A stretch of 64,000 nucleotides of DNA. It comes from Cohnella laeviribosi DSM 21336 (GTDB lineage Bacteria > Bacillota > Bacilli > Paenibacillales > Paenibacillaceae). Each line of letters opens with the position of its first letter. The stretch's first letter is position 1. The translations under genes and the position numbers were made by a program. Of this stretch, positions 1-64,000 are shown piece by piece. The DNA is taken from contig NZ_KB899822.1 in NCBI RefSeq assembly GCF_000378425.1, positions 1 to 64,000 on the forward strand. Direction: 5' to 3'. The notes below the pieces were generated by a model. That model searched no databases and was not told the DNA's origin. It saw only the letters and a list, made by a program, of their open reading frames with translations.

Positions 1-98
1 AATTGATCTATGATTGCAAGCTCGACCGGCAACTTTCTAACAGATTCCGGGAGAATGGCATCCCAGATGGTCAATTGCTCGTCTCGAAGTTTCAACAT
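1..98 (-). CDS. Transposase, N-terminal fragment (runs off the window)
   Basis: The first 32 codons read MLKLRDEQLTIWDAILPES and continue with VRKLPVELAIIDQ. This opening (basic start, then a LWD/IWDAILPE-like stretch and LPxELAxID) resembles the N-terminus of DDE transposases annotated as ISNCY-type in Actinobacteria and Firmicutes; that family call is from memory and not tested. A GAGGTG ribosome site lies just upstream of the ATG at 98. The DDE catalytic residues lie outside the window. The gene reads in the same direction as the truncated lacZ and lies directly downstream of it, as expected for an insertion into lacZ. Confidence 0.55.
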   Translation of the reverse strand, partial: MLKLRDEQLTIWDAILPESVRKLPVELAIIDQ

Positions 99-245
99 TT
101 TCTTCACCTCTTGGAAGGATTCCCGAGGGCTTCTGTTGAACTCCTATAGCAAAGGAATTCTTCCCTCGGGGTGTGGAACTTTGTTATCTCGTCAATAACA
201 ATTTCCATTTTGAGGTGCTGAATTCCTTTTAATTATGCTCAAAAC
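1..245 (-). mobile_element. End of an insertion sequence inserted into lacZ
   Basis: This stretch holds the start of a transposase gene (start codon at 98) and about 145 bp of upstream sequence reaching the broken end of a GH2 beta-galactosidase gene. The galactosidase reading frame stays family-like until about 246 and then hits a stop at 239-241. That places the insertion junction near 240-250. Only one end of the element is in the window, so the terminal inverted repeat and target duplication cannot be confirmed. Confidence 0.6.
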
Positions 246-799
246 ACCCTGACTTTTTCAGGGGAAACTATATAAGGAGTCAGCTCAAAATCGGCGGGTG
301 TAAAGCTGTCTTCGCTGTAGCCGACAAAATGACCGTTCAGCCAAACGTAAAAGGCCGACTCCACGCCTTGAAAAGAAATAAACACCGGACGATCCTTCCA
401 CTCTGCGGGCAGTACGAAGGTTTTTACATAGCTGCCGACCGGATTGTCATTTTCCGGAATGGCCGGGGGCCGGATTTCATGATGGCCGTCCCAAGGATAC
501 ATCGTATTTACATATTGCATCCGGCCGTAGCCCTGTGTCTGAATATGGCCCGGCACCTGGATATCGCTCCAGCCGCCGCAGTCAAAGCCGGGCTCATAGA
601 AGCTTGCCGGACGGCTGGCCGGGCTTGCGGCATAGTTAAATTTCCAGCTTCCGTTCAGCGAATGCCGAAGGCTCATTTCACCCGTTGCCGCCTCCTCTTC
701 GCTCGTGAAATATTTATGGTCCGAATAAGCGGGCAGCCGGTTCATTGCAAATATCTTTACATCTGTCAGCCAATCCAAAGAAGGCTGCTTGGTTTTCAT
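239..799 (-). pseudogene. lacZ: GH2 beta-galactosidase (LacZ), 5' fragment truncated by an insertion sequence
   Basis: The 186-residue product is the sugar-binding N-terminal domain of a LacZ-type GH2 beta-galactosidase, an enzyme normally of about 1000 residues. Diagnostic stretches are LNGSWKFNY, the PGHIQTQGYGRMQYVN segment, the YPWDGH turn and FQGVESAFYVWLNGHFVGY near residue 165. The catalytic TIM barrel is missing, so the product cannot be active. The frame ends where the insertion-sequence end begins. The start at 799 follows a GGGAGGAGG ribosome site. It is the last gene of the operon with the binding protein and permeases (855-3958), so the importer most likely served lactose or other beta-galactosides. 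An intact GH42 beta-galactosidase at 41024-43099 could partly replace it. Confidence 0.88.
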
Positions 800-854
800 A
801 AGGAAAATCCTCCTCCCTGCACGTTCGGGTGCGATCCTTCTAATATTTGACCGA

Positions 855-1688
855 TTATTTGACCGAGCCGATCATCCCCGCGACAAAATGCTTCTGCATC
901 ACGAAGAACACGATCGCCGTCGGAATTGTGGAGATGAAAATCGCCAGCATAATAACCCCGAAATCCGGCGCATAGCTGGAGCCGAGATTGGAAATCAGCA
1001 GCGGAATCGTTTGCTTTTGCGGCGTTTGCAGCACGATCAGCGGCCACAAATAGTTGTTCCAGCTGCTCATAAACGTAATGATGGACGCTGCCGCATACGT
1101 CGTTTTCATCGTGGGCGCATAAACGCGGAAGAACAGCCCAAGTTCGGACAACCCGTCGATCCGGCCGGCTTCAAGCAGCTCCTTCGGAAACATTTTTGTA
1201 CTCTGCCGGAAAAAGAAAATCAAAAACGCCGTTGTCATCGTGGGCAACACGACCGCCGCCAGCGTATCGATGCCGATCAGCGGCAGAAGATTGGTGATTT
1301 TGCCAAACATGCGGTACAACGGCACCATCAGCGCCGCAAACGGAATCATCATCGACAGCAATAAAAGATTAAACACGGCGTCCTTGGCCCTGCTTCTGTA
1401 AACCTCAAAGCCGTATCCGGCGAGCGAGGCGATCAGCATCGCCAGCAGCGTGGTGGACACGGAGATGAGCAACGAGTTTTTCAAGGCTGTCAGGATGTCG
1501 ACGGAGCTGAGCAATTTGCGCAAATTGTCCATAAAATAAGTCCCTGGCAGGAGACGTCCACGGGTGACGTCCACGGAGGGATTCGTCGAGCTGACGATGA
1601 TCCACAGGAACGGAAAAAAGGATACGAACGCCGCTACAATAAGGAAAAGATACATGAAAAATCTTTTCGTCTTATGCATCCCGGTCAC
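855..1688 (-). CDS. Sugar ABC transporter permease, MalG/LacG type
   Basis: A 277-residue inner-membrane permease of the carbohydrate-uptake-1 family. Six hydrophobic segments are visible, starting with the N-terminal stretch YLFLIVAAFVSFFPFLWI. The cytoplasmic EAA loop that docks the ATPase reads EAGRIDGLSELGLFFRVYAP near residues 190-210. It pairs with the MalF-type permease that starts upstream; the two genes overlap by 17 bp, pointing to translational coupling. No ATPase gene is in this operon, as is common in Paenibacillaceae, where a shared MsmX-type ATPase powers many sugar importers. The link to galactosides rests on the downstream lacZ fragment. Confidence 0.9.
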   Translation of the reverse strand: MTGMHKTKRFFMYLFLIVAAFVSFFPFLWIIVSSTNPSVDVTRGRLLPGTYFMDNLRKLLSSVDILTALKNSLLISVSTTLLAMLIASLAGYGFEVYRSRAKDAVFNLLLLSMMIPFAALMVPLYRMFGKITNLLPLIGIDTLAAVVLPTMTTAFLIFFFRQSTKMFPKELLEAGRIDGLSELGLFFRVYAPTMKTTYAAASIITFMSSWNNYLWPLIVLQTPQKQTIPLLISNLGSSYAPDFGVIMLAIFISTIPTAIVFFVMQKHFVAGMIGSVK

Positions 1689-2562
1689 CTGCCGCTTTAA
1701 ATTGAATGATGGACAACAGGACGATCATGATGACGATGGAATACGATACCGTCGCCGCATAACCGAAATCCGCCGAATATTTGAACGACAGATTGTAAAT
1801 GTACTGCGAAATTGTGGTCGTTGCGTTGCCCGGTCCGCCTTTGGTTATATTCATCACTTCATCAAACAGCTGCAGCGTACCGATCGTCGAGGTGATGGAG
1901 GTAAATAAAATGATCGGCTTCAGCATCGGAATCGTGATCCGGAAAAATTGCTTGATCGCGGAGGCTCCGTCAATTCTGGCCGCCTCATAGATCGACGGAT
2001 CGATATTTTGCATGCCGGACAGGTAAAAAACCATATTGTAGCCGGTCCAGCGCCAAGTAATCGCGATAATGATCGTGATCTTCGCCCAAAAGGGATCGGT
2101 GATCCACTGAATCGGGGCAGAGACCACATGCAAATCAAGCAGCAGGGAATTGACCAGCCCGTCGCCCGCAAACAGATATTTGAACACGACCGAATAGGCG
2201 ACCAGCGAGGTGATGCAGGGCAAAAAAATCGCCGTGCGGAAAAAGCTCTTGCCCTTCAGATTGCGGTCATTCAGCAAAACGGATAAAACTAAGGCCAGCA
2301 GCACCATCAGCGGCACTTGAAAAATCAAATAAACAAACGTGTTGGATACGGCGGTAATAAACATGGAATCCGTAAACAGCCGTTTATAGTTGCCGAAGCC
2401 GTTAAAGCTCAAATTAGAGCCGGTTCCGGTCTGAAACGACAGGATCAAAGCCTGAATCATCGGATAAAAATAAAAGATGACGATCAACAGCACTGCTGGC
2501 ACAATAAACAGCCAGCCGACTGCAGAAGCTTTCAAACGGATAGCTGAGCCGGTTGCTCTCAT
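1672..2562 (-). CDS. Sugar ABC transporter permease, MalF/LacF type
   Basis: A 296-residue membrane permease, first subunit of the heterodimeric importer. The protein opens with a short basic N-terminus and the hydrophobic run GWLFIVPAVLLIVIFYFYP; the EAA loop reads EAARIDGASAIKQFFRITIP near residue 195. The gene lies downstream of the binding-protein gene, separated from it by 97 bp that contain a strong hairpin, and it overlaps the second permease gene by 17 bp. Its ATG at 2562 follows a GGAGATGAG ribosome site. The family assignment is firm; the substrate is inferred from context. Confidence 0.9.
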   Translation of the reverse strand: MRATGSAIRLKASAVGWLFIVPAVLLIVIFYFYPMIQALILSFQTGTGSNLSFNGFGNYKRLFTDSMFITAVSNTFVYLIFQVPLMVLLALVLSVLLNDRNLKGKSFFRTAIFLPCITSLVAYSVVFKYLFAGDGLVNSLLLDLHVVSAPIQWITDPFWAKITIIIAITWRWTGYNMVFYLSGMQNIDPSIYEAARIDGASAIKQFFRITIPMLKPIILFTSITSTIGTLQLFDEVMNITKGGPGNATTTISQYIYNLSFKYSADFGYAATVSYSIVIMIVLLSIIQFKAAGDRDA

Positions 2563-2608
2563 CAGGACTCATCTCCTTTTTCAGATGTATCGTAGAGCGG
2601 CCGGAAAA

Positions 2609-2647
2609 CAATAAAACCTTGAACTGGAGCAGCCCAAGGTTTTATTG
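2609..2647 (-). terminator. Intergenic hairpin between binding-protein and permease genes (partial terminator)
   Basis: Two 13-nt arms (2609-2621 and 2635-2647) are perfect inverted copies (CAATAAAACCTTG on the leftward strand) around a 13-nt loop. On the transcribed strand the stem is followed by TTTTCC. It begins 13 nt after the binding-protein stop codon. Such a hairpin should protect or terminate part of the mRNA, leaving more transcript for the binding protein than for the permeases. Confidence 0.75.
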
Positions 2648-2659
2648 AATTGCCCGCAA

Positions 2660-3958
2660 TTATTGCAATTGGGATTCGGCCTGCGCCTGAGCATCGCGTA
2701 TGACGCTGTCCACATCTTTGCCGTTCAAATAATTTTGAACTTCAACGACCAGAATGTCTTCAATCGCATAGGTATGAAGGCCGTAATTGACTTTCGGAAC
2801 TTCCTCGGTCCATTTGGCAAAATCCGCATAGATTTTTTGTCCGTTGAAGAAATCGTCGCTTTTATCGTAAGCGTCCCCGCTGGAAGCCGCCTTCAGCGAT
2901 CCGATGACCCCTACTTTGTCGAGCATTTGCGAGTAAAGCTCCGCGTCGGAACCAAAGGTTTCCGCCAGGAAGTTGGCCGCTGTATCCTGACCGTCCATGT
3001 TCAGGACGTACCAGGAACTGCCTCCGAGGCTGGAAGCGTTAACCGATTCTTTACTATTCGCCAGGCGCGGAGTCGGTACGACCGCCCATTTGCCCGATTG
3101 CGAAGCCTCGGCCTTGATGGATGGCGTAATCCAGTTGCCCGTCGGCACCGTTGCGACGTCGCCGTTGTTAATGGCCGCCAAAAACTGGCTCCAGTCCGAG
3201 TTCATTTTCACGATATTCGCATCGAAAAGGGCTTTGTACGTTTCAAGCGCTTCTTTGATAACCGGATTGTCCGCCAAATTCGGGGTCTTGCCGTCGTCCT
3301 TCAAATACCAGGTGCCGGCGGATTGAGCCATCATCCGGATCAACCCCAAGTCGTTGGGATCTTGGGTCAGCATATCTTTGCCGGTTTTTTCCTTGACCTT
3401 CTTCCCGATTTCGATGTACCGGTTCCAGTCGATATTCGTCAGGTCGTCAACCGTAAAGCCGGCCTGCTTCAAATAATCCGTCCGGACGTACAGCCCGGTA
3501 GCGCCGGAATCGAAAGGCACGCCGTATTGCTTGCCGTCAAGACTGGTCGGGCCAATTTTATACTCGGCAAAGTCGGCCGGTTTGATGACGTCGGACATAT
3601 CGCGGAAAGCGTCGGGATAAGCCTGCAGAAAATTTTGCGCCCGGTAGTCCTCAATAAGCACGATGTTCGGCAGCCCTTTCGTTGTTCCCGAGTTCAGCCC
3701 GGTGTTTAACTTTTGTACAATATCATTTTGGGCATACTCCACAATATTGACTTTGACGTCCGGGTGCTTCGCTTCGTATTTTTCCTTCGCGAGTTGCAGC
3801 GCAGCGATGTTAAAATTGGGATCCCATGCCCAAACCGTGATTTCCTTGCCGCTTCCGGAACTGCCGCCGGTATTCTTGGCGCCCGAATTGCCCGAACAGG
3901 CGGATACGGCCAACATCAACAGCATGCTGACGAGCGCAAATAACAACCGTTTTTTCAT
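2660..3958 (-). CDS. Sugar ABC transporter substrate-binding lipoprotein
   Basis: A 432-residue extracellular binding protein of the SBP_bac_1 family. The N-terminus is a lipoprotein signal with lipobox VSAC; Cys21 would be lipidated and anchor the protein outside the membrane. The mature part opens with a Gly/Ser linker and then ITVWAWDPNFNIAALQLAKE, typical of the first lobe. Length matches the family (about 420-440). It heads the import operon, followed by the hairpin at 2609-2647, two permeases and truncated lacZ, and it follows a YesN/YesM pair. The galactoside specificity is inferred from lacZ. Confidence 0.9.
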   Translation of the reverse strand: MKKRLLFALVSMLLMLAVSACSGNSGAKNTGGSSGSGKEITVWAWDPNFNIAALQLAKEKYEAKHPDVKVNIVEYAQNDIVQKLNTGLNSGTTKGLPNIVLIEDYRAQNFLQAYPDAFRDMSDVIKPADFAEYKIGPTSLDGKQYGVPFDSGATGLYVRTDYLKQAGFTVDDLTNIDWNRYIEIGKKVKEKTGKDMLTQDPNDLGLIRMMAQSAGTWYLKDDGKTPNLADNPVIKEALETYKALFDANIVKMNSDWSQFLAAINNGDVATVPTGNWITPSIKAEASQSGKWAVVPTPRLANSKESVNASSLGGSSWYVLNMDGQDTAANFLAETFGSDAELYSQMLDKVGVIGSLKAASSGDAYDKSDDFFNGQKIYADFAKWTEEVPKVNYGLHTYAIEDILVVEVQNYLNGKDVDSVIRDAQAQAESQLQ

Positions 3959-3993
3959 TTCTGTTCAACCCCCTGCTCTGTTTTTGGATCTTG

Positions 3994-4025
3994 AGAAAGC
4001 GCTTGCTGTATCCGCTTTTATGATA
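3994..4025 (-). promoter_or_regulatory. Promoter of the sugar-import operon with overlapping cre-like site
   Basis: Bases 3994-4007 (AGAAAGCGCTTGCT) match the CcpA cre consensus TGWAARCGYTWNCW at 13 of 14 positions. Immediately upstream on the leftward strand is a -10-like TATCAT (4020-4025). A cre over the likely start region fits catabolite repression of lactose-type uptake. No good -35 is visible, which would fit activation by the upstream YesN regulator. Confidence 0.6.
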
Positions 4026-4141
4026 GCATCGGGGTAATTGGGGCTGTTAGAAATATCTTTGTGCGGATTGGCGATATTATTGTCTATCTTCCGAAAGGAA
4101 ACTTACGGATCTGGTCATTTTTTTAGATTTTGGTACTTTAT

Positions 4142-5935
4142 TTATATCCGGTCGCCCGCTTCATCCGACTTGGCAATCAGCGGAAGGACAATGCGGACTT
4201 TGGTGCCCTCCCCTTTGTTGCTGGAGATGCTAACCCCATATGGTTCTCCGTACAGCAGCTTGATCCGGTTGTTGACGTTTTGAATCCCGATGCCCGTAAA
4301 CAGCTGACGCCGGCTTTTCGGATTGGGCAAGGGGCCTGTCTCACCCGTAAGCTCCATGCCGTCCCCGTTATCAACCACCTCGCAGACGAGCGAGTCGTCG
4401 TTTTTCGAGACCAGGATGTAGATCGTGCCCTCATTTTTTTCATTAAAGGCATGGAAGAAGGCGTTTTCGATAAACGGCTGGATGATCAGTTTGGGCACCT
4501 CGTATTGCAGGCAGTCCGGCGCGACAAAATAATTGACCTTGATCCGCTCGCCGTAACGAACATGATTGATAAATACGTAATTTTTCATATTCTCAAGCTC
4601 TTGCTCGATCGTGACCGTCTCGCTGACATTGCTGATCGTATTTTGCAAGAGAGAAATCAGGGCGTTAATCGTCTCCGCCGCCATTTCCTTGCTGCCTTTT
4701 TGCACCAGCATTTTGATCGACGCAAGCGTGTTGTAGAGAAAATGTGGATTGATCTGCCGCTGCAGCGCCGCCAGCTCAGCGTTGCGCTGCTCCCTTTGAG
4801 TATCCAGCAGCCTGCGGATATAATCGTTCAGCTCGTCCAGCATGTAATTGAACGCTTTGCCAAGCTCCCTGACCTCGTAGCTTCCGCTCACCGTAATATA
4901 GTTGCCGAAATCCTTTTGCGCGATCATGGACATCTGCCGAACCAGGCGCGTCAGCGAATCGGTCAATCTTCTGGAAATGACAAAAACGACCAGCATGGCG
5001 GCCGCAATAATTCCCAAACAGGTCAAAGACACCGATCTCACGTCAATAATCTGTCCGGCGGTATACTGCCGGTCGATCAGGTTCACCAGATAAAAGTTGT
5101 ATGAAGGCAAATAATTGGATAAAATGATCCGCTCTTTCCCCATCACGGAGCCGTTTTTATAATTAAGCTTCTTGCTCTCGATCTCCTTGGCTTCCTCTAA
5201 CAGCTCCGGAGCAGAGCGGCCGATCAGCTCCGGGCGGTTGCTGGAGACGATGGCGCCCGAAGCGTCCAAGACCAGCACGTCGTTGCCGGTGCTGGTGAAA
5301 TTGGAATAAAACTGCTTAAACTCCCGCTCGCGGATCGAGATATACAGCATGCCGTATAGCTGTCCGCTCGTCCGTTCCACCAGCGCCTTGGAGGCGATGA
5401 TGTAGCGCTCCGTTTCACCCTCATTTTGCCGCTCATCGTATTGATACATAAGGCGCTGCGGATGGGCCGCCGTATTCACGGTCAGCGGGGCGGCCGCCAA
5501 TTGTTCCTCCGTGACCGGCCAATAGGCCCGGTCGGTGGAATAGCTGCGGCCGTTCATTCCCGTTATCGTCACCGCCACATCGTAAGCGTTGATGTTGGAG
5601 GTCAACTGCTTCATCTGCTCCGACATGCGGTAATACACCTTGGACATCGAGACGGAATCCATCTCTCCCCCGGTCAAAAAGGTTTTGATCGTGCCGCTCT
5701 GCGAGGCATAGCTGGCCGCATTGACGATTGAGTCGTTAAAGGAGTCGAGGCTGGTGTTGATTTGCTTCAGCACCTTGGCATTGGTAATGCTGAACGTCTC
5801 TGCGAACAGCCGCTCCGACATGCGGATCGTAATCAGCGAGGTAAGCAGGCAGACAGCGACAATGCTCGCCGTCATCACGATAAACAGCTTGGAGAACAAC
5901 CGCTGGTTGCTCAGTTTTTCGATCATTTTTTTCAT
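4142..5935 (-). CDS. YesM-type sensor histidine kinase
   Basis: A 597-residue membrane kinase. The order is an N-terminal transmembrane segment (about 15-37), a large extracellular Cache-like sensor region, a second transmembrane segment (about 305-322), HAMP, then the His_kinase domain with NPHFLYN (phospho-acceptor His398) and a C-terminal HATPase with VVDNGDGM and GTGIGIQN-like ATP-lid sequence GIGIQNVNNR. It lies 3 bp downstream of the yesN-like gene and upstream of the sugar-import operon. It probably senses an extracellular sugar or the loaded binding protein and phosphorylates that regulator. Confidence 0.92.
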   Translation of the reverse strand: MKKMIEKLSNQRLFSKLFIVMTASIVAVCLLTSLITIRMSERLFAETFSITNAKVLKQINTSLDSFNDSIVNAASYASQSGTIKTFLTGGEMDSVSMSKVYYRMSEQMKQLTSNINAYDVAVTITGMNGRSYSTDRAYWPVTEEQLAAAPLTVNTAAHPQRLMYQYDERQNEGETERYIIASKALVERTSGQLYGMLYISIREREFKQFYSNFTSTGNDVLVLDASGAIVSSNRPELIGRSAPELLEEAKEIESKKLNYKNGSVMGKERIILSNYLPSYNFYLVNLIDRQYTAGQIIDVRSVSLTCLGIIAAAMLVVFVISRRLTDSLTRLVRQMSMIAQKDFGNYITVSGSYEVRELGKAFNYMLDELNDYIRRLLDTQREQRNAELAALQRQINPHFLYNTLASIKMLVQKGSKEMAAETINALISLLQNTISNVSETVTIEQELENMKNYVFINHVRYGERIKVNYFVAPDCLQYEVPKLIIQPFIENAFFHAFNEKNEGTIYILVSKNDDSLVCEVVDNGDGMELTGETGPLPNPKSRRQLFTGIGIQNVNNRIKLLYGEPYGVSISSNKGEGTKVRIVLPLIAKSDEAGDRI

Positions 5936-5938
5936 GGA

Positions 5939-7498
5939 TCAGTTCCTCTTGCTGCGATGTTGTCTGCGGTATTGGCTCGGCGACATGCCGGTTTGCTTCT
6001 TGAATACTTTTGTAAAGTAGCTGTGATCGGAATAGCCGACCCGTGCGCTGATTTCCGAGATGGCCATTTCATCCGCGCGCAACAGCTCGGCTGCCTTGGC
6101 AATTCTGATCTTGTTCAGGTATTCGCTGAAGCCTTCGTCATTATGAGCGGAAAAATAACTGGACAGATAGGAGGGATTAAAATGAAAATGCCTGCTGAGG
6201 GAACTTAAGCTGAGCGGTTCGCTATAGTGTTCGTCGATATACTCCAGCAATTTTCTCATATTTCCATTTCCCGCTTGCTGGAACCGGGAGGCTGCCAGCT
6301 TTTCCGCTTCATCCAGAAAAGCGTTCAGCGACGCAACCGCTTCCGTGACATCCTTCGCCTCATCGATGGCCTTGAAATAGGCGTATTTCACATCGTCCAG
6401 TTCCTTCACCTGTTCATTCATATCCGCAAGAATAATCGTGATGTTGAAAATGACGTTGCCAAGGAACGATTTGAACTCAAATGGAGGCGTACGATAATTG
6501 CCCGCCGCCTGATCAACGTATTCCCGCAGCCGGCCAAACGCGGAAGCAAACTGCTTCTTCCGCAGTTCGGCCGTCAACAGCTTCATGTCGAATGCTTCCG
6601 GGACCCGGGCGGGAGGCAACTCGCTTGCTTTCATCATGATCCGGCCGGGAAAATAAAAACGGTAAGCCAACAGCCGCAGCCATTCATCCCGGTATATTTC
6701 CGCCAATTGGCTAAGCTCCCCGAACATGCCGCTTACCGCCCACACCATTTCCGGCATGCTCTCGGACTTTTCCGCCGCAAGCGCATGAACCTCGGCAATG
6801 ACCGCCTCATAATGCTCCCGCGGCATATTGGCCAGCATCAGCAGCTGCTTGTTGCTTGCGGCAATCGCCTTCGATACCGTCGGGAAGGCGAGCTTCTCAA
6901 ATCGCGCCTCCAGATTGGCGGCCAGCCCGATGATATAGCTGTGCGGCTCTCCGGCAACCCGGCTCAGGTCCGCGCCTAGCAGCACAAAGGCGTCGTAAGG
7001 AAAATATTCCGCCAGTCGGCCGTCTTCGTCCGAATCGTAGCCGGCCAGCAATCGGTCCAGCAAACGGTCCACGGAGAAGCTGCCGTCCGCCGTTTGCTTC
7101 TTATGCTTCAGACCGGGAATTTTACGCGCCGTATTTTGCAGCGCCTGCAGCAGCTCCTCCGTTTCCAACTTCGGTTTCAAAATATAATCCGCTACCCCGC
7201 TTTGGAACGTAGACCGCACATAGTCGAATTCCCCATAGCTGCTCAGCACGATGACTTCGATCTGCGGGTAATGCGCTTTCAGAATACGGGTAAATTCCTC
7301 TCCGTCCATGACCGGCATCACTATATCCGTAATCACAATGTGAGGCGACAGCCGCTCTATCAAGTTCAGCGCTTCCTTGCCGTTCGAAGCTTCTCCGACA
7401 ATCTGAAAGCCGAACTGCTCCCAGTTCAGATGATGTTTAATCCCCTGCCGCACCAATATTTCATCATCGACAATCAATACCCTGCAGAACTCATCCAT
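5939..7498 (-). CDS. YesN-type response regulator with AraC DNA-binding domain
   Basis: 519 residues. The receiver domain begins VLIVDDE (acid pair Asp11/Asp12) with phospho-acceptor Asp58 in VITDIVMPVMDG. A long middle region follows, then a C-terminal AraC/XylS double helix-turn-helix (RIAKAAELLRADEMAISEIS... and the family signature GYSDHSYFTKVFKKQTGMSP). I chose the ATG at 7498 because a GGGGGG-rich ribosome site lies 6-9 nt upstream; an upstream in-frame start at 7531 lacks one. It is partner to the adjacent kinase and the presumed activator of the sugar-import operon. Confidence 0.92.
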   Translation of the reverse strand: MDEFCRVLIVDDEILVRQGIKHHLNWEQFGFQIVGEASNGKEALNLIERLSPHIVITDIVMPVMDGEEFTRILKAHYPQIEVIVLSSYGEFDYVRSTFQSGVADYILKPKLETEELLQALQNTARKIPGLKHKKQTADGSFSVDRLLDRLLAGYDSDEDGRLAEYFPYDAFVLLGADLSRVAGEPHSYIIGLAANLEARFEKLAFPTVSKAIAASNKQLLMLANMPREHYEAVIAEVHALAAEKSESMPEMVWAVSGMFGELSQLAEIYRDEWLRLLAYRFYFPGRIMMKASELPPARVPEAFDMKLLTAELRKKQFASAFGRLREYVDQAAGNYRTPPFEFKSFLGNVIFNITIILADMNEQVKELDDVKYAYFKAIDEAKDVTEAVASLNAFLDEAEKLAASRFQQAGNGNMRKLLEYIDEHYSEPLSLSSLSRHFHFNPSYLSSYFSAHNDEGFSEYLNKIRIAKAAELLRADEMAISEISARVGYSDHSYFTKVFKKQTGMSPSQYRRQHRSKRN

Positions 7499-7544
7499 GC
7501 CCGTCCCCCCCTGTTCTGACAACGTTTTCATTCCGATGGATGCG

Positions 7545-7570
7545 GTTTATATATTCTTCAGTTTATATAT
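7545..7570. promoter_or_regulatory. Direct repeat upstream of the yesN-like gene
   Basis: GTTTATATAT occurs twice, at 7545-7554 and 7561-7570, 16 bp apart, about 50-70 bp upstream of the regulator start in an otherwise GC-rich region. Two copies spaced about 1.5 helical turns could be a regulator-binding pair or overlapping -10 regions. The rest of 7499-7809 shows no gene. Confidence 0.35.
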
Positions 7571-7809
7571 GCTAGCATAAGATAGAAAAATGGCAAGCCG
7601 AACCTCTCCGAACATTGTCGAACTTTCCCGGACCCTTGATTTGGAGTTTATGTCCAACACATCACTGCTCGGCTTTTTGCAGCTTTCGCTGGCGCACAAC
7701 TTATCTTTTAGGTTTTGCCTTCCGCGATGGGTTAGGTGAACACCCATACGCAGGAGCCCCCGGGTGAATATACTGGTCTTACATTTGAGCAGCGGAGGGG
7801 GGTGAAGGG

Positions 7810-8196
7810 ATGTTGGAGCAATATGTTCCTGCCGACGAAGAAAACCTGCGGAAGCTAAAGGGATATCCGGTCTGCATCATCATGAACGACGGAGCCCGCT
7901 ATTTCGGCTTGATTACGGATTGCAAAAAAGGGAAAGTCGTGCTTAACAGCAATTTCGGGCCGGAGCCGATCGAGGAAGGATCTTCCCATTCATCCTTTAA
8001 GCCCGAGAAACGCAAAAAGCGCGCAGCGGAGCGCACCAAGCAGCGCAGCCATCGCAAAGCGGACGTCTGGACAGAACACAAGACAGCCTCCGGCGGACAT
8101 GTCCCGGAAGCCCCGTTCCGGGAACCGTTCGAAGGCTCGCCCCGTTCGAAAATCGTCCTGCCGCTGGAGCCGATCGAAGCGGTGTTGCTGCTGTAA
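7810..8196 (+). CDS. Hypothetical protein with an Sm-like N-terminus
   Basis: A 128-residue soluble protein I do not recognise with certainty. Residues 10-45 (YPVCIIMNDGARYFGLIT, then KKGKVVLN) look like the strand pattern of small Sm/Hfq-like beta barrels. Residues 60-85 are very basic (PEKRKKRAAERTKQRSHRK), and the C-terminus ends in a hydrophobic LEPIEAVLLL. The start at 7810 follows GGAGGGGGGTGAAGGG. A strong terminator follows at 8240. A nucleic-acid-binding role is possible from the basic tract but unproven. Confidence 0.65.
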   Translation: MLEQYVPADEENLRKLKGYPVCIIMNDGARYFGLITDCKKGKVVLNSNFGPEPIEEGSSHSSFKPEKRKKRAAERTKQRSHRKADVWTEHKTASGGHVPEAPFREPFEGSPRSKIVLPLEPIEAVLLL

Positions 8197-8239
8197 ACGG
8201 CAAATCGGCGCCGCCCCGTTCCCGCCTGGTCCCTCGCCG

Positions 8240-8268
8240 CCCGCAGACGCTCCGTCTGCGGGTTTCTT
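8240..8268 (+). terminator. Rho-independent terminator after the 7810-8196 gene
   Basis: CCCGCAGACG (8240-8249) pairs perfectly with CGTCTGCGGG (8253-8262) over a 3-nt loop, followed by TTTCTT. Confidence 0.85.
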
Positions 8269-8298
8269 CAGACCCTCGCGCAAACGGGCGAACGGCAA

Positions 8299-8325
8299 AA
8301 AACGCCGGGCGAACTCCGGCGTTTT
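8299..8325. terminator. Bidirectional terminator between the 7810-8196 gene and the lia genes
   Basis: AAAACGCCGG (8299-8308) pairs with CCGGCGTTTT (8316-8325), 7-nt loop. On the leftward strand it is followed by a run of T, so it would end the LiaFSR transcript; rightward it backs up the previous terminator. Confidence 0.8.
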
Positions 8326-8371
8326 ATTCATGCATATGTACGGCTGCCGGAGCACGGGCCGCTTCCGCGGA

Positions 8372-9025
8372 CTATTCCGCCAGCCCGTTCCGGTGGGCGT
8401 AAATCGCGGCCTGCGTGCGGTCCTCGACCCCAAGCTTGCCGAACAGATTCGTCAGATGGTATTTGACGGTTTTGACGCCGATAAACAGCTCGTCGGCAAT
8501 TTCCTGGTTGGACTTGCCCTGCGCGATCAGCTTCAGCACTTCCATTTCCCGCTCCGTCAAGTCGTCGTGCGGCATCGAAGCCGCTGCGGCCGGCTTGCGG
8601 AAGCGGTTCATCATTTTGGAGGCGACCTGGGACTCCAGGACGGCCTGACCGCGCGCGGCGGCCCGGATCGCATCGGCGATTTCGGAGGCGCGGGACGTTT
8701 TGAGCAGATAGCTGAATGCGCCCGCTTCAATGACCGGATACATTTTCTCGTCGTCCAGATAGCTGGTCAGAACAATGACGCGGCAGTCGGGGTGTTCCTC
8801 CATAATCCTTCGCGTCGTTTCGATGCCGTCCATTCCTTCCATGACCAGATCCATCAGCACGACGTCCGGTTTGTACGCTTTCGCCAACCGCAAACCTTCG
8901 GCGCCGTTTCCCGCTTCGCCGATCACCTCGATTCCTTCCTCCGTTCCCAGGACGGCCGCCAGCCCGATTCTGACCATCTCGTGGTCATCGACCAGCAGTA
9001 CCCGGATCGGATTGCACTCCGCCAT
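8372..9025 (-). CDS. liaR: LiaR-like response regulator (NarL/FixJ family)
   Basis: 217 residues. The receiver domain starts VLLVDDHEMVR (Asp13/Asp14) with phospho-acceptor Asp59 in VVLMDLVMEGMDG. The C-terminal LuxR-type helix-turn-helix contains LTEREMEVLKLIAQGKSN and VKYHLTNLFGKLGV. The ATG at 9025 has a GGGGGTGG ribosome site; longer in-frame extensions upstream lie inside the kinase gene and are not family-like. The gene overlaps the kinase end by 41 bp. With LiaS and LiaF it should form the cell-envelope stress system that activates psp/lia genes such as those at 10952-13165. Confidence 0.9.
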   Translation of the reverse strand: MAECNPIRVLLVDDHEMVRIGLAAVLGTEEGIEVIGEAGNGAEGLRLAKAYKPDVVLMDLVMEGMDGIETTRRIMEEHPDCRVIVLTSYLDDEKMYPVIEAGAFSYLLKTSRASEIADAIRAAARGQAVLESQVASKMMNRFRKPAAAASMPHDDLTEREMEVLKLIAQGKSNQEIADELFIGVKTVKYHLTNLFGKLGVEDRTQAAIYAHRNGLAE

Positions 9026-10052
9026 CGTTCCACCCCCTCTCTTCGGCCATGATCGGCACCCGAATTTCGATTCTCGTTCCTTTGCCGGGAGCGCTGGCGA
9101 CATTGAAAGAGCCGCCCAGCTCGTTCGCCCGCTCCTCCATGCTGACGAGGCCGTAGGACGTATGCTTCTTCTCCTGGACGTCAAAGCCGACGCCGTTGTC
9201 GCGGATCGCAAGTCGAACCGTGTCGCCGCGCCGGTGCAGCGCGATGTCCATTCGGGTCGCCTTGGCATGGCGAAGCGTATTGGAAAGCGCCTCCTGCACC
9301 ATCCGGAACAGATGGTTCTCCATCCCTTTGTTCAACTGCAAATCTTCGTCCATATCCAGCGATATATGCATCGGGACTTTGGCTTGCATTTCCTTGACAA
9401 GTTCGGGAATCGCCTGCGCCAGCCGCTTCCCGTCCAGATGGACCGGCCGCAGGTGAAGCAGCAGCGCCCGCATTTCGGATTGCGCGACGGCGGCCATCTC
9501 CTCGATGAGCTCCACCTGGCGCCGCGCCCGTTCGAAATCCTGCTCGAGCGTTCTGCCGACCGCCGTGGCGGTCATGGAAATGGCGAACAACTGCTGGCTG
9601 ACCGCGTCGTGAAGCTCCCTCGCCAGCCGCTGGCGCTCCTCGATAACCGCGCTCATCCGCACCTTGGCGGCAAGCTCCGTATTATTGGAGGAAAGCCGCT
9701 GGAGCGTCGCCACCTGCTCTTCCCATTTACGGCTTAACCTTGACAGCTGCTCCGCAAGCCGGCCGATTTCATCCTTGCCCATATTGGGCAGCGGCGGCAC
9801 CGGGTTTCCCTTCTCCAGCATAAGCATCGCATCCCGCATCAGTTCGACCCGGCTTCGGATCGGGTAGCTGCGATAAAACCCGAAGGCCGCCCCCGCCGCG
9901 ATCAGCACGCCGATGGCCGTCAGGCCGAACGTGATGATCGTCGACCAGGATTCGAACGGAGCGGCCAGGCCCTGACTTTCCAACAAATAGACGACGAGAA
10001 AACCGATGCCGAGGGAGAACAAAACGGCTTCGCCCATTTGACGCCACACCAT
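8985..10052 (-). CDS. liaS: LiaS-like sensor histidine kinase
   Basis: 355 residues with two N-terminal transmembrane segments (about 10-25 and 38-60) and only a short extracellular loop, the intramembrane-sensing layout of LiaS. A HAMP-like linker follows, then a HisKA_3 dimerisation domain with ERQRLARELHDAVSQQ (phospho-acceptor His148) and a HATPase domain with IRDNGVGFD and SYGLVSMEERA. It sits between LiaF and LiaR in one operon. LiaF would keep it silent until wall-active antibiotics or membrane stress release it. Confidence 0.9.
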   Translation of the reverse strand: MVWRQMGEAVLFSLGIGFLVVYLLESQGLAAPFESWSTIITFGLTAIGVLIAAGAAFGFYRSYPIRSRVELMRDAMLMLEKGNPVPPLPNMGKDEIGRLAEQLSRLSRKWEEQVATLQRLSSNNTELAAKVRMSAVIEERQRLARELHDAVSQQLFAISMTATAVGRTLEQDFERARRQVELIEEMAAVAQSEMRALLLHLRPVHLDGKRLAQAIPELVKEMQAKVPMHISLDMDEDLQLNKGMENHLFRMVQEALSNTLRHAKATRMDIALHRRGDTVRLAIRDNGVGFDVQEKKHTSYGLVSMEERANELGGSFNVASAPGKGTRIEIRVPIMAEERGWNDGGVQSDPGTAGR

Positions 10053-10064
10053 TTGGACCCCTCC

Positions 10065-10706
10065 TCACATCGAACGAATTTTAATATTGCCTACGAGATA
10101 AAACAACTGGAGTTTCAATTGATGCGCTTTTTGGTCGTAATCGGGCGAACGCCAGTAGATCCGTTGAGCCATGCCGCCCTCTTGCTGCGCGTTCCAGCCG
10201 ATCTGGCCCAGGAGAACGGACGCTTCGATCTGCAAGCCGTAATCTTCCGGCACGATCCATTCGACATCCCCCATGATTCCCTGGAGCACCACCGTTGTCT
10301 CGCGCTCTTCCGGAACCGCCATCGTCAAATCCACCCGGATTTCCCCGAACGCATGCCAGTACGCCATCGACCGGAGTATCCATGAGGGCTGGTCCAAACG
10401 CAAATGAAGCAGCAGGCGGTGCCGGCTGACGAAATTGCCCGGTCCGGGCGGTTTCGCCTTCATATAAAACACCCCGAGCGAGAGGAGCACGATCGCGACG
10501 ACGAGGCCGAGTTGATTGATGATCAGCGCCAGAACGGAAACCGCGATCAGGACGGCGGCCTTTCGCTCGCGATCGCTTCGGAACCGGACAATGCCCAAAA
10601 CAAGCAGCGCCAACGCATTCGCCGTCAAGTAACCCGCCACTCCGCCCAGCAAGAGATAGCTGCCGGCCGCAATGAACACAAGAGCCTGTTTCGGTATCGA
10701 TTTCAT
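10065..10706 (-). CDS. liaF: LiaF-like membrane repressor of the kinase
   Basis: 213 residues. Four hydrophobic segments fill the first 90 residues, followed by a soluble beta-rich C-terminal domain (TTVVLQGIMGDVEWIVPEDY, a LiaF/DUF2154 pattern) that ends LFYLVGNIKIRSM. Length is slightly shorter than typical LiaF (about 240). The start has a GGAGGG ribosome site. In Bacillus subtilis LiaF inhibits LiaS; the same gene order liaF-liaS-liaR is seen here, so the function is inferred with good support. Confidence 0.85.
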   Translation of the reverse strand: MKSIPKQALVFIAAGSYLLLGGVAGYLTANALALLVLGIVRFRSDRERKAAVLIAVSVLALIINQLGLVVAIVLLSLGVFYMKAKPPGPGNFVSRHRLLLHLRLDQPSWILRSMAYWHAFGEIRVDLTMAVPEERETTVVLQGIMGDVEWIVPEDYGLQIEASVLLGQIGWNAQQEGGMAQRIYWRSPDYDQKAHQLKLQLFYLVGNIKIRSM

Positions 10707-10751
10707 AACGGCCGTCCCTCCTAGCGGTTTCTAACGATGACTTCACGGCGA

Positions 10752-10786
10752 AGGCCATAACGGACCCCCGGGGTCCGTCATGGCCT
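10752..10786. promoter_or_regulatory. 35-nt near-perfect palindrome upstream of liaF
   Basis: Arms pair over 17 positions with one A/C mismatch (10759/10779), centred on 10769. It lies 46 bp upstream of the liaF start and 166 bp after the end of the neighbouring pspA gene. There is no T-run on either side, so an operator or an mRNA-processing structure is as likely as a terminator. Confidence 0.45.
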
Positions 10787-10897
10787 GATCGATGCCTTCA
10801 TCACAGCATTCTTTGTAAGAATATCACAAGTTTCCGGTTGCGGAAAACGGTCTTTTCGGTCCGCTCTCCTCGGCTCGCTCTTCCCGGCCCGTTCGCC

Positions 10898-10926
10898 GCC
10901 GATCCGGGCGATCGCCCGGGATCGGC
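10898..10926 (-). terminator. GC-rich hairpin after the second pspA gene
   Basis: GCCGATCCGGGCG (10898-10910) pairs with CGCCCGGGATCGGC (10913-10926) with one bulged G. It is about 26 nt past the stop of the gene at 10952. No T-run follows, so termination is uncertain; 3'-end protection is the alternative. Confidence 0.45.
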
Positions 10927-10951
10927 TTGCGGCCATCCGCCTGCCCCGCGC

Positions 10952-11653
10952 TTATTCTTCCGAAGCCGGAGCGGAAGCCGGGGACGGGGGAGCGATCCGG
11001 CTCTTCAGCGCGGCAAGCTCCTGCTCGACGCGGAACGCTTTGTCGGGATCGAGGCTCGAAGCCGGGGCGGCAAAGGGAGTGCCCGGCATGCGGACGACGT
11101 CGGCTTCCGCCTCCATTTGCAGAATCTTCTCCTCCATCCGGTGGAAGCCGCGGGACGCCGCGCCGCTTTCGATCGTATGAAGCGAGCTGATCTGCGACAG
11201 CTGCTTGCGCGCCTTCGCCATTTGGGCGCGGGCGGCCAGTTCGTTGCGCTTGTTGCGCAGCTTGTAGTATTCGTCCTTCATTTCATGCAGCTGAGCCGTC
11301 AGCTCGCCGACTTGCGCATGCGCCTGTTCGTGCAGTCCAACCAGGTTGTTCGATTGCTGATCGTAGTAGACTTTTTCTTCGAGCAGCTTGCGGGCCAGCG
11401 CTTCGTTGCCGGAGCGCAGCGCCTGCTCGGCTTGCGACGCGCGCTCGGCGCCGATGCGGATCGCCTCGTCGAGCCGCTGCTTCATCCGGCGCTCGGCGGC
11501 CATCTGCCGCGCCACCGTCACTTCCGCTTCATGGATTTCTTTCTCCATGTCGCGCAAATACTGGTTCAGCATGACGACCGGATCTTCCAGCTTGTCAAGC
11601 AATTCGTGAATGGAAGCCTTCGTCAAATCCTTCATCCGTTGAAATACACCCAT
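10952..11653 (-). CDS. PspA/IM30 family protein (LiaH-like), second copy
   Basis: 233 residues, almost entirely alpha-helical coiled coil (about 25-200). The N-terminus [21 protein letters not shown] is the amphipathic helix that binds stressed membranes, followed by the family-typical [18 protein letters not shown]. It is the last gene of a four-gene unit (LiaI-like, PspA, PspC, PspA), 3 bp after the PspC gene. PspA proteins oligomerise at the inner face of the membrane and guard against proton leakage. The C-terminal third is rich in Ala, Pro and Ser ([12 protein letters not shown]). Two pspA genes flank pspC here. Confidence 0.9.
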
Positions 11654-11656
11654 GGT

Positions 11657-12154
11657 TTATTCTCCTTTCGATTCCTTTTCGAATTTGGCAATGCGGGCCT
11701 TCAGTTCTTCGATTTCGCGCCGAAGCGCCTTCTTCTCGATGTCGTCCATCATGGCATCCAGTCCGCCCGATTCCCCCGGCGCGGCGGAGTTGCGGATCTT
11801 GGCTCCGCCGGCGAACGCTCCGCCTCCCGCCGCCTGCGGTCCCGGTCCGGGGGTCCAGCCCTGCTGCGGGGACGGCGAATAGGCGTTGTGGGGGGGCGTC
11901 CACCCGTAATGGGCGCCGCCGGCGCGCGGTCCGCCGCTCCACGGATCGCCGAACGGGTCGGCGCCGAAGTTCGGCTGCTGGGGAATGATCAGGCCGGCGA
12001 TGAGATAGACGAAGATGACGGATCCCGCCGAGAATACGGCGACAACCACCAGCAGGATGCGCAGCAACGTCGCGTCCACGCCCAGGTACTCCGACAGTCC
12101 GCCGCAAATGCCGAATATTTTGCGATCCCGCGACGAACGATACAATTTGCGCAT
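11657..12154 (-). CDS. PspC domain membrane protein with disordered Gly/Pro region
   Basis: 165 residues. The first 65 residues are a PspC domain: LYRSSRDRKIFGICGGLSEYLGVD then two short membrane helices and the ending VYLIAGLIIPQQ. Residues 66-120 are low-complexity Gly/Pro/Ala, and residues 125-165 form a charged helix (KKALRREIEELKARIAKFEKE), likely a coiled coil able to meet PspA. It lies between the two pspA genes with 3-bp gaps on both sides. A membrane anchor or sensor for PspA is the expected role. Confidence 0.88.
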   Translation of the reverse strand: MRKLYRSSRDRKIFGICGGLSEYLGVDATLLRILLVVVAVFSAGSVIFVYLIAGLIIPQQPNFGADPFGDPWSGGPRAGGAHYGWTPPHNAYSPSPQQGWTPGPGPQAAGGGAFAGGAKIRNSAAPGESGGLDAMMDDIEKKALRREIEELKARIAKFEKESKGE

Positions 12155-12157
12155 GGA

Positions 12158-12826
12158 TTAACCTCCTTGTTGCAGTTTGCGTTTCAGTTGCTCCAGTTCC
12201 CGTTCGATGGTGTCGTGAACGACCGTTCCGGCCTGGTATACCAGTTCCTGCCCCATGCGGCGAAGATCGCGCAGGCTTCTTGTCTCCAGCTCGATGTCGG
12301 TCAGCCGGTCGTTCAACTTACGGAACATGCTCGCCGGCCCGTCCGCCGCGCCGGCACCGAACCGCGCGTTCAGCCGCTGCTGCAGGCGCAGCGATTCCAT
12401 GCGGGCCAGATAGAACTGCCGCTGGTCGTACACGATGCGGTACTCATCCCTGAGTTCCTGAAGCAGCTGCTCCAGCTCGGCCAATTCGCTGCGGCTTTGC
12501 TCGTACAGCTCCTTGTAGCGCTGCGCCTTCTCCTCGTGGATCACTTTATCTTGAAGCGCCAGCTTGGCGACGTTTTCTTCCCCGGCTTTGAGCGCCGTGA
12601 CGGCTTGTTCTTCGCGCCTATTTTTCCAATGCTCGGCTTCTTTCCACTGTCTCAGCAGGTGATCGTTATGCGCCGCGTACTGCCTTTGGAGCTGCTCGCA
12701 CTGAACGATTTCCTGATGCGTCGACCACAGAAACTGATCGATCAGACGAACGGGGTCTTCCGCTTTTTCCAAGCGATCGTTCAAGGTCGCTATCGTCATA
12801 TCGCGCACTCGTTTGATGACGCTCAT
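12158..12826 (-). CDS. PspA/IM30 family protein, first copy
   Basis: 222 residues of predicted coiled coil, starting MSVIKRVRDMTIATLNDRLEKAEDP in the PspA manner and carrying long Glu/Arg/Gln heptads to the end (TIERELEQLKRKLQQGG). It differs clearly from the copy at 10952-11653, including a different N-terminal helix, so the two are old paralogues rather than a recent duplication. Ribosome site GGAGGAACGAG precedes the ATG. It lies 36 bp after the LiaI-like gene. It may act in hetero-oligomers with the second copy. Confidence 0.88.
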   Translation of the reverse strand: MSVIKRVRDMTIATLNDRLEKAEDPVRLIDQFLWSTHQEIVQCEQLQRQYAAHNDHLLRQWKEAEHWKNRREEQAVTALKAGEENVAKLALQDKVIHEEKAQRYKELYEQSRSELAELEQLLQELRDEYRIVYDQRQFYLARMESLRLQQRLNARFGAGAADGPASMFRKLNDRLTDIELETRSLRDLRRMGQELVYQAGTVVHDTIERELEQLKRKLQQGG

Positions 12827-12862
12827 CTCGTTCCTCCTTCTTATGGCTTCCGGCCCGGAGCG

Positions 12863-13165
12863 TTATACTCGTCTCATATTGCGGGCCAGCAGGGATATTC
12901 CGAAAACGATCAGGCCGATTGCAGCGACCCAGAAGATGACGGCGGACAGCTTGCCCAGCAGCATGAAGCCGCCGATCACGATCAGAATTCCGCCGATGAA
13001 CCGGTTGCCGTTTCTCCAGCCGAGCACGCCCAATCCGACGACGAGCAGCGGGATCAGCAATCCGATCAGAAATCCGAAGAGATTGCCCAACTTCCCGACC
13101 AGAAGCAAACTGCCGATCACAACGAGCACAATGGCCAATCCGTTCCCCTTTTTCAATGGCTGCAC
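12863..13165 (-). CDS. LiaI/LiaF-like transmembrane protein
   Basis: 100 residues, four hydrophobic segments (about 8-24, 28-46, 57-72 and 76-93) separated by very short charged turns: NRFIGGILIVIGGFMLLGK is typical of the LiaI-LiaF-like transmembrane domain (DUF5668). It is first gene of the pspA-pspC-pspA unit, with an AAGGAGGTG ribosome site. In Bacillus subtilis LiaI anchors LiaH to the membrane, so a docking role for the PspA proteins is likely. A -10-like TACAAT lies at 13224-13229 upstream, without a clear -35, as expected for an activator-dependent promoter. Confidence 0.8.
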   Translation of the reverse strand: MQPLKKGNGLAIVLVVIGSLLLVGKLGNLFGFLIGLLIPLLVVGLGVLGWRNGNRFIGGILIVIGGFMLLGKLSAVIFWVAAIGLIVFGISLLARNMRRV

Positions 13166-13413
13166 CTCCTTTTGCCAGTTCGGCCGGCTCGCGCCTTTGC
13201 CGAGTCGTTCACCTCACAATCCCATTGTAAACCGGACCGGATTTGCGCATAACGGACCCGCGCATGTTTTTGACCCTGGACTGCGGTCGGGGAGCCTTAC
13301 CGTCTTCCGTCCCCGGCGCGGTCGGCCTTGCGGACAAGTGGCAACATTTGAGGGTTCCAATCGGGCTCCGGCCTATGTTAGCGTAAAGATACAACCTGCT
13401 GGGAGGTGCGAAC

Positions 13414-14001
13414 ATGAAAGCACTGGGACTTGCCTTGCTGGCGTTCGGCATCGCAGCCGGTTCCTTGGCCGGAACGGCCGGAAAGGTGGCGGCGGCGCCC
13501 GCGGACGCATCCTCGGCCGATCGGCAATCCGGTGACCAAGCGGATTTGGCGGACGCGAAAGCCGCCGATATCGAGAACGTGATCGCCGACGGCATGAAAT
13601 ATATGGGCACGCCTTACGAATTCGGGGCCGACCGCGAGTCGGACAAGACGTTCGACTGCTCTTCCTTCGTGCGCTGGATTTTCCGGGAGGCGCTGGGCAT
13701 CACGCTGCCGGCCGATTCCCGCGGACAAGGAAAATATGTAAAAGAGAAAGGGCACGCCGTAACGGACATCGATCGGCTGAAGCGCGGGGATCTGGTGTTT
13801 TTTATGGCGTACAAAGGCCCCGACAAGTCCGATTACGAAGGCATCGACAAATCTTCCGAGCGCATTACGCACGTCGGCCTCTACCTGGGGAACGGCAAGC
13901 TGCTGCATACCTACTCCGTCAAAAGCGGCGGGGTAACCGTAAGCACGATAAAGGACAACTCGTGGGAATACCGCTTCCTGTTCGGAGGCAGCGTGTTATA
14001 G
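13414..14001 (+). CDS. Secreted NlpC/P60 family cell-wall endopeptidase
   Basis: 195 residues. An N-terminal hydrophobic stretch ending near ...GKVAAAPAD is a signal peptide with an AAA-type cleavage site around residue 28. The NlpC/P60 domain shows GTPYEFGADRESDKTFDCSSF with catalytic Cys82, ITHVGLYLGNGKLLHTY with His153 and third polar residue His165. These enzymes cut D-gamma-glutamyl-diaminopimelate bonds in peptidoglycan. No binding domains (SH3, LysM) are attached. The start follows GGGAGGTGCGAAC. It diverges from the lia/psp unit 248 bp away; a shared envelope-stress response is possible but not shown. Confidence 0.9.
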   Translation: MKALGLALLAFGIAAGSLAGTAGKVAAAPADASSADRQSGDQADLADAKAADIENVIADGMKYMGTPYEFGADRESDKTFDCSSFVRWIFREALGITLPADSRGQGKYVKEKGHAVTDIDRLKRGDLVFFMAYKGPDKSDYEGIDKSSERITHVGLYLGNGKLLHTYSVKSGGVTVSTIKDNSWEYRFLFGGSVL

Positions 14002-14077
14002 TGTAATTCTGCTTAAGCGGACAGCGCCGTCCTTGACCTAGGCGCATTCGCTTGAGCGCCAGACGATTTAAAAAAAT

Positions 14078-14125
14078 AACCCGGAGCCGCAGGCATTTTC
14101 AACCGCTTGCTGCTCCGGGTTTTCC
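14078..14125 (+). terminator. Terminator after the NlpC/P60 gene; one copy of a repeated hairpin family
   Basis: AACCCGGAGC (14078-14087) pairs with GCTCCGGGTT (14112-14121), with an inner GCAGGC/GCTTGC stem, then TTTTCCTTTTT. The hairpin closely resembles the one at 40935-40973, so it belongs to a repeated element family in this genome. Confidence 0.8.
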
Positions 14126-14851
14126 TTTTTCAGCGGATCTTTTCGCATCGTGCACGCGGCAGGACCGATCTTTTTCAACCTTCGGATATACCGGCTTCCC
14201 CTACGCACACTTTCTTCGGCTATCCTCCCTTTTCAGGCCGCACTTTCTTCGTCTATATTCCTCACCGCGCCTCACGACGCACCCTCCTCCAGCTATATTG
14301 GATTTGGTACAGGATAATCCGTTCATTTTTGCCGTTCGTCACCCTATACTGGATTTTCTCCAATGAATTGCTTATTTGAAGGGAGGTTTCGGATTAAGCG
14401 TGCTTAAATCGTTGGATATTTCCAAGATAGCCCTCGCATAAAGAAACAAAACGCCTCGTTCGTTGGATCATTTCCAATGTAGCTCTCACGCGGGAGGCAA
14501 ATATGGCGGCACTTGGCCGAATTGCGGAATCTCGCGGCCCTGCCAGTCCGCAGCTTACGATTCGTTTGTCCATTCCTGCAGCGTTTTGATCGTTCGGGGA
14601 GCAACGAGAATATAGAGGAGAGGAGCCCGGTAAGACCCTCCTGCGTTCACCACATTTTTCAACGTTACGATTTCGTTCTTGGCAATCGCGGGGCGATCCG
14701 ACGCCCTCCCCAACTGTATAATTATCGGATTAGACGCGAAATCCCTCCAAAGTTACAAACTATTTTTTGCTTCCGATTTTATGGCCAATTTCTTGCGTAA
14801 ATGATGGGCAAGCGAAAGCCGTCCGACCGCTACGTCTGCCGCCGGGATATG
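14122..14851. repeat. Gene-free stretch with degenerate short repeats
   Basis: I see no credible gene here. Short related words recur: CACTTTCTTCG followed by GCTAT or TCTAT (about 14208 and 14245), AGCTATATTGGATTTGGTAC near 14290, CTATACTGGATTTTCTCC near 14343, and a clear pair CGTTGGATATTTCCAAGATAG (14410, given here only to its first 20 bases) versus CGTTGGATCATTTCCAATGT (14461), offset 51 bp. The word CTAT-TGGATTKGGTAC reappears at about 41000. These look like decayed copies of an intergenic repeat. Confidence 0.5.
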
Positions 14852-15258
14852 CCAGTACCCTTCTTTGCCGCCAGCCCCGCCGCTCGCCCGCCATGTAGTC
14901 CGCCCAGTACCCTTCTTTGCCTCCTGCCCCGCTGCTCGCCCGCCATGTAGTCCGCCCAGTACCCTTCTTTGTCGCCAGCCCCGCCGCTCGCCCGCTATGT
15001 AGTCCGCCCAGTACCCTTCTTTGCCGCCTGCACCGCTGCTCGCCCGCCATGTAGTCCGCCCAGTACCCTTCTTTGCCGCCTGCCCCGCTGCTCGCCCGCT
15101 ATGTAGTCCTCCCAGTACCCTTCTTTGCCGCCTGCCCCGCTGCTCGCCCGCCATGTAGTCCGCCCAGTACTCTTCTTTGCCGCCTGCCCCGCTGCTCGCC
15201 CGCTATGTAGTCCGCCCAGTACCCTTCTTTGCCGCCAGCCCCGCCGCTCGCCCGCTAT
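14852..15258. repeat. Tandem array, about 7.8 units of exactly 52 bp
   Basis: On the leftward strand each unit starts ATGGCGGGCGAG or ATAGCGGGCGAG and ends GGGCGGACTAC. The unit boundaries (ATG/ATA triplet on the forward strand) fall at 14893, 14945, 14997, 15049, 15101, 15153, 15205 and 15257, always 52 bp apart. Units differ at only a few positions (for example C/T at the codon-like CC/TAT site and G/A changes). There is no unique spacer, so it is not CRISPR. Because 52 is not a multiple of 3 and the leftward strand has no stops, all three leftward frames stay open; this is not evidence for a gene. Confidence 0.95.
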
Positions 15259-15369
15259 CGCTTCTTTGGCCATTCAAATCCGGGCGAAAACGGGTTTGTA
15301 ATTGCCGTTATAGCAACTGCAATCCACCGGCCGGTCCGGTTTTGATGCCATCCTGAGCTCATAAAAATA

Positions 15370-15418
15370 AACCTTCAATCCCCCCGCATTTTACGGGGGT
15401 TTCGAAGGTTCATTTTTG
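15370..15418. terminator. Bidirectional terminator after the GH52 gene
   Basis: AACCTTC (15370-15376) pairs with GAAGGTT (15404-15410) and an inner CCCCCG/CGGGGG stem closes around CATTTTA. T-rich tracts flank it on both strands. It would end the leftward GH52 transcript 85 bp past its stop. Confidence 0.75.
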
Positions 15419-15503
15419 ATATGGCACGGGTTTTATACGGCGTTGGATTTTCGGGCAGCCCTTTTAGGACAGCCTCTGGCAACAAACATCAATGCCTTCC
15501 ATC

Positions 15504-17609
15504 TTATTCTTCCAGCCACAAAATGCTCGTGACGCCGCGCGGGTAATATTTGCTGCCGGTAATTTCGCCCGCGATGATCTGGTCGCTCCAGCTCCAGACG
15601 GACAGCTCCTCGTGCGTCAGCCACTTCACGTGGGCGGCGTCCGCTCTCGCTCCCTTTTCGTCCCACGGCAGTCCCAGAATGCGCCGGGCGATGAACTGGC
15701 ACAAATAGATTTTGCTCAGCCAGCTGTTGTCGCTCGTCGACGAAATTTTCCAGCCGCCGTCCGGGAACAGGCAGACGCCCTCGCGCAGCACCTCGCGGAA
15801 GTGGCGGTCCAACGCGCGAATGTATGCGCCGAACCTTCCGTCCGCATCCAGCGCTTCCCGGCAGCCGGTCACATAAGGGAAAATCAGTCCTTCGATCGCC
15901 GGAATGATTTTCGAGTTGTTGCCTTCGCCGATGACGGCCGGAATCGTACCGTCCTCCTGGACGTGGCTGACGATCGTGTCGGCGCACCGCTGCGCTTGCA
16001 GGCCCGCAACCTCGGCCAGCTCGCCGCAGCCGGTTTCCTTGAACAGCTTCTCCATCGCCACGTAGGCCGCCCAGGTTTTGCCCGCCAGGTAGATGTTGTT
16101 GCGCGCCTGGCCAAGCGAAACGTCGAGGCTGTCGTACGTCGTGATTTCCGCCCCGCCCATCGTCCGCGAGCTGTCCAGGCCCATGACGCCGTTGCGCTGC
16201 GCCGGGTCCGGGTGGTCCCGGTTCAGCATGCTTTCCAGACAGCTTTCCAGCACGGTCAAATTGGCCTCAAGCCATGCCCGGTCTCCCGTCCGCTCGACAT
16301 AGGCCGCGGCGCAGAGCACCCAGTTGACGAGCTGCTCGTGCGTCATATGCGAGAAGCAGCCGTCGAGACCGTAGCGCTCGTAAGCGGAATAGCCGGGACG
16401 AGACAGCACGTTAGCTACGCCCATGTCATGCGTAAAGCTGATGCCGCCCGGATATTCGGTCTCATCCCCCGGGAAGCGGACCGTATCGGTGTAGCTGTAC
16501 CGTTTGACGAACATGTCGAGCTCGTTGCGCACCGTCCACGGATTGAATTTCAGCTCGAAAAAGAGCTGGTCGACGGTCAGGTCGAACGTGTTCATCATCC
16601 GGTATTCGCCCTCGTTGACGACCCAGAACGGCTCGCCGTCCAGTTCCAGCAGCTGCGTGGAGCCGTAATAGCTGCGGATCGCGTGCGCCATCATAAATTT
16701 CTGGTCCTCGGACAGACGCCCGTTCTCAAGCAGCCCGTTTGCCCGTTCCGCCGAGGCTTTCAGCGCGTCGAAGCGCTCCGCCGCGTATTCCGCCACCGCC
16801 TCGATATTGCGGAAATAACGGGTATAATAGTAAGACGTATCGAGACCCGCGGTGACGATGCCGCCCCGGTAAAAGCAGATCACGAAGCGGTACACGGCTT
16901 TCTCTCCGGGCTCCGCATCGGCGATAAGCGCGCCGACCGTGCCCAGGCCGAACGTCCAGTTCTCGGTCAGCTTTTCCGTCAAAATATCTTCCATGCTGAA
17001 ATGCAGCGCCGAACGCACCCTTTTGTCGTCGGTCGCGATGGCGATGCTGCGCCCTTGTCCGACGCCCGCCAGGCTTGACGTATCGTCCAGCCGCCGCATC
17101 GCGCTGTACGGATCGGCGCCCCGAAAGCCGAAAAACGCCCGCCGCTTGCGGCTCGAACGCGTATTGTCGACGATGAGCTCCGCCAGCACGGCCGGAACGA
17201 GCGCCTCCCGCAGTTCCTCCTCGTCCGCCGTCTTCGGATCGGGAACGGAACGGACCTGCGTATAAATCTTAAACGTCAGGTCGCCCGCGGTCCACGCGTC
17301 CGTGCCGAGGCGGAAGTCCCGCTTCACTTGCGATTTGGGCCACGCGTGCAGCAAGCGCGGCTTGTCCGGGTTCGGGTCCGGATTTTCGATGTCGTACCGT
17401 TTGCTCTCGTCCTCTTCCTGGGATTCGTAGAAGGGCAGCGTATCGTAGCCGCTTCCGTCCTCCCGCTCCAGCCCGATGTAGACGTTCTGCTTCGGCGATC
17501 GGCCGAGCTCGAGATCGAAGCCGCCCCCCGGTCCCGGAAACCCCAGCGTAAAGCTGGCAAAAGCGCCGATCGGCGAATGATGCGCGTTAAAAAAATCGTT
17601 GCGTCCCAT
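15504..17609 (-). CDS. xynB: Beta-xylosidase, glycoside hydrolase family 52
   Basis: 701 residues, close to the 705 of Geobacillus stearothermophilus XynB2. The whole chain is one GH52 domain beginning NDFFNAHHSPIGAFASFTLG. The known nucleophile Glu335 falls here at Glu335 in VVNEGEYRMMNTFD, an exact positional match; the acid/base Asp lies at Asp493 or Asp496 in TTYDSLDVSLGQ. No signal peptide, so it acts in the cytoplasm on imported xylo-oligosaccharides with retention of configuration. It is divergent from an AraC-type regulator (17775-18671), its likely controller, and complements the xylanase operon at 51567-58310. The reverse-strand stretch ends in a bidirectional terminator. Confidence 0.95.
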   Translation of the reverse strand: MGRNDFFNAHHSPIGAFASFTLGFPGPGGGFDLELGRSPKQNVYIGLEREDGSGYDTLPFYESQEEDESKRYDIENPDPNPDKPRLLHAWPKSQVKRDFRLGTDAWTAGDLTFKIYTQVRSVPDPKTADEEELREALVPAVLAELIVDNTRSSRKRRAFFGFRGADPYSAMRRLDDTSSLAGVGQGRSIAIATDDKRVRSALHFSMEDILTEKLTENWTFGLGTVGALIADAEPGEKAVYRFVICFYRGGIVTAGLDTSYYYTRYFRNIEAVAEYAAERFDALKASAERANGLLENGRLSEDQKFMMAHAIRSYYGSTQLLELDGEPFWVVNEGEYRMMNTFDLTVDQLFFELKFNPWTVRNELDMFVKRYSYTDTVRFPGDETEYPGGISFTHDMGVANVLSRPGYSAYERYGLDGCFSHMTHEQLVNWVLCAAAYVERTGDRAWLEANLTVLESCLESMLNRDHPDPAQRNGVMGLDSSRTMGGAEITTYDSLDVSLGQARNNIYLAGKTWAAYVAMEKLFKETGCGELAEVAGLQAQRCADTIVSHVQEDGTIPAVIGEGNNSKIIPAIEGLIFPYVTGCREALDADGRFGAYIRALDRHFREVLREGVCLFPDGGWKISSTSDNSWLSKIYLCQFIARRILGLPWDEKGARADAAHVKWLTHEELSVWSWSDQIIAGEITGSKYYPRGVTSILWLEE

Positions 17610-17774
17610 TGCGGCACACTTCCCCTTCCGAAGCGGTTGTTTTTACCCCCATCATAGTCCAGCGCGGAGCGGCATTACAGGGTCAAAACCCGCTTTTATT
17701 TGGACAAATCGTGCCTTTGCCCGCAGCCGTTGTGCTATAATTCGGATAATCATCCCACTAGCCGGAGGCGCGCC

Positions 17775-18671
17775 ATGAAACGCAAGATGCCGGAAGGCAC
17801 CCATAACAGCCTTGAAGGGCAAATGTACCCGGACATGCAAGCCGCCGTTCAAGTGTTCGCCGCCCATTGGCGCAAGGTCAACGCCGCCTGGACGTATCCG
17901 GAGCACGTTCACCCGCTGTTCGAATTTAACGTCGTGCTGGAAGGCAAACAAAAAATGGTCGTGAACGGGCAAACGGTTATCCAGTCGGAAGGGGATATTT
18001 TGCTCATTCGTCCCCAGGTGGCCCACCGTAGCGACGGCTCCGCGGAGAACGCCGGCATGGTTTATTTCAGCCTGCACTTCGACATCGACGATCCCGCTTT
18101 GAGAAGAATGCTGCTCGCCCGCGAGGAGCCGGTCATCGCGCCGGATTCTCCGCTCGGGCTTTCGCTTCACGAGATTTTCCGGTCCTATCTGCAGCCGCCG
18201 TCGCCGTCCGCGGACCTCTCGCAGGAGCGGCTCGTCGCCCAGCGCTCGGCCTTTCGCTTGTTTGCCGCGCTGTGCGACTGGGCGCTTGCGCAGAGCCGGG
18301 CGGAAGGAGGAGGGCCGCCGGAACGCGCCGCCGACCCCGCCCATACGCTGGCCGGCGCCATGGAACGAATGCTGCGCGAATCGGTGACGGGCCTTGCCGC
18401 CAAACGGACCGCCATCGAGGACATCGCCGCTTCGCTCGGCTATTCGCCCGCCTACTGCAACAAAGCGTTCAAGCAGGTGTACGGCGTCTCGCCCAGGCAG
18501 TACTTGTCCGGCCTGATCGTAAGGGAAGCGAAGCTGCTCCTGATGGACCGCCGGCTGTCCGTCGACGAGATCGCCGTCCGGCTCGGCTACCGGGACGTCT
18601 CGCACTTCAGCAAGCAGTTCAAGCGTTGGACGGGCATTTCTCCGCTCGGCTACCGCAGGCTGTCGCATTGA
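17775..18671 (+). CDS. AraC-family regulator with cupin-type sensor domain
   Basis: 298 residues. The N-terminal half is a cupin-like sugar-binding fold (HVHPLFEFNVVLEGKQKMVV, GDILLIRPQVAHR). The C-terminal domain carries two helix-turn-helices: AIEDIAASLGYSPAYCNKAFKQ and the signature LGYRDVSHFSKQFKRWTGISPLGYR. I start it at 17775 because of the GGAGG ribosome site 7 bp upstream. It is divergent from the GH52 xylosidase across a 165-bp intergenic region, so it probably activates that gene in response to xylose-containing sugars. Confidence 0.9.
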   Translation: MKRKMPEGTHNSLEGQMYPDMQAAVQVFAAHWRKVNAAWTYPEHVHPLFEFNVVLEGKQKMVVNGQTVIQSEGDILLIRPQVAHRSDGSAENAGMVYFSLHFDIDDPALRRMLLAREEPVIAPDSPLGLSLHEIFRSYLQPPSPSADLSQERLVAQRSAFRLFAALCDWALAQSRAEGGGPPERAADPAHTLAGAMERMLRESVTGLAAKRTAIEDIAASLGYSPAYCNKAFKQVYGVSPRQYLSGLIVREAKLLLMDRRLSVDEIAVRLGYRDVSHFSKQFKRWTGISPLGYRRLSH

Positions 18672-18717
18672 ACGCCTAATAACGGCGGAGATATGCCGGT
18701 TTGGCGCCGAAGGCCGA

Positions 18718-19749
18718 TCAGCTGCCGTCCGCATCCTCCTCCCTTTTTTCCATCACGGATTTGATCCGCTGATCCATCGTCTTGCGGCAGATCAGAATGC
18801 CGGCGGGCGTGGACACGACGATCAGGTCGCTCACCCCGATGAGCACCGTTTTCGGCGCATCGGAAAACACAATGTTGCCGGTGCTGTCCACCGCCTCAAC
18901 GTTTCCTTCCATAATGTTGCCGTACCGGTCCGCGCCGCGGATGCGCTCCAGGGCCATCCAGTTTCCGACATCGTCCCACTCGAACCGGGCGGGGATCATA
19001 AAAATCCGGTCGGCCTTCTCCAAAATCGCGTAGTCGACCGATATTTTCGGCAGGCTTGCATACACCGTCTCGAGATGCTCTCCCGCCCCGGTCAGCGCCG
19101 CCCACATCTGCGGCTGATGAAGCGCCATGTAATAAGCGATCGTGGAAGGCCGCCAGGTAAAAATTCCGCTGTTCCAGTAAATGTTGCTGCGCCGGATCAA
19201 CGACTGGGCCGTGCTCGCGTCCGGCTTCTCGATAAAGGACATGACGCGAAACACGTCATCCCGATACGGCTTCGGTTCGGCCTCGATATAGCCGTATCCC
19301 GTCTCCGGCCGGGACGGCACGATCCCGAGCGTCGCGATCGCCCGCTCTTCCCGCGCGACTTCCCCGCACAGGCGCAGCGCTTCCCCAAGCGCGTCCGCGT
19401 CCGGAATATGCTGATCCGAGGGAATGGCCACGAACGCTTCGTCCGAACCCCGGTTCAAAAAGTATAGCGCCGCAAGCGCGATGCCGGGAGCGGTGTCCCG
19501 CTGCTCCGGTTCTTCGATGAGCCGGTCCGCAGCGAGTTCCCGCAGTTGTTCCTTCACTAGCGCGGCATATTTTCGGGAGGTCGAAACGTAAATGTTCTCC
19601 TTCGGAAGCCAGGAGCGGAGGCGGCGGTACGTCAGCTGCAGCATCGTCTCTCCGCTTGCCGTCAATTCGAGAAATTGCTTCGGCTTCGCGTCCGTGCTTC
19701 TCGGCCAGAACCGGCTGCCCTTTCCTCCGGCCATAATCACCGCGTTCAT
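18718..19749 (-). CDS. manC: Mannose-1-phosphate guanylyltransferase
   Basis: 343 residues. It makes GDP-mannose from GTP and mannose-1-phosphate. The nucleotidyltransferase signature MAGGKGSRFWPRSTDAKPKQF opens the protein (first 20 residues shown: MAGGKGSRFWPRSTDAKPKQ), and FIEKPD plus YWNSGIF mark the sugar-binding part. The bifunctional isomerase domain seen in long ManC proteins is absent. I use the ATG at 19749, 8 nt after AGGGG; a GTG three codons upstream is the alternative. It closes the glycan island and supplies substrate for Gmd and the reductase at 35971-38063, 16 kb upstream in the same direction. Confidence 0.9.
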   Translation of the reverse strand: MNAVIMAGGKGSRFWPRSTDAKPKQFLELTASGETMLQLTYRRLRSWLPKENIYVSTSRKYAALVKEQLRELAADRLIEEPEQRDTAPGIALAALYFLNRGSDEAFVAIPSDQHIPDADALGEALRLCGEVAREERAIATLGIVPSRPETGYGYIEAEPKPYRDDVFRVMSFIEKPDASTAQSLIRRSNIYWNSGIFTWRPSTIAYYMALHQPQMWAALTGAGEHLETVYASLPKISVDYAILEKADRIFMIPARFEWDDVGNWMALERIRGADRYGNIMEGNVEAVDSTGNIVFSDAPKTVLIGVSDLIVVSTPAGILICRKTMDQRIKSVMEKREEDADGS

Positions 19750-19895
19750 CGGTATCACCCCTTGGCTATATATATGAAAGGGCGCGGCCGGATGGCTTGG
19801 ACATTTCCCCCTGCCCGACGGCTTGAACCGCCTTTTCTCGCACCATTGCGCCGAACGGGCCGGAGCAAGGCGCGCTTTGGCAAAGGCGCCGCCGG

Positions 19896-20855
19896 CTATC
19901 CGTTCGCTTCCCGCTTCCTGCGGGCGATAAAGCCGATTTTCGACGTCATCCCAAGTTCGGAAAGCAGCTCTTTATACTCCCTGTTCACCCTAGCCAAGAA
20001 ACCGTTCAATGCCGCCTCCGCGCGCCCGTCGGTCCCCGGCCGGACGGGAAACGCCGGCTCCCCCATGCCGTCCTCCGCACGCGGCTGCGGCCGGTCGCGA
20101 AGCACCCAGTTCAGATGGTTCACCAAATGATAATCTTGGGAATAAAAAAAGTCGCCTTCCAGTCCCGCTTGATCCAGCAAAATCCGCAGGCTCCGCTCGC
20201 TGAAGTAAAACAGATGCGCGCTGCGGAAATAAAACGTCCGGTAATTCGGCAGATCGAACGCCGATACCAGAACGTCCCGCAAGTTCGGCACCTCGACGTA
20301 CAGGAGCCCGTCTTCCTTCGCGTAGTCTTTGAGCTGAAGCAAAAATTCCAGCGGATTGCCGACATGCTCCATCACCTGAAAGGCACAAACCGCATCGAAC
20401 GACCGTTTCGCAAGCGGCGTCTCGGCCAGGTAATCCGTATATACCGGACATCCGCACCGCTCCGAAGCGAACTTGGCCGCCTCCGGGTCGATTTCGACGC
20501 CGACCGCTTCTTTCACCTTATCCTTTATATGAAACAAAAAGGCCCCGGACGAACAGCCGACGTCCAGAACCGCCGCATCCCGGCGCAAATATCGTTCGAT
20601 TCGGGCGACCCTGTCCTGCTGGAATCCGACGGCGCTGTCGAACAGCCGCTCGGCGTCGGCCTGTCCGCGGACATCGGGCTTGTAGGCTTTCCGGTATTCG
20701 TTCCGATAGTACCGCTTCAGCTCAGCTTCGTCTTTCCGTTCTTCCAAAAAGCCCAGATCGCACTCCGGGCAGTGGAAAACGCGAAGCTTCTCCCCATTCC
20801 GCAGCCGGTCGGTCAACACCTTCGTGCGGTCTTGGCCGCATAACGGGCAGTTCAC
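19896..20855 (-). CDS. Class I SAM-dependent methyltransferase with N-terminal zinc-ribbon-like motif
   Basis: 319 residues from a GTG start at 20855 that overlaps the stop of the preceding gene (GTGA) and follows AAGGAGG. The N-terminus has CPLCG and CPEC pairs about 25 residues apart, a likely zinc knuckle as found in many sugar C- or O-methyltransferases. The SAM fold follows: VLDVGCSSGAFLFHIK (motif I), then FDAVCAFQVMEHVGNP. It lies in the nonulosonic-acid block, so a glycan is the likely substrate, but position and sugar are unknown. Confidence 0.85.
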   Translation of the reverse strand: MNCPLCGQDRTKVLTDRLRNGEKLRVFHCPECDLGFLEERKDEAELKRYYRNEYRKAYKPDVRGQADAERLFDSAVGFQQDRVARIERYLRRDAAVLDVGCSSGAFLFHIKDKVKEAVGVEIDPEAAKFASERCGCPVYTDYLAETPLAKRSFDAVCAFQVMEHVGNPLEFLLQLKDYAKEDGLLYVEVPNLRDVLVSAFDLPNYRTFYFRSAHLFYFSERSLRILLDQAGLEGDFFYSQDYHLVNHLNWVLRDRPQPRAEDGMGEPAFPVRPGTDGRAEAALNGFLARVNREYKELLSELGMTSKIGFIARRKREANG

Positions 20856-21577
20856 CGGTTTTCCGCCTCCTTCCTTTTTCGCAGGCGAAGCAAAAATGCC
20901 GCCCATTCGAGTTCGATCGGATCGTCGATATTCACAACCTCCCGGTCGATGAGCAGCGGCAGCGTGCGGTCCGTAATCACGTTCCGCTTGTTCAGGAGGC
21001 AATCTCTCGTCAAGGCGTAGCACACCCCGTTGCGCCAATACTTGGCGTCCAGCGCCTGCCTGTAGACCACCCCGGCGCCCTCCGGCTCGTAGAACGACAG
21101 CTTCGAGCCGTTCAGGCCGAAGATTTTCCGGGGATGGAACTTGGACGGCACGGCGCTCACCGTCACGACCGAATCCGCCCCGGACCGGATCAAAAGCTCC
21201 GTCGCCCGCTCCACATCCTCGGCCAGCCGCAGCGGGCTCGTCGGCTCGACCAGCAAAATGACGTCGAACGTCCGGCCGTAATGCTTCTCGGCTTCCGCAA
21301 GCGCGTGGACGGCCGTCTCGACGGCGCCCGCCGTATCCGTGCTCAATTCGGCCGGACGGACGAACGGAGCGTCAAGGCCGTAACGCCTTCCTTCCGCGAT
21401 ATACGCCGCCGAATCCGAGGAAAGGACCTTGGCGTCCAGCCACGGCAGCCGGCCCAAACACAATCCCGCATGGCCGATCAGCGACACCCCGGCCAGCCGG
21501 CGCATGTTTTTGCCTGGGATGCCCTTGCTTCCGCTGCGCGCCGGAACGATGGCAATGACGCTGCGATTCGAATACAT
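20852..21577 (-). CDS. neuA: Acylneuraminate (CMP-nonulosonate) cytidylyltransferase
   Basis: 241 residues. It couples CTP to a nine-carbon acid sugar, the step that makes the glycosyl donor. The signature IAIVPARSGSKGIPGKNMR sits at the N-terminus, with SSDS, the LLVEPTSPLR segment near residue 108 and DDPIELEWA near the C-terminus. Length matches the short bacterial NeuA/LegF/PseF type. It is translationally coupled to the methyltransferase and follows the Gfo/Idh gene by 18 bp. Whether the sugar is sialic, legionaminic or another acid cannot be told from this enzyme. Confidence 0.9.
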   Translation of the reverse strand: MYSNRSVIAIVPARSGSKGIPGKNMRRLAGVSLIGHAGLCLGRLPWLDAKVLSSDSAAYIAEGRRYGLDAPFVRPAELSTDTAGAVETAVHALAEAEKHYGRTFDVILLVEPTSPLRLAEDVERATELLIRSGADSVVTVSAVPSKFHPRKIFGLNGSKLSFYEPEGAGVVYRQALDAKYWRNGVCYALTRDCLLNKRNVITDRTLPLLIDREVVNIDDPIELEWAAFLLRLRKRKEAENR

Positions 21578-21595
21578 GGCCGTCTCCCGTCCCGT

Positions 21596-22603
21596 TTAGG
21601 GGTCCAGCGTTACGGCCCGGTCGGATATGGAGCTTTGCCGGCACGCCTCGACGACCCGCAGGGCGTTCAATCCGTCCCGAAGCGTGCACAGAGGCTCGCA
21701 GCCGCCGCCGACCACGTCGAGAAAATGCTCCGCAAGCCGGAGAAACATCTCGTTCCGTTCGTGACCGAATCGAATCTCCTGCCAATCCCGCCCCGCTTCC
21801 AGGCCGATCTTGACGGCGTCCGGCTCGAAGCTCCACACCAGGCTTCCTTTTTCCCCGACGATCCGGATCGTTCTTTCATGAGGCCGTCCGTACAGGTCCA
21901 GATGAAGCCGCGCCCGAAAGCTCCCATCGTACGACGCCAGAATGTCCACATGATCGTCCGTTTCGATTTCAAGCGGGCTTAAGCGCTCGACTTGGGCGTA
22001 AATCTTCGACGGCATCCCGAACAGCCAGATCATCAGATCGATAAAATGGCTTTCGTCGAGCAGCGCCCCGCCGCCCAATTCCTTGCTCGCCATAAAGAAA
22101 TCCTGATACCGTTCCCACGGATGCCAGTCCGCCAGATGCGCGCTCATGACAAAGTCGGCGTACAAGGGCTTGCCGATCGTGCCGTCCCGCAGCTTGCCCC
22201 GCAGGAAGCGGATGGAAGGCCACCATCTGTACGTATAGCCGACCAGGACGGCGGGCCGCGCCGGATCACCCGCTCCTTCGGCCGCGAGCCGCTCCGCTTC
22301 CGCGAAGGACGGGGCGACCGGCTTCTCCAGCAGCACCGGCTTGCCCCGTTTCAGGCATTCGGCGCACTGGGACACATGAAAGGCCGGGGGAGAAGCGACG
22401 ACCACGGCGTCGAAATCGTCCTGGCGCCATGCCTCGTCCAGCGAGCCGAACGAATGAACGAGCTCCGCGCTTTTCGCCGCTTCTTCCAGCCGGTCCTTGC
22501 GGGGGTCCATGCCGGAGACGCGGCAGCCCAGAAAAGCGAAATTGCGCAAATGCCGCTTGCCGGCGGAACCGGTTCCGGCAACCAAAATATGCTTTGCAGT
22601 CAT
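21596..22603 (-). CDS. Gfo/Idh/MocA-family sugar oxidoreductase
   Basis: 335 residues from the ATG at 22603, which follows a GAGGTG ribosome site. The N-terminal Rossmann fold reads ILVAGTGSAGKRHLRNFAFLG; DAVVVASPPAFHV and the catalytic-lysine segment KPVLLEKPVAPSF follow near residues 70-100. The C-terminal domain contains GGGALLDESHFIDLMIWLFG. Such enzymes oxidise or reduce a sugar carbon with NAD(P). Homologues named PtmF-like occur in nonulosonic-acid gene sets. It begins 5 bp after the TPP-enzyme stop. Confidence 0.88.
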   Translation of the reverse strand: MTAKHILVAGTGSAGKRHLRNFAFLGCRVSGMDPRKDRLEEAAKSAELVHSFGSLDEAWRQDDFDAVVVASPPAFHVSQCAECLKRGKPVLLEKPVAPSFAEAERLAAEGAGDPARPAVLVGYTYRWWPSIRFLRGKLRDGTIGKPLYADFVMSAHLADWHPWERYQDFFMASKELGGGALLDESHFIDLMIWLFGMPSKIYAQVERLSPLEIETDDHVDILASYDGSFRARLHLDLYGRPHERTIRIVGEKGSLVWSFEPDAVKIGLEAGRDWQEIRFGHERNEMFLRLAEHFLDVVGGGCEPLCTLRDGLNALRVVEACRQSSISDRAVTLDP

Positions 22604-22608
22604 GCTTT

Positions 22609-24204
22609 TCACCTCAAATTCGCAGTCATCGACGTATAGCCGGTCTTGTCGAACGCCATTTCCATAAACAACGGCCCCGGAAAGTCCAGGTCCGCCCGTT
22701 CCAGCGCCCTCCGGAATTCCCGGTAACTTCGCACCCGGACCGCCTCCCATCCGATCGCTTTCATCGGCCGGTACCAGCTGGAACCGGCGATTTCGACCGG
22801 CTTGCCGCTGCCCGCCCTGGACGCCGCCGCCCGCCGGATCGAGCCGTAGCCGCCGTCGGACATATAGAGCACGAAGAGCTTGAGCCGAAGCTCGGCGGCC
22901 AGCCTCAGCTCGGCCCAATAGGGCCGGATGCCCCCGTCGCCGGCCAGGCAGACGATCGCGGCCTCCGGATGGGAGACGGCAAGGCCGATGGCGGTCGGAA
23001 CCGAAGTGCCCATGAACCTTCCGTTGCCGCTCCCGCAATATTCGGAAGGCTGCCGCGCCTTCCACACCGTTTCGGCGATCGTGCAGAACAGCCCCGTATC
23101 CGATACGAGAATCGTCTCCTTCCCGTGCAGCCGCTCCTGCACATCCCTCAGCGCCAAGGCCGGCAGCCACGCTTCCCGGAACAGCTCGCGGTCCACCTCC
23201 CGCCAATAGCGGCGCAGAAGCTCCTCGCCCCAGGATTTGGCGGACAGGGCCCGGGCAAGCTCTTCCCCGGCGGCTTCCATATCGAACGGATGCGCGACCG
23301 CCGACGCCTGAAACCCCTCGCTTAATTCATGCCCGGCATTGTCCACAATCACGATCTCCGCCTCCGCGCGGATCGGGCGGACGACCTCCGTATTTCTAAG
23401 CCCGATGCCGACGATCAGATCCGCTTCCCGTAAAATGTTCCGCTCCGGCGACAGCTTCCCCGCTTCGCCGGTCACCAGCCCGCCGAAGAAAGCGCTGCGC
23501 TCGTCGATGCACCCTTTGGCCGCGGCCGTTGCCAGCACGGGCACGCCGAGCCGGTCCCAACGGATCGAGCCGAGCCGCCGGGCCGCCATCGAGCCGAGCA
23601 CGACGGCCGGCTTGCGCGAGCGCTCGACCGCCTCGAGAATCCGCTCGAACGCCCGGCCGCCGTCCTCCCGGTGCGGCAACCCGGACTCGCCGTCCGGATG
23701 GGTCCGGATTTGGGGCTCGCGTTCCGGTTCGTCGGAAATGTCCAGATGGACCGGTCCCGGCGCCTCTTGGACGGCCAGCTCGGCCAGAAGGCCGACGCTG
23801 CGAAGCTCCCGGTCCAGCCGGGCGTACCCCTTCGCCGCCGGACCGCACAGCGCCGCGTGATCGGCCCGCTTGTGCATGTAATAGGCCGGAGCCGCCGAGG
23901 AATACGATTCGCTGACGGTCAGCGCCGGCCTCCCCTCGTACCGGTTCGAGAGGATGCCCGGAATGAAGTTGGCCAGCCCCGGCCCCTTGATCCCGATCGC
24001 GGCCGCCCGCAGCCGGCCGTCCCGGCAGCAGGCGCCGGCCATCAATGCCGCCGCCGCTTCGTGGGCGACCGGATAGAACGGCACGCCCGAATCCTCCAGG
24101 CAGGCGATCAGATCATAGCTGATCCCGCTTCCGGTGATGCCGAACGCATGCCTGACGCCCGACCGGATAAGCTCCCCGGCGAGCCGGCGCGCGAGGCCGC
24201 TCAT
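22609..24204 (-). CDS. Thiamine-pyrophosphate-dependent enzyme of the acetolactate synthase/decarboxylase family
   Basis: 531 residues with the three-domain order of this superfamily: N-terminal Pyr domain with catalytic Glu in VAHEAAAALMAG (about residue 49), central Rossmann-like domain, and C-terminal PP domain with the cofactor motif AGDGGIRPYWAELRLAAEL followed by SDGGYGS in place of the usual NN. Start at 24204 is an ATGA overlap with the preceding gene. Substrate is unknown. Placed between a D-2-hydroxyacid dehydrogenase and a sugar oxidoreductase, it might make an acyl or alpha-keto group used to decorate the glycan; that is inference. Confidence 0.8.
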   Translation of the reverse strand: MSGLARRLAGELIRSGVRHAFGITGSGISYDLIACLEDSGVPFYPVAHEAAAALMAGACCRDGRLRAAAIGIKGPGLANFIPGILSNRYEGRPALTVSESYSSAAPAYYMHKRADHAALCGPAAKGYARLDRELRSVGLLAELAVQEAPGPVHLDISDEPEREPQIRTHPDGESGLPHREDGGRAFERILEAVERSRKPAVVLGSMAARRLGSIRWDRLGVPVLATAAAKGCIDERSAFFGGLVTGEAGKLSPERNILREADLIVGIGLRNTEVVRPIRAEAEIVIVDNAGHELSEGFQASAVAHPFDMEAAGEELARALSAKSWGEELLRRYWREVDRELFREAWLPALALRDVQERLHGKETILVSDTGLFCTIAETVWKARQPSEYCGSGNGRFMGTSVPTAIGLAVSHPEAAIVCLAGDGGIRPYWAELRLAAELRLKLFVLYMSDGGYGSIRRAAASRAGSGKPVEIAGSSWYRPMKAIGWEAVRVRSYREFRRALERADLDFPGPLFMEMAFDKTGYTSMTANLR

Positions 24205-25148
24205 GTCGCGCTCCCTCCGTAATGCTCGAGAATGCGCCCGCAGGCGAACGCGACCGCACGGTCGACCGCCTCCGGGCAGTAGCCGCCGATGTGCGGGGTA
24301 ATGATCACCCGGTCCGATTGGCGGGCGTACTGCCACAGCCCGCTGCGGCGGACGTCCGGTTCGTCCGCCAGCACGTCGAGGCCGGCGGCGGCGATTCTAC
24401 CGCTTCGAAGCGCGTGAAGCAGCGCCTCTTCGTCGATCACCTCGCCGCGGGACGTGTTGACCAGAACGGCGCCCGGTTTCATTTTCCCGATGTTGTCCGC
24501 CCCCAGAAGGCCCTTCGTTTCCTCCGTCACGTGCACGTGGACGCTGACAAAATCCGAAACGGCCAGCAGCCGGTCCAGATCGGCGCGCTCGGCCCACGGC
24601 GGAAAGTCGCCCGCATAGGGATCGTAGCCGACCACCTTCATGCCGAACGCGTCCGCGTATTTCGCCATCCATGTCCCGATGCGGCCCATGCCGATGATGC
24701 CGAGCGTTTTGCCGCGCAGCATGACGCCCGGAAACCGCTGACGGTCCCAGCTTCCCCGCATCGTATCGGCGACCGCGCCCCTCAGCCGTCTTGCGCACGC
24801 CATCAGCAGCAGCCAGGAATGCTCCGCCGCCGGCGTCAGCCCGCGCAGAAATTCGGTCTGCCCCTGCAGGGTAAGAAGCGGAATGCCCCGCCGCCGCAGC
24901 GCCTCGCGGTCGATATGATTCGCCCCGGTGGTCGCCGTCGCGACCAGTTCGAGCCGCTTCGCGTTCATAATCGTCTCGGCGGTCAGCCTGACTTTCATCG
25001 AGGCGTCCAAAAACACGGCGCACCGCTCGATTTCGGGAAGCAGCGACTCCGCCCGGTCCTCGGCGGCGCGAATGTCGAACCGCCCTTTCAGCGCCTCCTC
25101 CACGATGCGAACGCTATGGGACGGCCCGCTGTAAACCAATCGTTTCAA
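24201..25148 (-). CDS. D-isomer-specific 2-hydroxyacid dehydrogenase
   Basis: 315 residues. The NAD-binding core has LGIIGMGRIGTWMAKYADAF near residue 150 and the family signature KMKPGAVLVNTSRGEVIDEEAL near 225. Catalytic Arg is in NTSRGEVID, Glu in the DEPD loop (LADEPD) and His in ITPHIGGY. It interconverts a 2-keto acid and a D-2-hydroxy acid with NAD(H). It overlaps the TPP-enzyme gene by 4 bp, which implies that the two act in one short pathway. Glycerate-, lactate- or phosphoglycerate-like substrates are all possible. Confidence 0.87.
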   Translation of the reverse strand: MKRLVYSGPSHSVRIVEEALKGRFDIRAAEDRAESLLPEIERCAVFLDASMKVRLTAETIMNAKRLELVATATTGANHIDREALRRRGIPLLTLQGQTEFLRGLTPAAEHSWLLLMACARRLRGAVADTMRGSWDRQRFPGVMLRGKTLGIIGMGRIGTWMAKYADAFGMKVVGYDPYAGDFPPWAERADLDRLLAVSDFVSVHVHVTEETKGLLGADNIGKMKPGAVLVNTSRGEVIDEEALLHALRSGRIAAAGLDVLADEPDVRRSGLWQYARQSDRVIITPHIGGYCPEAVDRAVAFACGRILEHYGGSAT

Positions 25149-25187
25149 TCGATCACTTCCTCGCCGGCCGGCCGGACAGCCGTTTTT

Positions 25188-26498
25188 TTACTTGGCGCCA
25201 AGCCTGTAGACATGCTGATCCTTTAGCCCCGCTGCGGCGTTGCGGCAATCGAATACGGCCCGCGAATGCCGGACGACAAAGCCGAAATCGTACGACCGGT
25301 GAGCCGTCAAAATCACGACGCAGTCGTATCCGGACAGCCGTTCTTCGGTAAGTTCCGGGATCGAATGCCGCTTGATGCCGCTTTCGTCCGTAAACGATTC
25401 GATATAAAAATCGTGATAGTCCACCGCCGCGCCCCTGTCCGCCAGCAGGCCGAAAATCTCGAGGTTGGGCGATTCGCGCAGGTCGTCCTGATCCGGCTTG
25501 TAGGCCATGCCGAGCAGCAGCAACCGCGAGCCGGCCAGGCACTTGCCGTAATCGTTCAGAATTTCCATCAGCCGATGAACGACGTAACGGGGCATCGACT
25601 GGTTCGACTCCTGCGCCAATTCGATGAATTTGCTGTAAAAATGCGCGCGCTTGGCCCTCCACGCCAAAAACAGGGGATCGAGCGGAATGCAGTGCCCGCC
25701 GATGCCGGGGCCCGGGTAGAACGGCATGAACCCGAACGGTTTGGACGATGCGGCGGCAATGACTTCCCAGATGTCGATGCCCAGCTCTTCGCTAAGCCGC
25801 GCCATCTCGTTGACGAATCCGATGTTGACGCTCCGGAACGTATTTTCGAGCAGTTTCGTCATCTCCGCCGCCTTCGGGCTCGAAACCGTCACGACGCGGT
25901 CCGCGACCGTTTCGTACAGCGCTTTTCCGGCCGCAAGGCAGGCGTCCGTCGTGCCGCCGACCACCTTCGGGGTATTGCGGATGCCGTACTTGCGGTTGCC
26001 GGGATCGATCCGCTCGGGAGAATAGCACAGATAATAGTCCTGCCCGGGGACATAGCCCGCCTGGCGGAATTCCTTCTCCAGGCATTCCTCCGTCGTCCCG
26101 GGATACGTGGTGCTTTCGAGCACGATCAGCATTTGCGGATGCAAGCGGGGCTTGATCGTCTCCACGCTCGCCTGAATGTAGCTTAAATCCGGCTGCTGAT
26201 TGTGCTTGATCGGTGTCGGCACGCAGATGACGACGGCGTCCGCCAGCGCAAGGGCGTCGGGCTCGCTGGCAGGCCGAAGCTTTCCCGACGCCACGGCTTC
26301 CTTCACGCGCTGCGGCGGCACGTCGCGGATATACGACTTGCCCTGCCGGAGAAGCTCCGTCTTTTCCGCGGAAACATCGATCCCGTATACCGTAAACCCC
26401 GCTTCCGCAAATTCGAGAGCCAGAGGCAGCCCGACGTAACCCAGGCCGAGAACGGCAACGGAAGCGGACCTGCCGCGAATTTTATCCAGTACGTCCAT
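25188..26498 (-). CDS. UDP-N-acetylhexosamine 6-dehydrogenase (WbpA/WecC-like)
   Basis: 436 residues. Three domains: NAD-binding VAVLGLGYVGLPLALEFAEAG at residues 13-33, the central helix, and the UDP-binding C-terminal domain. The catalytic Cys is in GPGIGGHCIPLDP near residue 268. SPERIDPGN and KVVGG fit the WbpA/UDP-GlcNAc dehydrogenase branch more than UDP-glucose dehydrogenases. It oxidises the sugar C6 to a uronic acid in two NAD-dependent steps. Its presence suggests the glycan also contains an aminouronic acid. It lies 15 bp after the NeuC-like gene. Confidence 0.88.
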   Translation of the reverse strand: MDVLDKIRGRSASVAVLGLGYVGLPLALEFAEAGFTVYGIDVSAEKTELLRQGKSYIRDVPPQRVKEAVASGKLRPASEPDALALADAVVICVPTPIKHNQQPDLSYIQASVETIKPRLHPQMLIVLESTTYPGTTEECLEKEFRQAGYVPGQDYYLCYSPERIDPGNRKYGIRNTPKVVGGTTDACLAAGKALYETVADRVVTVSSPKAAEMTKLLENTFRSVNIGFVNEMARLSEELGIDIWEVIAAASSKPFGFMPFYPGPGIGGHCIPLDPLFLAWRAKRAHFYSKFIELAQESNQSMPRYVVHRLMEILNDYGKCLAGSRLLLLGMAYKPDQDDLRESPNLEIFGLLADRGAAVDYHDFYIESFTDESGIKRHSIPELTEERLSGYDCVVILTAHRSYDFGFVVRHSRAVFDCRNAAAGLKDQHVYRLGAK

Positions 26499-26513
26499 AC
26501 CGGCACTTCCTTT

Positions 26514-27665
26514 TCAGGTTCCTTTGACATAGGCCAGCTTTTTCTGGCTGTAGGGCTTAAGCGTCAAGATCTGATCCACGATCCGCGCCGACACGCCGGG
26601 TTTGCCGTACAGCTCGCTGGCCGGATATTTTCCGTGCGCAAGCTGCGCCCGTATCGCTTCCGCAATCGCCTGCCTGACCGGTTCCACCCGCCGGACCGCT
26701 TCGGACCACTCCCTCCCGTCCTGCCGGGAGCCGACCAGCACGACCGGCGTCCCGACGAAGGAAGCCTCGCGGACGAAGCTGGAGGAATTGCCGACGCAGC
26801 AGGCCGCCTGCCGCAGCAGCGGAATATAATCCTCCGGCTCGAAGTTTTTGAAGGCGCGCAAGGGGATCTCGCGGTTGAATTCGCGGAAACGGCGGATCGC
26901 GCCGGAGACGGAATCGGAGCCCGCGTCGATGTTGGGCCACAGCAGCACGATTTGCGCGCCCGTCTCGCGAAGAGCCAGCAGCAGCTGCTCCATTTGGGCT
27001 TCGGCGTCGGCGAATTCGGTGGTCACGGGGTGGAACAGCGCCAGCAGATACGGCTTGCCGAAATCGATGGGCGCCCCGACGCCCGCGTCCGCGATCCGTT
27101 CGGCCGGAATATCCGCCGCCGCACTTGCGACCACATCGGCGCTCGGACAGCCGAACGGAAACACCGTCTTCGGGTCTTCTCCCATCCTGACGATGTAGCG
27201 TCCCGAACGCTTCGTAGCCGGAAAATGGTAATGGGACAGCTTCGTAATCGCATGCCGCGTCGCTTCGTCGATCGAACCGGTCACTTCTCCGCCTTGCAGA
27301 TGAATCAGGCAAATATTCTGGTACGCCGCGGCGATAGCGGCCGCCAAAGCCTCGTAGCGGTCGCCGATCAGCAGCACGAAATCGGGAGCCAACTTGCGAA
27401 ACGCGCTGGAAAACTCGATGATGCCGAGGCCGATCGACTTCGTCATGGTCGCGGGCAGCGAGCCGTCGATTTCCAGATACACCTCTTCGTCAACCGGAAA
27501 GCCGTCCTCCAGCACGACCTGCTTCGCTTTGCCGAACCGGTCGAGAAGCATCGTTCCCGCGCAGACGACCTGCATTTCGATGTCCGGGCGCGACCGCATT
27601 TGGGCCATGACCGGCTTCAGCCGGCCGTAGTTGGCGCGGTCGACCAGGACGACGGCGATTTTCAC
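26514..27665 (-). CDS. neuC: UDP-N-acetylglucosamine 2-epimerase, hydrolysing (NeuC/LegG-like)
   Basis: 383 residues of GT-B fold. The N-terminal part contains LLIGDRYEALAAAIAAAYQN and LQGGEVTGSIDEATRHAI, hallmarks of NeuC/LegG, with the catalytic acidic residues in GDRYE and GEVTGSID. It removes UDP while inverting C2, giving ManNAc or its 2,4-diamino relative, the substrate for the NeuB gene that overlaps its start by 4 bp. No LegB/LegC dehydratase-aminotransferase pair is in the window, which favours a ManNAc-type route unless those genes are elsewhere. Confidence 0.88.
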   Translation of the reverse strand: MKIAVVLVDRANYGRLKPVMAQMRSRPDIEMQVVCAGTMLLDRFGKAKQVVLEDGFPVDEEVYLEIDGSLPATMTKSIGLGIIEFSSAFRKLAPDFVLLIGDRYEALAAAIAAAYQNICLIHLQGGEVTGSIDEATRHAITKLSHYHFPATKRSGRYIVRMGEDPKTVFPFGCPSADVVASAAADIPAERIADAGVGAPIDFGKPYLLALFHPVTTEFADAEAQMEQLLLALRETGAQIVLLWPNIDAGSDSVSGAIRRFREFNREIPLRAFKNFEPEDYIPLLRQAACCVGNSSSFVREASFVGTPVVLVGSRQDGREWSEAVRRVEPVRQAIAEAIRAQLAHGKYPASELYGKPGVSARIVDQILTLKPYSQKKLAYVKGT

Positions 27666-28717
27666 CGCGCGCTCCCCCCCTCATCCGCTTCGAAATCGGA
27701 TTCGCGGAACGGATGGTTGGCCGCTACGCCATGCCGCAGCGTTTTCCCGATCAGGTCGCCCAGGCGGCTGGGCGGAATGCCGCCTCCCGGCTTTTTGGCG
27801 GCGATCATCCCCTCCTGCAGCACGGTGCCTGCCGGAAGGTCCTCGCGCGCCACGAGGCTGCGGTAAAAAATCGCCCGCATGTCCCGGTACCGGTAGGCGG
27901 CCGCTTCCTTGTCGATGGGGTGAGCCAGCATCTTCTCCATGAACGAGACGCCGTCCGTCAGCAGTTTGAGCTGCTCCATCGTGAGGGAAGCCGGTACATC
28001 CGGACCGAAGGCCTGCTTGGAAAACGTGACGTGCACCTCGATCATCGACGCGCCCATCAGCGCGGCGGCAAGACCCGGGTAAATTTCGCCCGAATGATCC
28101 GACAGGCCGACGGGGCACCCGTACCTGTCCCTGTAAAACGGCAGCAAATTCAGGCCCACCTTTTCCGGCGGACACGGGTATTCGGACGTGCATTGAAAGA
28201 CGAGATATTCGCTTCCCGCCGCCTGAAGCCATCCGACGCACGCATCCAATTCCTCCAGCGTGCACAGACCGGTCGACACCAGAATCGGCTTGCCGGTCCG
28301 GGTCATCCGGTCGATCAGCGGCTTGTTCGCGATTTCGCCCGAGGCCACTTTCCAGAACGGAACGTCCAGCTCTTCAAGCCAGTCGACGGCAAGCGGGGAA
28401 AACGGCGAACTGAAGAAGATCAGGCCCCTTTGCTCCGCGTGCTCCTTGAGCCCTTTCCACTGCTCCTTCGTAAACTCCATCCGCTTCCAGTAGTCGTAGC
28501 GGGTTGCGTCCTGGCGGCTGAATTGGACTCTCCAGGGCTCCTGCGGCGTGCTTTCCTCTTCGGCGATATGCGTCTGGAACTTGACGGCGTCTGCGCCGGC
28601 ATCCGCCGCGGCGTCGATCAAGGCGTGCGCCGTGCCGAGGCTTCCGTCGTGCGCCTGCGCGATTTCGGCTGCGACGAGACATTTTTTCTCCGTGAAAAAG
28701 GACTGTAAGGACGCCAT
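27662..28717 (-). CDS. neuB: N-acetylneuraminate/nonulosonate synthase
   Basis: 351 residues from the ATG at 28717 with a GGGAGG ribosome site. It condenses phosphoenolpyruvate with a six-carbon amino sugar to a nine-carbon acid. The NeuB barrel shows AAEIAQAHDGSLGTAHALID, AVKFQTH, FQCTSEYPCP and GLSDHSGEIYPGLAA (metal and substrate residues). Residues 285-345 are a SAF domain (REDLPAGTVLQEGMIAAKKP) that closes the active site of the dimer. Overlap with neuC and the following neuA gene make this a complete activation path to a CMP-sugar. Confidence 0.92.
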   Translation of the reverse strand: MASLQSFFTEKKCLVAAEIAQAHDGSLGTAHALIDAAADAGADAVKFQTHIAEEESTPQEPWRVQFSRQDATRYDYWKRMEFTKEQWKGLKEHAEQRGLIFFSSPFSPLAVDWLEELDVPFWKVASGEIANKPLIDRMTRTGKPILVSTGLCTLEELDACVGWLQAAGSEYLVFQCTSEYPCPPEKVGLNLLPFYRDRYGCPVGLSDHSGEIYPGLAAALMGASMIEVHVTFSKQAFGPDVPASLTMEQLKLLTDGVSFMEKMLAHPIDKEAAAYRYRDMRAIFYRSLVAREDLPAGTVLQEGMIAAKKPGGGIPPSRLGDLIGKTLRHGVAANHPFRESDFEADEGGSAR

Positions 28718-28730
28718 GTCGTTTCCTCCC

Positions 28731-30650
28731 TTACCGTTCGTACCCGCGGGAGCGAATGCGGCCGGCCGCGATCCGGATGTTGCGGGCAAGGCTTTGGCAA
28801 AGCGCGTTCAGACCATCGAGCAGCTCGGCTTGAGCTTGCATCGCCTGCCGGAACTTCCCGGGAGAATGAATGGGCCCGAGTTCGCCCAGCTTGTGAAATC
28901 CGGCAAACAGAACCGGCTGAAAATGGGTCAAGTGCAGATCGGGATGGAGAAAATCCGAAAGAACGCCGCGGGCGTTATCGGCGGCAAACCGGCGCAGCTC
29001 GGCGAAGCGGTCCGATTCCGGTTCCGGAACGCTGCCGCGCATGAGCCGCTCGCATTCGCTTTGCCTTGCGGCGGTCCGCCGCTCAAGCGCCCGGTAGATC
29101 GCGGCGTACTTCTCGAGTTCGGCCAACAGGCGCTTGACCCGCCTTTGGCGGGCCGGGATGTCGAGCGTTTGCCGGCTGTCGCGGATGACCGCATGCAGCT
29201 TGTGCGGCAGCGGCTTTGGGCAATGCGTCCGGATGACGTCCGCCAGCGGCGCGCACACCGTCCCCTTGATGGCGGCGCCCGCTTCCGTCGTGTTGATGAC
29301 GGTGACCTGCGGATGTTGCTCGATCATTTGGACGAGCAGCAGCTTGAAGTGATTCCACTTCGCGTTGGACCGGATGATCCGGCCGTCGTTGCTCTTCACG
29401 TAAACCGCGGGCTGCGCTTTCAGCATGGCCACGGTGTCCTGCTGGTCCGCTTCCGCGTATACGGACTGCCTGCTGTGGGTCGATCCGTCCGGGCCGTAAG
29501 CGAGATCCTGCCCGACCAGCACGATCGGATTCGCTCCCATATACAGGGCGGCCTCAAAGGCGAAGTGCGCCGAGCTCTTGCCGCCGAACAGCGCGCTTCC
29601 GTCGCCTACCGTCCGGTTGAACAGCAGGCTGTCGGAATCCCGGCTGCGGAAAACGGGAATTTTCGGCCCCGGGAACGACCGGAAAATCCGCGGGTCGATG
29701 ACCGCAAGTCCCAGCAGGGCCAGCTCTTCCGGATACCGCTTGTTTTCGAAATGCCGGCGGTAGCTCTTCTCCGTGCGTTCCAGGACGCATACCGCATCCG
29801 GCACGATCCCGTTTTTCATCAGCGGGGCAATCGCCGATTCGCTGCACAGGATCAGCCCTTTTCCAACCGCCTCCTTCAGCTCCGGAATCGCTTGGTCCAA
29901 AGAAGGGCCGTTCGCGATGACAAAAGCCGGAACGTTGTCAAACCGGTTTTTCAAACAGCTCAGGTACGGGTTTTCCAGCACTTCGTCCAGATTGTCGGCC
30001 ATATGGTGAAAGCCCAGGAGCGTATCGGAGGGGTCGTTGCCGAATTTTTTGGTTTGCAGCGCCAAAAGCTCGAAAAGCTGCGTGTGCAGACGGATGTACG
30101 TCTGTTTGAACAACCGGGCCCCCGGCGCGAACGCGACGGACGGAGACGTCAGATAAAACAGGTCGGGCTGCGAAATGAATCGGGCAAATTCCTTCGAAAG
30201 CTCCGGAAGCGGACCGGCGAAAAACGCGAATTTGCCCGTTTCGAACAAGGGCGCCAGATCGAATTCCCGCAGCATGGCGATAAACAAATGGAGATCCGGC
30301 TCGAACACCAGAACCTGCGTTTCCGGCTGTTTGCGTCTCATCATTTCGAGCAGGGGATAACCGAAGCCGCACCCGTATACAAACAGCGTTCCGATCTCCC
30401 GAAACGGGATTTGCCCGCACCACGTCTCCGCCTGGGCGACGGGATCGGTACTGGTGATCCGAACCGCCCTTCCTTCCTCGATATACCGGCATACCGGATA
30501 ACCGTCCTTCGGCCGAACGATCTCGATCCGCCGCTGCGTTTCCTTCGGGTCCGTGCGCAGAATCCGCTGCTTTAACGGTTCGTGAAGATATTGCAGGTTG
30601 CGGGCAAAACGGTCGTTCCGCCCGGAACCGCCGGACCGCGTCCCCGCCAT
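28731..30650 (-). CDS. Maf/DUF115 (MptE-like) glycosyltransferase, second copy
   Basis: 639 residues from the ATG at 30650. The protein is a motility-accessory-factor homologue: an N-terminal Rossmann-like part with GTLFVYGCGFGYPLLEMMRR, then the central DUF115 domain with VPAFVIANGPSLDQAIPELK, LILCSESAI and ADPIVLVGQDLAYG-like sequence (here NPIVLVGQDLAYGPDGSTH), followed by a helical C-terminus. Maf proteins transfer nonulosonic acids onto flagellin Ser/Thr in Gram-positive and Campylobacterota species. It sits 2 bp after a close paralogue and 13 bp before neuB, so the CMP-sugar made next door is the likely donor. Confidence 0.9.
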   Translation of the reverse strand: MAGTRSGGSGRNDRFARNLQYLHEPLKQRILRTDPKETQRRIEIVRPKDGYPVCRYIEEGRAVRITSTDPVAQAETWCGQIPFREIGTLFVYGCGFGYPLLEMMRRKQPETQVLVFEPDLHLFIAMLREFDLAPLFETGKFAFFAGPLPELSKEFARFISQPDLFYLTSPSVAFAPGARLFKQTYIRLHTQLFELLALQTKKFGNDPSDTLLGFHHMADNLDEVLENPYLSCLKNRFDNVPAFVIANGPSLDQAIPELKEAVGKGLILCSESAIAPLMKNGIVPDAVCVLERTEKSYRRHFENKRYPEELALLGLAVIDPRIFRSFPGPKIPVFRSRDSDSLLFNRTVGDGSALFGGKSSAHFAFEAALYMGANPIVLVGQDLAYGPDGSTHSRQSVYAEADQQDTVAMLKAQPAVYVKSNDGRIIRSNAKWNHFKLLLVQMIEQHPQVTVINTTEAGAAIKGTVCAPLADVIRTHCPKPLPHKLHAVIRDSRQTLDIPARQRRVKRLLAELEKYAAIYRALERRTAARQSECERLMRGSVPEPESDRFAELRRFAADNARGVLSDFLHPDLHLTHFQPVLFAGFHKLGELGPIHSPGKFRQAMQAQAELLDGLNALCQSLARNIRIAAGRIRSRGYER

Positions 30651-30652
30651 GT

Positions 30653-32557
30653 TCACGAGCCTCCGGACGAGAGCTTGCCGATCGCGATCCCGATATTCCG
30701 GACAAGGCTTTGGCAAACGACGGTCAAATGATCGAACAATTCGTGATGAACCAGAAACAGCTTGCTCCATTTCCAGGGAGCGCCGGGAGGACCGAGCACG
30801 TTCATTTTGTAAAATCCGGCCATGATGACTTGCTGGAAATACAGAATATGCATGTGCGGAGACAGAAATCGGATGAAGTCCCGGAGATTGCTTTCGTACG
30901 CCTCGCGCAGCTCCCGCTCGATGCCGGCATCCGCCGTTTCGCACCGGTCCAGCAATCGTTCGCATGCGCGCTTTCTTCTCTCGGTCCACAACCCCAGCGC
31001 ATGATAAATCGCCCTATATTTTTCGAGCTCGGCCCGCAATCGTTCGCGTTTGCGGTTTCTGTCCTTCATATCCAGCGCTTTCCGGTTGTCGCTGATCACC
31101 TCGTGAAGCCGCCGCGGCAGCGGACTTGCGCAATGCGTTTCGATCACGCTCGCCAGCTTGCCGCGTCTCGTCCCCTTGATGGCGGCGCCCGCTTCCGTCG
31201 TATTGATCACGGTCGTCTGCGGGTTCCGGGCGATCATCTCCTCAAACATGATCTTGAACTGGTGCCAGATCAGGTTGGAACGGATCAGGCGGCCGTCATT
31301 GCTTTCCACGTAAACCGCGGGCAGCGATTGCAGCTTCTGCACCACGTCCTTCTGCGCCGCCTCGGCGTATACCGACTGCTTGCTGTGCGTCGATCCGTCC
31401 GGTCCGTATGCGAGATCCTGCCCCACCAGCACGATCGGATCGGCCCCCATGTACAGGGCGGCTTCAAAGGCGAAATGCGCCGAGCTTTTGCCGCCGAACA
31501 GCGCGCTTCCGTCGCCGACGATTTGGTTGAAAAACGTGCTGTTGGACTCGGAATCGCGAAAGACGGGAATTTTGGGCCCCGCAAAAGCCGGGAAAATTCG
31601 CGGATCGATGACGGCCAGCCCAATCAGGGCCAGCTCCTCCGGATACCGCTTGTTGTCGAAATGCCGTCGGAAGCTTCGTTCGGAGCGCTCCGATACGAAC
31701 ACCGCGTCCGGCACGATCTGATTTTTGACGAGCGGGGTAATCGCCGATTCGCTGCACAGAATCAACCCTTTGCCCTTCGCCTTTCCCAACTCCGCTATAG
31801 CCTTGTCCAACGACGGGCCGTTGGCGACGATGAAGGCGGGAACGTTTTTGAATTGGTCCTTGATACAGCTTAAATACGGGTTTTTCAGCACTTCGTCCAG
31901 ATTGTCGACGATATGGTGGAATCCCAGCAGGGAATCGTAATGGTCGTTTCCGAGTTTCTCCAGCTGCAGCATAAAGAACTCGAACACGCGCTCATGGATA
32001 TGGAGGCATTCCTTCTTAAACGGCCTGGAGCCCGGAGCGAAGGCGATGGACGGAGCCGTGCAGCCGTGGAACACATCCGTCGACAACAGCCGCTCGAACT
32101 CCTGGGCAAAGTCTTCGTAGCTCCCGACGAAAAAGGCGAACTTCTGCGTGCGGAACAACGGCTCCAGGTCGAAATGCCGCAGCATCGCGATGAACAGATA
32201 AATATCGGGCTCGAATAGGAGCACGACGGTTTCCGGCGGTTTCCGCTTTGCGATTTCCAGGAGAGGATACCCGAATCCGCAGCCGTATACGAACAGCGCG
32301 CCGATCTCTTCGAGCGGAATCTGATCGCCCCACGCCTCCGCCTGGCCGACCGGGTCGGTGCTGTTGATGCGGACGGTTGTTCCCGCCCGCTTATACCGGC
32401 AAACGGGATGCCCTTCCCGCGTACGGACAATCTCGACCCGCCGCCGGACTTCCTCGGGCTCGATCTGCCGGATACGCCGCTGCAACGGCTCGTGCAGAAA
32501 AGCTAAATTTTTCGAGTACAAGTCGTCCTGTTCTTTCTCGTCAGCCCGGTTGGCCAT
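30653..32557 (-). CDS. Maf/DUF115 (MptE-like) glycosyltransferase, first copy
   Basis: About 634 residues; the ATG at 32557 and a GTG one codon upstream are both possible behind an AAGGAGG site. It aligns end to end by eye with the neighbouring copy: GALFVYGCGFGYPLLEIAKR, VPAFIVANGPSLDKAIAELG, LALIGLAVIDPRIFP, NPIVLVGQDLAYG-type motif and STHSKQSVYAEA. The two therefore come from tandem duplication followed by divergence. The C-terminus (FIRFLSPHMHILYFQQVIMAGF) is all helical. The gene overlaps the small helical-protein gene upstream by about 17 bp. Confidence 0.9.
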   Translation of the reverse strand: MANRADEKEQDDLYSKNLAFLHEPLQRRIRQIEPEEVRRRVEIVRTREGHPVCRYKRAGTTVRINSTDPVGQAEAWGDQIPLEEIGALFVYGCGFGYPLLEIAKRKPPETVVLLFEPDIYLFIAMLRHFDLEPLFRTQKFAFFVGSYEDFAQEFERLLSTDVFHGCTAPSIAFAPGSRPFKKECLHIHERVFEFFMLQLEKLGNDHYDSLLGFHHIVDNLDEVLKNPYLSCIKDQFKNVPAFIVANGPSLDKAIAELGKAKGKGLILCSESAITPLVKNQIVPDAVFVSERSERSFRRHFDNKRYPEELALIGLAVIDPRIFPAFAGPKIPVFRDSESNSTFFNQIVGDGSALFGGKSSAHFAFEAALYMGADPIVLVGQDLAYGPDGSTHSKQSVYAEAAQKDVVQKLQSLPAVYVESNDGRLIRSNLIWHQFKIMFEEMIARNPQTTVINTTEAGAAIKGTRRGKLASVIETHCASPLPRRLHEVISDNRKALDMKDRNRKRERLRAELEKYRAIYHALGLWTERRKRACERLLDRCETADAGIERELREAYESNLRDFIRFLSPHMHILYFQQVIMAGFYKMNVLGPPGAPWKWSKLFLVHHELFDHLTVVCQSLVRNIGIAIGKLSSGGS

Positions 32558-32864
32558 CACCCGTCGTTACAGCCTCCTTTCTCCATTCGCGGACAAGCGG
32601 GATCAGCTTTCCTTCCAACTCATCGCCGATCGCGATAATATCTTGGTTCCGGATATGTTGACTCAGCTCTTCCAGACAGGAGACAAGCGCCGCATTCCAT
32701 GTCTCCGGGTTGCCGGACAACCGGTCCGCCATGCGCTCCAATTGTTCCAGCGCTTGAGTAAACCGCTCGTAGCCGGCGTAATCGTTATCCCGCTTCCATT
32801 CCAGGACGCAGGAAACCAGCAGCCCCTCCACGTTCTCCAGCGTCTTCGCGAGGCTAAGCTCCAT
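32541..32864 (-). CDS. Small helical protein of the Maf neighbourhood
   Basis: 107 residues, predicted entirely alpha-helical. The pattern IRNQDIIAIGDELEGKLIPLVREW near the C-terminus (first 20: IRNQDIIAIGDELEGKLIPL) resembles small proteins often seen next to DUF115 genes in Firmicutes, with a D-x-L-x-x-L-x-P-x-x-x-x-W motif. Such proteins might be chaperones or adaptors for the glycosyltransferase or for flagellin, comparable in size to FliS/FliT, but I cannot assign it. It overlaps both flanking genes (11 and 17-20 bp), so it is translated with them. Confidence 0.7.
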   Translation of the reverse strand: MELSLAKTLENVEGLLVSCVLEWKRDNDYAGYERFTQALEQLERMADRLSGNPETWNAALVSCLEELSQHIRNQDIIAIGDELEGKLIPLVREWRKEAVTTGDGQPG

Positions 32865-33786
32865 GCGAATCCCCGTCCTTCCGGTCCGGTTTTCGTTTGC
32901 GGATGGCCGCCAGGCCGTACCCGTAATCGGGATATTGATCGCTGAGCGGCAAGGTCTCGCATTCGATCTCGCAATCGGGAAAGAGCCGCGCGAGCTCCTC
33001 GCGTCCCAATCCTTTGGTCGTATACCGCAGGTAAGGCTCCAGTCCTTTCTCGGTGCCGGGAAGAAAATCGAACGTCACGATCAACCCGCCGTCGCCGAGC
33101 GCTCCAGCCAGCTCCTGCGCCACGCGGCTCCGCAGTCCGTCGTCCAGAATGTGCATGAACAGGCCGAACGCCAAAATCAGATCGAATCGCTTGCCTTGAA
33201 ACGGCCGTTCGTCCGCAAACGCGTTCTTAAACGCGATGCCCGGGGGCGAAAGCCGACTGGCGCGTTCGAGCATCCAGCCGCACGGTTCAAGTCCGGCCAG
33301 CCGCTGGACATCGGCCCCCCACTTCGCGAAGGTTCTTAACCAATGCCCGTCCCCGCAGGCCGCATCCAGAACGTGAAGCCGGTCCCACCCCTGCAAGCCG
33401 GATTTGGCAAGCCGTTCCGACAATCGGCTCTCCTTCAGCTGCCGCTTGAATATCAAATAAAACTCGGATACGTGCAGTTGCCCCTCCAGCCATTCTTTCA
33501 GCCGCTCTTTTTCCTCGGCGATGGCCTGCAGCCTCGTTTGGTTTTCCAATTCCCCGGCGTCCGGAACGAACTTCTTCCAGCCGATCCGTTTATACCACAT
33601 CAAATGCTCGATAATATCGTCGCGCTGATTCTTCATCCTCGCTTGCCAGATTTCCATCGTTTTTCCGATTTGGTTCCAGTCTTCGGGAGACCATAGAACG
33701 CTTTCCAGTTGCCGGGCATCCTGCCTGATCCGGCGCAAGAGGTCTCTTGCCTTGTCTTCGTAGTGCGTTTGGTCTTCAGCCCCCAA
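32854..33786 (-). CDS. Class I SAM-dependent methyltransferase
   Basis: 310 residues from a TTG start at 33786, chosen because AAGGAGG lies exactly 9 nt upstream; an upstream ATG at 33873 has no ribosome site. The first 130 residues are a charged helical region with many Trp (NQIGKTMEIWQARMK, MWYKRIGWKKFVP). The SAM fold starts LHVLDAACGDGHWLRTFAKW near residue 140, with FDLILAFGLFMHILDD and GGLIVTFDFLPG. It precedes the Maf block and may methylate the glycan or its protein carrier. Confidence 0.82.
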   Translation of the reverse strand: MGAEDQTHYEDKARDLLRRIRQDARQLESVLWSPEDWNQIGKTMEIWQARMKNQRDDIIEHLMWYKRIGWKKFVPDAGELENQTRLQAIAEEKERLKEWLEGQLHVSEFYLIFKRQLKESRLSERLAKSGLQGWDRLHVLDAACGDGHWLRTFAKWGADVQRLAGLEPCGWMLERASRLSPPGIAFKNAFADERPFQGKRFDLILAFGLFMHILDDGLRSRVAQELAGALGDGGLIVTFDFLPGTEKGLEPYLRYTTKGLGREELARLFPDCEIECETLPLSDQYPDYGYGLAAIRKRKPDRKDGDSHGA

Positions 33787-33931
33787 CGGTTCTTCCCTCC
33801 TTGGATCCGCGCGGGGAATCTGTCGTTCTTGCCGCTCGCGCGCCGAGTTTGCGTCTGCTTTTACTTTATGCATTCGGCCGCGACAGGTGATTTCGGTTCG
33901 TACGTGCCGGTGCGGCCACCGGCCAAGCAAA

Positions 33932-33956
33932 AGGACCGCCGAAGTTCGGCGGTCCT
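33932..33956 (-). terminator. Hairpin after the 33979-34344 gene
   Basis: AGGACCGCCGAA (33932-33943) pairs with TTCGGCGGTCCT (33945-33956). On the leftward strand it is followed by TTTTGC. It would separate the upstream glycan genes (33979-40748) from the Maf/nonulosonate part, so the island is probably at least two transcripts. Confidence 0.75.
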
Positions 33957-33978
33957 CCTCCGAGCGGAGAAACGTTGA

Positions 33979-34344
33979 TTACGGATTTTCCGTTGCGCTG
34001 CTTGCGGTGAACAATTCTCCGGCGAAAATGCGCTCAGTTGCAGTGCCGCCCACCAATGTAATCTCCGGAACCATATTCGGGTTCGAATAGCGGACCTCGA
34101 CCGCAAACTGGGCTACCGTAGACGTCACCGTAAATCCGGTTGTCAGGGCGTTGTTCGCGAGAAGGGCGAAAGCTGTTTGCGTAAGCGCGGTTTTGAAACC
34201 GGAGAGCGGAACCTCCCAAATGATGATGTTTGCCGTGTTGACGCCGAGATCGTCGTTCATCGTCGTTACCGTCACGCTGACGCTCGTCGTCCCGTCCAGC
34301 GAAGCTCTTGGGATCGCTCCGGTCTTGTAAACAAATACTGCCAT
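33979..34344 (-). CDS. Hypothetical Thr/Val-rich beta protein in the glycan island
   Basis: 121 residues, not recognised. It is rich in Thr, Val, Ala and Asn with alternating hydrophobic positions (SVSVTVTTMNDDLGVNTANI, AQFAVEVRYSNPNMVPEITL), as expected for an all-beta fold; there is no Cys, no signal peptide and almost no charged cluster. It has its own terminator (33932-33956) and lies 107 bp after the glycosyltransferase gene. A small surface-layer or spore-coat component acting as glycan acceptor is a possibility drawn only from composition and position. Confidence 0.65.
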   Translation of the reverse strand: MAVFVYKTGAIPRASLDGTTSVSVTVTTMNDDLGVNTANIIIWEVPLSGFKTALTQTAFALLANNALTTGFTVTSTVAQFAVEVRYSNPNMVPEITLVGGTATERIFAGELFTASSATENP

Positions 34345-34451
34345 GCGTAGTCACCCCCATTCTGGATGGTATACAGCAATATATTCAGACAAGCCGGTGC
34401 TTGATCGGGCCTTCTTCCCTGGTCATTGCAACCAAATTCAGAATTTCGGGA

Positions 34452-35927
34452 TCAGTACCAGCCAATCTCCTTGAGCCGCTGCTTGATCATCTGTCCGACC
34501 GCCCGGGGCGAAAACTGCGTCCGGATCGTTTCCTGCCCTTTGGCCGCGATCGCGTTCCGCCACTCCGGGTTATGGACAAGCTCCCGCATATATCCGGCGG
34601 CCTGGGACAGATCCGGATCGGCCCAGATCTGGTGCGCCTGGTACGGACCCCAAATTTCGCCCACATGAACCATGGAAAAGTTGACGGGGCAGGAATTTTC
34701 CTCGTTCATAAAATCCGTATTGCCGGACCAGTTCGTGCCGATGACCGGTTTGCCGAGATACATCGCTTCCGCAAGGCCCAAACCGAAGCCTTCCGCCCGG
34801 TGCAGCGACACATAGCAGTCGGTGCTGTTCAGCAGCGAATTGACCTCGATCCGGGAGAGCACCCGGTCAATAAGGAAAATGTTGCTGTGGCCGGCGATGA
34901 GCGGACGCAGCTCTTCGATATCTTCGGGCCTCAGGCTCGAATTGTTGACTTTCAGCACGAGACCGACGCGCGGATCGTCCTTGTCGAAGGCCATCTTGAA
35001 CGCCTCGATCGCGCCCTGCGGGTTTTTGCGGGCCGTCGTGCTTTGCAGGTCGTACATCATATAGAAAAGATAGCGGTCTTGCGGGAGCCCGAAGGCTTCC
35101 CGGTTCAATTCGGGCACGACGTCCACATGGATGCTGTGCGGAATCCGGAGCACGGGCACATTCGCTTTCTGGGAGACGACGTGTTGCACGTATGTTGTCG
35201 GAGCCCAAACCTCCTGAACGTAATTGAAGCCGCTGCAGAATTCGTCCGGGAATTCGGGCAGCTCCCAGTGCCAGACGCCGATATTGTAGCGGTTGTGCCA
35301 CAATTCATGGCCGAAATAGTTATGGCAGTGGGACAGGGCGTCGGCGTTCATGTGAAAAATGTTGACCTTGTATTGCGGTTCCGCGATTTCCTTATGCGCC
35401 CATGTCAAGTCGCTCATGCCCTCGGAAATGACTTCCTTGTAATCGAGAATCCCGAAAGGCATGTTCACGGCGGAGAGCGATCTTGCGGCCAGCCTTACCG
35501 ATTCCCCGAGGCCGAGCTCGGCTCGCAAAAATCCGATCAGGTTGACGCCTCTGCGAAACCCGGGTTCGCCCTGCTCCTGCTGCTCGTCCTCCGGCTCCTC
35601 CGGCGGTTCCGCCCGCAGCTCGGATTCCGCCGGCTGCAGCGCCGCTTCCGCAGGAGGGACGCGGCGCAGCCGTTTCGCTTTTCCCGCTCTTCTTGTTTTC
35701 CCCTTTTTCCTGGCGGCTCCGGAAAGCCGGCCTTTCCGCTTCCGGCTCCGCGTCCGGACCGAAGACTTTTTCAGCCGCAGCGGCCGGGCGGATTTTAAAG
35801 TTTTCTTGCGTCTTGCGGATTTGACGGCATGCTTCTTCGTCTTCGCCAGCTTCCGGCGAAGCTTGACCGGTCTTCTCCTTCTCCCGGCCCTCGTTTTTAC
35901 TGCCGCGCTTTGTTTCAAGCGTCTCAT
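34452..35927 (-). CDS. Glycosyltransferase (GT4-like) with a 90-residue Arg/Lys-rich N-terminal tail
   Basis: 491 residues. Residues 1-90 are about half Lys/Arg with Ala/Ser/Thr spacers (MRRLKQSAAVKTRAGRRRRP onward), resembling basic spore-coat or histone-H1-like tails. From about residue 128 the GT-B transferase follows: GVNLIGFLRAELGLGESVRL, the sugar-nucleotide region with LHRAEGFGLGLAEAMYLGKP (E-x7-E motif near residue 400). Its neighbours are the GDP-sugar enzymes, so GDP-6-deoxyhexose is a plausible donor. The basic tail may tether the enzyme to an acidic surface polymer or to the forespore; that is inference. Confidence 0.85.
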   Translation of the reverse strand: MRRLKQSAAVKTRAGRRRRPVKLRRKLAKTKKHAVKSARRKKTLKSARPLRLKKSSVRTRSRKRKGRLSGAARKKGKTRRAGKAKRLRRVPPAEAALQPAESELRAEPPEEPEDEQQEQGEPGFRRGVNLIGFLRAELGLGESVRLAARSLSAVNMPFGILDYKEVISEGMSDLTWAHKEIAEPQYKVNIFHMNADALSHCHNYFGHELWHNRYNIGVWHWELPEFPDEFCSGFNYVQEVWAPTTYVQHVVSQKANVPVLRIPHSIHVDVVPELNREAFGLPQDRYLFYMMYDLQSTTARKNPQGAIEAFKMAFDKDDPRVGLVLKVNNSSLRPEDIEELRPLIAGHSNIFLIDRVLSRIEVNSLLNSTDCYVSLHRAEGFGLGLAEAMYLGKPVIGTNWSGNTDFMNEENSCPVNFSMVHVGEIWGPYQAHQIWADPDLSQAAGYMRELVHNPEWRNAIAAKGQETIRTQFSPRAVGQMIKQRLKEIGWY

Positions 35928-35970
35928 CCTCTCTGCTCGATTTTGATCGAAGCTTCCGGGGCGGCCTCCT

Positions 35971-36921
35971 TCACGGCTGCGCGCGCCAGAAGTCCAGCAA
36001 ATCCTTCAGCGACTGCGTTAACGGAATTTCCGGCTTCCAGCCGGTCCGCCGGTAAAACTTGGAGGAATCGCCGACCAGGGTTTCCGCATCCGCAGGGCGG
36101 AGAAGGCCCGGGTCCTGTTCCACCTGAATCGCCGCCCTGCTCGACGCAAGCAGCAGTTGAAGAATCTCGCGGATGGGGCGGCACGTTCCCGAGGCGATGT
36201 TGTAGATTTCCCCCGGCTCGCCGTACTCCAGCGCCAGCCAATAGGCGCGAACGACGTCCCGCACGTCGGTGAAATCGCGCTTGGCGTCCAGATTGCCGAC
36301 GCGGAGCACCGGCGGCATGTCGCCCTTCTCGATGCGGGCGATTTGCCGGGCAAAGCTTGAGGCGACGAACTTCTCGCTCTGCCTCGGACCGATATGGTTG
36401 AACGCCCGGGTCGCGACGATATGAAGGCCGCAGCTGCGGAAGTACTGGCCGCCCAGAAATTCCTGCGTCACTTTGCTTACCGCATAAGGGCTGAGCGGCC
36501 GAAGCGGATTCGTTTCCTTGATCGGCGCCTCGTGAGGCCATATGGCCCCGTACGCCTCGCTGGAGCAGGCGATCTGCATTTTGCAGTCGAGACCGTGGCG
36601 ACGGACCGCTTCCATCAGGTTGATCTGGCCCGCGATATTGTTCTGGATCGTCTCGAGCGGCGCGCTCCATGACGCGGGAACGGAGCTTTGCGCCCCGAGA
36701 TGGAAAATCAGATCGGGTCTGAGCGCCTTGACGAGCCTGTCGACCGAAACCGGATCGCGGAGCTCGCATTCCGCAAGCCGGATGTCTTGGCGGATGCCCC
36801 GGATGTTGTCCAGCCTGCTTCCGCTTCTCACGGTTCCGTACACTTCCACGTTCTGCCGGAGCAGATACTCCGCCAGATGGCTGCCTGCGAAGCCGGTGAT
36901 TCCGGTGACCAACGCTTTCAT
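35971..36921 (-). CDS. rmd: GDP-6-deoxy-mannose reductase-like SDR epimerase
   Basis: 316 residues of extended SDR fold: ALVTGITGFAGSHLAEYLLR with GxxGxxG, catalytic YxxxK in SPYAVSKVTQEFL near residue 143, Ser in IACSSEAYG. Follows gmd by 26 bp. In this pairing the enzyme usually reduces GDP-4-keto-6-deoxymannose to GDP-D-rhamnose (Rmd); a fucose-type epimerase-reductase or another GDP-hexose epimerase is the alternative. The chosen ATG at 36921 has a GGAGGCG ribosome site. Confidence 0.8.
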   Translation of the reverse strand: MKALVTGITGFAGSHLAEYLLRQNVEVYGTVRSGSRLDNIRGIRQDIRLAECELRDPVSVDRLVKALRPDLIFHLGAQSSVPASWSAPLETIQNNIAGQINLMEAVRRHGLDCKMQIACSSEAYGAIWPHEAPIKETNPLRPLSPYAVSKVTQEFLGGQYFRSCGLHIVATRAFNHIGPRQSEKFVASSFARQIARIEKGDMPPVLRVGNLDAKRDFTDVRDVVRAYWLALEYGEPGEIYNIASGTCRPIREILQLLLASSRAAIQVEQDPGLLRPADAETLVGDSSKFYRRTGWKPEIPLTQSLKDLLDFWRAQP

Positions 36922-36947
36922 CGATTCGCCTCCTCTTTCCCCCGCGT

Positions 36948-38063
36948 TTATTCCAAATCGAGGTCGACTTCGAAGCCGCCCTTTTTCAAATGCTCCGCTT
37001 TCCGGGCTTCGTTCAAATCCGCGGCCACCATTTCCTTTACGAGCGACCTCAGGTCGTATTTGGGGGTCCAGCCCAGCCTTGTCCGGGCTTTGGCCGGGTC
37101 TCCGAGCAGCAGATCCACTTCGGAAGGCCGGAAATACCGGGCATCCACCGCCACGATTTCGCGGCCGGCCGGAAGCTGGAATTCGGGAAGGCGGCAGGAA
37201 CGGACGATCCCTTTTTCGCTTAGGCCGTTGCCTTGAAACACCACCTCGATGCCGAGCTCGTCGAACGCGAGCCGGACGAATTCCCGGACTTCCGTCGTCA
37301 TGCCGGAGGAGATGACGTAGTCCTCCGCATCCGGCTGCTGCAGCATCAGCCACATCGCTTCCACGTAATCCTTCGCGTGTCCCCAGTCGCGCTTGGCGCC
37401 CAGGTTGCCCAGGTACAGCTTCTCCTGAAGGCCAAGGGCGATCCGGGCCGCCGCCCGCGTAATTTTGCGCGTGACGAACGTCTCGCCGCGAACCGGGCTT
37501 TCGTGGTTAAACAGAATGCCGTTGCACGCGTACATGCCGTAAGCTTCCCGATAGTTTACGGTAATCCAGTACGCGTACAGTTTGGCGGCGGCATAGGGGC
37601 TGCGGGGGTAAAACGGCGTTTTTTCGTTTTGCGGCACCGCCTGAACAAGCCCGTACAGCTCCGACGTCGACGCCTGGTAAAATTTCGTTTTGCCCGCAAG
37701 TCCCAGAATCCGCAGGGCTTCCAGTATTCGCAGCGTTCCGATTCCGTCGGCGTTGGCCGTATATTCCGGGGACTCGAAGCTTACCTGCACATGGCTCATC
37801 GCAGCCAAATTGTAGATTTCGTCCGGCTGCACTTCCCGAATGAGACGAAAGAGGCTGGCGGTATCCGTCAAGTCGCCGTAGTGCAGAAAGAGACGGGCGT
37901 TATGCGCATGGGCGCCCCGGTACAAACGGTCGATTCTTCCCGTATTGGCGAGCGAACTTCTGCGCCTCAGCCCGTGGACGATATAACCTTTGGCCAGCAG
38001 CAATTCGGCGAGATAGGCGCCGTCCTGCCCGGTTATGCCGGTGATCAAAGCGACCTTGCTCAT
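36948..38063 (-). CDS. gmd: GDP-mannose 4,6-dehydratase
   Basis: 371 residues. It converts GDP-mannose to GDP-4-keto-6-deoxymannose. The NADP-binding start is [28 protein letters not shown], the catalytic TSELYG triad segment and [20 protein letters not shown] (Tyr-x3-Lys) are typical, as is the [19 protein letters not shown] loop. ATG at 38063 is preferred over one two codons upstream because of spacing to GGAGAG. With ManC and the reductase it gives a full path from mannose-1-phosphate to a GDP-6-deoxyhexose. Confidence 0.93.
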
Positions 38064-38169
38064 GAGCATCTCTCCTTCGTCCGATGATGGGCTTCACGGT
38101 CTGCCCGCATATAAGGGCGCTCCGTCTGGCGGTCCGTGCCGCCGGCGGAAAGACGCTCCGGCCGGACGG

Positions 38170-38409
38170 TCAGCTTGCGGGACGGCTTCCGTCCTCGAGC
38201 CCCCGGGCAAAACCGGCTTGGAAGCCTTCGTTGTAACCTTGGTTGAAAGCCGAGGTATATCTCTCCGCATAGTTGCCCGCTCCTGCCTTGCGTCCCCGCC
38301 GCCGGCGGGCCGAAGCCCGGACGGACCGCTTGCGGAGGACGCGGGATGCGGTCCTTCCGCCGCGGGCCGCTTTCCGCTTCCGGACGCGGCGTTTGCGAAA
38401 GCGCGCCAT
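38170..38409 (-). CDS. Small basic protein with CgeB-type Gly/aromatic motif
   Basis: 79 residues. Residues 1-45 are Arg/Lys-rich (MARFRKRRVRKRKAARGGR). Residues 50-72 read YTSAFNQGYNEGFQAGFARG, a repeated G-[YF]-x-x-G-[FY] pattern that also opens both CgeB-like proteins upstream (GFLTGHHYGYHLGRCEAIF and GFRAGWNDGYFLGMCEAIG). It has a GGGAGGTGAC ribosome site. It looks like a stand-alone form of the CgeB N-terminus fused to a basic tail, perhaps a partner or localisation factor. No database family is recalled. Confidence 0.65.
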   Translation of the reverse strand: MARFRKRRVRKRKAARGGRTASRVLRKRSVRASARRRRGRKAGAGNYAERYTSAFNQGYNEGFQAGFARGLEDGSRPAS

Positions 38410-38443
38410 CTTGTCACCTCCCGTCCCGTTTTCCGCCTTGCCG

Positions 38444-39586
38444 TCAGCCGAAGACGATTTGCATCATTTGCGCGAGCCGTTTCGGATACGTATGCTCCTC
38501 CAGCGTGCGGCGCAGAGCCCGCAGCGCAATTTCCTGCCGCTCGCTGTCATGGGTCAGGAAATATTCGCTGATCTCGATCAGCTCCCCGACGGATGAATAC
38601 GTCAAAATCTCCTCGCCCGGCTTGTAAAACCGGCTCATGTCGTCGCGGGTGTCGGCCACCTGCAGCGTGCCGCACGAAGCGATTTCAAACATCCGGGGGT
38701 TGGGCGAAGCGGCGGGAATGTTGCGGCTGTTGAAGTTGTACGTCGCATCGTCGTGCGCTCTGTGCATATTGATGACAATGCGCGAACCGTTGTAGGCCAG
38801 AGCCGTTTCTTCCGGCGATAGCCAGCGGTTCAGATCGATGTTCCGCTTAAGAAGCGGGTAGTGCTTTAGCCGGTCCCACCAAAGCCCGCAAATGTAGATC
38901 TTCTTCTCCGACAAGTAAGAAGCCAGCTCGTCGAACGACCGCACCCGGTTCCAATAGGCGCTGCCGATGAAGCAAATTTCTTTTCGCTGCACGAGATCGA
39001 GATGAACGGGACGAAACTTGCGGACGTCGGCCGCAAACGGGAGGTAATGAACCTCCCTGCAGCCCAGCCGGCGGTACAGGTCGAGGCAGTTCAGTTCCAG
39101 CGTAAACACGTAGTCGAAATGCGGCGCCAGCTTATCCGTCATGTCTGTATAATAGGGGTCGTCGGTAAACCAGATCGCCGCCGGTATGCCGGCCTGGCGC
39201 AGGCGGTAGACCGACTGCAGGTCGAGATTCAGGCCTTCCAGCATAAGCACCAGGTCCGGCTTCTCCCGGATCGCGACGGAGGCGAGCTCGGTCTTGACCT
39301 TGGGGTTTAGTTGAAAAATCGCCACCTCCCGCACGACGGCCTTCAAGCCGTCGATGATCGCCTCATCGAGCGGCGAATACGGGTAACCTTTGCCCGAAGT
39401 GACGTACAGCACCTTCACGTTCCACATTCGCTGGGGATGAACGGGCGTCTGCCGGAAAATCGCTTCGCAGCGCCCAAGATGATAGCCGTAATGATGACCC
39501 GTCAAAAAACCTTCTTCCCTTTTTTGTCTCACCATCGCTTCCGCATGCGGTACCGCTTCGATTCGCCTTCGGCGCGGTTTGGCCAT
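38444..39586 (-). CDS. CgeB-like glycosyltransferase, second copy
   Basis: 380 residues from the ATG at 39586 (AAGGAGGGGG 8 nt upstream). A basic N-terminus and the motif GFLTGHHYGYHLGRCEAIF are followed by a GT-B-like fold: VKVLYVTSGKGYPYSPLDEA, AIWFTDDPYYTDM, CFIGSAYWNRVRSFDEL, and the C-terminal signature RMFEIASCGTLQVADTRDDM. CgeB of Bacillus subtilis is needed for the outermost spore crust polysaccharide, so a spore-surface role is likely. It is 31 bp downstream of a paralogue. Confidence 0.85.
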   Translation of the reverse strand: MAKPRRRRIEAVPHAEAMVRQKREEGFLTGHHYGYHLGRCEAIFRQTPVHPQRMWNVKVLYVTSGKGYPYSPLDEAIIDGLKAVVREVAIFQLNPKVKTELASVAIREKPDLVLMLEGLNLDLQSVYRLRQAGIPAAIWFTDDPYYTDMTDKLAPHFDYVFTLELNCLDLYRRLGCREVHYLPFAADVRKFRPVHLDLVQRKEICFIGSAYWNRVRSFDELASYLSEKKIYICGLWWDRLKHYPLLKRNIDLNRWLSPEETALAYNGSRIVINMHRAHDDATYNFNSRNIPAASPNPRMFEIASCGTLQVADTRDDMSRFYKPGEEILTYSSVGELIEISEYFLTHDSERQEIALRALRRTLEEHTYPKRLAQMMQIVFG

Positions 39587-39617
39587 CGGTCCCCCTCCTT
39601 TTCGCCCAAATGATCGC

Positions 39618-40748
39618 CTAACCATCTCCGAACACCGTCCCGAGCAGTCGGTCCAAGCGATGGGCGTAGGTATGGTCCCGGCGGGTGCGCATCAGCGCGT
39701 TCCAAGCGATTTTGCGCCGTTCGCTTTCATGGTTCAAGTAGTAGCGAATCCGCTCCCGGGCTTCACCGGGCGAAGAGAAGACCGCAATCTCTTCGCCCGG
39801 CGCATAATGAAGCGGCAGATCCTCGCGGACGTCCGTCAACTGCAGCGTCCCGCATCCCGCGATTTCAAACGTTCTCGGATTGACGGACCTCCCCGGCAGT
39901 CCGGCGGTGTTTTTCGGCTCAGCCGTATGCCGGTGCACATTCAGGACGATCTTTGCCCCCGCGTAATACCGGGCGCATTCTTCGGCCGGCGTGTAGCCGA
40001 GCCGGATTTGTCCGGCCAGAAGGGCATATCGGGTCAAGCGGGCATCCCACAGACCGCCGGCGATGACGACCCGCAAGCCGGACAAAAATCGGGCGATCTT
40101 GTCGATAAACGCGGCCCGGTTTTCAAAGGCCGTTCCAATAAAGCACACGTCGCTGCGATATCGGGGGTCGACATGCGCGGGCCGGTACCGCGAGACGCTG
40201 GCCGCTAGCGGCAGATAATGAACGTTGGCGCAGCCGATGCTGCGGTACCAGTCCACGCAGCCGATTTCATGCGTAAACACGTAGTCGTAATGCGGAGCGA
40301 TCGCCGCCGTATCCTGCGTGAAGTACGGATCGTCGGCGAACCAGACCGCGGTTCGCACCCCCATCGCCCGAATGCGGTCCACTTGCTCCAGATGGTTCTC
40401 GGGAAACACGTGAAGCCCGTTCATGACCAGCACCAGATCCGGCCGGCATTCCCGCGCCTGTTCCGCCATCGTCTCGGGATTTCCCGCGATCGGTTCGGTT
40501 ACCGTTTGTCCGAGTCCTTCCATCACGCCATGGTCGACCGATTCGAAGCCTTGCGGAATATACAGCACCTTCAGCTTGCGCGGTTCCGCCCGGAAGCCGG
40601 GCGTGCGGCGGCCGATCGCTTCGCACATGCCGAGAAAATAGCCGTCGTTCCAACCCGCTCTAAAACCGGCGCTTCGGCCGTTCGAACCCGCTCTTGCCGA
40701 TGTCCGCGTATCGGATTTCAATTTTAACCCCTTTTCCCGCTTTGGCAT
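39618..40748 (-). CDS. CgeB-like glycosyltransferase, first copy
   Basis: 376 residues from the ATG at 40748; a GTG three codons upstream is an alternative. Domain order equals the next gene: basic stretch, GFRAGWNDGYFLGMCEAIG motif, then VLYIPQGFESVDHGVMEGLG, AVWFADDPYFTQD, CFIGTAFENRAAFIDK and RTFEIAGCGTLQLTDVRED. Clear paralogue of the second copy along the full length. First gene of the island, with a promoter-like pair at 40799-40828. Confidence 0.85.
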   Translation of the reverse strand: MPKREKGLKLKSDTRTSARAGSNGRSAGFRAGWNDGYFLGMCEAIGRRTPGFRAEPRKLKVLYIPQGFESVDHGVMEGLGQTVTEPIAGNPETMAEQARECRPDLVLVMNGLHVFPENHLEQVDRIRAMGVRTAVWFADDPYFTQDTAAIAPHYDYVFTHEIGCVDWYRSIGCANVHYLPLAASVSRYRPAHVDPRYRSDVCFIGTAFENRAAFIDKIARFLSGLRVVIAGGLWDARLTRYALLAGQIRLGYTPAEECARYYAGAKIVLNVHRHTAEPKNTAGLPGRSVNPRTFEIAGCGTLQLTDVREDLPLHYAPGEEIAVFSSPGEARERIRYYLNHESERRKIAWNALMRTRRDHTYAHRLDRLLGTVFGDG

Positions 40749-40798
40749 TTGCCGCACATCACCTCGCCTTTCAGATCGGGCGACCGACATTTATCCCC

Positions 40799-40828
40799 AT
40801 AGTATTAGTGGACGAGAGTCACCTGTAA
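40799..40828 (-). promoter_or_regulatory. Candidate promoter of the glycan island
   Basis: Leftward strand: TTACAG at 40828-40823, 18-bp spacer, TACTAT at 40804-40799, about 50 bp before the first gene. This fits a weak SigA-type promoter. A sporulation sigma factor cannot be excluded: the AATACTAT stretch also resembles SigE/SigK -10 elements. Confidence 0.45.
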
Positions 40829-40934
40829 CGGCACTTGTACAGAGGCGCCAATCATTGGGCGGCGCGGAGTCCAGGATAACGGTTCCTTTTCGATGTTCGC
40901 TGCCCCGTCAATTCTGATATGCCCAAAAAAACAG

Positions 40935-40973
40935 CCCGGAGCCGCAAGCGTATCCACCGCTTGCAACTCCGGG
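40935..40973. terminator. Terminator after GH42; second copy of the repeated hairpin
   Basis: CCCGGAG (40935-40941) pairs with CTCCGGG (40967-40973) and GCAAGCG (40944-40950) with CGCTTGC (40958-40964). TTTT follows on the forward strand and seven T on the leftward strand. Sequence and shape match the hairpin at 14078-14121. Confidence 0.85.
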
Positions 40974-41023
40974 TTTTGTCTTCCGCCAAATTCGCATTCG
41001 GCTATTCTGGATTGGGTACGGCC

Positions 41024-43099
41024 TCATTCTTGTCTGAGCCGTTTCAGCACCCGAGCGCCGCAGACGGGAAGCTCCAGTTCCGGGCCGGCCGGCTGCCCGG
41101 TTTCGAGGTCGGTATAGCGGCGGCCGTCCAGCGCGACCCGCTGCGCCCGCCCGCTGAAATTCAGGATAAACACGTAATCGGCGATGCCGTCCGTCCTTAC
41201 CTGGGCGGACACGCCGTGCGGGAGATCGGTTTCCACCGCGCGGATAAGCCCCGCCCGCTCCGCCAGCTTGCGGTAGAACGCGCCGAGAAAGTCGTCCTTC
41301 AGGCGCGTCGCCATGTAGTAGGCGTTTCCCTTGCCGAACCGGTTCACGGTGAGCGCGGGCCACCCGGCATAGAAGCTGTCCGCGTCCGTATAGACCGCCA
41401 GCACGTCGGCGCTCTCCGCGTGGATCCGCTCACCAATTTCATGGGATTCGAATTCGCCGCCGAAGCCGAGCTCGTTGCCGGGGAGCATCGCGATGCCGTT
41501 GCGGTCATCATCGTACCAGCCCTCGATTTCCTCCGCCCAAATCCCGAGCGTCTTCCGCAGCGGTCCGGGAAAGCCGCCGAGATGGCAAAGATCGTTCTCG
41601 TCCACGATGCCGGACCAGTAGGTGGCCACCAGCGTGCCGCCCGCCTCCACAAACCGCTCCAGCTTCCGTCCGGTCGCTTCCCGGCACAAGTACAGCATCG
41701 GCGCGACGATCAATTTGTACGGGCCGAAGTCGTCGTCCGACCCGATCACATCCGTGGCCACGCCCTGCGCCCACAGCGCCCGATGGTGCGCGTATACCGT
41801 TTCTTCATAATGAATGCCCATGTTGCGCGGTCCCTGCGCGTCCTTCACCGCCCACCGGTTGTCCCAGTCAAACAGGATGGCCGCCTCCGCCACCGTCGCC
41901 GTTCCCGCGATTTCCGAAATGTCCGCCAGCGTCCGGCCCAACTCGGCCACTTCCCGGAACACCCGCGTATGCTCGTGGCCGGCATGATCGACGACCGCGC
42001 CGTGAAACTTTTCGCTCGAGCCGCGGCTTTTGCGCCACTGGAAATACTGCACCGAATCCGCCCCGTGCGCCACCGCCTGCAGCGAAGACAGCCGGTGCAT
42101 GCCGGGCCGCTTCAGCTTGCTGACCGGCTGCCAGTTGGTCAGGCTCGGCGTGCATTCCATCAGCAGAAACGGCTTCCGCTTCAGCGAGCGGAACAGATCG
42201 TGATAAAAGGCGACCGATGCGGCAAGCTTGCTGTCATCCTTTTGCTCGTGCCAGGTCGGGTACGAATCCCAGGAGATCACGTCGAGCGCGTCGGCAAACT
42301 TGCGGTAGTCCAGCCCTTCGATCATATGCATGTTGGTCGTGACCGGGAGCGCCGGATGGGCTGCCCGCACCGCCCGAATCTCATGCCGGCAGAAATCGAC
42401 GGTCTGATCCGTCACGAAACGGCGCCAGTCGAGGTTATGGCCGTGCACCATGTACTCCCCGTGGGGCGCGGGCGATTCGATTTGCCGCCAATCCGTATAC
42501 GTATGCGCCCAGAATGAAGTCCACCAGGCGGCGTTGAGCGCTTCAAGCGTTCCGTATTTTTCCCGCAGCCACCCGCGGAACGCTTCCTGGCAAAGCTCGC
42601 AGTGGCAATCCCCGCCGTACTCGTTGGAAATATGCCAGCCGATTACGGCCGGATGGTTCGCGTACCGCTCGGCCAGCTTGCCGTTCAATAAGGCCGTTTT
42701 CTCCCGGTAAACCGGCGAAGTATAACAATGGTTATGCCGCATCCCGTGCAGGTTGCGGACGCGGTTGGCCTCCACCCGCCTGACTTCCGGGTATTTCTCC
42801 GACATCCACGCGGGACGCGCGCCGCTCGGCGTTGCCAGCCATACGTAAATGCCGGCTTCCGCCAGCCGGTCCAGCACCCGGTCCAGCCACCCGAACGTGA
42901 ACACGCCTTCCTCCGGCTCCAGCGCAGCCCAGGCGAATATGCCGACGGACATGACGTTGCAGCCGGCCAGTTTCATCAGCCGAACGTCCTCTTCCAGCAC
43001 CCGGGGATCGTGCAGCCATTGGTCCGGGTTGTAATCGGCGCCGTGCATCAGGACGGGGAGTTTTGCGCTTACGGGCGGAAATCTTAGCTTGGGGATCAT
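41024..43099 (-). CDS. Beta-galactosidase, glycoside hydrolase family 42
   Basis: 691 residues, full length for GH42, with no signal peptide. Catalytic acid/base Glu160 in WHISNEYGGDC and nucleophile Glu315 in FLLMECTPSL. The zinc site is complete: Cys125, Cys165, Cys167 and Cys170. A-domain barrel, a trimerisation domain (about 400-610) and a C-terminal beta domain follow in order. It splits beta-galactosides (often galactan-derived oligosaccharides) in the cytoplasm. It is divergent from an AraC regulator (43227-44072), the likely controller. Ribosome site AAGGAGAAGG. Confidence 0.94.
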   Translation of the reverse strand: MIPKLRFPPVSAKLPVLMHGADYNPDQWLHDPRVLEEDVRLMKLAGCNVMSVGIFAWAALEPEEGVFTFGWLDRVLDRLAEAGIYVWLATPSGARPAWMSEKYPEVRRVEANRVRNLHGMRHNHCYTSPVYREKTALLNGKLAERYANHPAVIGWHISNEYGGDCHCELCQEAFRGWLREKYGTLEALNAAWWTSFWAHTYTDWRQIESPAPHGEYMVHGHNLDWRRFVTDQTVDFCRHEIRAVRAAHPALPVTTNMHMIEGLDYRKFADALDVISWDSYPTWHEQKDDSKLAASVAFYHDLFRSLKRKPFLLMECTPSLTNWQPVSKLKRPGMHRLSSLQAVAHGADSVQYFQWRKSRGSSEKFHGAVVDHAGHEHTRVFREVAELGRTLADISEIAGTATVAEAAILFDWDNRWAVKDAQGPRNMGIHYEETVYAHHRALWAQGVATDVIGSDDDFGPYKLIVAPMLYLCREATGRKLERFVEAGGTLVATYWSGIVDENDLCHLGGFPGPLRKTLGIWAEEIEGWYDDDRNGIAMLPGNELGFGGEFESHEIGERIHAESADVLAVYTDADSFYAGWPALTVNRFGKGNAYYMATRLKDDFLGAFYRKLAERAGLIRAVETDLPHGVSAQVRTDGIADYVFILNFSGRAQRVALDGRRYTDLETGQPAGPELELPVCGARVLKRLRQE

Positions 43100-43226
43100 G
43101 TCGTCCTTCTCCTTCCGAAATCGTCATATCCTCTTTTCTGCTTTGATCTTAGAGCAAAACTCCCTTATACTCATAGAACAAAACCATCAAAAAATCGTAC
43201 AAATTGAACATAGGAGGCCGGACGGC

Positions 43227-44072
43227 ATGATGCCTTTCCTGCTGGCGGAATTTGCGAATATGGAGCCGATTCTGCCGCTTTACGTTTGCTGCGTCGGAAG
43301 CCACGAGCAGAAGCGGCTCTCCCGGCCCGGCGGCTATCCTGCGCATCAGATCTTTCTGTCGAGAAGCGGCCGGGGAAGCTTCCGGGTCGAGGGACGAGGG
43401 GAACTGACGCTCACGCCCGGGACGCTGCTCGTTTTGCCGGCGAACGTGCCGCATGAATACGCCCCCGACGGTTCGGACGGGATATGGGATTTGGGCTTCG
43501 TCGCCTTTGACGGGTCCGCGGCCGGCCCGCTGCTGGCGCAGATGAGCGGCCTTGTGCTGTCCGTCCGCAAAGCGGCCGATTTCGAGCGGCTGTGGAGCCA
43601 ATTGGAATCGCTGTGGCATCTCGTCCATCTGAACGGGGAAAACGCTTACTGGGAATTGTCCAAACGGATGTACGCCATGATTCTTTCCGTACTGGAGGAT
43701 CAGTATCCGGGCCAAAAGGAACGCGGCAGCATCCGCCGCTCCGGTCAGCCGAACGCGGCCCTGCAAACGGCCGTAAGGCTGATCCACGACCACTACCACG
43801 AGCGGCTGCTTCTCTCCAACATCGCCCGGTCGGTCGGGTATTCGGTTCAGCACTTTCAGCGGCTGTTTGCGGCCAGCTACGGCATTTCGCCCCAGCAGTA
43901 CCTTTTGCAGCTTCGCATGCGGCGGTCCGTTCAGCTTTTTCGCGAGCATCCGGGGATTCCGGTAGCGAAAGTCGCGGAGCTGCTCGGCATGGAAACGAGC
44001 TATTTTATCCGGATGTTCAAACGCACGTACGGCAAGACGCCCAAGCAGTATTTGAAAGCGGAGGATGGCTGA
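43227..44072 (+). CDS. AraC-family regulator, divergent from GH42
   Basis: 281 residues from ATG at 43227 behind TAGGAGG. The N-terminal cupin-like half has GGYPAHQIFLSRSGRGSFRV and TLLVLPANVPHEY. The C-terminal AraC domain reads RLLLSNIARSVGYSVQHFQR and LGMETSYFIRMFKRTYGKTP. In most AraC family members such a divergent partner controls the neighbouring glycosidase; here that is the GH42 gene across a 127-bp intergenic region containing AT-rich promoter sequence. Confidence 0.9.
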   Translation: MMPFLLAEFANMEPILPLYVCCVGSHEQKRLSRPGGYPAHQIFLSRSGRGSFRVEGRGELTLTPGTLLVLPANVPHEYAPDGSDGIWDLGFVAFDGSAAGPLLAQMSGLVLSVRKAADFERLWSQLESLWHLVHLNGENAYWELSKRMYAMILSVLEDQYPGQKERGSIRRSGQPNAALQTAVRLIHDHYHERLLLSNIARSVGYSVQHFQRLFAASYGISPQQYLLQLRMRRSVQLFREHPGIPVAKVAELLGMETSYFIRMFKRTYGKTPKQYLKAEDG

Positions 44073-44233
44073 CGCACGCCGTTGTTTACGAATCCGGCGG
44101 AATGCCGGCCGCGGACCATGCCGGGAAACCGTCCGCCCGAACGCTCGGGGCGGTGCGCCGGGCGGCGAAGGCTTGGCCTTGGCGCGGCTTGTCTCCGCCG
44201 TCTATAATAGATTGCAGAGAGGGGCGAGCGAAC

Positions 44234-45154
44234 GTGGACCATCATTTGGATGTACGTCTGGATGTGCAGTTTAAACCGCTGTATGAAGCCATCAACAGTT
44301 TGCATACGTATATTTGCCGCAAATCGCACAAGAAGATCGACATAGGCGCTTCCTGGGCCCATGAAGTTCGCCGGCGATTGACGCCCGAATTCGCTTCGTT
44401 GCTGGATCAATCCGAGATCGATTTTGCCTGGAAATTGACTTACTTGCTTGTCCATCTGTGCCCATCGGAAGACGTGGACGGCTTTCTGGCCTGGCTGGAG
44501 GGGATGTCGGCAGGAGATTTGTACGAATTGATCTCCCCCTACAGCCAGCAATTTCCGGAACGGATGGGGGAATTTCGCGCCCGCACCTTGACGGTTTTCG
44601 CCGAGTGGAACAAGCAGTACTTTAAGGAGACCGATCCGGCGATTGTCGAGTCGCTGCGCAACGAAGAGCGGGATCGCAAGCGCGCTTTAACGCGCATGCC
44701 GCCGGAAGAATTCGTCGATCAGACGACCAACGGGTTGATTTTCAAATCCACGCCCGGTTTGGAGCAGCTCGTCTTAATCCCGCAATATCATTTTCAGCCG
44801 ATGAATGTCATCTACTGTTTCGGCGGAATGACGGTATGCCATTATGCCGCCCGAATCTACTTCAACGAGACGGACTTCCTGTCCACGCACGAGTACCGCA
44901 TGATTCGCTGCCTCGGAGAGAGAAGCAGACTCAAAATTTTGCGCTATCTTCACAACGGTCCCAGAACTTTTATTGAAATCGTCCGCCATCTGCAATTATC
45001 CAAGGGAATCACGCATGACCATCTCTCCAAACTCCGCATGGCGGGCTTGATTTACGCGCATTTCGAAGGCGAATCGCTGACCGAGTACAGCCTGAGACCG
45101 AAAGCGCTGGAGCAAATGCAGAGCAAGCTGATGGCGTATATCCGGCAAGCCTGA
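44234..45154 (+). CDS. ArsR-like winged-helix regulator with a long N-terminal domain
   Basis: 306 residues from a GTG start at 44234 (GAGAGGGGCGA upstream). The first 215 residues are mostly helical and unassigned (DUF5937-like by general resemblance). The C-terminal 85 residues form a winged helix: RMIRCLGERSRLKILRYLHN, IEIVRHLQLSKGITHDHLSK, MAGLIYAHFEGESLTEYSLR. It is followed by a terminator and then the promoter of the peptide-type ABC operon, where an inverted repeat covers the -35. It most likely represses that operon and responds to a small molecule through its N-terminal domain. Confidence 0.82.
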   Translation: MDHHLDVRLDVQFKPLYEAINSLHTYICRKSHKKIDIGASWAHEVRRRLTPEFASLLDQSEIDFAWKLTYLLVHLCPSEDVDGFLAWLEGMSAGDLYELISPYSQQFPERMGEFRARTLTVFAEWNKQYFKETDPAIVESLRNEERDRKRALTRMPPEEFVDQTTNGLIFKSTPGLEQLVLIPQYHFQPMNVIYCFGGMTVCHYAARIYFNETDFLSTHEYRMIRCLGERSRLKILRYLHNGPRTFIEIVRHLQLSKGITHDHLSKLRMAGLIYAHFEGESLTEYSLRPKALEQMQSKLMAYIRQA

Positions 45155-45175
45155 ACGGAAGGATTCTCCTGCAGG

Positions 45176-45212
45176 CTCCTCTCGCCCGGCCGGGCGAAAG
45201 GAGTCTTTTTCG
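45176..45212 (+). terminator. Terminator after the ArsR-like gene
   Basis: CTCCT...TCGCCCGG pairs with CCGGGCGA...AGGAG between 45176 and 45203, followed by TCTTTTTC. It insulates the regulator gene from the ABC operon. Confidence 0.85.
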
Positions 45213-45254
45213 TATTGCGGAACGAATAATTCTCCTTCAAAAGAAATATTTTTC

Positions 45255-45292
45255 GGTTCTCTATTTACAGAACCAATATCGGTTTCTATAAT
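45255..45292 (+). promoter_or_regulatory. Promoter of the dpp-type operon with overlapping inverted-repeat operator
   Basis: TTTACA (45264-45269), 17-bp spacer, TATAAT (45287-45292): close to a perfect SigA promoter. GGTTCT-N8-AGAACC (45255-45274) covers the -35, and AACC-N6-GGTT (45271-45284) lies in the spacer, sharing an arm. Placement favours repression; the upstream ArsR-like protein is the obvious candidate. Confidence 0.75.
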
Positions 45293-45365
45293 AAAACTAC
45301 CGGCATAAAGCATACTTATTTCATCGGAAATGTCGGGACTTAATAGAGAAAATCGGGAGGAAATC

Positions 45366-47084
45366 ATGAAAAAAAGCATCGCTTCGCTATCCGCACTGCT
45401 GATCGCCGGTTCGTTGTTTCTGTCCGCTTGCTCGTCCGACAAGGGGGGAAATTCCGCAAACGAAAGCGCAAATACGCCGGCGGCTTCCCCAACCGCTTCG
45501 GCACCGGCGGATTCCGGAGTCATCCAGGCGTCCGACTTGTCCAAGCTGCCGGATACGGCCAAGCAGCGGACGGATACGATCATTGTGGGTCTAACGGACC
45601 CGAGCGGCGCGTTCACGCCGTACTTTCACCAAAGCGGCTACGACGGCAACGTCTCTTCCCTGCTTTACACGCCGCTGGTCACCGTAGACAACAAGGGGGT
45701 TCCGATTCCGGCGCTTGCGGAGAGTTGGGACATCTCCCCCGACAACCTGACTTATACGTTCCACCTCAGAAAAGATCTGAAATTCAGCGACGGCTCTCCG
45801 TTGACGGCCGACGATGTGGCGTTCACGTGGACGCTCCTGCACGACAAAGCCTACGACGGCGATTCCCAAGTCCCCGCCCTTCACGTCAAAGGCGGAGAAG
45901 CGTACAAGGAAGGGAAAGCGTCCAGCATCGAAGGCATCAAAGTCATCGATCCGCTGACCGTCTCCGTCACGCTGGAGCAGCCGAACGCGTCCGCCCTGAC
46001 GACGCTCGGCTCCGACGTGCTGTCCAAAGCGTATTACGGCAAAGACTACAAGTTCGGCCAGCTGGACTACATCAAGAAGCTTCATGAGAAGCCGGTCGGC
46101 ACCGGGCCGTACAAGCTGGAGAAATTCATCCCGGGCCAGGAAGTCCGGTTCGTGGCCAACGAGTACTACTATAAGGGCAAGCCGAAGACGGAGCATTTCA
46201 TCTACAAGACGTCGGAAGGCGATACCTGGCAATTCCTCGAGACGGGAGAGATCGATTTCGCCTCGTTCAGCGCGACGCAGGAAAATATCGAAAAGCTGAA
46301 AAGCCTGGGATTCGTCAATATCCTTCCCTATACGCCGAGCACCTACGGCTACCTTCAAGTGAACCTGGAGCATGAAGCGTTGAAGGACAAGAAGGTGCGG
46401 CAAGCGATCGCGTACGGCCTGGACCGCCAGAGCATCTACGTCGACGCCAACCAAGGAGCGGGAGCCGTGGCCAACATTCCTTCGTCTCCGATCTCCTGGG
46501 CCTATACCGAGGAAGGAATCAATCCTTACAAATACGATCCGGAAAAAGCAAAGGCCTTGCTCGACGAAGCCGGTTGGAAAGTGGGGGCCGACGGCATCCG
46601 GGAGAAGGACGGCAAGCAGCTCACCATTCATTACCTTGGCTCCAAGAAGAAAGACACGGACATCTTCATTGCGGTGGCCAAAGAGAATTTCGCGGAACTC
46701 GGAATCAAGTTCGAGCCTGAAGTGTTCGCGGACTTCAACGCGCTCGTCTCCAAAGTGGAGGGCGGAGATTACGACCTCGCCTCCTTCTCCACGCCGCTGC
46801 TGACCGATCCCGCGGACGGCCTGATCCAGTTCGTGGACGGCGAAATCAAAGGCTACGACAATCCGAAATTCAAGGAACTGTACGACAAAGGATTGGCTAC
46901 CAACGACCTCGAAGAACGGAAGCAAATTTACAAAGAGCTTTTCCAACTGGCGAACGACGAGCTGCCCGTAATTTTCACGAACTACCGAAAAACGGTCTAC
47001 GCCTATAACGGCAGAATCCAGAACCTGGACGTCAGCCCTTTCAACGGCATCGCGCCCAGTCTGCCGGATTGGTATCTGCAATAA
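45366..47084 (+). CDS. Dipeptide/oligopeptide-type ABC transporter binding lipoprotein
   Basis: 572 residues, SBP_bac_5 family. Lipobox LSAC with Cys22, then a Ser/Ala/Pro linker. Family segments: YTPLVTVDNKGVPIPALAES, LTYTFHLRKDLKFSDGSPLT and the C-terminal EERKQIYKELFQLANDELPV. The start at 45366 has GGGAGGAAATC. It is first gene of a five-gene operon with two permeases and two ATPases. Family members carry peptides, nickel, haem or oligosaccharides; nothing here fixes the substrate, though nearby genes are sugar related. Confidence 0.9.
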   Translation: MKKSIASLSALLIAGSLFLSACSSDKGGNSANESANTPAASPTASAPADSGVIQASDLSKLPDTAKQRTDTIIVGLTDPSGAFTPYFHQSGYDGNVSSLLYTPLVTVDNKGVPIPALAESWDISPDNLTYTFHLRKDLKFSDGSPLTADDVAFTWTLLHDKAYDGDSQVPALHVKGGEAYKEGKASSIEGIKVIDPLTVSVTLEQPNASALTTLGSDVLSKAYYGKDYKFGQLDYIKKLHEKPVGTGPYKLEKFIPGQEVRFVANEYYYKGKPKTEHFIYKTSEGDTWQFLETGEIDFASFSATQENIEKLKSLGFVNILPYTPSTYGYLQVNLEHEALKDKKVRQAIAYGLDRQSIYVDANQGAGAVANIPSSPISWAYTEEGINPYKYDPEKAKALLDEAGWKVGADGIREKDGKQLTIHYLGSKKKDTDIFIAVAKENFAELGIKFEPEVFADFNALVSKVEGGDYDLASFSTPLLTDPADGLIQFVDGEIKGYDNPKFKELYDKGLATNDLEERKQIYKELFQLANDELPVIFTNYRKTVYAYNGRIQNLDVSPFNGIAPSLPDWYLQ

Positions 47085-47096
47085 CCTGAAGAACGC

Positions 47097-47123
47097 TTCC
47101 CTGTCTCTTTATGGGACAGGGAA
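47097..47123 (+). terminator. Intergenic hairpin between binding-protein and permease genes
   Basis: TTCCCTGTC (47097-47105) pairs perfectly with GACAGGGAA (47115-47123), 9-nt loop, 13 nt after the binding-protein stop. No long T-run, so mRNA stabilisation of the upstream part is more likely than full termination. Confidence 0.7.
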
Positions 47124-47142
47124 CGTGTTTAAGGAGCCGATT

Positions 47143-48099
47143 ATGAGCGCGTTTATCACCAAACGATTGCTGTATACGGTCGTCATTCTGTTTGCCGCGT
47201 CGCTGCTCATCTTCAGTCTGTACGCCTTGACGCCGGGAGATTTCATCACCGGCAACATCAAGCTGACGCCCGAACGAAAGGCGGAGCTGCGGGAGATTTA
47301 CGGCCTCAACAAACCGGTTCTCGAACGTTATGCCATTTGGCTGAAAAATGCCTTGCACGGCGATTTAGGCTATTCGATGGCGCAGCAGAAGCCGGTTCTC
47401 ACTTTGTTTAACCAATATATTTGGAATTCCTTTCTGCTGGCCGCCGTCTCCACCTTTCTGACCTGGGTGACCGCGGTCATCATCGGGTGCGTCGCCGCCT
47501 ACAAGCAGTATTCCTGGTTCGATACGCTGGTGATGGTCGCCATCTTCGCGGCGATGTCCCTCCCTTCCTTTTTCATCGGGCTGTTCCTGATCAAGATTCT
47601 GGCGGTCGATTGGAAGCTGTTGCCTCCGGGGGGGATGATCGCGACGGGCAGCCAGGCAACCGGCTTGGCTTACGTGAAAGAAGTGATTCATCATATGACG
47701 CTTCCGGTCATCGTGATGACGATTATGGGCGTCGGCTCGCTGGCCCGTTATATTCGCGGTTCCATGATCGACGTCATCAAGCAGGATTACATCCGCACGG
47801 CCCGGGCCAAGGGCTTGAAGGAACGGAAAGTGCTGTTTACGCACGCCCTTCGCAACGCCATGCTTCCGGCCATTACCTTAGTCGGCTTCGAACTGCCGGC
47901 GCTGTTCGGAGGTTCGTTGATCATCGAGAAAATTTTTAACTGGCCCGGAATCGGGCAGCTCTATTTGACCTCGTTCGGCTTAAGGGACTACCCGCTTCTG
48001 ATGGGATTCACCGTGCTGATCGCGATTTTGACCGTCATCGGAACCCTGCTGTCGGACATCCTGTACCGCGTTGCCGATCCGCGCGTCAGGCTGCAATAA
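47143..48099 (+). CDS. Dpp/Opp-type ABC transporter permease (DppB-like)
   Basis: 318 residues from the ATG at 47143 (AAGGAG 6-8 nt upstream). The N-terminal helix LLYTVVILFAASLLIFSLYA and six membrane spans are typical; the ATPase-docking loop is RTARAKGLKERKVLFTHALR near residue 218. The sequence LTPERKAELREIYGLNKPVL in the first periplasmic loop is a DppB/OppB hallmark. It forms the channel with the next gene. Confidence 0.9.
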   Translation: MSAFITKRLLYTVVILFAASLLIFSLYALTPGDFITGNIKLTPERKAELREIYGLNKPVLERYAIWLKNALHGDLGYSMAQQKPVLTLFNQYIWNSFLLAAVSTFLTWVTAVIIGCVAAYKQYSWFDTLVMVAIFAAMSLPSFFIGLFLIKILAVDWKLLPPGGMIATGSQATGLAYVKEVIHHMTLPVIVMTIMGVGSLARYIRGSMIDVIKQDYIRTARAKGLKERKVLFTHALRNAMLPAITLVGFELPALFGGSLIIEKIFNWPGIGQLYLTSFGLRDYPLLMGFTVLIAILTVIGTLLSDILYRVADPRVRLQ

Positions 48100-48111
48100 A
48101 GGAGGAAGACC

Positions 48112-49038
48112 ATGTCAACGATCGGGAGCGAAATCACCAAAGCCGGCACGGCCGGCACAGCGCCGGTCAGATCCTCGATGTGGAGGCAGGCCGCGCGGCG
48201 GTTGCTGAAGAACAGGCTCGCGATGCTCGGTTTGGCCGTCGTGGTCTTTATGTTCGCGTTTTGTTTCATCGGCCCGCTGTTCTCCCCTTATACGGACAAC
48301 AAGATCCATCTGGCGCAGATGAATAAACCGCCCAGTCCGCAGCATTGGCTCGGAACGGATGCGCTCGGCCGGGATGTGCTTACCCGCGTCATGCAGGCGG
48401 GACGAATCTCCTTGACGGTGGGGCTGGCCTCCATGGTCCTCTCCGTATTCATCGGCTCGCTGCTCGGCGCGATTGCCGGATATTTCCGCGGGATTTGCGA
48501 CCAGATCATCATGCGTCTCGCGGACCTGCTCCTGACCATTCCGGGGCTTCCGCTCCTGTTTATCCTCGGAGCGCTGCTGTCCGATTGGAAGGTGCCGACC
48601 GAATACCGGATGTACATCGTGATGCTGATGCTCAGCCTCGTCAACTGGCCCGGTCTTGCCAGAATGGTCAGAGGCGAAGTGCTCAGCCTCCGGGAGCGCG
48701 AATTCATGCAGGCGGCTACCGTTCTCGGCCTGCGCAACCGGCGCAAACTGTTCAACCATTTGCTGCCCAATTTGGTGCCTTTGATCATCGTCATCGCATC
48801 GCTCAACGTGGGCGGAGCCATTCTGAGCGAATCCGTGCTCAGCTTCTTCGGCCTGGGGGTCATGCCGCCGACGCCGACATGGGGCAATATGATCGATTCG
48901 GCGAACAACATGATCGATTTTCAAAAGCGTCCGTGGCTGTGGATTCCGCCGGGGTTTTCCATTTTCGCGACAGTCATCGCCATTAACATTTTCGGAGACG
49001 GGCTCCGGGACGTGCTGGACCCCAGACCCAGGAAGTAG
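48112..49038 (+). CDS. Dpp/Opp-type ABC transporter permease (DppC-like)
   Basis: 308 residues. OppC_N segment MWRQAARRLLKNRLAMLGLA precedes the first helix; HWLGTDALGRDVLTRVMQAG is the classical DppC/OppC motif; docking loop QAATVLGLRNRRKLFNHLLP; SFFGLGVMPPTPTWGNMI near the end. It begins 12 bp after the first permease gene, with an AAAGGAGGAAG ribosome site, and is followed by two ATPases. Product is an inner-membrane channel subunit. Confidence 0.92.
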   Translation: MSTIGSEITKAGTAGTAPVRSSMWRQAARRLLKNRLAMLGLAVVVFMFAFCFIGPLFSPYTDNKIHLAQMNKPPSPQHWLGTDALGRDVLTRVMQAGRISLTVGLASMVLSVFIGSLLGAIAGYFRGICDQIIMRLADLLLTIPGLPLLFILGALLSDWKVPTEYRMYIVMLMLSLVNWPGLARMVRGEVLSLREREFMQAATVLGLRNRRKLFNHLLPNLVPLIIVIASLNVGGAILSESVLSFFGLGVMPPTPTWGNMIDSANNMIDFQKRPWLWIPPGFSIFATVIAINIFGDGLRDVLDPRPRK

Positions 49039-49050
49039 GTGCGACATCGG

Positions 49051-50040
49051 ATGAGTGACTTGCTTGAAATCGATCGTCTTAAAGTCTATTTCGATACCCG
49101 GGAAGGAACCGTCAAAGCGGTGGACGACGTCAGCCTGCGCGTTCGCCGGGGGGAAACGGTGTGCATCGTCGGCGAATCCGGCTGCGGCAAGAGCATTACG
49201 GCGATGTCGATCATGGGCCTGGTCGGGTCGAATGCGGCCGCCGGCCCATTCGTGGACGGGCAAATCCGCTTCGACGGCCGGAATTTGCTCCGGCTTGACC
49301 GGAACGAGCTGCGGACGATTCGGGGCCGCGAGATCGCGATGATTTTCCAGGAGCCGATGACCTCGCTTAATCCGGTTCTGCCCATCGGCGAGCAGATCAT
49401 GGAGCCGCTGATCGAGCATCTTAAACTGAGCCGGAAGGCTGCGCGGGCGCGGGCGATCGAACTGATCCGCAAAGTGGGCATCTCCAGGCCCGAGCAGATC
49501 GCGAAGTCTTACCCGCACGAGCTAAGCGGCGGCATGCTGCAGCGGATCATGATTGCCATCGCCATCTCCTGCAATCCGAAGCTGCTCATCGCGGATGAAC
49601 CGACGACGGCGCTCGACGTCACGATTCAAGCGCAGATTCTGGATATGATGCGGCAGTTCAAGGCCGATTCGAACATGTCCATTCTGCTCATTACGCACGA
49701 TCTCGGCGTCGTGGCCGAAATGGCGGACTACGTCGTCGTCATGTATTCCGGCAAGGTCGTCGAGGAAGGCGAAGTGGTGGAACTGTTCACGAATCCCAAG
49801 CATCCGTACACGCGCGGGCTCTTGAAATCCAAGCCGGTCATCAACCAGCGGCAGGACGAGCTGTACTCGATTCCGGGACAGGTTCCGAACCCGTTGGAAT
49901 TAAGACCTTCTTGTTATTTCCATGAGCGGTGCGAGCGCTGTATGGACGTCTGCCGGACTCGCGAGCCGCGTCTGCGCGAGGTCGGGGATAACGGGAAAGT
50001 CGCGTGCTGGCTGTACGAGGAGGCGGTAGTTCATGCCTGA
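49051..50040 (+). CDS. ABC transporter ATPase (DppD/OppD-like)
   Basis: 329 residues. Walker A GESGCGKS, Q-loop FQEPMTSLNP, signature LSGGMLQRIMIA, Walker B LLIADEPTTALDV and H-loop ITHDLG. The C-terminal oligopeptide extension holds a Cys cluster (CYFHERCERCMDVC...C) that in relatives binds an iron-sulphur cluster. A GTG at 49039 directly after the previous stop is an alternative start; the ATG at 49051 is better spaced. Overlaps the second ATPase gene by 8 bp. Confidence 0.92.
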   Translation: MSDLLEIDRLKVYFDTREGTVKAVDDVSLRVRRGETVCIVGESGCGKSITAMSIMGLVGSNAAAGPFVDGQIRFDGRNLLRLDRNELRTIRGREIAMIFQEPMTSLNPVLPIGEQIMEPLIEHLKLSRKAARARAIELIRKVGISRPEQIAKSYPHELSGGMLQRIMIAIAISCNPKLLIADEPTTALDVTIQAQILDMMRQFKADSNMSILLITHDLGVVAEMADYVVVMYSGKVVEEGEVVELFTNPKHPYTRGLLKSKPVINQRQDELYSIPGQVPNPLELRPSCYFHERCERCMDVCRTREPRLREVGDNGKVACWLYEEAVVHA

Positions 50041-50998
50041 GGCGCTGCTTGAAATCCGTCATCTGAAGAAGTATTTTCCCGTCAAATCCGGTTTTCTGAA
50101 CCGCACCGTCGGGCAAATCAAAGCCGTTGACGACATCAGCCTTTCGATACGGCCCGGCGAGACCTTCGGTCTCGTAGGCGAATCGGGCAGCGGGAAAAGC
50201 ACGGTCGGACGCACGGCGATCCGGCTGACGGAGAAGACGGATGGCGAAGTGCGGTTCAAAGGAATCGACCTTTACGGTCTTAACGCTGAGGAGCTGCGCC
50301 GGCTTCGTCCGAAAATGCAGTTGATTTTCCAGGACCCGTACAGTTCCTTGAATCCCCGCGTGCGGATCGGCGATGCGATCGGCGAAGCCCTGCTCGACCA
50401 CGGCCTGGCGCCGAAGGAGGAAATCCGCGACCGCGTTCTTGACGTGCTGGCCGCGTGCGGATTGTCCGCCTATCATATCGACCGTTTCCCTCACGAGTTC
50501 TCGGGCGGGCAGCGTCAGCGGATCGGGATCGCGCGCGCTTTGGTTCTGAATCCGGAATTGATCATTGCCGACGAGCCCGTATCCGCGCTGGACGTGTCCA
50601 TTCAAGCGCAGATCATCAATCTCTTCCGGAAGCTTCAGGAGAGCCGGGGCTTGACCTACTTGTTCATCTCCCATGATCTCAGCGTGGTCGAGCACTTGTG
50701 CTCCCGCATCGGCGTCATGTACTTGGGCTCGATGGTGGAGACGGCCCCGCGGGATGACTTGTTTCGCAACCCGCTCCACCCCTATACCAAAGCGCTCCTG
50801 TCGGCCGTGCCGATCCCGATTCCGAAGCTCAAGCGGGAAAGAATCGTGCTGAGCGGCGATATCCCGAGCCCGGCCAACCCGCCGTCCGGCTGCAAGTTCC
50901 ATACGAGATGCCCTTTCGCCGTAGAGCGGTGCAAAGAACAGGCGCCCGAATTCCGGCATGTCGGCGGAGAGCGCTTCGTCGCGTGCCATTTGGTCTGA
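50033..50998 (+). CDS. ABC transporter ATPase (DppF/OppF-like)
   Basis: 321 residues. Walker A GESGSGKSTVGR, Q-loop FQDPYSSLNPRVRIGDAIGE (OppF signature), FSGGQRQRIGIARAL, Walker B LIIADEPVSALDV, H-loop ISHDLSVV. The C-terminal extension retains CPFAVERCKEQAPEF. It pairs with the preceding ATPase to power the importer. Last transporter gene of the operon; a small unknown gene follows after 41 bp. Confidence 0.92.
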   Translation: MPEALLEIRHLKKYFPVKSGFLNRTVGQIKAVDDISLSIRPGETFGLVGESGSGKSTVGRTAIRLTEKTDGEVRFKGIDLYGLNAEELRRLRPKMQLIFQDPYSSLNPRVRIGDAIGEALLDHGLAPKEEIRDRVLDVLAACGLSAYHIDRFPHEFSGGQRQRIGIARALVLNPELIIADEPVSALDVSIQAQIINLFRKLQESRGLTYLFISHDLSVVEHLCSRIGVMYLGSMVETAPRDDLFRNPLHPYTKALLSAVPIPIPKLKRERIVLSGDIPSPANPPSGCKFHTRCPFAVERCKEQAPEFRHVGGERFVACHLV

Positions 50999-51039
50999 CG
51001 GCGGACAAACGAACTGGAAAATTCGAATGGAGAGCAAAC

Positions 51040-51486
51040 ATGCAGAAAACGAAATTGCCGCAGCCTTACGGGCTCCGGCTGGAGATGATTTTGGCCAAGG
51101 GGTTCTCGGCGGATGAGGCGTTGAAGCTGATTCGGCGAAACGATGCGGCGGAGCTGCGGGAGAAAGTAAATCCCGAAACCGCTTGGGAGAGCTTCCTGGA
51201 ATATGCCAACGCGCACGAAGAAGCGATCGAGGCGGCCGTCCGGAATGGATACGAATTTCCCTTCCTCACGATCGGCGGCATCCGAAACCTGCTGTTCATT
51301 AAGTTCGGAAAGAGCGAGGAAAGGGATTACCGGTTCCGCGACGGCCGGATTGAACGGCTGCGTTTGACCAGGCCCGAGCTCGAATCGCTAAGAAAGCGGG
51401 TTCCGGATTATTGGCGTTTTGCCGAGACCGGAACGGAAGTCGGCCGGTCCGAAGAAACCGTCGAAATTTCCATCATGCTGGCATAA
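51040..51486 (+). CDS. Hypothetical protein at the end of the dpp-type operon
   Basis: 148 residues, not recognised. The N-terminal half is helical (GLRLEMILAKGFSADEALKL, WESFLEYANAHEEAIEAAV) and the C-terminal half mixes strands and charged loops (FLTIGGIRNLLFIKFGKSEE). No signal peptide or membrane segment. A GGAGAG ribosome site lies 5-6 nt before the ATG. Position suggests co-transcription with the transporter, and a bidirectional terminator follows at 51510. Confidence 0.7.
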   Translation: MQKTKLPQPYGLRLEMILAKGFSADEALKLIRRNDAAELREKVNPETAWESFLEYANAHEEAIEAAVRNGYEFPFLTIGGIRNLLFIKFGKSEERDYRFRDGRIERLRLTRPELESLRKRVPDYWRFAETGTEVGRSEETVEISIMLA

Positions 51487-51509
51487 ATCAGACGTCGCGC
51501 AAAAACAAC

Positions 51510-51548
51510 AACGCCGTCCTTCTCCGCGAAACGGAAACGGACGGCGTT
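51510..51548. terminator. Bidirectional terminator between convergent operons
   Basis: AACGCCGTCC (51510-51519) pairs with GGACGGCGTT (51539-51548), 19-nt loop that can itself fold (TCCGCGAAACGGA). It serves the rightward transporter operon and the leftward xylanase operon. Confidence 0.75.
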
Positions 51549-51566
51549 CGCCGTTTTGTCCCTTTT

Positions 51567-52589
51567 TCACTCCTGAGTCCCCGCGCCGCTCACGACTTTC
51601 CAGAACGACGGTTTGGGCTGATGGCGCTCGTCGAACAGGAACGGCCAGTTCTTCCGCCCGCGCACCGGGAAGTGGTCCAGCCACGTGTAATCGTCCGCGA
51701 CGCCCCAGAACGTCACGCATTCGATGACATCGCGGTATTCCCGGAAGATGCGGAAGATCTGCTCGTACCGCCGTTCCTGCAGCTCCATCATTTCCGCCGT
51801 CGGCGACTTGAGATCGGCGCGGCGGTCGTCCCACTCGAACACGGAGACGTCCAGCTCGGTGATATGCAGCTTCAGCCCGAGCGATGCGTACCGCTCGATG
51901 GCGGCGCGGATGTCGTCCGCTGGCGGACTCCGCAGTTGCCAATGCGCCTGCAGCCCGACGCCGTGGATCGGCACGCCGCGCGCCTTCAGCGACCGGACGA
52001 GGGTAACGATCTTTTCCCGCTTGGCCGGATGGCTTTCATTGTAATCGTTGTAAAACAGCAGCGCGTCCGGGTCGGCCTCGTGCGCGAATTCGAACGCTTT
52101 GGCAATGAATTCTTCGCCGGCGATGCGCAGCCATTTCGACTCGCGAAGCAGCTCGGGCCCTTCGTCCGCCACCGCCTCGTTGACCACGTCCCAGCAGAAC
52201 ACGTCGCTTTTGTATCGGCCGACCACCGTATCGATATGCGCTTTCAGCCGGGCGTACAGCAACGCTTTGTCCGCAAGGCCGCCGCCCGGCTTCTCAAACA
52301 GCCAGTCCGGCGTCTGGTTGTGCCATACGAGCGTGTGTCCTCTCATCTTCATGCCGTGCTCCCGCGCGAAACCGGCCAGCCGGTCGGCGTCCTCAAACGC
52401 GTACGTTTCCTCGTGCGGATGGATGCGCTCGAATTTCATCTCGTTTTCGGCGGTAATGCAGTTGAAATGCCGGGCCAAGAGATCGGCCGAACTGACGAGC
52501 GTTCGCGGATTGACGGCGGCGCCGATCCGAAAATAGCCGGCAAACACGTCCCGCAATTTCGGCACGACACCGTTCGCGTCCTGATCCAT
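51567..52589 (-). CDS. xynA: Intracellular endo-1,4-beta-xylanase, glycoside hydrolase family 10
   Basis: 340 residues, one complete GH10 barrel with no signal peptide or binding module, matching Geobacillus intracellular xylanase (XynA2) in size. Acid/base Glu138 in WDVVNEAVAD and nucleophile Glu245 in LHITELDVSV; substrate-binding ITAENEMKFE and GHTLVWHNQTP are present. It would cut imported xylo-oligosaccharides. It is the last gene of the sugar-import operon (52635-56397); the ATG at 52589 has GGAGGTG at good spacing. Confidence 0.95.
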   Translation of the reverse strand: MDQDANGVVPKLRDVFAGYFRIGAAVNPRTLVSSADLLARHFNCITAENEMKFERIHPHEETYAFEDADRLAGFAREHGMKMRGHTLVWHNQTPDWLFEKPGGGLADKALLYARLKAHIDTVVGRYKSDVFCWDVVNEAVADEGPELLRESKWLRIAGEEFIAKAFEFAHEADPDALLFYNDYNESHPAKREKIVTLVRSLKARGVPIHGVGLQAHWQLRSPPADDIRAAIERYASLGLKLHITELDVSVFEWDDRRADLKSPTAEMMELQERRYEQIFRIFREYRDVIECVTFWGVADDYTWLDHFPVRGRKNWPFLFDERHQPKPSFWKVVSGAGTQE

Positions 52590-52634
52590 GAAAACACCTC
52601 CAGGGGTTGACACTTGCAATGAGGCGAACGGTGG

Positions 52635-53561
52635 TCATTCCTTCACGCCGCCCACGACCATCCCTTTGACAAAATATTTCTGCAGAAACGGGTACACCAT
52701 GATGATCGGCACGGAGGCCACGATCGTCATCGTCGAGCGGATGGAATAGGGCGTCACCATACTCGCCCCCGTATTCCCGGCCGCGATAAAGTCGGGCGCG
52801 TTCTGGGAAGCGTTGGAGTTCTGCAATATTTTCTGCAGCTCATACTGCAGCGTGCTCAAATGCTCGTACGAAGAGTTGTACAGAAACACGTCGAACCAGG
52901 AGTTCCATTGGTATACGCCGGTGAACAGCGCCACGGTCGCCAGCACGGGCGTGCTCAGCGGCAGCACGATGCTGAAGAACGTCCGGTAGTCGCCGGCTCC
53001 GTCGATTTTGGCGGATTCCAGAATGTTGTCCGGCAAATTTTCAATAAACGAACGGATGATGATCAGGTTAAACACGCCGACCAGCCCCGGCCAGATGTAG
53101 ACCCAGAAGCTGCCGACGAGCCCCAGATCGCGCATCAGCAAGAAGGTCGGGATCAGCCCGCCGTTGACGTACATCGTCAAAATGAAGGCGACCGTAACGA
53201 ACTTGCGCAGCACGTACTCCGGCCTGCTGATCGTGTAGGCCACCATGGCCGAACACAGGACGGTCAGCACGGTGCCGAGGACGGTGCGCAGAACGGAAAT
53301 CAGGGTGGCGTGAAAAATGGTCGCTTCCTCCAGGACAAACCGGTAATTTTCAAGCGTCCACTTTCTTGGCCACAAGTAAATGCCGCCCTTTAGCGAATCG
53401 GTCGCATCGTTGAACGATACGGCAAGCGTGTTCAGAAACGGATACAGCGTCACTACCATCAGCAGCGTCAGCAACGTAAAGTTGACCGCTTCAAACACCC
53501 GATCCCCGAACGACATGCGGATGCGCCGTCTTTTGCGTCTCTTCGCCGCCAATTCCGCCAT
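52635..53561 (-). CDS. Sugar ABC transporter permease (LplC/XynG-like)
   Basis: 308 residues, MalG-type permease of the CUT1-like group used by Paenibacillaceae and Geobacillus for xylo-oligosaccharides or glucuronoxylan fragments. Six spans; first is VNFTLLTLLMVVTLYPFLNT. Docking loop ESAKIDGAGDYRTFFSIVLP near residue 200. Ends in the family-typical FLQKYFVKGMVVGGVKE. It lies 18 bp after the partner permease gene and 45 bp before xylanase. Confidence 0.92.
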   Translation of the reverse strand: MAELAAKRRKRRRIRMSFGDRVFEAVNFTLLTLLMVVTLYPFLNTLAVSFNDATDSLKGGIYLWPRKWTLENYRFVLEEATIFHATLISVLRTVLGTVLTVLCSAMVAYTISRPEYVLRKFVTVAFILTMYVNGGLIPTFLLMRDLGLVGSFWVYIWPGLVGVFNLIIIRSFIENLPDNILESAKIDGAGDYRTFFSIVLPLSTPVLATVALFTGVYQWNSWFDVFLYNSSYEHLSTLQYELQKILQNSNASQNAPDFIAAGNTGASMVTPYSIRSTMTIVASVPIIMVYPFLQKYFVKGMVVGGVKE

Positions 53562-53579
53562 GCTGCAACGCCCTCCTTC

Positions 53580-54548
53580 TCAGTACAGCCTGGCTTCGCC
53601 AAGGCGCTTCGCGATATGGTTTGCGGCGAACAGCAGGATGAAGCTGACCACCGTCTTGAACATGCTGGCCGCCACGGACAGCGAGAAGTTGCCCATATTG
53701 ATCCCGTATTTCAGGACAAATATATCAAGGTTTTCCGAATAATCGATGTTCATGCCGTTCCCCAAAAGGTACTGCGGTTCGAATCCCGACTCCAGCAAAT
53801 AGCCTACGTTCATGATGAGCAGGACGATGATGACCGGCTTGATGCCGGGCAGCGTGATGTGCCACATCTTCTTGAAGCGTCCCGCGCCGTCCATTTCGGC
53901 CGCTTCATATTGGGCGGGGTCGATCATCGTCATCGCGGCCAAATACACAATCGTGTTCCACCCCAGATCCTTCCACACGATGCTGGCGCCGAAAATGCCC
54001 CAGAACCAATGCCCCACGCCCAAAAACAGGACCTCGTCATCCAAAAGTCCGAGCCACATGAGCAAATCGTTGACGATGCCGTCCGTTGCCAGAACGGCCT
54101 GGATAATCCCTGCCGCCACCACCCACGATATGAAGTGGGGAAGGTAGCTGATCGTCTGCACCACGCGTTTGAAAACCAGTTGGCGCACCTCGTTCAGCAG
54201 CAGGGCCAGCGTAATCGCGGTGACAAAGCCGAGCACGAGGTTGAGCGAGCTCATGACGAGCGTGTTTCGAAGCACGCGCAGGAACCGCTCGTCTCCGAAC
54301 AGAAATTCGAAATGCTGGAACCCCACCCATTTTTGATCCCAGAAACCCTTTGCAGGCTTGTAATCCTGGAACGCGATCGTCCATCCCCAAAGCGGCAAAT
54401 ATTTGAAGACAAACAGCCAGACGACAAACGGCACGGACATCACGACCAGCGCCCGCTGTTGAACAAGCTGCCGGAAAAATCGCTTCCATCCCGCAGGCTT
54501 GCTCATGCCGGCCGCGGACGGTTCCGTGTACGCAAGGTTATTCTCCAT
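53580..54548 (-). CDS. Sugar ABC transporter permease (LplB/XynF-like)
   Basis: 322 residues from the ATG at 54548 (AAGGAGAG 9 nt upstream). Membrane spans start at LVVMSVPFVVWLFVFKYLPL; PLWGWTIAFQDYKPAKGF is the LplB hallmark. Docking loop EAAEMDGAGRFKKMWHITLP. First permease gene, separated from the binding-protein gene by 133 bp holding a strong hairpin. No ATPase gene in the operon; a shared MsmX-like ATPase is expected elsewhere. Confidence 0.92.
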   Translation of the reverse strand: MENNLAYTEPSAAGMSKPAGWKRFFRQLVQQRALVVMSVPFVVWLFVFKYLPLWGWTIAFQDYKPAKGFWDQKWVGFQHFEFLFGDERFLRVLRNTLVMSSLNLVLGFVTAITLALLLNEVRQLVFKRVVQTISYLPHFISWVVAAGIIQAVLATDGIVNDLLMWLGLLDDEVLFLGVGHWFWGIFGASIVWKDLGWNTIVYLAAMTMIDPAQYEAAEMDGAGRFKKMWHITLPGIKPVIIVLLIMNVGYLLESGFEPQYLLGNGMNIDYSENLDIFVLKYGINMGNFSLSVAASMFKTVVSFILLFAANHIAKRLGEARLY

Positions 54549-54614
54549 CGTCAATTTCTCTCCTTAACGGTGCCGAAAATCGCCGACACGGGGATCGCGA
54601 CGCCGGAAACGGCG

Positions 54615-54662
54615 AGCGAAAGGCCGGACTTGCGCGGTGCGCGATGAAGCCGGCCTTTCGCT
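54615..54662 (-). terminator. Intergenic hairpin between binding-protein and permease genes
   Basis: Two perfect 13-nt arms, AGCGAAAGGCCGG (54615-54627) and its inverse (54650-54662), loop of 22 nt with an inner GCGC stem. It starts 20 nt after the binding-protein stop. No T-run follows. Same position as the hairpins at 2609-2647 and 47097-47123. Confidence 0.72.
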
Positions 54663-54681
54663 AACGCCGGGACGATAACGT

Positions 54682-56397
54682 TTATTTCCCTTGAGCTTTC
54701 GCCACAACTTCCTTGATGCGTTCCGTATACCACTGCTGATAACCGGCGATATCCAGCTTATTCAATTCCGTCGTGTATTTGGTCCACACGTCTTCGAACT
54801 TGGCCGGATCCGAAAGCACCAGCTCCGGAATGTACTTCCGCTGCAGCTCGGTCTTTCTCGCCTCGAAGATTTGCGGCGGCGAACCTTGCTCCTTCTGGAT
54901 GCCCCATGCCGGGAACCACGGACGGTTGTCCGGCGGCGCGAACATTTCCGCGTACGTTTTGACGCCGTAAGCCGACAAAATCTTCTTGTCCGCTTCCGTC
55001 AAGCTAAGCTGGAACACTTCCGGCTGCAAACCGGGCGACGCCGCGTTGCCGTCGGCCAGCGTCGAGTTCGTGCCGTATTGCGGCCAATCCCAGTCGAATA
55101 CCGTGAATCCGTAATCTTCGAGAAATTTCTGGTTCATCTTGTCGATCATTTCTTGCGTGCGGTACATCCGGCCGTTTTCGTCTTTCAGGTACGTTTCGCC
55201 CTCGACGCCCCATTTGACGAGGATCTGGTTTTCTTCCTTCAGCAGGTTGTCCACGAATTGGATGATCCGGACCGGATCCTTCGCGCTGACCGTAATCCCG
55301 AACCCGCGGTTGTTGACGAAGCCCGGCGGATCGAGGTACTGGTCTTTGCCGCCGTCGAAGGTGACCGGCAGCGGGAAGTACCGGTAGCCGTCCTGCGAAG
55401 GATCGGTCTTCGCGGCGTCCCTGAGCGCATTCTGCGCGGAACCGATCTGCCAGCCGTAGTCGAAGAATCCAAGCACTTTGTGCGAGGTCAGTTTGGCGAT
55501 ATATTGGTCGTAGTTGTCGACGAAAGAGGACTTGTCGAACAAACCTTTGGCGTTGATTTCATTCAGCAGCTTGAACCAGCGTTTTTCATAGTCGGTGCCG
55601 GCGTATATCTTCGCTTCGTGCGTCTGCATGTCGACCATGACTTCGCCGTCGTTCGGATAACCGGCCAGATGATTCGGCACGTTGGTCGTCGCGAAGAAGC
55701 GCCAGTCGTGCGTTAGCGTGACGAACCCGGTCAAATTTTCGTTCGGATGGGCTTTGATAAAATCTTCAATCAGCTTGAAGTAGTCGTCCACCTTGTTGAT
55801 TTTCGGATAACCGGCCCATTCCAGCACGCGGCGCTGAACCCAGAACGCGCCCTGGTTGATGTTCGGATCGGGAATGTACCCATTGACGACCGTGGAGAAA
55901 GGAAGGAAATAGATCCCGCCGTCCTCGGCCTTCATCAGATTGAAATACGGCTCGTAAACGCGCTTGATGTTCGGGCCGTACTTTTCGATCAGGTCGGTCA
56001 GATCGATGAAGGCGCCGGCGTCGAGAAGCTGGTTGATCCCCGCGTCCGGAATGATGACGTCCGGATATTCGTTGGCGGCCACCATCGTTCCGATCTTCGT
56101 GTTCAGGTCGCCGACCAGGTGCTCGATCTTGAAGTTGACCCCGGTCTGATCCTCCAACATTTTGCCGATTGTGGTCTCGTTGGTATTGACGTCTTTTTCG
56201 CCGGCGACACCGTTAAAGATTCTGAACGTCACCTTGTCGGGCGGCTGTTCGCCGGTATTGCTTCCGGCGGTTCCGGTGCTTGCGGGCTGCTCACCGGAGC
56301 TTTCCGCCGCTTCTTTTTTGCCCGAACAAGCGGTAACGATCATGGATAGCGCCATGATGAGGGCGATCATCGAAGCAAACCACTTTTTCTTCGCCAC
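54682..56397 (-). CDS. Sugar ABC transporter binding lipoprotein (LplA/XynE-like)
   Basis: 571 residues, the long SBP type paired with LplB/LplC. Signal ends in lipobox VTAC with Cys24. Mature part: TFRIFNGVAGEKDVNTNETT, FSTVVNGYIPDPNINQGAFW and a long C-terminal lobe. GTG start at 56397 with AAGGGG upstream, spacing a little long. Context (kinase upstream; permeases and intracellular xylanase downstream) makes xylo-oligosaccharides the likely ligand. Confidence 0.9.
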   Translation of the reverse strand: MAKKKWFASMIALIMALSMIVTACSGKKEAAESSGEQPASTGTAGSNTGEQPPDKVTFRIFNGVAGEKDVNTNETTIGKMLEDQTGVNFKIEHLVGDLNTKIGTMVAANEYPDVIIPDAGINQLLDAGAFIDLTDLIEKYGPNIKRVYEPYFNLMKAEDGGIYFLPFSTVVNGYIPDPNINQGAFWVQRRVLEWAGYPKINKVDDYFKLIEDFIKAHPNENLTGFVTLTHDWRFFATTNVPNHLAGYPNDGEVMVDMQTHEAKIYAGTDYEKRWFKLLNEINAKGLFDKSSFVDNYDQYIAKLTSHKVLGFFDYGWQIGSAQNALRDAAKTDPSQDGYRYFPLPVTFDGGKDQYLDPPGFVNNRGFGITVSAKDPVRIIQFVDNLLKEENQILVKWGVEGETYLKDENGRMYRTQEMIDKMNQKFLEDYGFTVFDWDWPQYGTNSTLADGNAASPGLQPEVFQLSLTEADKKILSAYGVKTYAEMFAPPDNRPWFPAWGIQKEQGSPPQIFEARKTELQRKYIPELVLSDPAKFEDVWTKYTTELNKLDIAGYQQWYTERIKEVVAKAQGK

Positions 56398-56424
56398 CGT
56401 GCATGAAACCCCTTTCCTTTAGTT

Positions 56425-56443
56425 TGTAAGCACTTTCATTATA
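56425..56443 (-). promoter_or_regulatory. Promoter of the xylo-oligosaccharide operon with cre-like site
   Basis: On the leftward strand TATAAT occupies 56443-56438 and a weak TAAACA -35 sits 17 bp upstream (56466-56461). TGTAAGCACTTTCA (56425-56438) matches the cre consensus at 13 of 14 positions and lies at the start region. CcpA repression in glucose is expected. Confidence 0.7.
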
Positions 56444-56519
56444 GCGGTCGGCCAATACTTTGTTTACCTGATAAACTAAAGGTCATCCTTCAAAAAATAA
56501 ACATAATGCGGAAAGGGGT

Positions 56520-58310
56520 TTAGGTTTGCGGGCCCGGATCGGCTTGAACCGGAAGGGAGATTTGAATATGCGTCCCTTCGCCGGGGGCGCTGTCGATAAA
56601 CAGCCGAATGCGGTCGCCATACAGCATTTTGAGCCGATAAATCACGTTTTGCACGCCAATGCGCTCCCCGAGCTCCTCCACGTTGTCCAGGAAGCCGTAC
56701 AAGCGCTCGACCTGCTCCTTTTTCATGCCGACGCCGTTGTCGCGAATGGAAAATTCGAGGCAATCCGTCCCCAGTTCAATCCTGATGTCGATTTCCCCGC
56801 CATGTTTCAGCGGTTCGATGCCGTGAATGCTGGCGTTTTCCACAAACGGCAGAAACACCATCTTGGGGATGACCGCTTTTTTGGCGTTCGGATCGACATC
56901 GAGCCGGTAGACCAGCCGGTCGCCGAAACGGTATTGCTGGATTTCGAGAAAACACAAAATAAATTCCAGTTCCTCTTCGACCGTCACTCTGTCCTTGCTC
57001 CAGGCCAGCGAGGAACGCAGCAGCTTCGCCATGTTATGGATAATTTTCGCGGTTTCCGTTTCGTTTTTGATCAGGCTGCGCATGCGGATCGTTTCCAGCG
57101 AGTTGAACAGAAAATGCGGATTGATCTGGCTTTGCAGCGCGTTGAGCTGCGCTTTCCGGTGCTCGATCTCGAGCGATTTTCGCTCGATATCGGCGATGTA
57201 GACGTCGTTGATCAGCCGCTTGATTTGCAGCGACATGCGGTTGAACTCGACCTGAAGCTGCCCGATTTCATCGCGCGACGCTCCGTCTTCGATGGTCACG
57301 AACTGCTGGTTTTTTACCTTTTTCATATGCCGGAGAATGTTGACCAGGCGAACGTTCATCGACCGCGAAATCCAGGTGATGATCAGGGTGGAAATGAACA
57401 GGTTGGCGGCAGCCAGCCAAATGATGAATTCCCGCGATTTGCGGACGACGCGGAACACTTCTTCCTCCGAAATCGTGCCGACAATTTTCCAGCCTTTCAT
57501 ATAACTTATGCCGGCGTACGTCGTTTCAAACTCGATGGCGTCTTTGGGTTTCTGCAGCTCGTTGTAGAACACGGTGTCGACGGGCCAGTTCACGTTGGGA
57601 TCGGTCGTATATTCGATGCTGCCTTTTTCGTTCAGCAGATAAACGTAGCCGTTCAGGTTCAGGTTGCCGAAAACCTGCTCGACGGCCGACGTGCGAAGTT
57701 CGATTTTGAGAATTTTTTCCCACTTGTTCCCGTCAAAATAGTTCATTCGGCGCACGATGCTGAACGTATCGCGGTAAGGGGAGCCGAGTCCCGGCACAAA
57801 CGTGTCTTCCCGCGCCGTGCGGACGAGGACGGGGTTGGCGTTTTTGGCGTCCCGCAGCGCCCTGTACCAGACCGATTCCTTCGCTTGCTCCGACAGAAAA
57901 CCGATGCCGCCCGAGTGCAGCATCGTCGGGTTGTCGAGGTAAATTTTGATGTTTTGCATCGAGGTGTACACGGGCGTGTAGCTGTTTAAAATGCGGCGAA
58001 AATACGAATCGTAGGCGGAGACATAATCGGCGGGGTTTTGATATTCCTCTTCCAGAATTTGATTCAGGTTGTAGTCGGTAAAAAAAACGGACGAAACGCT
58101 CACGGCGTCTTCGATTTCCGATCGGAATTCGTTTTTGACCTGTTCAAGGGCGCGTTCGATATCTTGCATGCGCTGGTTTTTCACCTTTTCCGTCGTCGCC
58201 CGGTAAAACACGACATTGGTCAGCACGATCGGCAGCAAGACACACAGGACATAGATGATCATCATCTTGTTGCGCAGGCGGATGTTGTCGAGATTAAACG
58301 GCAGCTTCAT
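56520..58310 (-). CDS. YesM/XynC-type sensor histidine kinase
   Basis: 596 residues. Transmembrane segments at about 15-35 and 296-316 enclose a Cache-like extracellular domain; then HAMP, His_kinase with INPHFLFN (His399) and HATPase with IRDNGVGM and GERIGVQNVIYRLK. It matches XynC of the Geobacillus xylan system in position before the transporter genes. The usual partner, a YesN/XynD response regulator normally directly upstream, is absent; the 326 bp upstream hold only an unassigned stretch and a tRNA fragment. Confidence 0.92.
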   Translation of the reverse strand: MKLPFNLDNIRLRNKMMIIYVLCVLLPIVLTNVVFYRATTEKVKNQRMQDIERALEQVKNEFRSEIEDAVSVSSVFFTDYNLNQILEEEYQNPADYVSAYDSYFRRILNSYTPVYTSMQNIKIYLDNPTMLHSGGIGFLSEQAKESVWYRALRDAKNANPVLVRTAREDTFVPGLGSPYRDTFSIVRRMNYFDGNKWEKILKIELRTSAVEQVFGNLNLNGYVYLLNEKGSIEYTTDPNVNWPVDTVFYNELQKPKDAIEFETTYAGISYMKGWKIVGTISEEEVFRVVRKSREFIIWLAAANLFISTLIITWISRSMNVRLVNILRHMKKVKNQQFVTIEDGASRDEIGQLQVEFNRMSLQIKRLINDVYIADIERKSLEIEHRKAQLNALQSQINPHFLFNSLETIRMRSLIKNETETAKIIHNMAKLLRSSLAWSKDRVTVEEELEFILCFLEIQQYRFGDRLVYRLDVDPNAKKAVIPKMVFLPFVENASIHGIEPLKHGGEIDIRIELGTDCLEFSIRDNGVGMKKEQVERLYGFLDNVEELGERIGVQNVIYRLKMLYGDRIRLFIDSAPGEGTHIQISLPVQADPGPQT

Positions 58311-58319
58311 GCCTACTCT

Positions 58320-58525
58320 CCTTTATGAGCTCTTTTCACAACGTCATTCAACCGTTCGACGACGCCGGACACGCACCAGTGAACGACGGCTTGTTTGGTA
58401 AGCGGTTTCAACCTGTCGCAAACGATCGTTTGGCTTGCTTTCTTGCTCGCCCGTTACGAATTGCCCAGTATCAGCCCGTGCGCCGGCTGCCCCACATACA
58501 CGAGATGGCCGCGTTGAGTTGCTTC
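58320..58525 (-). other. Possible remnant of coding sequence upstream of the kinase
   Basis: Reading leftward in one frame gives QRGHLVYVGQPAHGLILGNS, a TAA stop, then 42 more residues ending ERLNDVVKRAHKGE and a TAG five bases before the kinase start, where its ribosome site lies. I do not recognise either part, and no start codon is convincing. It may be a decayed gene or chance. It does not look like the C-terminus of a YesN/XynD regulator. Confidence 0.25.
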
Positions 58526-58588
58526 TTATTCTACCGTTCTTTCGTGACGAAGAAAAGAGGATCCGCTCCGCAATGGGGGAAAGGTACG

Positions 58589-58620
58589 AAAAACAAAAAA
58601 ACCTGAGAACAATTCCCAGG
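58589..58620 (-). terminator. Terminator of the tRNA-Leu gene remnant
   Basis: CCTGGGAA-TTG-TTCTCAGG on the leftward strand (58620-58602, one G/T pair) followed by TTTTTTTG and more T. It lies 15 nt past the tRNA 3' end. Confidence 0.75.
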
Positions 58621-58635
58621 CTTTTGATTTAAGTA

Positions 58636-58690
58636 TGGTGCTGGTGAAGGGACTTGAACCCCCACTCCCTCGCGGGAAGCGGATTTTGAG
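58636..58690 (-). tRNA. tRNA-Leu(CAA) 3' half only; probable attachment site of an integrated element
   Basis: Leftward strand, 58690 to 58636: anticodon loop CTCAAAA, 3' anticodon stem TCCGC, long variable arm, T-arm GGGGG-TTCAAGT-CCCTT, acceptor strand CACCAGC, A and encoded CCA. The long variable arm and CAA anticodon indicate leucine. The 5' half is missing: the bases before the loop do not pair with TCCGC and no D-arm is present. Loss exactly at the anticodon loop is typical of tyrosine-integrase crossover sites. Two such recombinases follow 227 bp to the right. Confidence 0.85.
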
Positions 58691-58916
58691 TTTGAGGAGG
58701 TGCAAGGAGGTGAACAAACGTTCGCCAAAATCCGAGAAGCATTGTGACACAAGGGATTTCAGGGATTGTAAATTTTTCCATTTGAAAAATACGTCCCGCG
58801 ATTTTGCGAAGGGTTTTGTGCGCTCGTACTTCCCCGGGTTGTACGAGGCCAAACCCCCTCAACCTCGCACAACTTTGACCGCGCCAAACTCCCAAAAAAC
58901 GGGAGGTTGACGAAAA

Positions 58917-59894
58917 ATGTCGAAGGACAAAGCCGATGCCAGTGTAAAACTTTCCTTGCCCGCCGACGTTTCCTCGCGGGCCCAATTCAGCGAAGCCGTC
59001 CGCCTGTTTCTGATGGACTGCCGGTTCCGAAATCTTTCTCCGATGACCATCGAAGGATATTATACGTATTTACGGGCCTTGCAACGCGATCTCGACCAAT
59101 GGGGGCTTTCCCTGAATACCCTCACCCCAAAAGATCTCACTGTACGGATGGTCAACGAAATGCTGGAACAGGGATTCAAACCGAATACGATCAACGGAAA
59201 AATTCGGACTTGCCAACAATTTTTCAAATTCCTCCATCTCGAAGGCATCTTGGACACCAACCTTGCGGAAAGTTTGAAACCCATTAAAAATGAGCGCAAA
59301 ATGGTCCATACTTTCACCGAAGAACAAGTCCAGGCCATCATGCGCCAACCGGACCGAAAAACGTTTACCGGATTGCGCGATTATACCATGATGCTGGTCT
59401 TGCTGGATACGGGCATGCGGGTCAATGAATTAACGCAAATGAAAATTTCCCATATCGACTTTGAGGAGAAAACCATCCACATTCCCATGGGCAAAGGCCG
59501 GAAGTTCCGCGTCGTCCCCATTCAGCAAACGTGTGTAAACGCCCTAAAGGAATATTTGGAGGAACGGGGGGAACACGAGTTTGATGACCTCTGGGTCACC
59601 GTCTTCCATCAACCCTTTCGACGGTATGGTATCATCCAAATGATCAGCGGCCACTGCCAAAAGGCCGGGATCAAAGGGGTGCAAGGTTCCGCCCATACGT
59701 TCCGCCACACTTTTGCGAAATTCTTTTTAATGAACGGCGGCGATATCTTCACCCTGCAATATCTGCTGGGGCATACGACGTTGGAAATGACCCGTTACTA
59801 CGTGGAACTGTTCAGCAAAGACCTTCACAAACAGCACGAAAAATGCAGTCCGGTCGAACATCTTGCCGAAGATTTGAAAGAAGAGGTGCAATAA
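58917..59894 (+). CDS. Tyrosine recombinase/integrase, first of a tandem pair
   Basis: 325 residues. An N-terminal SAM-like core-binding domain (about 25-115) and a C-terminal catalytic domain. Catalytic set is complete: Arg168 in TGMRVNEL, Lys near 193-195 in MGKGRKFR, His260 and Arg263 in HTFRHTFAKF, His286 in GHTTLEM and Tyr295 in TRYYVELF. Ribosome site GGGAGG lies inside a small hairpin (AACTCCC/GGGAGGTT) that could limit translation. One base separates it from the next recombinase gene. Adjacent tRNA remnant indicates an integrase role rather than housekeeping XerC/D. Confidence 0.92.
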   Translation: MSKDKADASVKLSLPADVSSRAQFSEAVRLFLMDCRFRNLSPMTIEGYYTYLRALQRDLDQWGLSLNTLTPKDLTVRMVNEMLEQGFKPNTINGKIRTCQQFFKFLHLEGILDTNLAESLKPIKNERKMVHTFTEEQVQAIMRQPDRKTFTGLRDYTMMLVLLDTGMRVNELTQMKISHIDFEEKTIHIPMGKGRKFRVVPIQQTCVNALKEYLEERGEHEFDDLWVTVFHQPFRRYGIIQMISGHCQKAGIKGVQGSAHTFRHTFAKFFLMNGGDIFTLQYLLGHTTLEMTRYYVELFSKDLHKQHEKCSPVEHLAEDLKEEVQ

Positions 59895-59895
59895 C

Positions 59896-60885
59896 ATGGA
59901 CAGGCCCGTAACGCGCCGGAAAAACATCATCAAGGCGGCCGCTGTAAACACCACCACCCCTAAACGCTCCGCCGAATTTATGGATCTGGTAAAGTCCTTT
60001 CTTACGGAATGCCGGGCGAAAAACTTATCCGGACGCACGATTCAGTTTTACGAAGAGAACCTGGTCCGGATGAAAAAAATGTTTGATGAACAGGGGATCC
60101 CCTTGAACGTAACCACGCTCACAGCCCGGGAGATCAAGCACCATTATGTAGGCCGGATGATTGAAAACGGCCTGGCCAGCAATACGATCAACGGCCGGAT
60201 CAAAAGCTGCAAAGCGTTCTTCAAGTATTTGTTTGAAGAAGGGATCGTCCCCCATAACCTGGCGGAAGAAATCAAACTGGTGAAAGCGGAAAAGAAAATG
60301 ATTCAAACGTTTACAAAAGAACAGGTGGTTGCCTTGCTCCAGCAACCCGACAAAAAAACGTTTACCGGATTACGGGATTACACGATGATGGTGGTTATGC
60401 TGGAAACCGGGATGAGGATTGGGGAACTCCTCCATTTAAAGGTGGACGACGTCTTTCTCAAAGAGCTTGAAATCCGCATCCAAAAAGGCAAAGGAGGGAA
60501 AGCGCGGCGGGTCCCCATTCAAAAAACATGCGCCAAAATCCTGAAGCAATATCTGGGGGAACGGGGCGATGCGGAAACGGATGCCTTGTTCATCAGCATT
60601 GACGAGGCACCGTTGCATATCCGGACCTTTCAGGAAAATGTCCAGGAGTACGGCAAGAAGGCCGGGATTACAGGAGTCCGTGTTTCCCCGCACACCTTCC
60701 GGCATACCATGGCCAAGTTCTATATATTAAATGGCGGCGACGTCTTCACCCTGCAACAGATACTGGGGCACAGCACCCTGGACATGGTCCGATATTACGT
60801 GGAATTGTTCAGCAAAGATATTAAAGAGCAGCATCAAAAATACAGTCCCGTTGAACATATGGCCCGGTATCGAAATGTGATATAA
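59896..60885 (+). CDS. Tyrosine recombinase/integrase, second of a tandem pair
   Basis: 329 residues and clearly paralogous to the preceding gene over the whole length (TFTGLRDYTMM, GMRIGELLHLKVDD, ELFSKDIKEQHQKYSPVEH). Catalytic residues complete: Arg174, Lys198/200, His266, Arg269, His292, Tyr301. The shared C-terminal tail KYSPVEH/KCSPVEH after the Tyr is unusual and common to both. The first stop (59892-59894) and this ATG (59896) are one base apart, so the two are co-translated and may act as a heterotetramer. A terminator follows. Confidence 0.92.
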   Translation: MDRPVTRRKNIIKAAAVNTTTPKRSAEFMDLVKSFLTECRAKNLSGRTIQFYEENLVRMKKMFDEQGIPLNVTTLTAREIKHHYVGRMIENGLASNTINGRIKSCKAFFKYLFEEGIVPHNLAEEIKLVKAEKKMIQTFTKEQVVALLQQPDKKTFTGLRDYTMMVVMLETGMRIGELLHLKVDDVFLKELEIRIQKGKGGKARRVPIQKTCAKILKQYLGERGDAETDALFISIDEAPLHIRTFQENVQEYGKKAGITGVRVSPHTFRHTMAKFYILNGGDVFTLQQILGHSTLDMVRYYVELFSKDIKEQHQKYSPVEHMARYRNVI

Positions 60886-60904
60886 ATAAATCCCATTCAA
60901 GAAG

Positions 60905-60933
60905 GGGGCATCTGTTTCCGGATGCCCTTTTGT
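60905..60933 (+). terminator. Terminator after the recombinase pair
   Basis: GGGCATC (60906-60912) pairs with GATGCCC (60921-60927), then TTTTGTAT. Twenty bases after the second recombinase stop. Confidence 0.85.
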
Positions 60934-61084
60934 ATATCCAGCCAACACTGAACGTTGGGGTTTTGAAACACCCGCAGCTTTTTCATTCCCCGCGTATCAA
61001 TAGGGTTCAGTTCGCGAACGGGATGAATCTTGATGATCAGCCATTTAAATATTGAATAATCAACCTTGTATCTATATAGTATGG

Positions 61085-61468
61085 TCAGTCCGCCGGATAC
61101 AGTTGCATACGGGACAAATCAACGATAAATTTCCCGGGAATCAACAAGTCCAAATCAATTAAACCGTTAATCCCGTTATCTTCTCCGATTCGTCCAAAGT
61201 CCATGTGAAAGTCTTTGATTACAAAAGTATCCACCTGAACTTGATCGACTCTCCTTCGGATCGCCGCTTCTCTGCCTCCAATTCCTGTCATAAAACGGAT
61301 CCAGTCTTCGGGTTCGCAGGAGTGGAACAGATCATCCACCGCATCGATGGAAATAATGGACTCAGCCGCACCCGTATCAATGACCACATTCCGAATGGTC
61401 ATATGTTTTCCATGATGAGTAATGACAATAGAGGAAAATAACAGACCATCGATCAGCTTACGATTCAT
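61085..61468 (-). CDS. Retropepsin-like aspartic protease
   Basis: 127 residues from the ATG at 61468. The active-site motif is VVIDTGAAESIISIDAV near residue 30 and the C-terminal half has NGLIDLDLLIPGKFIVDLSR, the pattern of bacterial retropepsin-like (gag-pol-type, PF13650/PF13975) proteins that act as homodimers. No signal peptide, so cytoplasmic. It overlaps by 11 bp a small gene that precedes it, so the two form a unit. Target unknown. Gene GC content is below that of the region left of 58636. Confidence 0.82.
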   Translation of the reverse strand: MNRKLIDGLLFSSIVITHHGKHMTIRNVVIDTGAAESIISIDAVDDLFHSCEPEDWIRFMTGIGGREAAIRRRVDQVQVDTFVIKDFHMDFGRIGEDNGINGLIDLDLLIPGKFIVDLSRMQLYPAD

Positions 61469-61715
61469 GAACGGAAAGTCTCTTGAGCATCGGCTTATTT
61501 CGGACTTCGATGATGATTTTCTCGTTGGATGTATGATAGACAAAACGCCCGTTTGAAGCGGCAAACAACTCTTTCCACGCCTGTTGCGCATCCTGAATGG
61601 GTCTGACCACAGCCACTTCTTCCACATGAAACTTATCGTTCTCGTAATGGGATTTTAGTTCTTCCACCAGGATGAATTGATTGGGGAATAACTCCCTCAC
61701 TTCAGACCACAGCAT
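61458..61715 (-). CDS. Hypothetical partner of the retropepsin-like protein
   Basis: 85 residues with a compact alpha/beta pattern: MLWSEVRELFPNQFILVEEL, VEEVAVVRPIQDAQQAWKEL, GRFVYHTSNEKIIIEVRNK. I recall similar short proteins next to retropepsin-like genes in other bacteria, but no function. Charged, soluble, no signal. The ATG at 61715 follows an AAAGGGGTGAAAGC ribosome site. It could be substrate, adaptor or inhibitor of the protease encoded next. Confidence 0.7.
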   Translation of the reverse strand: MLWSEVRELFPNQFILVEELKSHYENDKFHVEEVAVVRPIQDAQQAWKELFAASNGRFVYHTSNEKIIIEVRNKPMLKRLSVHES

Positions 61716-61874
61716 GCTTTCACCCCTTTGCTTCCCTCTGGACTATTATACCATTACCGATAAAAGGATGGACGGTTCTCTATGTGGATCGGCGGAAACC
61801 GCTGCGGCCGCAACCCGGCCTGGCCATCATCGTTTTTTATGTAGTGAGTATTCATGATGAGAGGAAGGGGAAAC

Positions 61875-62012
61875 ATGGCGGCAAGACCCTGATTTGAGGT
61901 CCTCGTTAGCCTGTTGCTCATGGTGGTGATGACGGCCTGCGCGGAAGTGGACGCTTCACGGTCGTCGTCGCAAACTTCGGAGAGAGCTCCCGTGATGACA
62001 GCGGAGTGACCA
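61875..62012 (+). pseudogene. Remnant of a lipoprotein gene (signal peptide region)
   Basis: In frame from ATG at 61875 there is MAARP, a TGA stop (61890), then FEVLVSLLLMVVMTACAEVD, a classical lipoprotein signal with lipobox MTAC, and a Ser-rich linker (ASRSSSQTSESSRDDSGVT). The frame then runs into the opposite-strand HepT gene with no lipoprotein-like sequence. It looks like the 5' end of a lipoprotein gene cut off by insertion of the toxin-antitoxin module, with an additional stop. Confidence 0.5.
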
Positions 62013-62017
62013 CATTG

Positions 62018-62368
62018 TTATGTGATGTCTCCGATTTCCTGAATGGCCTTCTCAATCCACGGCTTCACTTCCGGCAGATTCGTTTTAATAATTTCCCAAA
62101 CAATGCTTTCATCGATCCCGAAATACTCATGAATAAGAATATTCCTTAGACCAATCATCTTCTTCCATGGAATCTCCGGATATTTGCCACGTATTTCATC
62201 GGAAACATTTTTTGACGCTTCACCAATCACTTCCAGATTACGAATCACGGCATCCACCATCATCGGATGACGAAAAAAGAAGTCATAATCGACTCCTCTG
62301 GTGTAATCAGCAATCTTGTTAATGGAGTCCAATATATCTTTCAGATAGAGCAGACTGCGGTTTTTCAT
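62018..62368 (-). CDS. hepT: HepT-like ribonuclease toxin (DUF86)
   Basis: 116 residues, all helical HEPN fold. The RNase motif R-x4-H-x-Y is intact in GLRNILIHEYFGIDE. The gene overlaps the upstream nucleotidyltransferase by 4 bp (ATGA), the standard MntA-HepT order with antitoxin first. Known HepT proteins cut RNA and are silenced when MntA attaches AMP to the Tyr of the motif. Base composition is AT-rich compared with the left part of the window, fitting recent transfer. Confidence 0.92.
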   Translation of the reverse strand: MKNRSLLYLKDILDSINKIADYTRGVDYDFFFRHPMMVDAVIRNLEVIGEASKNVSDEIRGKYPEIPWKKMIGLRNILIHEYFGIDESIVWEIIKTNLPEVKPWIEKAIQEIGDIT

Positions 62369-62652
62369 TGAAATTGTACCTCTCGAATAATGTCATTCTT
62401 CATCATCGGCTTCAATGCCTGAACCGTTACCAAATCAACCGGTTTGTTGAATACAGATTCCAGATACTCCTTCAAATCAAAAAATTCAAATCCAACCGGT
62501 TTGATGAACTCGACCAAAATGTCGATGTCACTGTTCTCCGTATGTTGGTCCCGGGCGTAAGATCCAAACACACCGATCCTGCTTACAAAAAACTTCTCAG
62601 CCAGAAACGGCTTTTGTTCTTTAAGAATTTTTTCAATATCCTTGCGCTTCAT
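62365..62652 (-). CDS. mntA: MntA-like nucleotidyltransferase antitoxin
   Basis: 95 residues. Minimal nucleotidyltransferase with G-S-x10-D-x-D in GSYARDQHTENSDIDILVEF and a C-terminal helix-strand ending LKPMMKNDIIREVQFQ. It should AMPylate and neutralise the HepT encoded by the overlapping next gene. Both genes share low GC content. Stabilisation of the integrated element or phage defence are the usual roles of this module. Confidence 0.92.
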   Translation of the reverse strand: MKRKDIEKILKEQKPFLAEKFFVSRIGVFGSYARDQHTENSDIDILVEFIKPVGFEFFDLKEYLESVFNKPVDLVTVQALKPMMKNDIIREVQFQ

Positions 62653-63174
62653 CGAAATCGCCTCACACCTGCAATTTACCGATCCTTTACTTGCTATTGA
62701 CAGTTCAACCTTCTTCCCTTATTTAACATTATATCAAAACCGTCCTGTTCTTAAAGCAGAAACGCCCGCCTGGAATTTCCCGAAACCAAGTGCATGTATC
62801 AGACATAAGCCTCGCTTGCCCGAAAAAAAGAGGACACAGCGAAAGAATCGGGGAATTTTCTTGCCGAGTCCGCCAATAACTTCTTTCTGCCCGTTGTCTC
62901 AAGCTACTTGTTCTCCTCAAGTTCCAATATCCCTCCCACAGCCGTTCGGCGATTTGTTTATGGAAATTTTTGAAAATCGGCAATTTCCTTGATCCGTCTA
63001 GGTGATTCCTCCCGTCTGTTTGTTTGGTTTCAGCCCGCAGTTGCTGGGCCCGCGACAGCGAGACCGGTTTGCCGCCGGCACCGCGTCTGCTGTCGTTTTA
63101 TTATAGGCACCCGTGTGCCGGATGTATTGTAAAAAGGCGACACCGCCGTTCTGAAAGCGGGACTGACGGCCCTT
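62653..63174. other. Gene-free stretch with one unit-like relative of the 52-bp repeat
   Basis: No credible gene is seen. An AT-rich promoter-like part lies at 62690-62745 upstream of the antitoxin gene. Bases 62867-62890 (AGTCCGCCAATAACTTCTTT, then CTGCC) resemble the core of the array unit at 14852-15258 (AGTCCGCCCAGTACCCTTCT, then TTGCC). The remainder up to 63174 shows short GC-rich hairpins without clear role. Confidence 0.4.
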
Positions 63175-63546
63175 CTATTTCCGCCAGAACGTCGAACAGC
63201 CAGCTTTGTCCCGAATATTAAACGCAATAATGTCCGCCAGCAAGTCGTAATGGACCGGCTCGTTCCACGGAATCCGAAACAGACCTTTCGTGGCGCTGTA
63301 GCCGGCCCGGGCGATGTCGTGGGCAAAAAGCCTCATGGTCTTCTCTTCTGGGGAAACACTGACATGCTGCTTCGCCGCGGAAAAAGCGATGATAAAGGTA
63401 CCGTGATCGGTAAACATGGGCGTGTTCCACTTGATTTGCGGTTCCAATTGCGGAAATCTTCTGGCCACCCACGTCAACATTTCCTCCAGCCGGCCGCGGT
63501 GATCCGGATGGCGGATGCCTGCCAGATAATCGGTAAAAACCTCCAT
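63175..63546 (-). CDS. DUF1801 (YdhG-like) small protein
   Basis: 123 residues from the ATG at 63546 (GGAGGGAG upstream). DUF1801 pattern: [60 protein letters not shown]. The family includes Bacillus YdhG/FraA-like proteins described as iron chaperones, though most members are uncharacterised. It lies 37 bp after the YdeI-like gene in the same direction, a common pairing. Confidence 0.82.
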
Positions 63547-63583
63547 GCCCGTTACTCCCTCCAACTCCGCGGTTTGCCTGCGC

Positions 63584-64000
63584 CTAATCGTTCAGTCCTT
63601 TTCCGCTCAGAATATGCGGGATATATTTTTCGATTCTAGCCTCCCGGGTTTTGGCTTGTTTGGGCGCGGAAAAATGAAGAATGTACGCTCTCTGCCGTCC
63701 CGGCGTCAACGCCTCAAAAGCCGTTTTCAAGCCCGGTACTTCCGTAAATTTCTTCTGCAGCTCCTCCGGAATGGGATGCTCCACATTCTTTTGAACGTTC
63801 CCTTGCAAACCGGTTTTTTCCACTTCAACGGCTTCCTCAATATAGGTCTTCAAGACCGGCCGCATTTGGTCGATTTCCTGGACATTGGCGAACCGAATCT
63901 GGCGAGCCAACTGAACATGTTCCGTCTGCCGGACAAGGATCCCGTAGGGATCTTTTAACAACGCGCCTTTGTGAAACAGAAGCGCGCAGTAATTCTTAAA
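63584..64000 (-). CDS. YdeI/OmpD-associated family protein, 5' end outside the window
   Basis: At least 138 residues are visible and the frame is open to the window edge ([20 protein letters not shown] at the entry), so the start lies beyond 64000. Family segments: [30 protein letters not shown] and the C-terminal [20 protein letters not shown] with Arg/Lys-rich end. These proteins (YdeI, DUF1905/OmdA neighbours) are small cytosolic proteins of unclear role. It precedes the DUF1801 gene. Confidence 0.82.

Follow-up and report, generated by a model that had tools for sequence, protein, structure and literature searches.

A conserved ThDP-dependent lyase and D-2-hydroxyacid dehydrogenase pair encoded with sialic-acid-type nonulosonic-acid genes

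Results

Organisation of the operon

The window, by which we mean the whole 64,000-nucleotide stretch of DNA analysed here, encodes a ThDP (TPP)-dependent lyase and a D-2-hydroxyacid dehydrogenase on its minus strand, both as intact open reading frames, in a closely packed operon that also contains neuB, neuC, neuA and the genes of a nucleotide-sugar dehydrogenase and a Gfo/Idh-type oxidoreductase. As an earlier, preliminary description of this DNA had stated, the pair overlaps by 4 bp (ATGA) and sits between the sugar dehydrogenase and the Gfo/Idh-neuA genes; the flanking gaps are 39 bp (nucleotide-sugar dehydrogenase to D-2-hydroxyacid dehydrogenase) and 5 bp (lyase to Gfo/Idh). The features are as follows.

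19896–20858, minus strand: SAM methyltransferase (Pfam Methyltransf_23), a frequent neighbour, overlapping neuA by 7 bp
20852–21577, minus strand: NeuA-type CMP-nonulosonic-acid (NulO) synthetase, core partner (Pfam CTP_transf_3; closest solved chain 1eyr, CMP-NeuAc synthetase)
21596–22603, minus strand: Gfo/Idh/MocA-type sugar oxidoreductase, core partner (Pfam; closest solved chain 3q2k)
22609–24204, minus strand: ThDP-dependent lyase, acetolactate-synthase-like, 531 aa (Pfam TPP_enzyme_N/M/C above cut-off)
24201–24204, minus strand: ATGA stop/start overlap of dehydrogenase and lyase, at 9/9 junctions
24201–25148, minus strand: D-2-hydroxyacid dehydrogenase, NAD-type, 315 aa, TTG start (Pfam 2-Hacid_dh and 2-Hacid_dh_C above cut-off)
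25188–26498, minus strand: nucleotide-sugar dehydrogenase, accessory, outside the conserved core (NDP-sugDHase subfamily, 411.6 bits)
26514–27665, minus strand: NeuC, hydrolysing UDP-GlcNAc 2-epimerase, core partner (NCBIfam equivalog; closest solved chain GNE 4zht)
27662–28720, minus strand: NeuB-type NulO synthase with SAF domain, core partner, of a divergent subfamily (Pfam NeuB and SAF)
28731–30989 and 30653–32560, minus strand: two tandem MptE-like/Maf-type genes (Pfam MptE-like)

NeuC scores above the cut-off of its equivalog model (TIGR03568, 345.6 against 235.9 bits). NeuB is recognised as a PEP-condensing synthase (Pfam NeuB 229.7 bits and SAF 46.4 bits, both above cut-off) and does not reach the cut-off of the Neu5Ac synthase equivalog (297.9 against 399.65 bits), reading KKP in 7/7 aligned sequences where SiaC (1xuu) has KRP. 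NeuA classes as a CMP-NulO synthetase (CTP_transf_3, 45.8 bits against a cut-off of 22.6) and lies under the PseF equivalog cut-off (90.2 against 205.7). The closest solved match of the Gfo/Idh protein, 3q2k, is what we take to be WlbA, a UDP-GlcNAcA 3-dehydrogenase; its orthologues share 52–65% identity in four other genomes and 77% in the same-genus relative G002 (G labels denote genomes and L labels loci; L054 is the locus of G1582). Relatives of the methyltransferase are present in L008, L010, L011, L054 and L056, with none matched in L009. The second MptE-like gene (30653–32560), the one of the two that was scanned, matches the PseD-like model NF050051 below its cut-off. Elsewhere in the same genome, contig C10 encodes another NeuB together with NeuC-, NeuA- and Maf-like proteins, within about 7 kb of the first of two flagellin matches. 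We had suspected the window cluster of being the flagellar one and set this assignment aside, given the NeuB cluster near a flagellin match on C10.

Sequence and fold of the lyase and the dehydrogenase

Both proteins were aligned across eight members of the lyase clade, omitting G002, whose lyase gene changes frame and reads in three frames. The catalytic Glu49, the HKRxDH motif (111–116) and SDG (449–451) of the lyase are invariant in all eight, as are Arg234, Glu263, His286 and Asp176 of the dehydrogenase (8/8). An Arg/Glu/His triad is the catalytic signature of D-isomer 2-hydroxyacid dehydrogenases, and with this triad kept and both the catalytic and NAD domains recognised by Pfam, the protein belongs to that family, members of which normally require a carboxylate adjacent to the carbonyl that is reduced.

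The preliminary description had singled out SDGGYGS in the lyase, where relatives were said to carry Asn-Asn. The motif is present, but Asp occupies the second position in 12/12 outgroup acetolactate-synthase-like TPP enzymes (12 of the 13 fetched; L045 was left out as its TPP frame was not recovered by ORF calling). B. subtilis AlsS (4rjj) aligns ‘ND’ at this place, and the three same-genome TPP paralogues have Asn-Asn in two cases and ‘DN’ in the third. We therefore do not regard ‘SD’ as peculiar to this lyase, the motif being ordinary among acetolactate-synthase-like enzymes.

Among solved structures, the lyase is most closely related to carboligating, catabolic acetolactate synthases, including those of K. 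pneumoniae (ALS) and B. subtilis (AlsS), at 134–170 bits in profile searches, in agreement with Foldseek on the predicted model. The lyase shares with them the catalytic Glu and, with AlsS, the Asp of the metal-binding motif. It differs in its low identity (19–25%, Foldseek), in its location in a NulO operon and in scoring far below the AlsS equivalog cut-offs (NF006378, 101.4 against 510; TIGR02418, 87.9 against 551.1). Furthermore, the HQS of acetolactate synthases is replaced by HKR, invariant in the eight aligned members, a substitution that, judged from the sequence, would suit an anionic partner. The AlphaFold model, built from three sequences and of medium quality (mean pLDDT 67.4, with residues 109–112, part of the HKR patch, below 50), has an acetolactate-synthase-like fold. 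In VIA-align 2, pyruvate oxidase 3eya, 9ev6 and acetolactate synthase 1ozh score level against it (Z 27.6–27.8, rmsd 5.7–6.2, 469–477 residues aligned), and the fold therefore does not pick the reaction.

Conservation of the gene set across genomes

Searches covered 1976 genomes by tool count, with overlap between searches, and gave clade-level matches, the centre genome included, in 2/37, 3/394, 1/369, 2/395, 1/398, 1/124, 1/129 and 4/125 genomes; in the larger searches the best three or four first-look candidates per genome were scored. The lyase clade was found in nine genomes including that of the window, among them a deltaproteobacterial and a gammaproteobacterial metagenome-assembled genome. 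With profile A1, the three genomes contributing its rows (G000, G394 and G395) score 899–920 bits and four outside it (G1102, G1576, G1581 and G1582) 421–444 bits, against 188.3 bits for the best non-member listed, so that the clade is sharply separated. A search with the window protein alone brought in the remaining two, G319 at 654 bits and G002 as two pieces of 424 and 239 bits. No relative turned up among viral contigs, and plasmids gave no match at E 1e-30.

In 9/9 of these genomes the dehydrogenase gene lies directly upstream of the lyase gene, and the identical 4-bp ATGA junction is kept in every case, which makes the overlap more than chance. It suggests that the two proteins form a complex or are made at equal dosage. 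A neuC gene is in the locus in all nine, although in G1581 it amounts to 49 matched residues at a contig end, and neuB in eight. Gfo/Idh and neuA lie directly downstream in five genomes and approximately 16 kb downstream in G1582, accounting for all six that could be judged. Positions vary to some extent: neuC is located elsewhere in L008 and L009, and Gfo/Idh-neuA is split off in G1582. By contrast, partner genes were absent near all 13 outgroup TPP loci whose contexts (8 to 17.5 kb each) were fetched, out of 17 identified at E 1e-45 to 1e-60. Identity profiles of the six core proteins over five genomes correlate at 0.67–0.98, values that are only consistent with co-inheritance because they derive from ten non-independent pairs. 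As six of the nine members fall into two close groups (G000 with G002; G1102 with G1576, G1581 and G1582), the conservation represents about five independent cases.

Since NulO genes accompany the pair in all nine clade loci and none of the partners appears at the 13 outgroup loci, we are confident that the pair serves a NulO pathway of six core enzymes as a dedicated component, inherited together with the rest. The placement of the pair in a sialic-acid-type cluster proposed in the preliminary description thus holds well beyond the window, and its concern that the pair might lie mostly outside glycan clusters in other genomes is answered by NulO genes at 9/9 loci. Both enzymes do come from large metabolic families, and a role in general metabolism, for example of acetoin or glyoxylate, with a chance location in a glycan operon, could be imagined. 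We regard it as very improbable, given the constancy of pair, overlap and NulO neighbours, the lack of partner genes at the 13 outgroup loci and the scores of both proteins, which fall far short of the thresholds set for the equivalog models that were matched.

Other genes of the loci are less constant. The nucleotide-sugar dehydrogenase is also present in G319 and is absent from the operon position in G002, L008, L009, L037, L054 and L056, for which reason it was rejected as a core member. L009 encodes a relative of 34% identity at 1248–2396, 5.7 kb before its neuB match; L008 as a whole and the 37 kb read from G1582 gave no such match. These observations bear on the possibility that the pair alters the sugar chain at its end, in which a terminal CH2OH would be oxidised to a carboxylate, the dehydrogenase would convert the neighbouring carbon to give an alpha-keto acid, and the lyase would decarboxylate it to a shortened sugar. 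The gene order in the window and G319 (nucleotide-sugar dehydrogenase, D-2-hydroxyacid dehydrogenase, lyase) matches three such successive steps, and the wider L009 locus holds the first enzyme too, but its absences in the other loci make this scheme unlikely.

Each of the three G1582-group loci long enough to include the position carries a gene for an HpcH/HpaI aldolase two genes past the lyase; no such gene was found in the window or in L008, L009 or L011.

Discussion

The pair belongs to a conserved gene set, with intact catalytic residues and a conserved gene overlap, and very probably helps to build a modified sialic-acid-like sugar. In the scheme we consider, NeuC, NeuB and NeuA would synthesise and activate a NulO, and the Gfo/Idh enzyme, the D-2-hydroxyacid dehydrogenase and the lyase would modify it or its precursor. 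Our tentative proposal for the chemistry, which we favour though with less than even confidence, is that the pair joins a unit derived from an alpha-keto acid to a keto-sugar intermediate. The Gfo/Idh enzyme may oxidise one of the hydroxyls of the sugar, giving a ketone; the lyase, by analogy with acetolactate synthases and YerE-like sugar-branching enzymes, may decarboxylate an alpha-keto acid, either pyruvate or a longer, hydroxylated acid, and join the acyl anion to that carbonyl; and the dehydrogenase may determine whether the alpha-keto-acid partner, ahead of the lyase step, or the new branch, following it, is in the keto or the hydroxy state. This would yield a CMP-NulO with a carbon branch or an extension, to be handed on to the Maf-type transferases in the window and to different polysaccharide machinery in other genomes. 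The narrower version, a carbon-branched sialic acid made by Gfo/Idh oxidation of the NulO or its precursor ManNAc, C–C branching by the lyase with an alpha-keto acid as the source of the branch, and finishing by the dehydrogenase, is possible but rather doubtful. We know of no described pathway to a carbon-branched NulO.

In favour of carboligation we count the acetolactate synthases as closest solved relatives, the HKR substitution, the 3q2k match and the HpcH/HpaI aldolase of the G1582 group. Against it, the aldolase is missing in several loci, and a plain acetyl branch, carrying no carboxylate, would not be an expected substrate of the dehydrogenase. The lyase is, moreover, nearer by sequence to acetolactate synthase than to the YerE-like JanthE, the sole YerE-like enzyme identified among the matches (profile A1, 166.6 bits for ALS 1ozf and 108.1 bits for JanthE, 8rph), which argues against membership of the YerE-like group and not against a similar reaction. 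That ThDP enzymes branch keto-sugars of cell-surface glycans is established for YerE and ErwE (PMC12247030); like these and JanthE, the lyase is a ThDP decarboxylase-superfamily enzyme of cell-surface glycan synthesis, unlike them it stands in a NulO context and not a CDP-3,6-dideoxyhexose one.

The preliminary description had instead suggested that the pair could provide an acyl group of an uncommon kind, from a keto or hydroxy acid, for the NulO amino group, and had placed both enzyme types outside known NulO pathways. The latter statement stands for the D-2-hydroxyacid dehydrogenase, for which our literature search found no described NulO pathway, and not for the TPP enzyme, as SfmB is needed for NulO-containing flagellin modification in Shewanella oneidensis (PMC3765264). 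The words thiamine, acetolactate and hydroxyacid are absent from the main text of the Geobacillus, Vibrionaceae and Leptospira NulO papers that we searched for them. The sfmABCDE operon combines NeuB-like, TPP, reductase, methyltransferase and ATP-grasp genes, and the flagellin NulO (274 Da) bears a group of 236, 250 or 264 Da, predicted as C9H16O7, C10H18O7 and C11H20O7 (PMC3765264). By our own arithmetic, a 3-deoxy-octonic acid acyl group bearing one, two or three methyls has these formulas, although isomers are possible and the linkage is unproven in that work; such a 2-hydroxy acid could come from a D-2-hydroxyacid dehydrogenase, and a methyltransferase gene adjoins the window operon. Likened by gene content, both systems thus have a NeuB-like and a TPP enzyme, a NulO-linked modification and a methyltransferase. 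Sfm differs in having a 3-oxoacyl-ACP-reductase-type enzyme in place of the D-2-hydroxyacid dehydrogenase, in its ATP-grasp gene (SfmE) and in that its five operon genes include no NeuC, Gfo/Idh or NeuA (PMC3765264).

Acyl-transfer genes do occur in related loci. G1582 has an ATP-grasp_4 gene (L054:5082–6293) approximately 9 kb before the pair, inside an adjacent NulO cluster, a point that fits acyl supply and that we count against carboligation, and also an MBOAT gene; L009 has Antibiotic_NAT and ACP synthase III genes about 7–9 kb after the lyase; and L008 has a hexapeptide fusion. However, no acyl-transfer type recurs among the flanking ORFs scanned for families in related loci (29 plus a few more), and acyl supply is for this reason not favoured. 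Among the proteins scanned near the pair in the window there is no N-acyltransferase or ATP-grasp ligase, and hence no Sfm-type ATP-grasp beside the NeuB-like and TPP genes. A free amine for acylation is also not evident, as the cassette has a single NeuB, and its NeuC fits UDP-GlcNAc and not a diamino sugar. Overall, we consider a role in N-acylation rather doubtful.

The cluster also resembles the legionaminic-acid clusters with PtmF, as in Plesiomonas shigelloides, which contain NeuB and NeuC homologues (PMC4481668). PtmF (326 aa) and the Gfo/Idh protein are similar in size and each adjoins a CMP-NulO synthetase, a likeness of place and size (PMC4481668, Table 5). Where those clusters have PtmE, PtmA, LegB, LegC and LegH, the window has the TPP enzyme and the D-2-hydroxyacid dehydrogenase instead.

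A TPP enzyme in NulO-linked flagellin modification was already known from sfmB; added here is a conserved lyase and D-2-hydroxyacid dehydrogenase that accompany NeuA, NeuB and NeuC. The cassette is compact, making expression of the whole feasible and its product solvable by mass spectrometry and NMR, and ThDP enzymes acting on NulO-type sugars would be of interest to biocatalysis. Flagella and surface polymers of bacteria carry sialic-acid-like sugars, whose variety has been inferred from few known enzymes; the presence of this cassette in distant bacteria points to a NulO structure beyond the neuraminic, legionaminic and pseudaminic types.

A conserved gene pair in a nonulosonic acid operon

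The D-2-hydroxyacid dehydrogenase and the ThDP (TPP) lyase genes are both intact in the window, where they lie within an operon whose successive genes, from neuB to the methyltransferase, are spaced by -4, 15, 39, -4, 5, 18 and -7 bp.

Genes of the window operon, assigned with Pfam and NCBIfam.
27662-28720, minus strand, neuB
26514-27665, minus strand, neuC
25188-26498, minus strand, nucleotide-sugar dehydrogenase
24201-25148, minus strand, D-2-hydroxyacid dehydrogenase
22609-24204, minus strand, ThDP lyase
21596-22603, minus strand, Gfo/Idh
20852-21577, minus strand, neuA
19896-20858, minus strand, methyltransferase

On the upstream side are two MptE/Maf-type genes (28731-32560), a glycosyltransferase gene and two GDP-mannose dehydratase-family genes, while a ManC-type gene is the downstream neighbour across a 137-bp gap. 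The tandem MptE/Maf-like genes each match the other's relatives, and G002, a genome of the same genus, also has two. Near the window end, 58917-59894 encodes a phage-integrase family protein (Pfam Phage_integrase).

The lyase belongs to a clade found in nine genomes: those of the window, G002, G319 (same family), a deltaproteobacterial (G394, locus L008) and a gammaproteobacterial (G395, locus L009) metagenome-assembled genome, and the G1582 group (G1102, G1576, G1581 and G1582). A profile built from four lyases, its rows including G319 and three high-scoring members, scored those three at 899–920 bits and four members outside the profile at 421–444 bits, compared to 188.3 bits for the top non-member among the matches listed; G319, itself a profile row, and G002 were recovered with the window protein alone as query. 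The dehydrogenase gene lies immediately upstream of the lyase gene, with an ATGA overlap, in all nine genomes. The set is rare, with three occurrences among the 394 genomes searched in the window's family, and a single-query pattern scan of species genomes, which detects close relatives only, returned two loci. The G002 lyase gene (L010:8406-10110) is spread over three frames; assembly errors are likely, because seven neighbours are in one piece each while one of the two Maf genes is also frame-shifted, although the copy may be broken or decaying.

Among the partner genes, neuC is present in 9/9 loci (in G1581 only its end, at a contig edge) and neuB in eight; the two adjoin in six of the eight loci having both, and neuC lies behind neuA in the G394 and G395 loci. 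Gfo/Idh and neuA could be judged in six genomes, the other three contigs stopping too early: they follow immediately downstream in five (those of the window, G002, G319, G394 and G395), and in G1582 about 16 kb further downstream, with 51% and 45% identity to those of the window. In the five genomes with all six core genes (neuC, neuB, Gfo/Idh, the pair and neuA) in frame, pairwise identities span 33–74%, and comparing these identity profiles between the six proteins gives correlations of 0.67–0.98; since the ten pairs are non-independent, this does no more than agree with co-inheritance.

Of the 17 outgroup loci detected, 13 were fetched, and apart from the TPP enzyme itself none of the cluster proteins had a match there. 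The preliminary description had proposed that a pair occurring mostly outside glycan clusters would speak against its role there; the opposite was found, the clade lying beside nonulosonic acid (NulO) genes in 9/9 genomes. The feature is real and conserved, the cassette is a variant of the NulO pathway rather than another kind of system, and the pair very probably belongs to that pathway. Our search, which covered one collection of open-access papers, found no report of such a pair in a NulO cluster.

Predicted chemistry

The dehydrogenase retains Arg234, Glu263, His286 and Asp176, and the lyase Glu49, residues that we take to be catalytic from their families. The nearest relatives of the lyase are carboligating acetolactate synthases, whose HQS motif is replaced by HKR in all eight clade members aligned; the SD motif, previously singled out as a peculiarity, proved ordinary for this branch. 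NeuC exceeds the cut-off of the equivalog model for hydrolysing UDP-GlcNAc 2-epimerase and matches GNE better (232 bits) than the diacetylbacillosamine enzyme (184 bits), making ManNAc the likely first product. NeuB falls below the Neu5Ac synthase cut-off and has KKP where SiaC (1xuu) has KRP, a replacement seen in 7/7 cassette NeuBs aligned; KKP also occurs in one deposited SiaC chain, 4ipj, presumably a mutant. As the arginine (314) of KRP is assumed to bind the N-acetyl group, the replacement would fit an altered acceptor.

Our preferred reading, held tentatively, is carboligation, in which Gfo/Idh would make a ketone acceptor, the lyase would join an alpha-keto-acid-derived unit to it, and the dehydrogenase would work on the acid partner or the product. 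Precedents are YerE and ErwE; the preferred donors of ErwE are hydroxylated alpha-keto acids (PMC12247030). The acetolactate-synthase kinship, the basic HKR patch and the Gfo/Idh partner argue for this chemistry, as does an HpcH/HpaI aldolase gene, the second one after that of the lyase in all three long-enough loci of the G1582 group, but not found in the window, L008, L009 or L011. Against it, the lyase does not resemble JanthE more closely than it does acetolactate synthase, and the D-2-hydroxyacid dehydrogenase family expects a carboxylate. Following the pair in the G1582 group are a 'surface carbohydrate biosynthesis protein' (L054:18135-19511, TIGR04396, scanned in L054) and the aldolase (L037:6429-7247, identified by scanning L037, with relatives in L054/L055 and L057), which suggests extra alpha-keto-acid chemistry in this lineage.

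The earlier proposal that the pair supplies an unusual N-acyl group is kept alive by Shewanella oneidensis, whose flagellin modification, according to PMC3765264, requires sfmABCDE (NeuB-like, TPP, reductase, methyltransferase and ATP-grasp proteins) and comprises a 274-Da NulO plus a 236/250/264-Da group (C9H16O7, C10H18O7 and C11H20O7). By formula arithmetic, these correspond, not uniquely, to a 3-deoxy-octonic acid acyl bearing one to three methyl groups, so the substituents may be of this kind; a NeuB-like enzyme, reductase, methyltransferase and ATP-grasp ligase could make such an acyl. Candidate acyl-transfer genes occur in G1582 (ATP-grasp_4 and MBOAT), G395 (Antibiotic_NAT and ACP synthase III) and G394 (a hexapeptide-repeat fusion); however, no single type recurs among the ORFs scanned in related loci and the window cluster yielded none, and we consider this explanation somewhat less likely than carboligation. 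The ATP-grasp_4 gene of G1582 (L054:5082-6293) immediately precedes a second NeuB-like gene, recalling sfmE and sfmA. Shortening of the chain end via the nucleotide-sugar dehydrogenase appears more doubtful still, because that gene lies outside the core set.

Destination of the product

The window cluster has two Maf-type genes of its own, and contig C10 of the same genome carries a second NulO cluster with Maf, SDR, NeuC-, NeuB- and NeuA-like genes (L064:10834-18924 and L063), near the genome's two flagellin matches. Near the window's Maf-type genes, 33979-34344 (minus strand) encodes a 121-residue protein with many Thr, Ser and Ala residues and no family match, which might be the protein that is glycosylated; G319, too, has ORFs of similarly small size close to its Maf gene (L012:2632-3024, which matches CARDB, and L012:3722-4132). 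No Maf relatives were matched in the L008, L009 or G1582 stretches. Given this distribution of Maf genes and the second NulO cluster near flagellin, the cassette appears to act as a module for making the sugar, with different transferases using its product.
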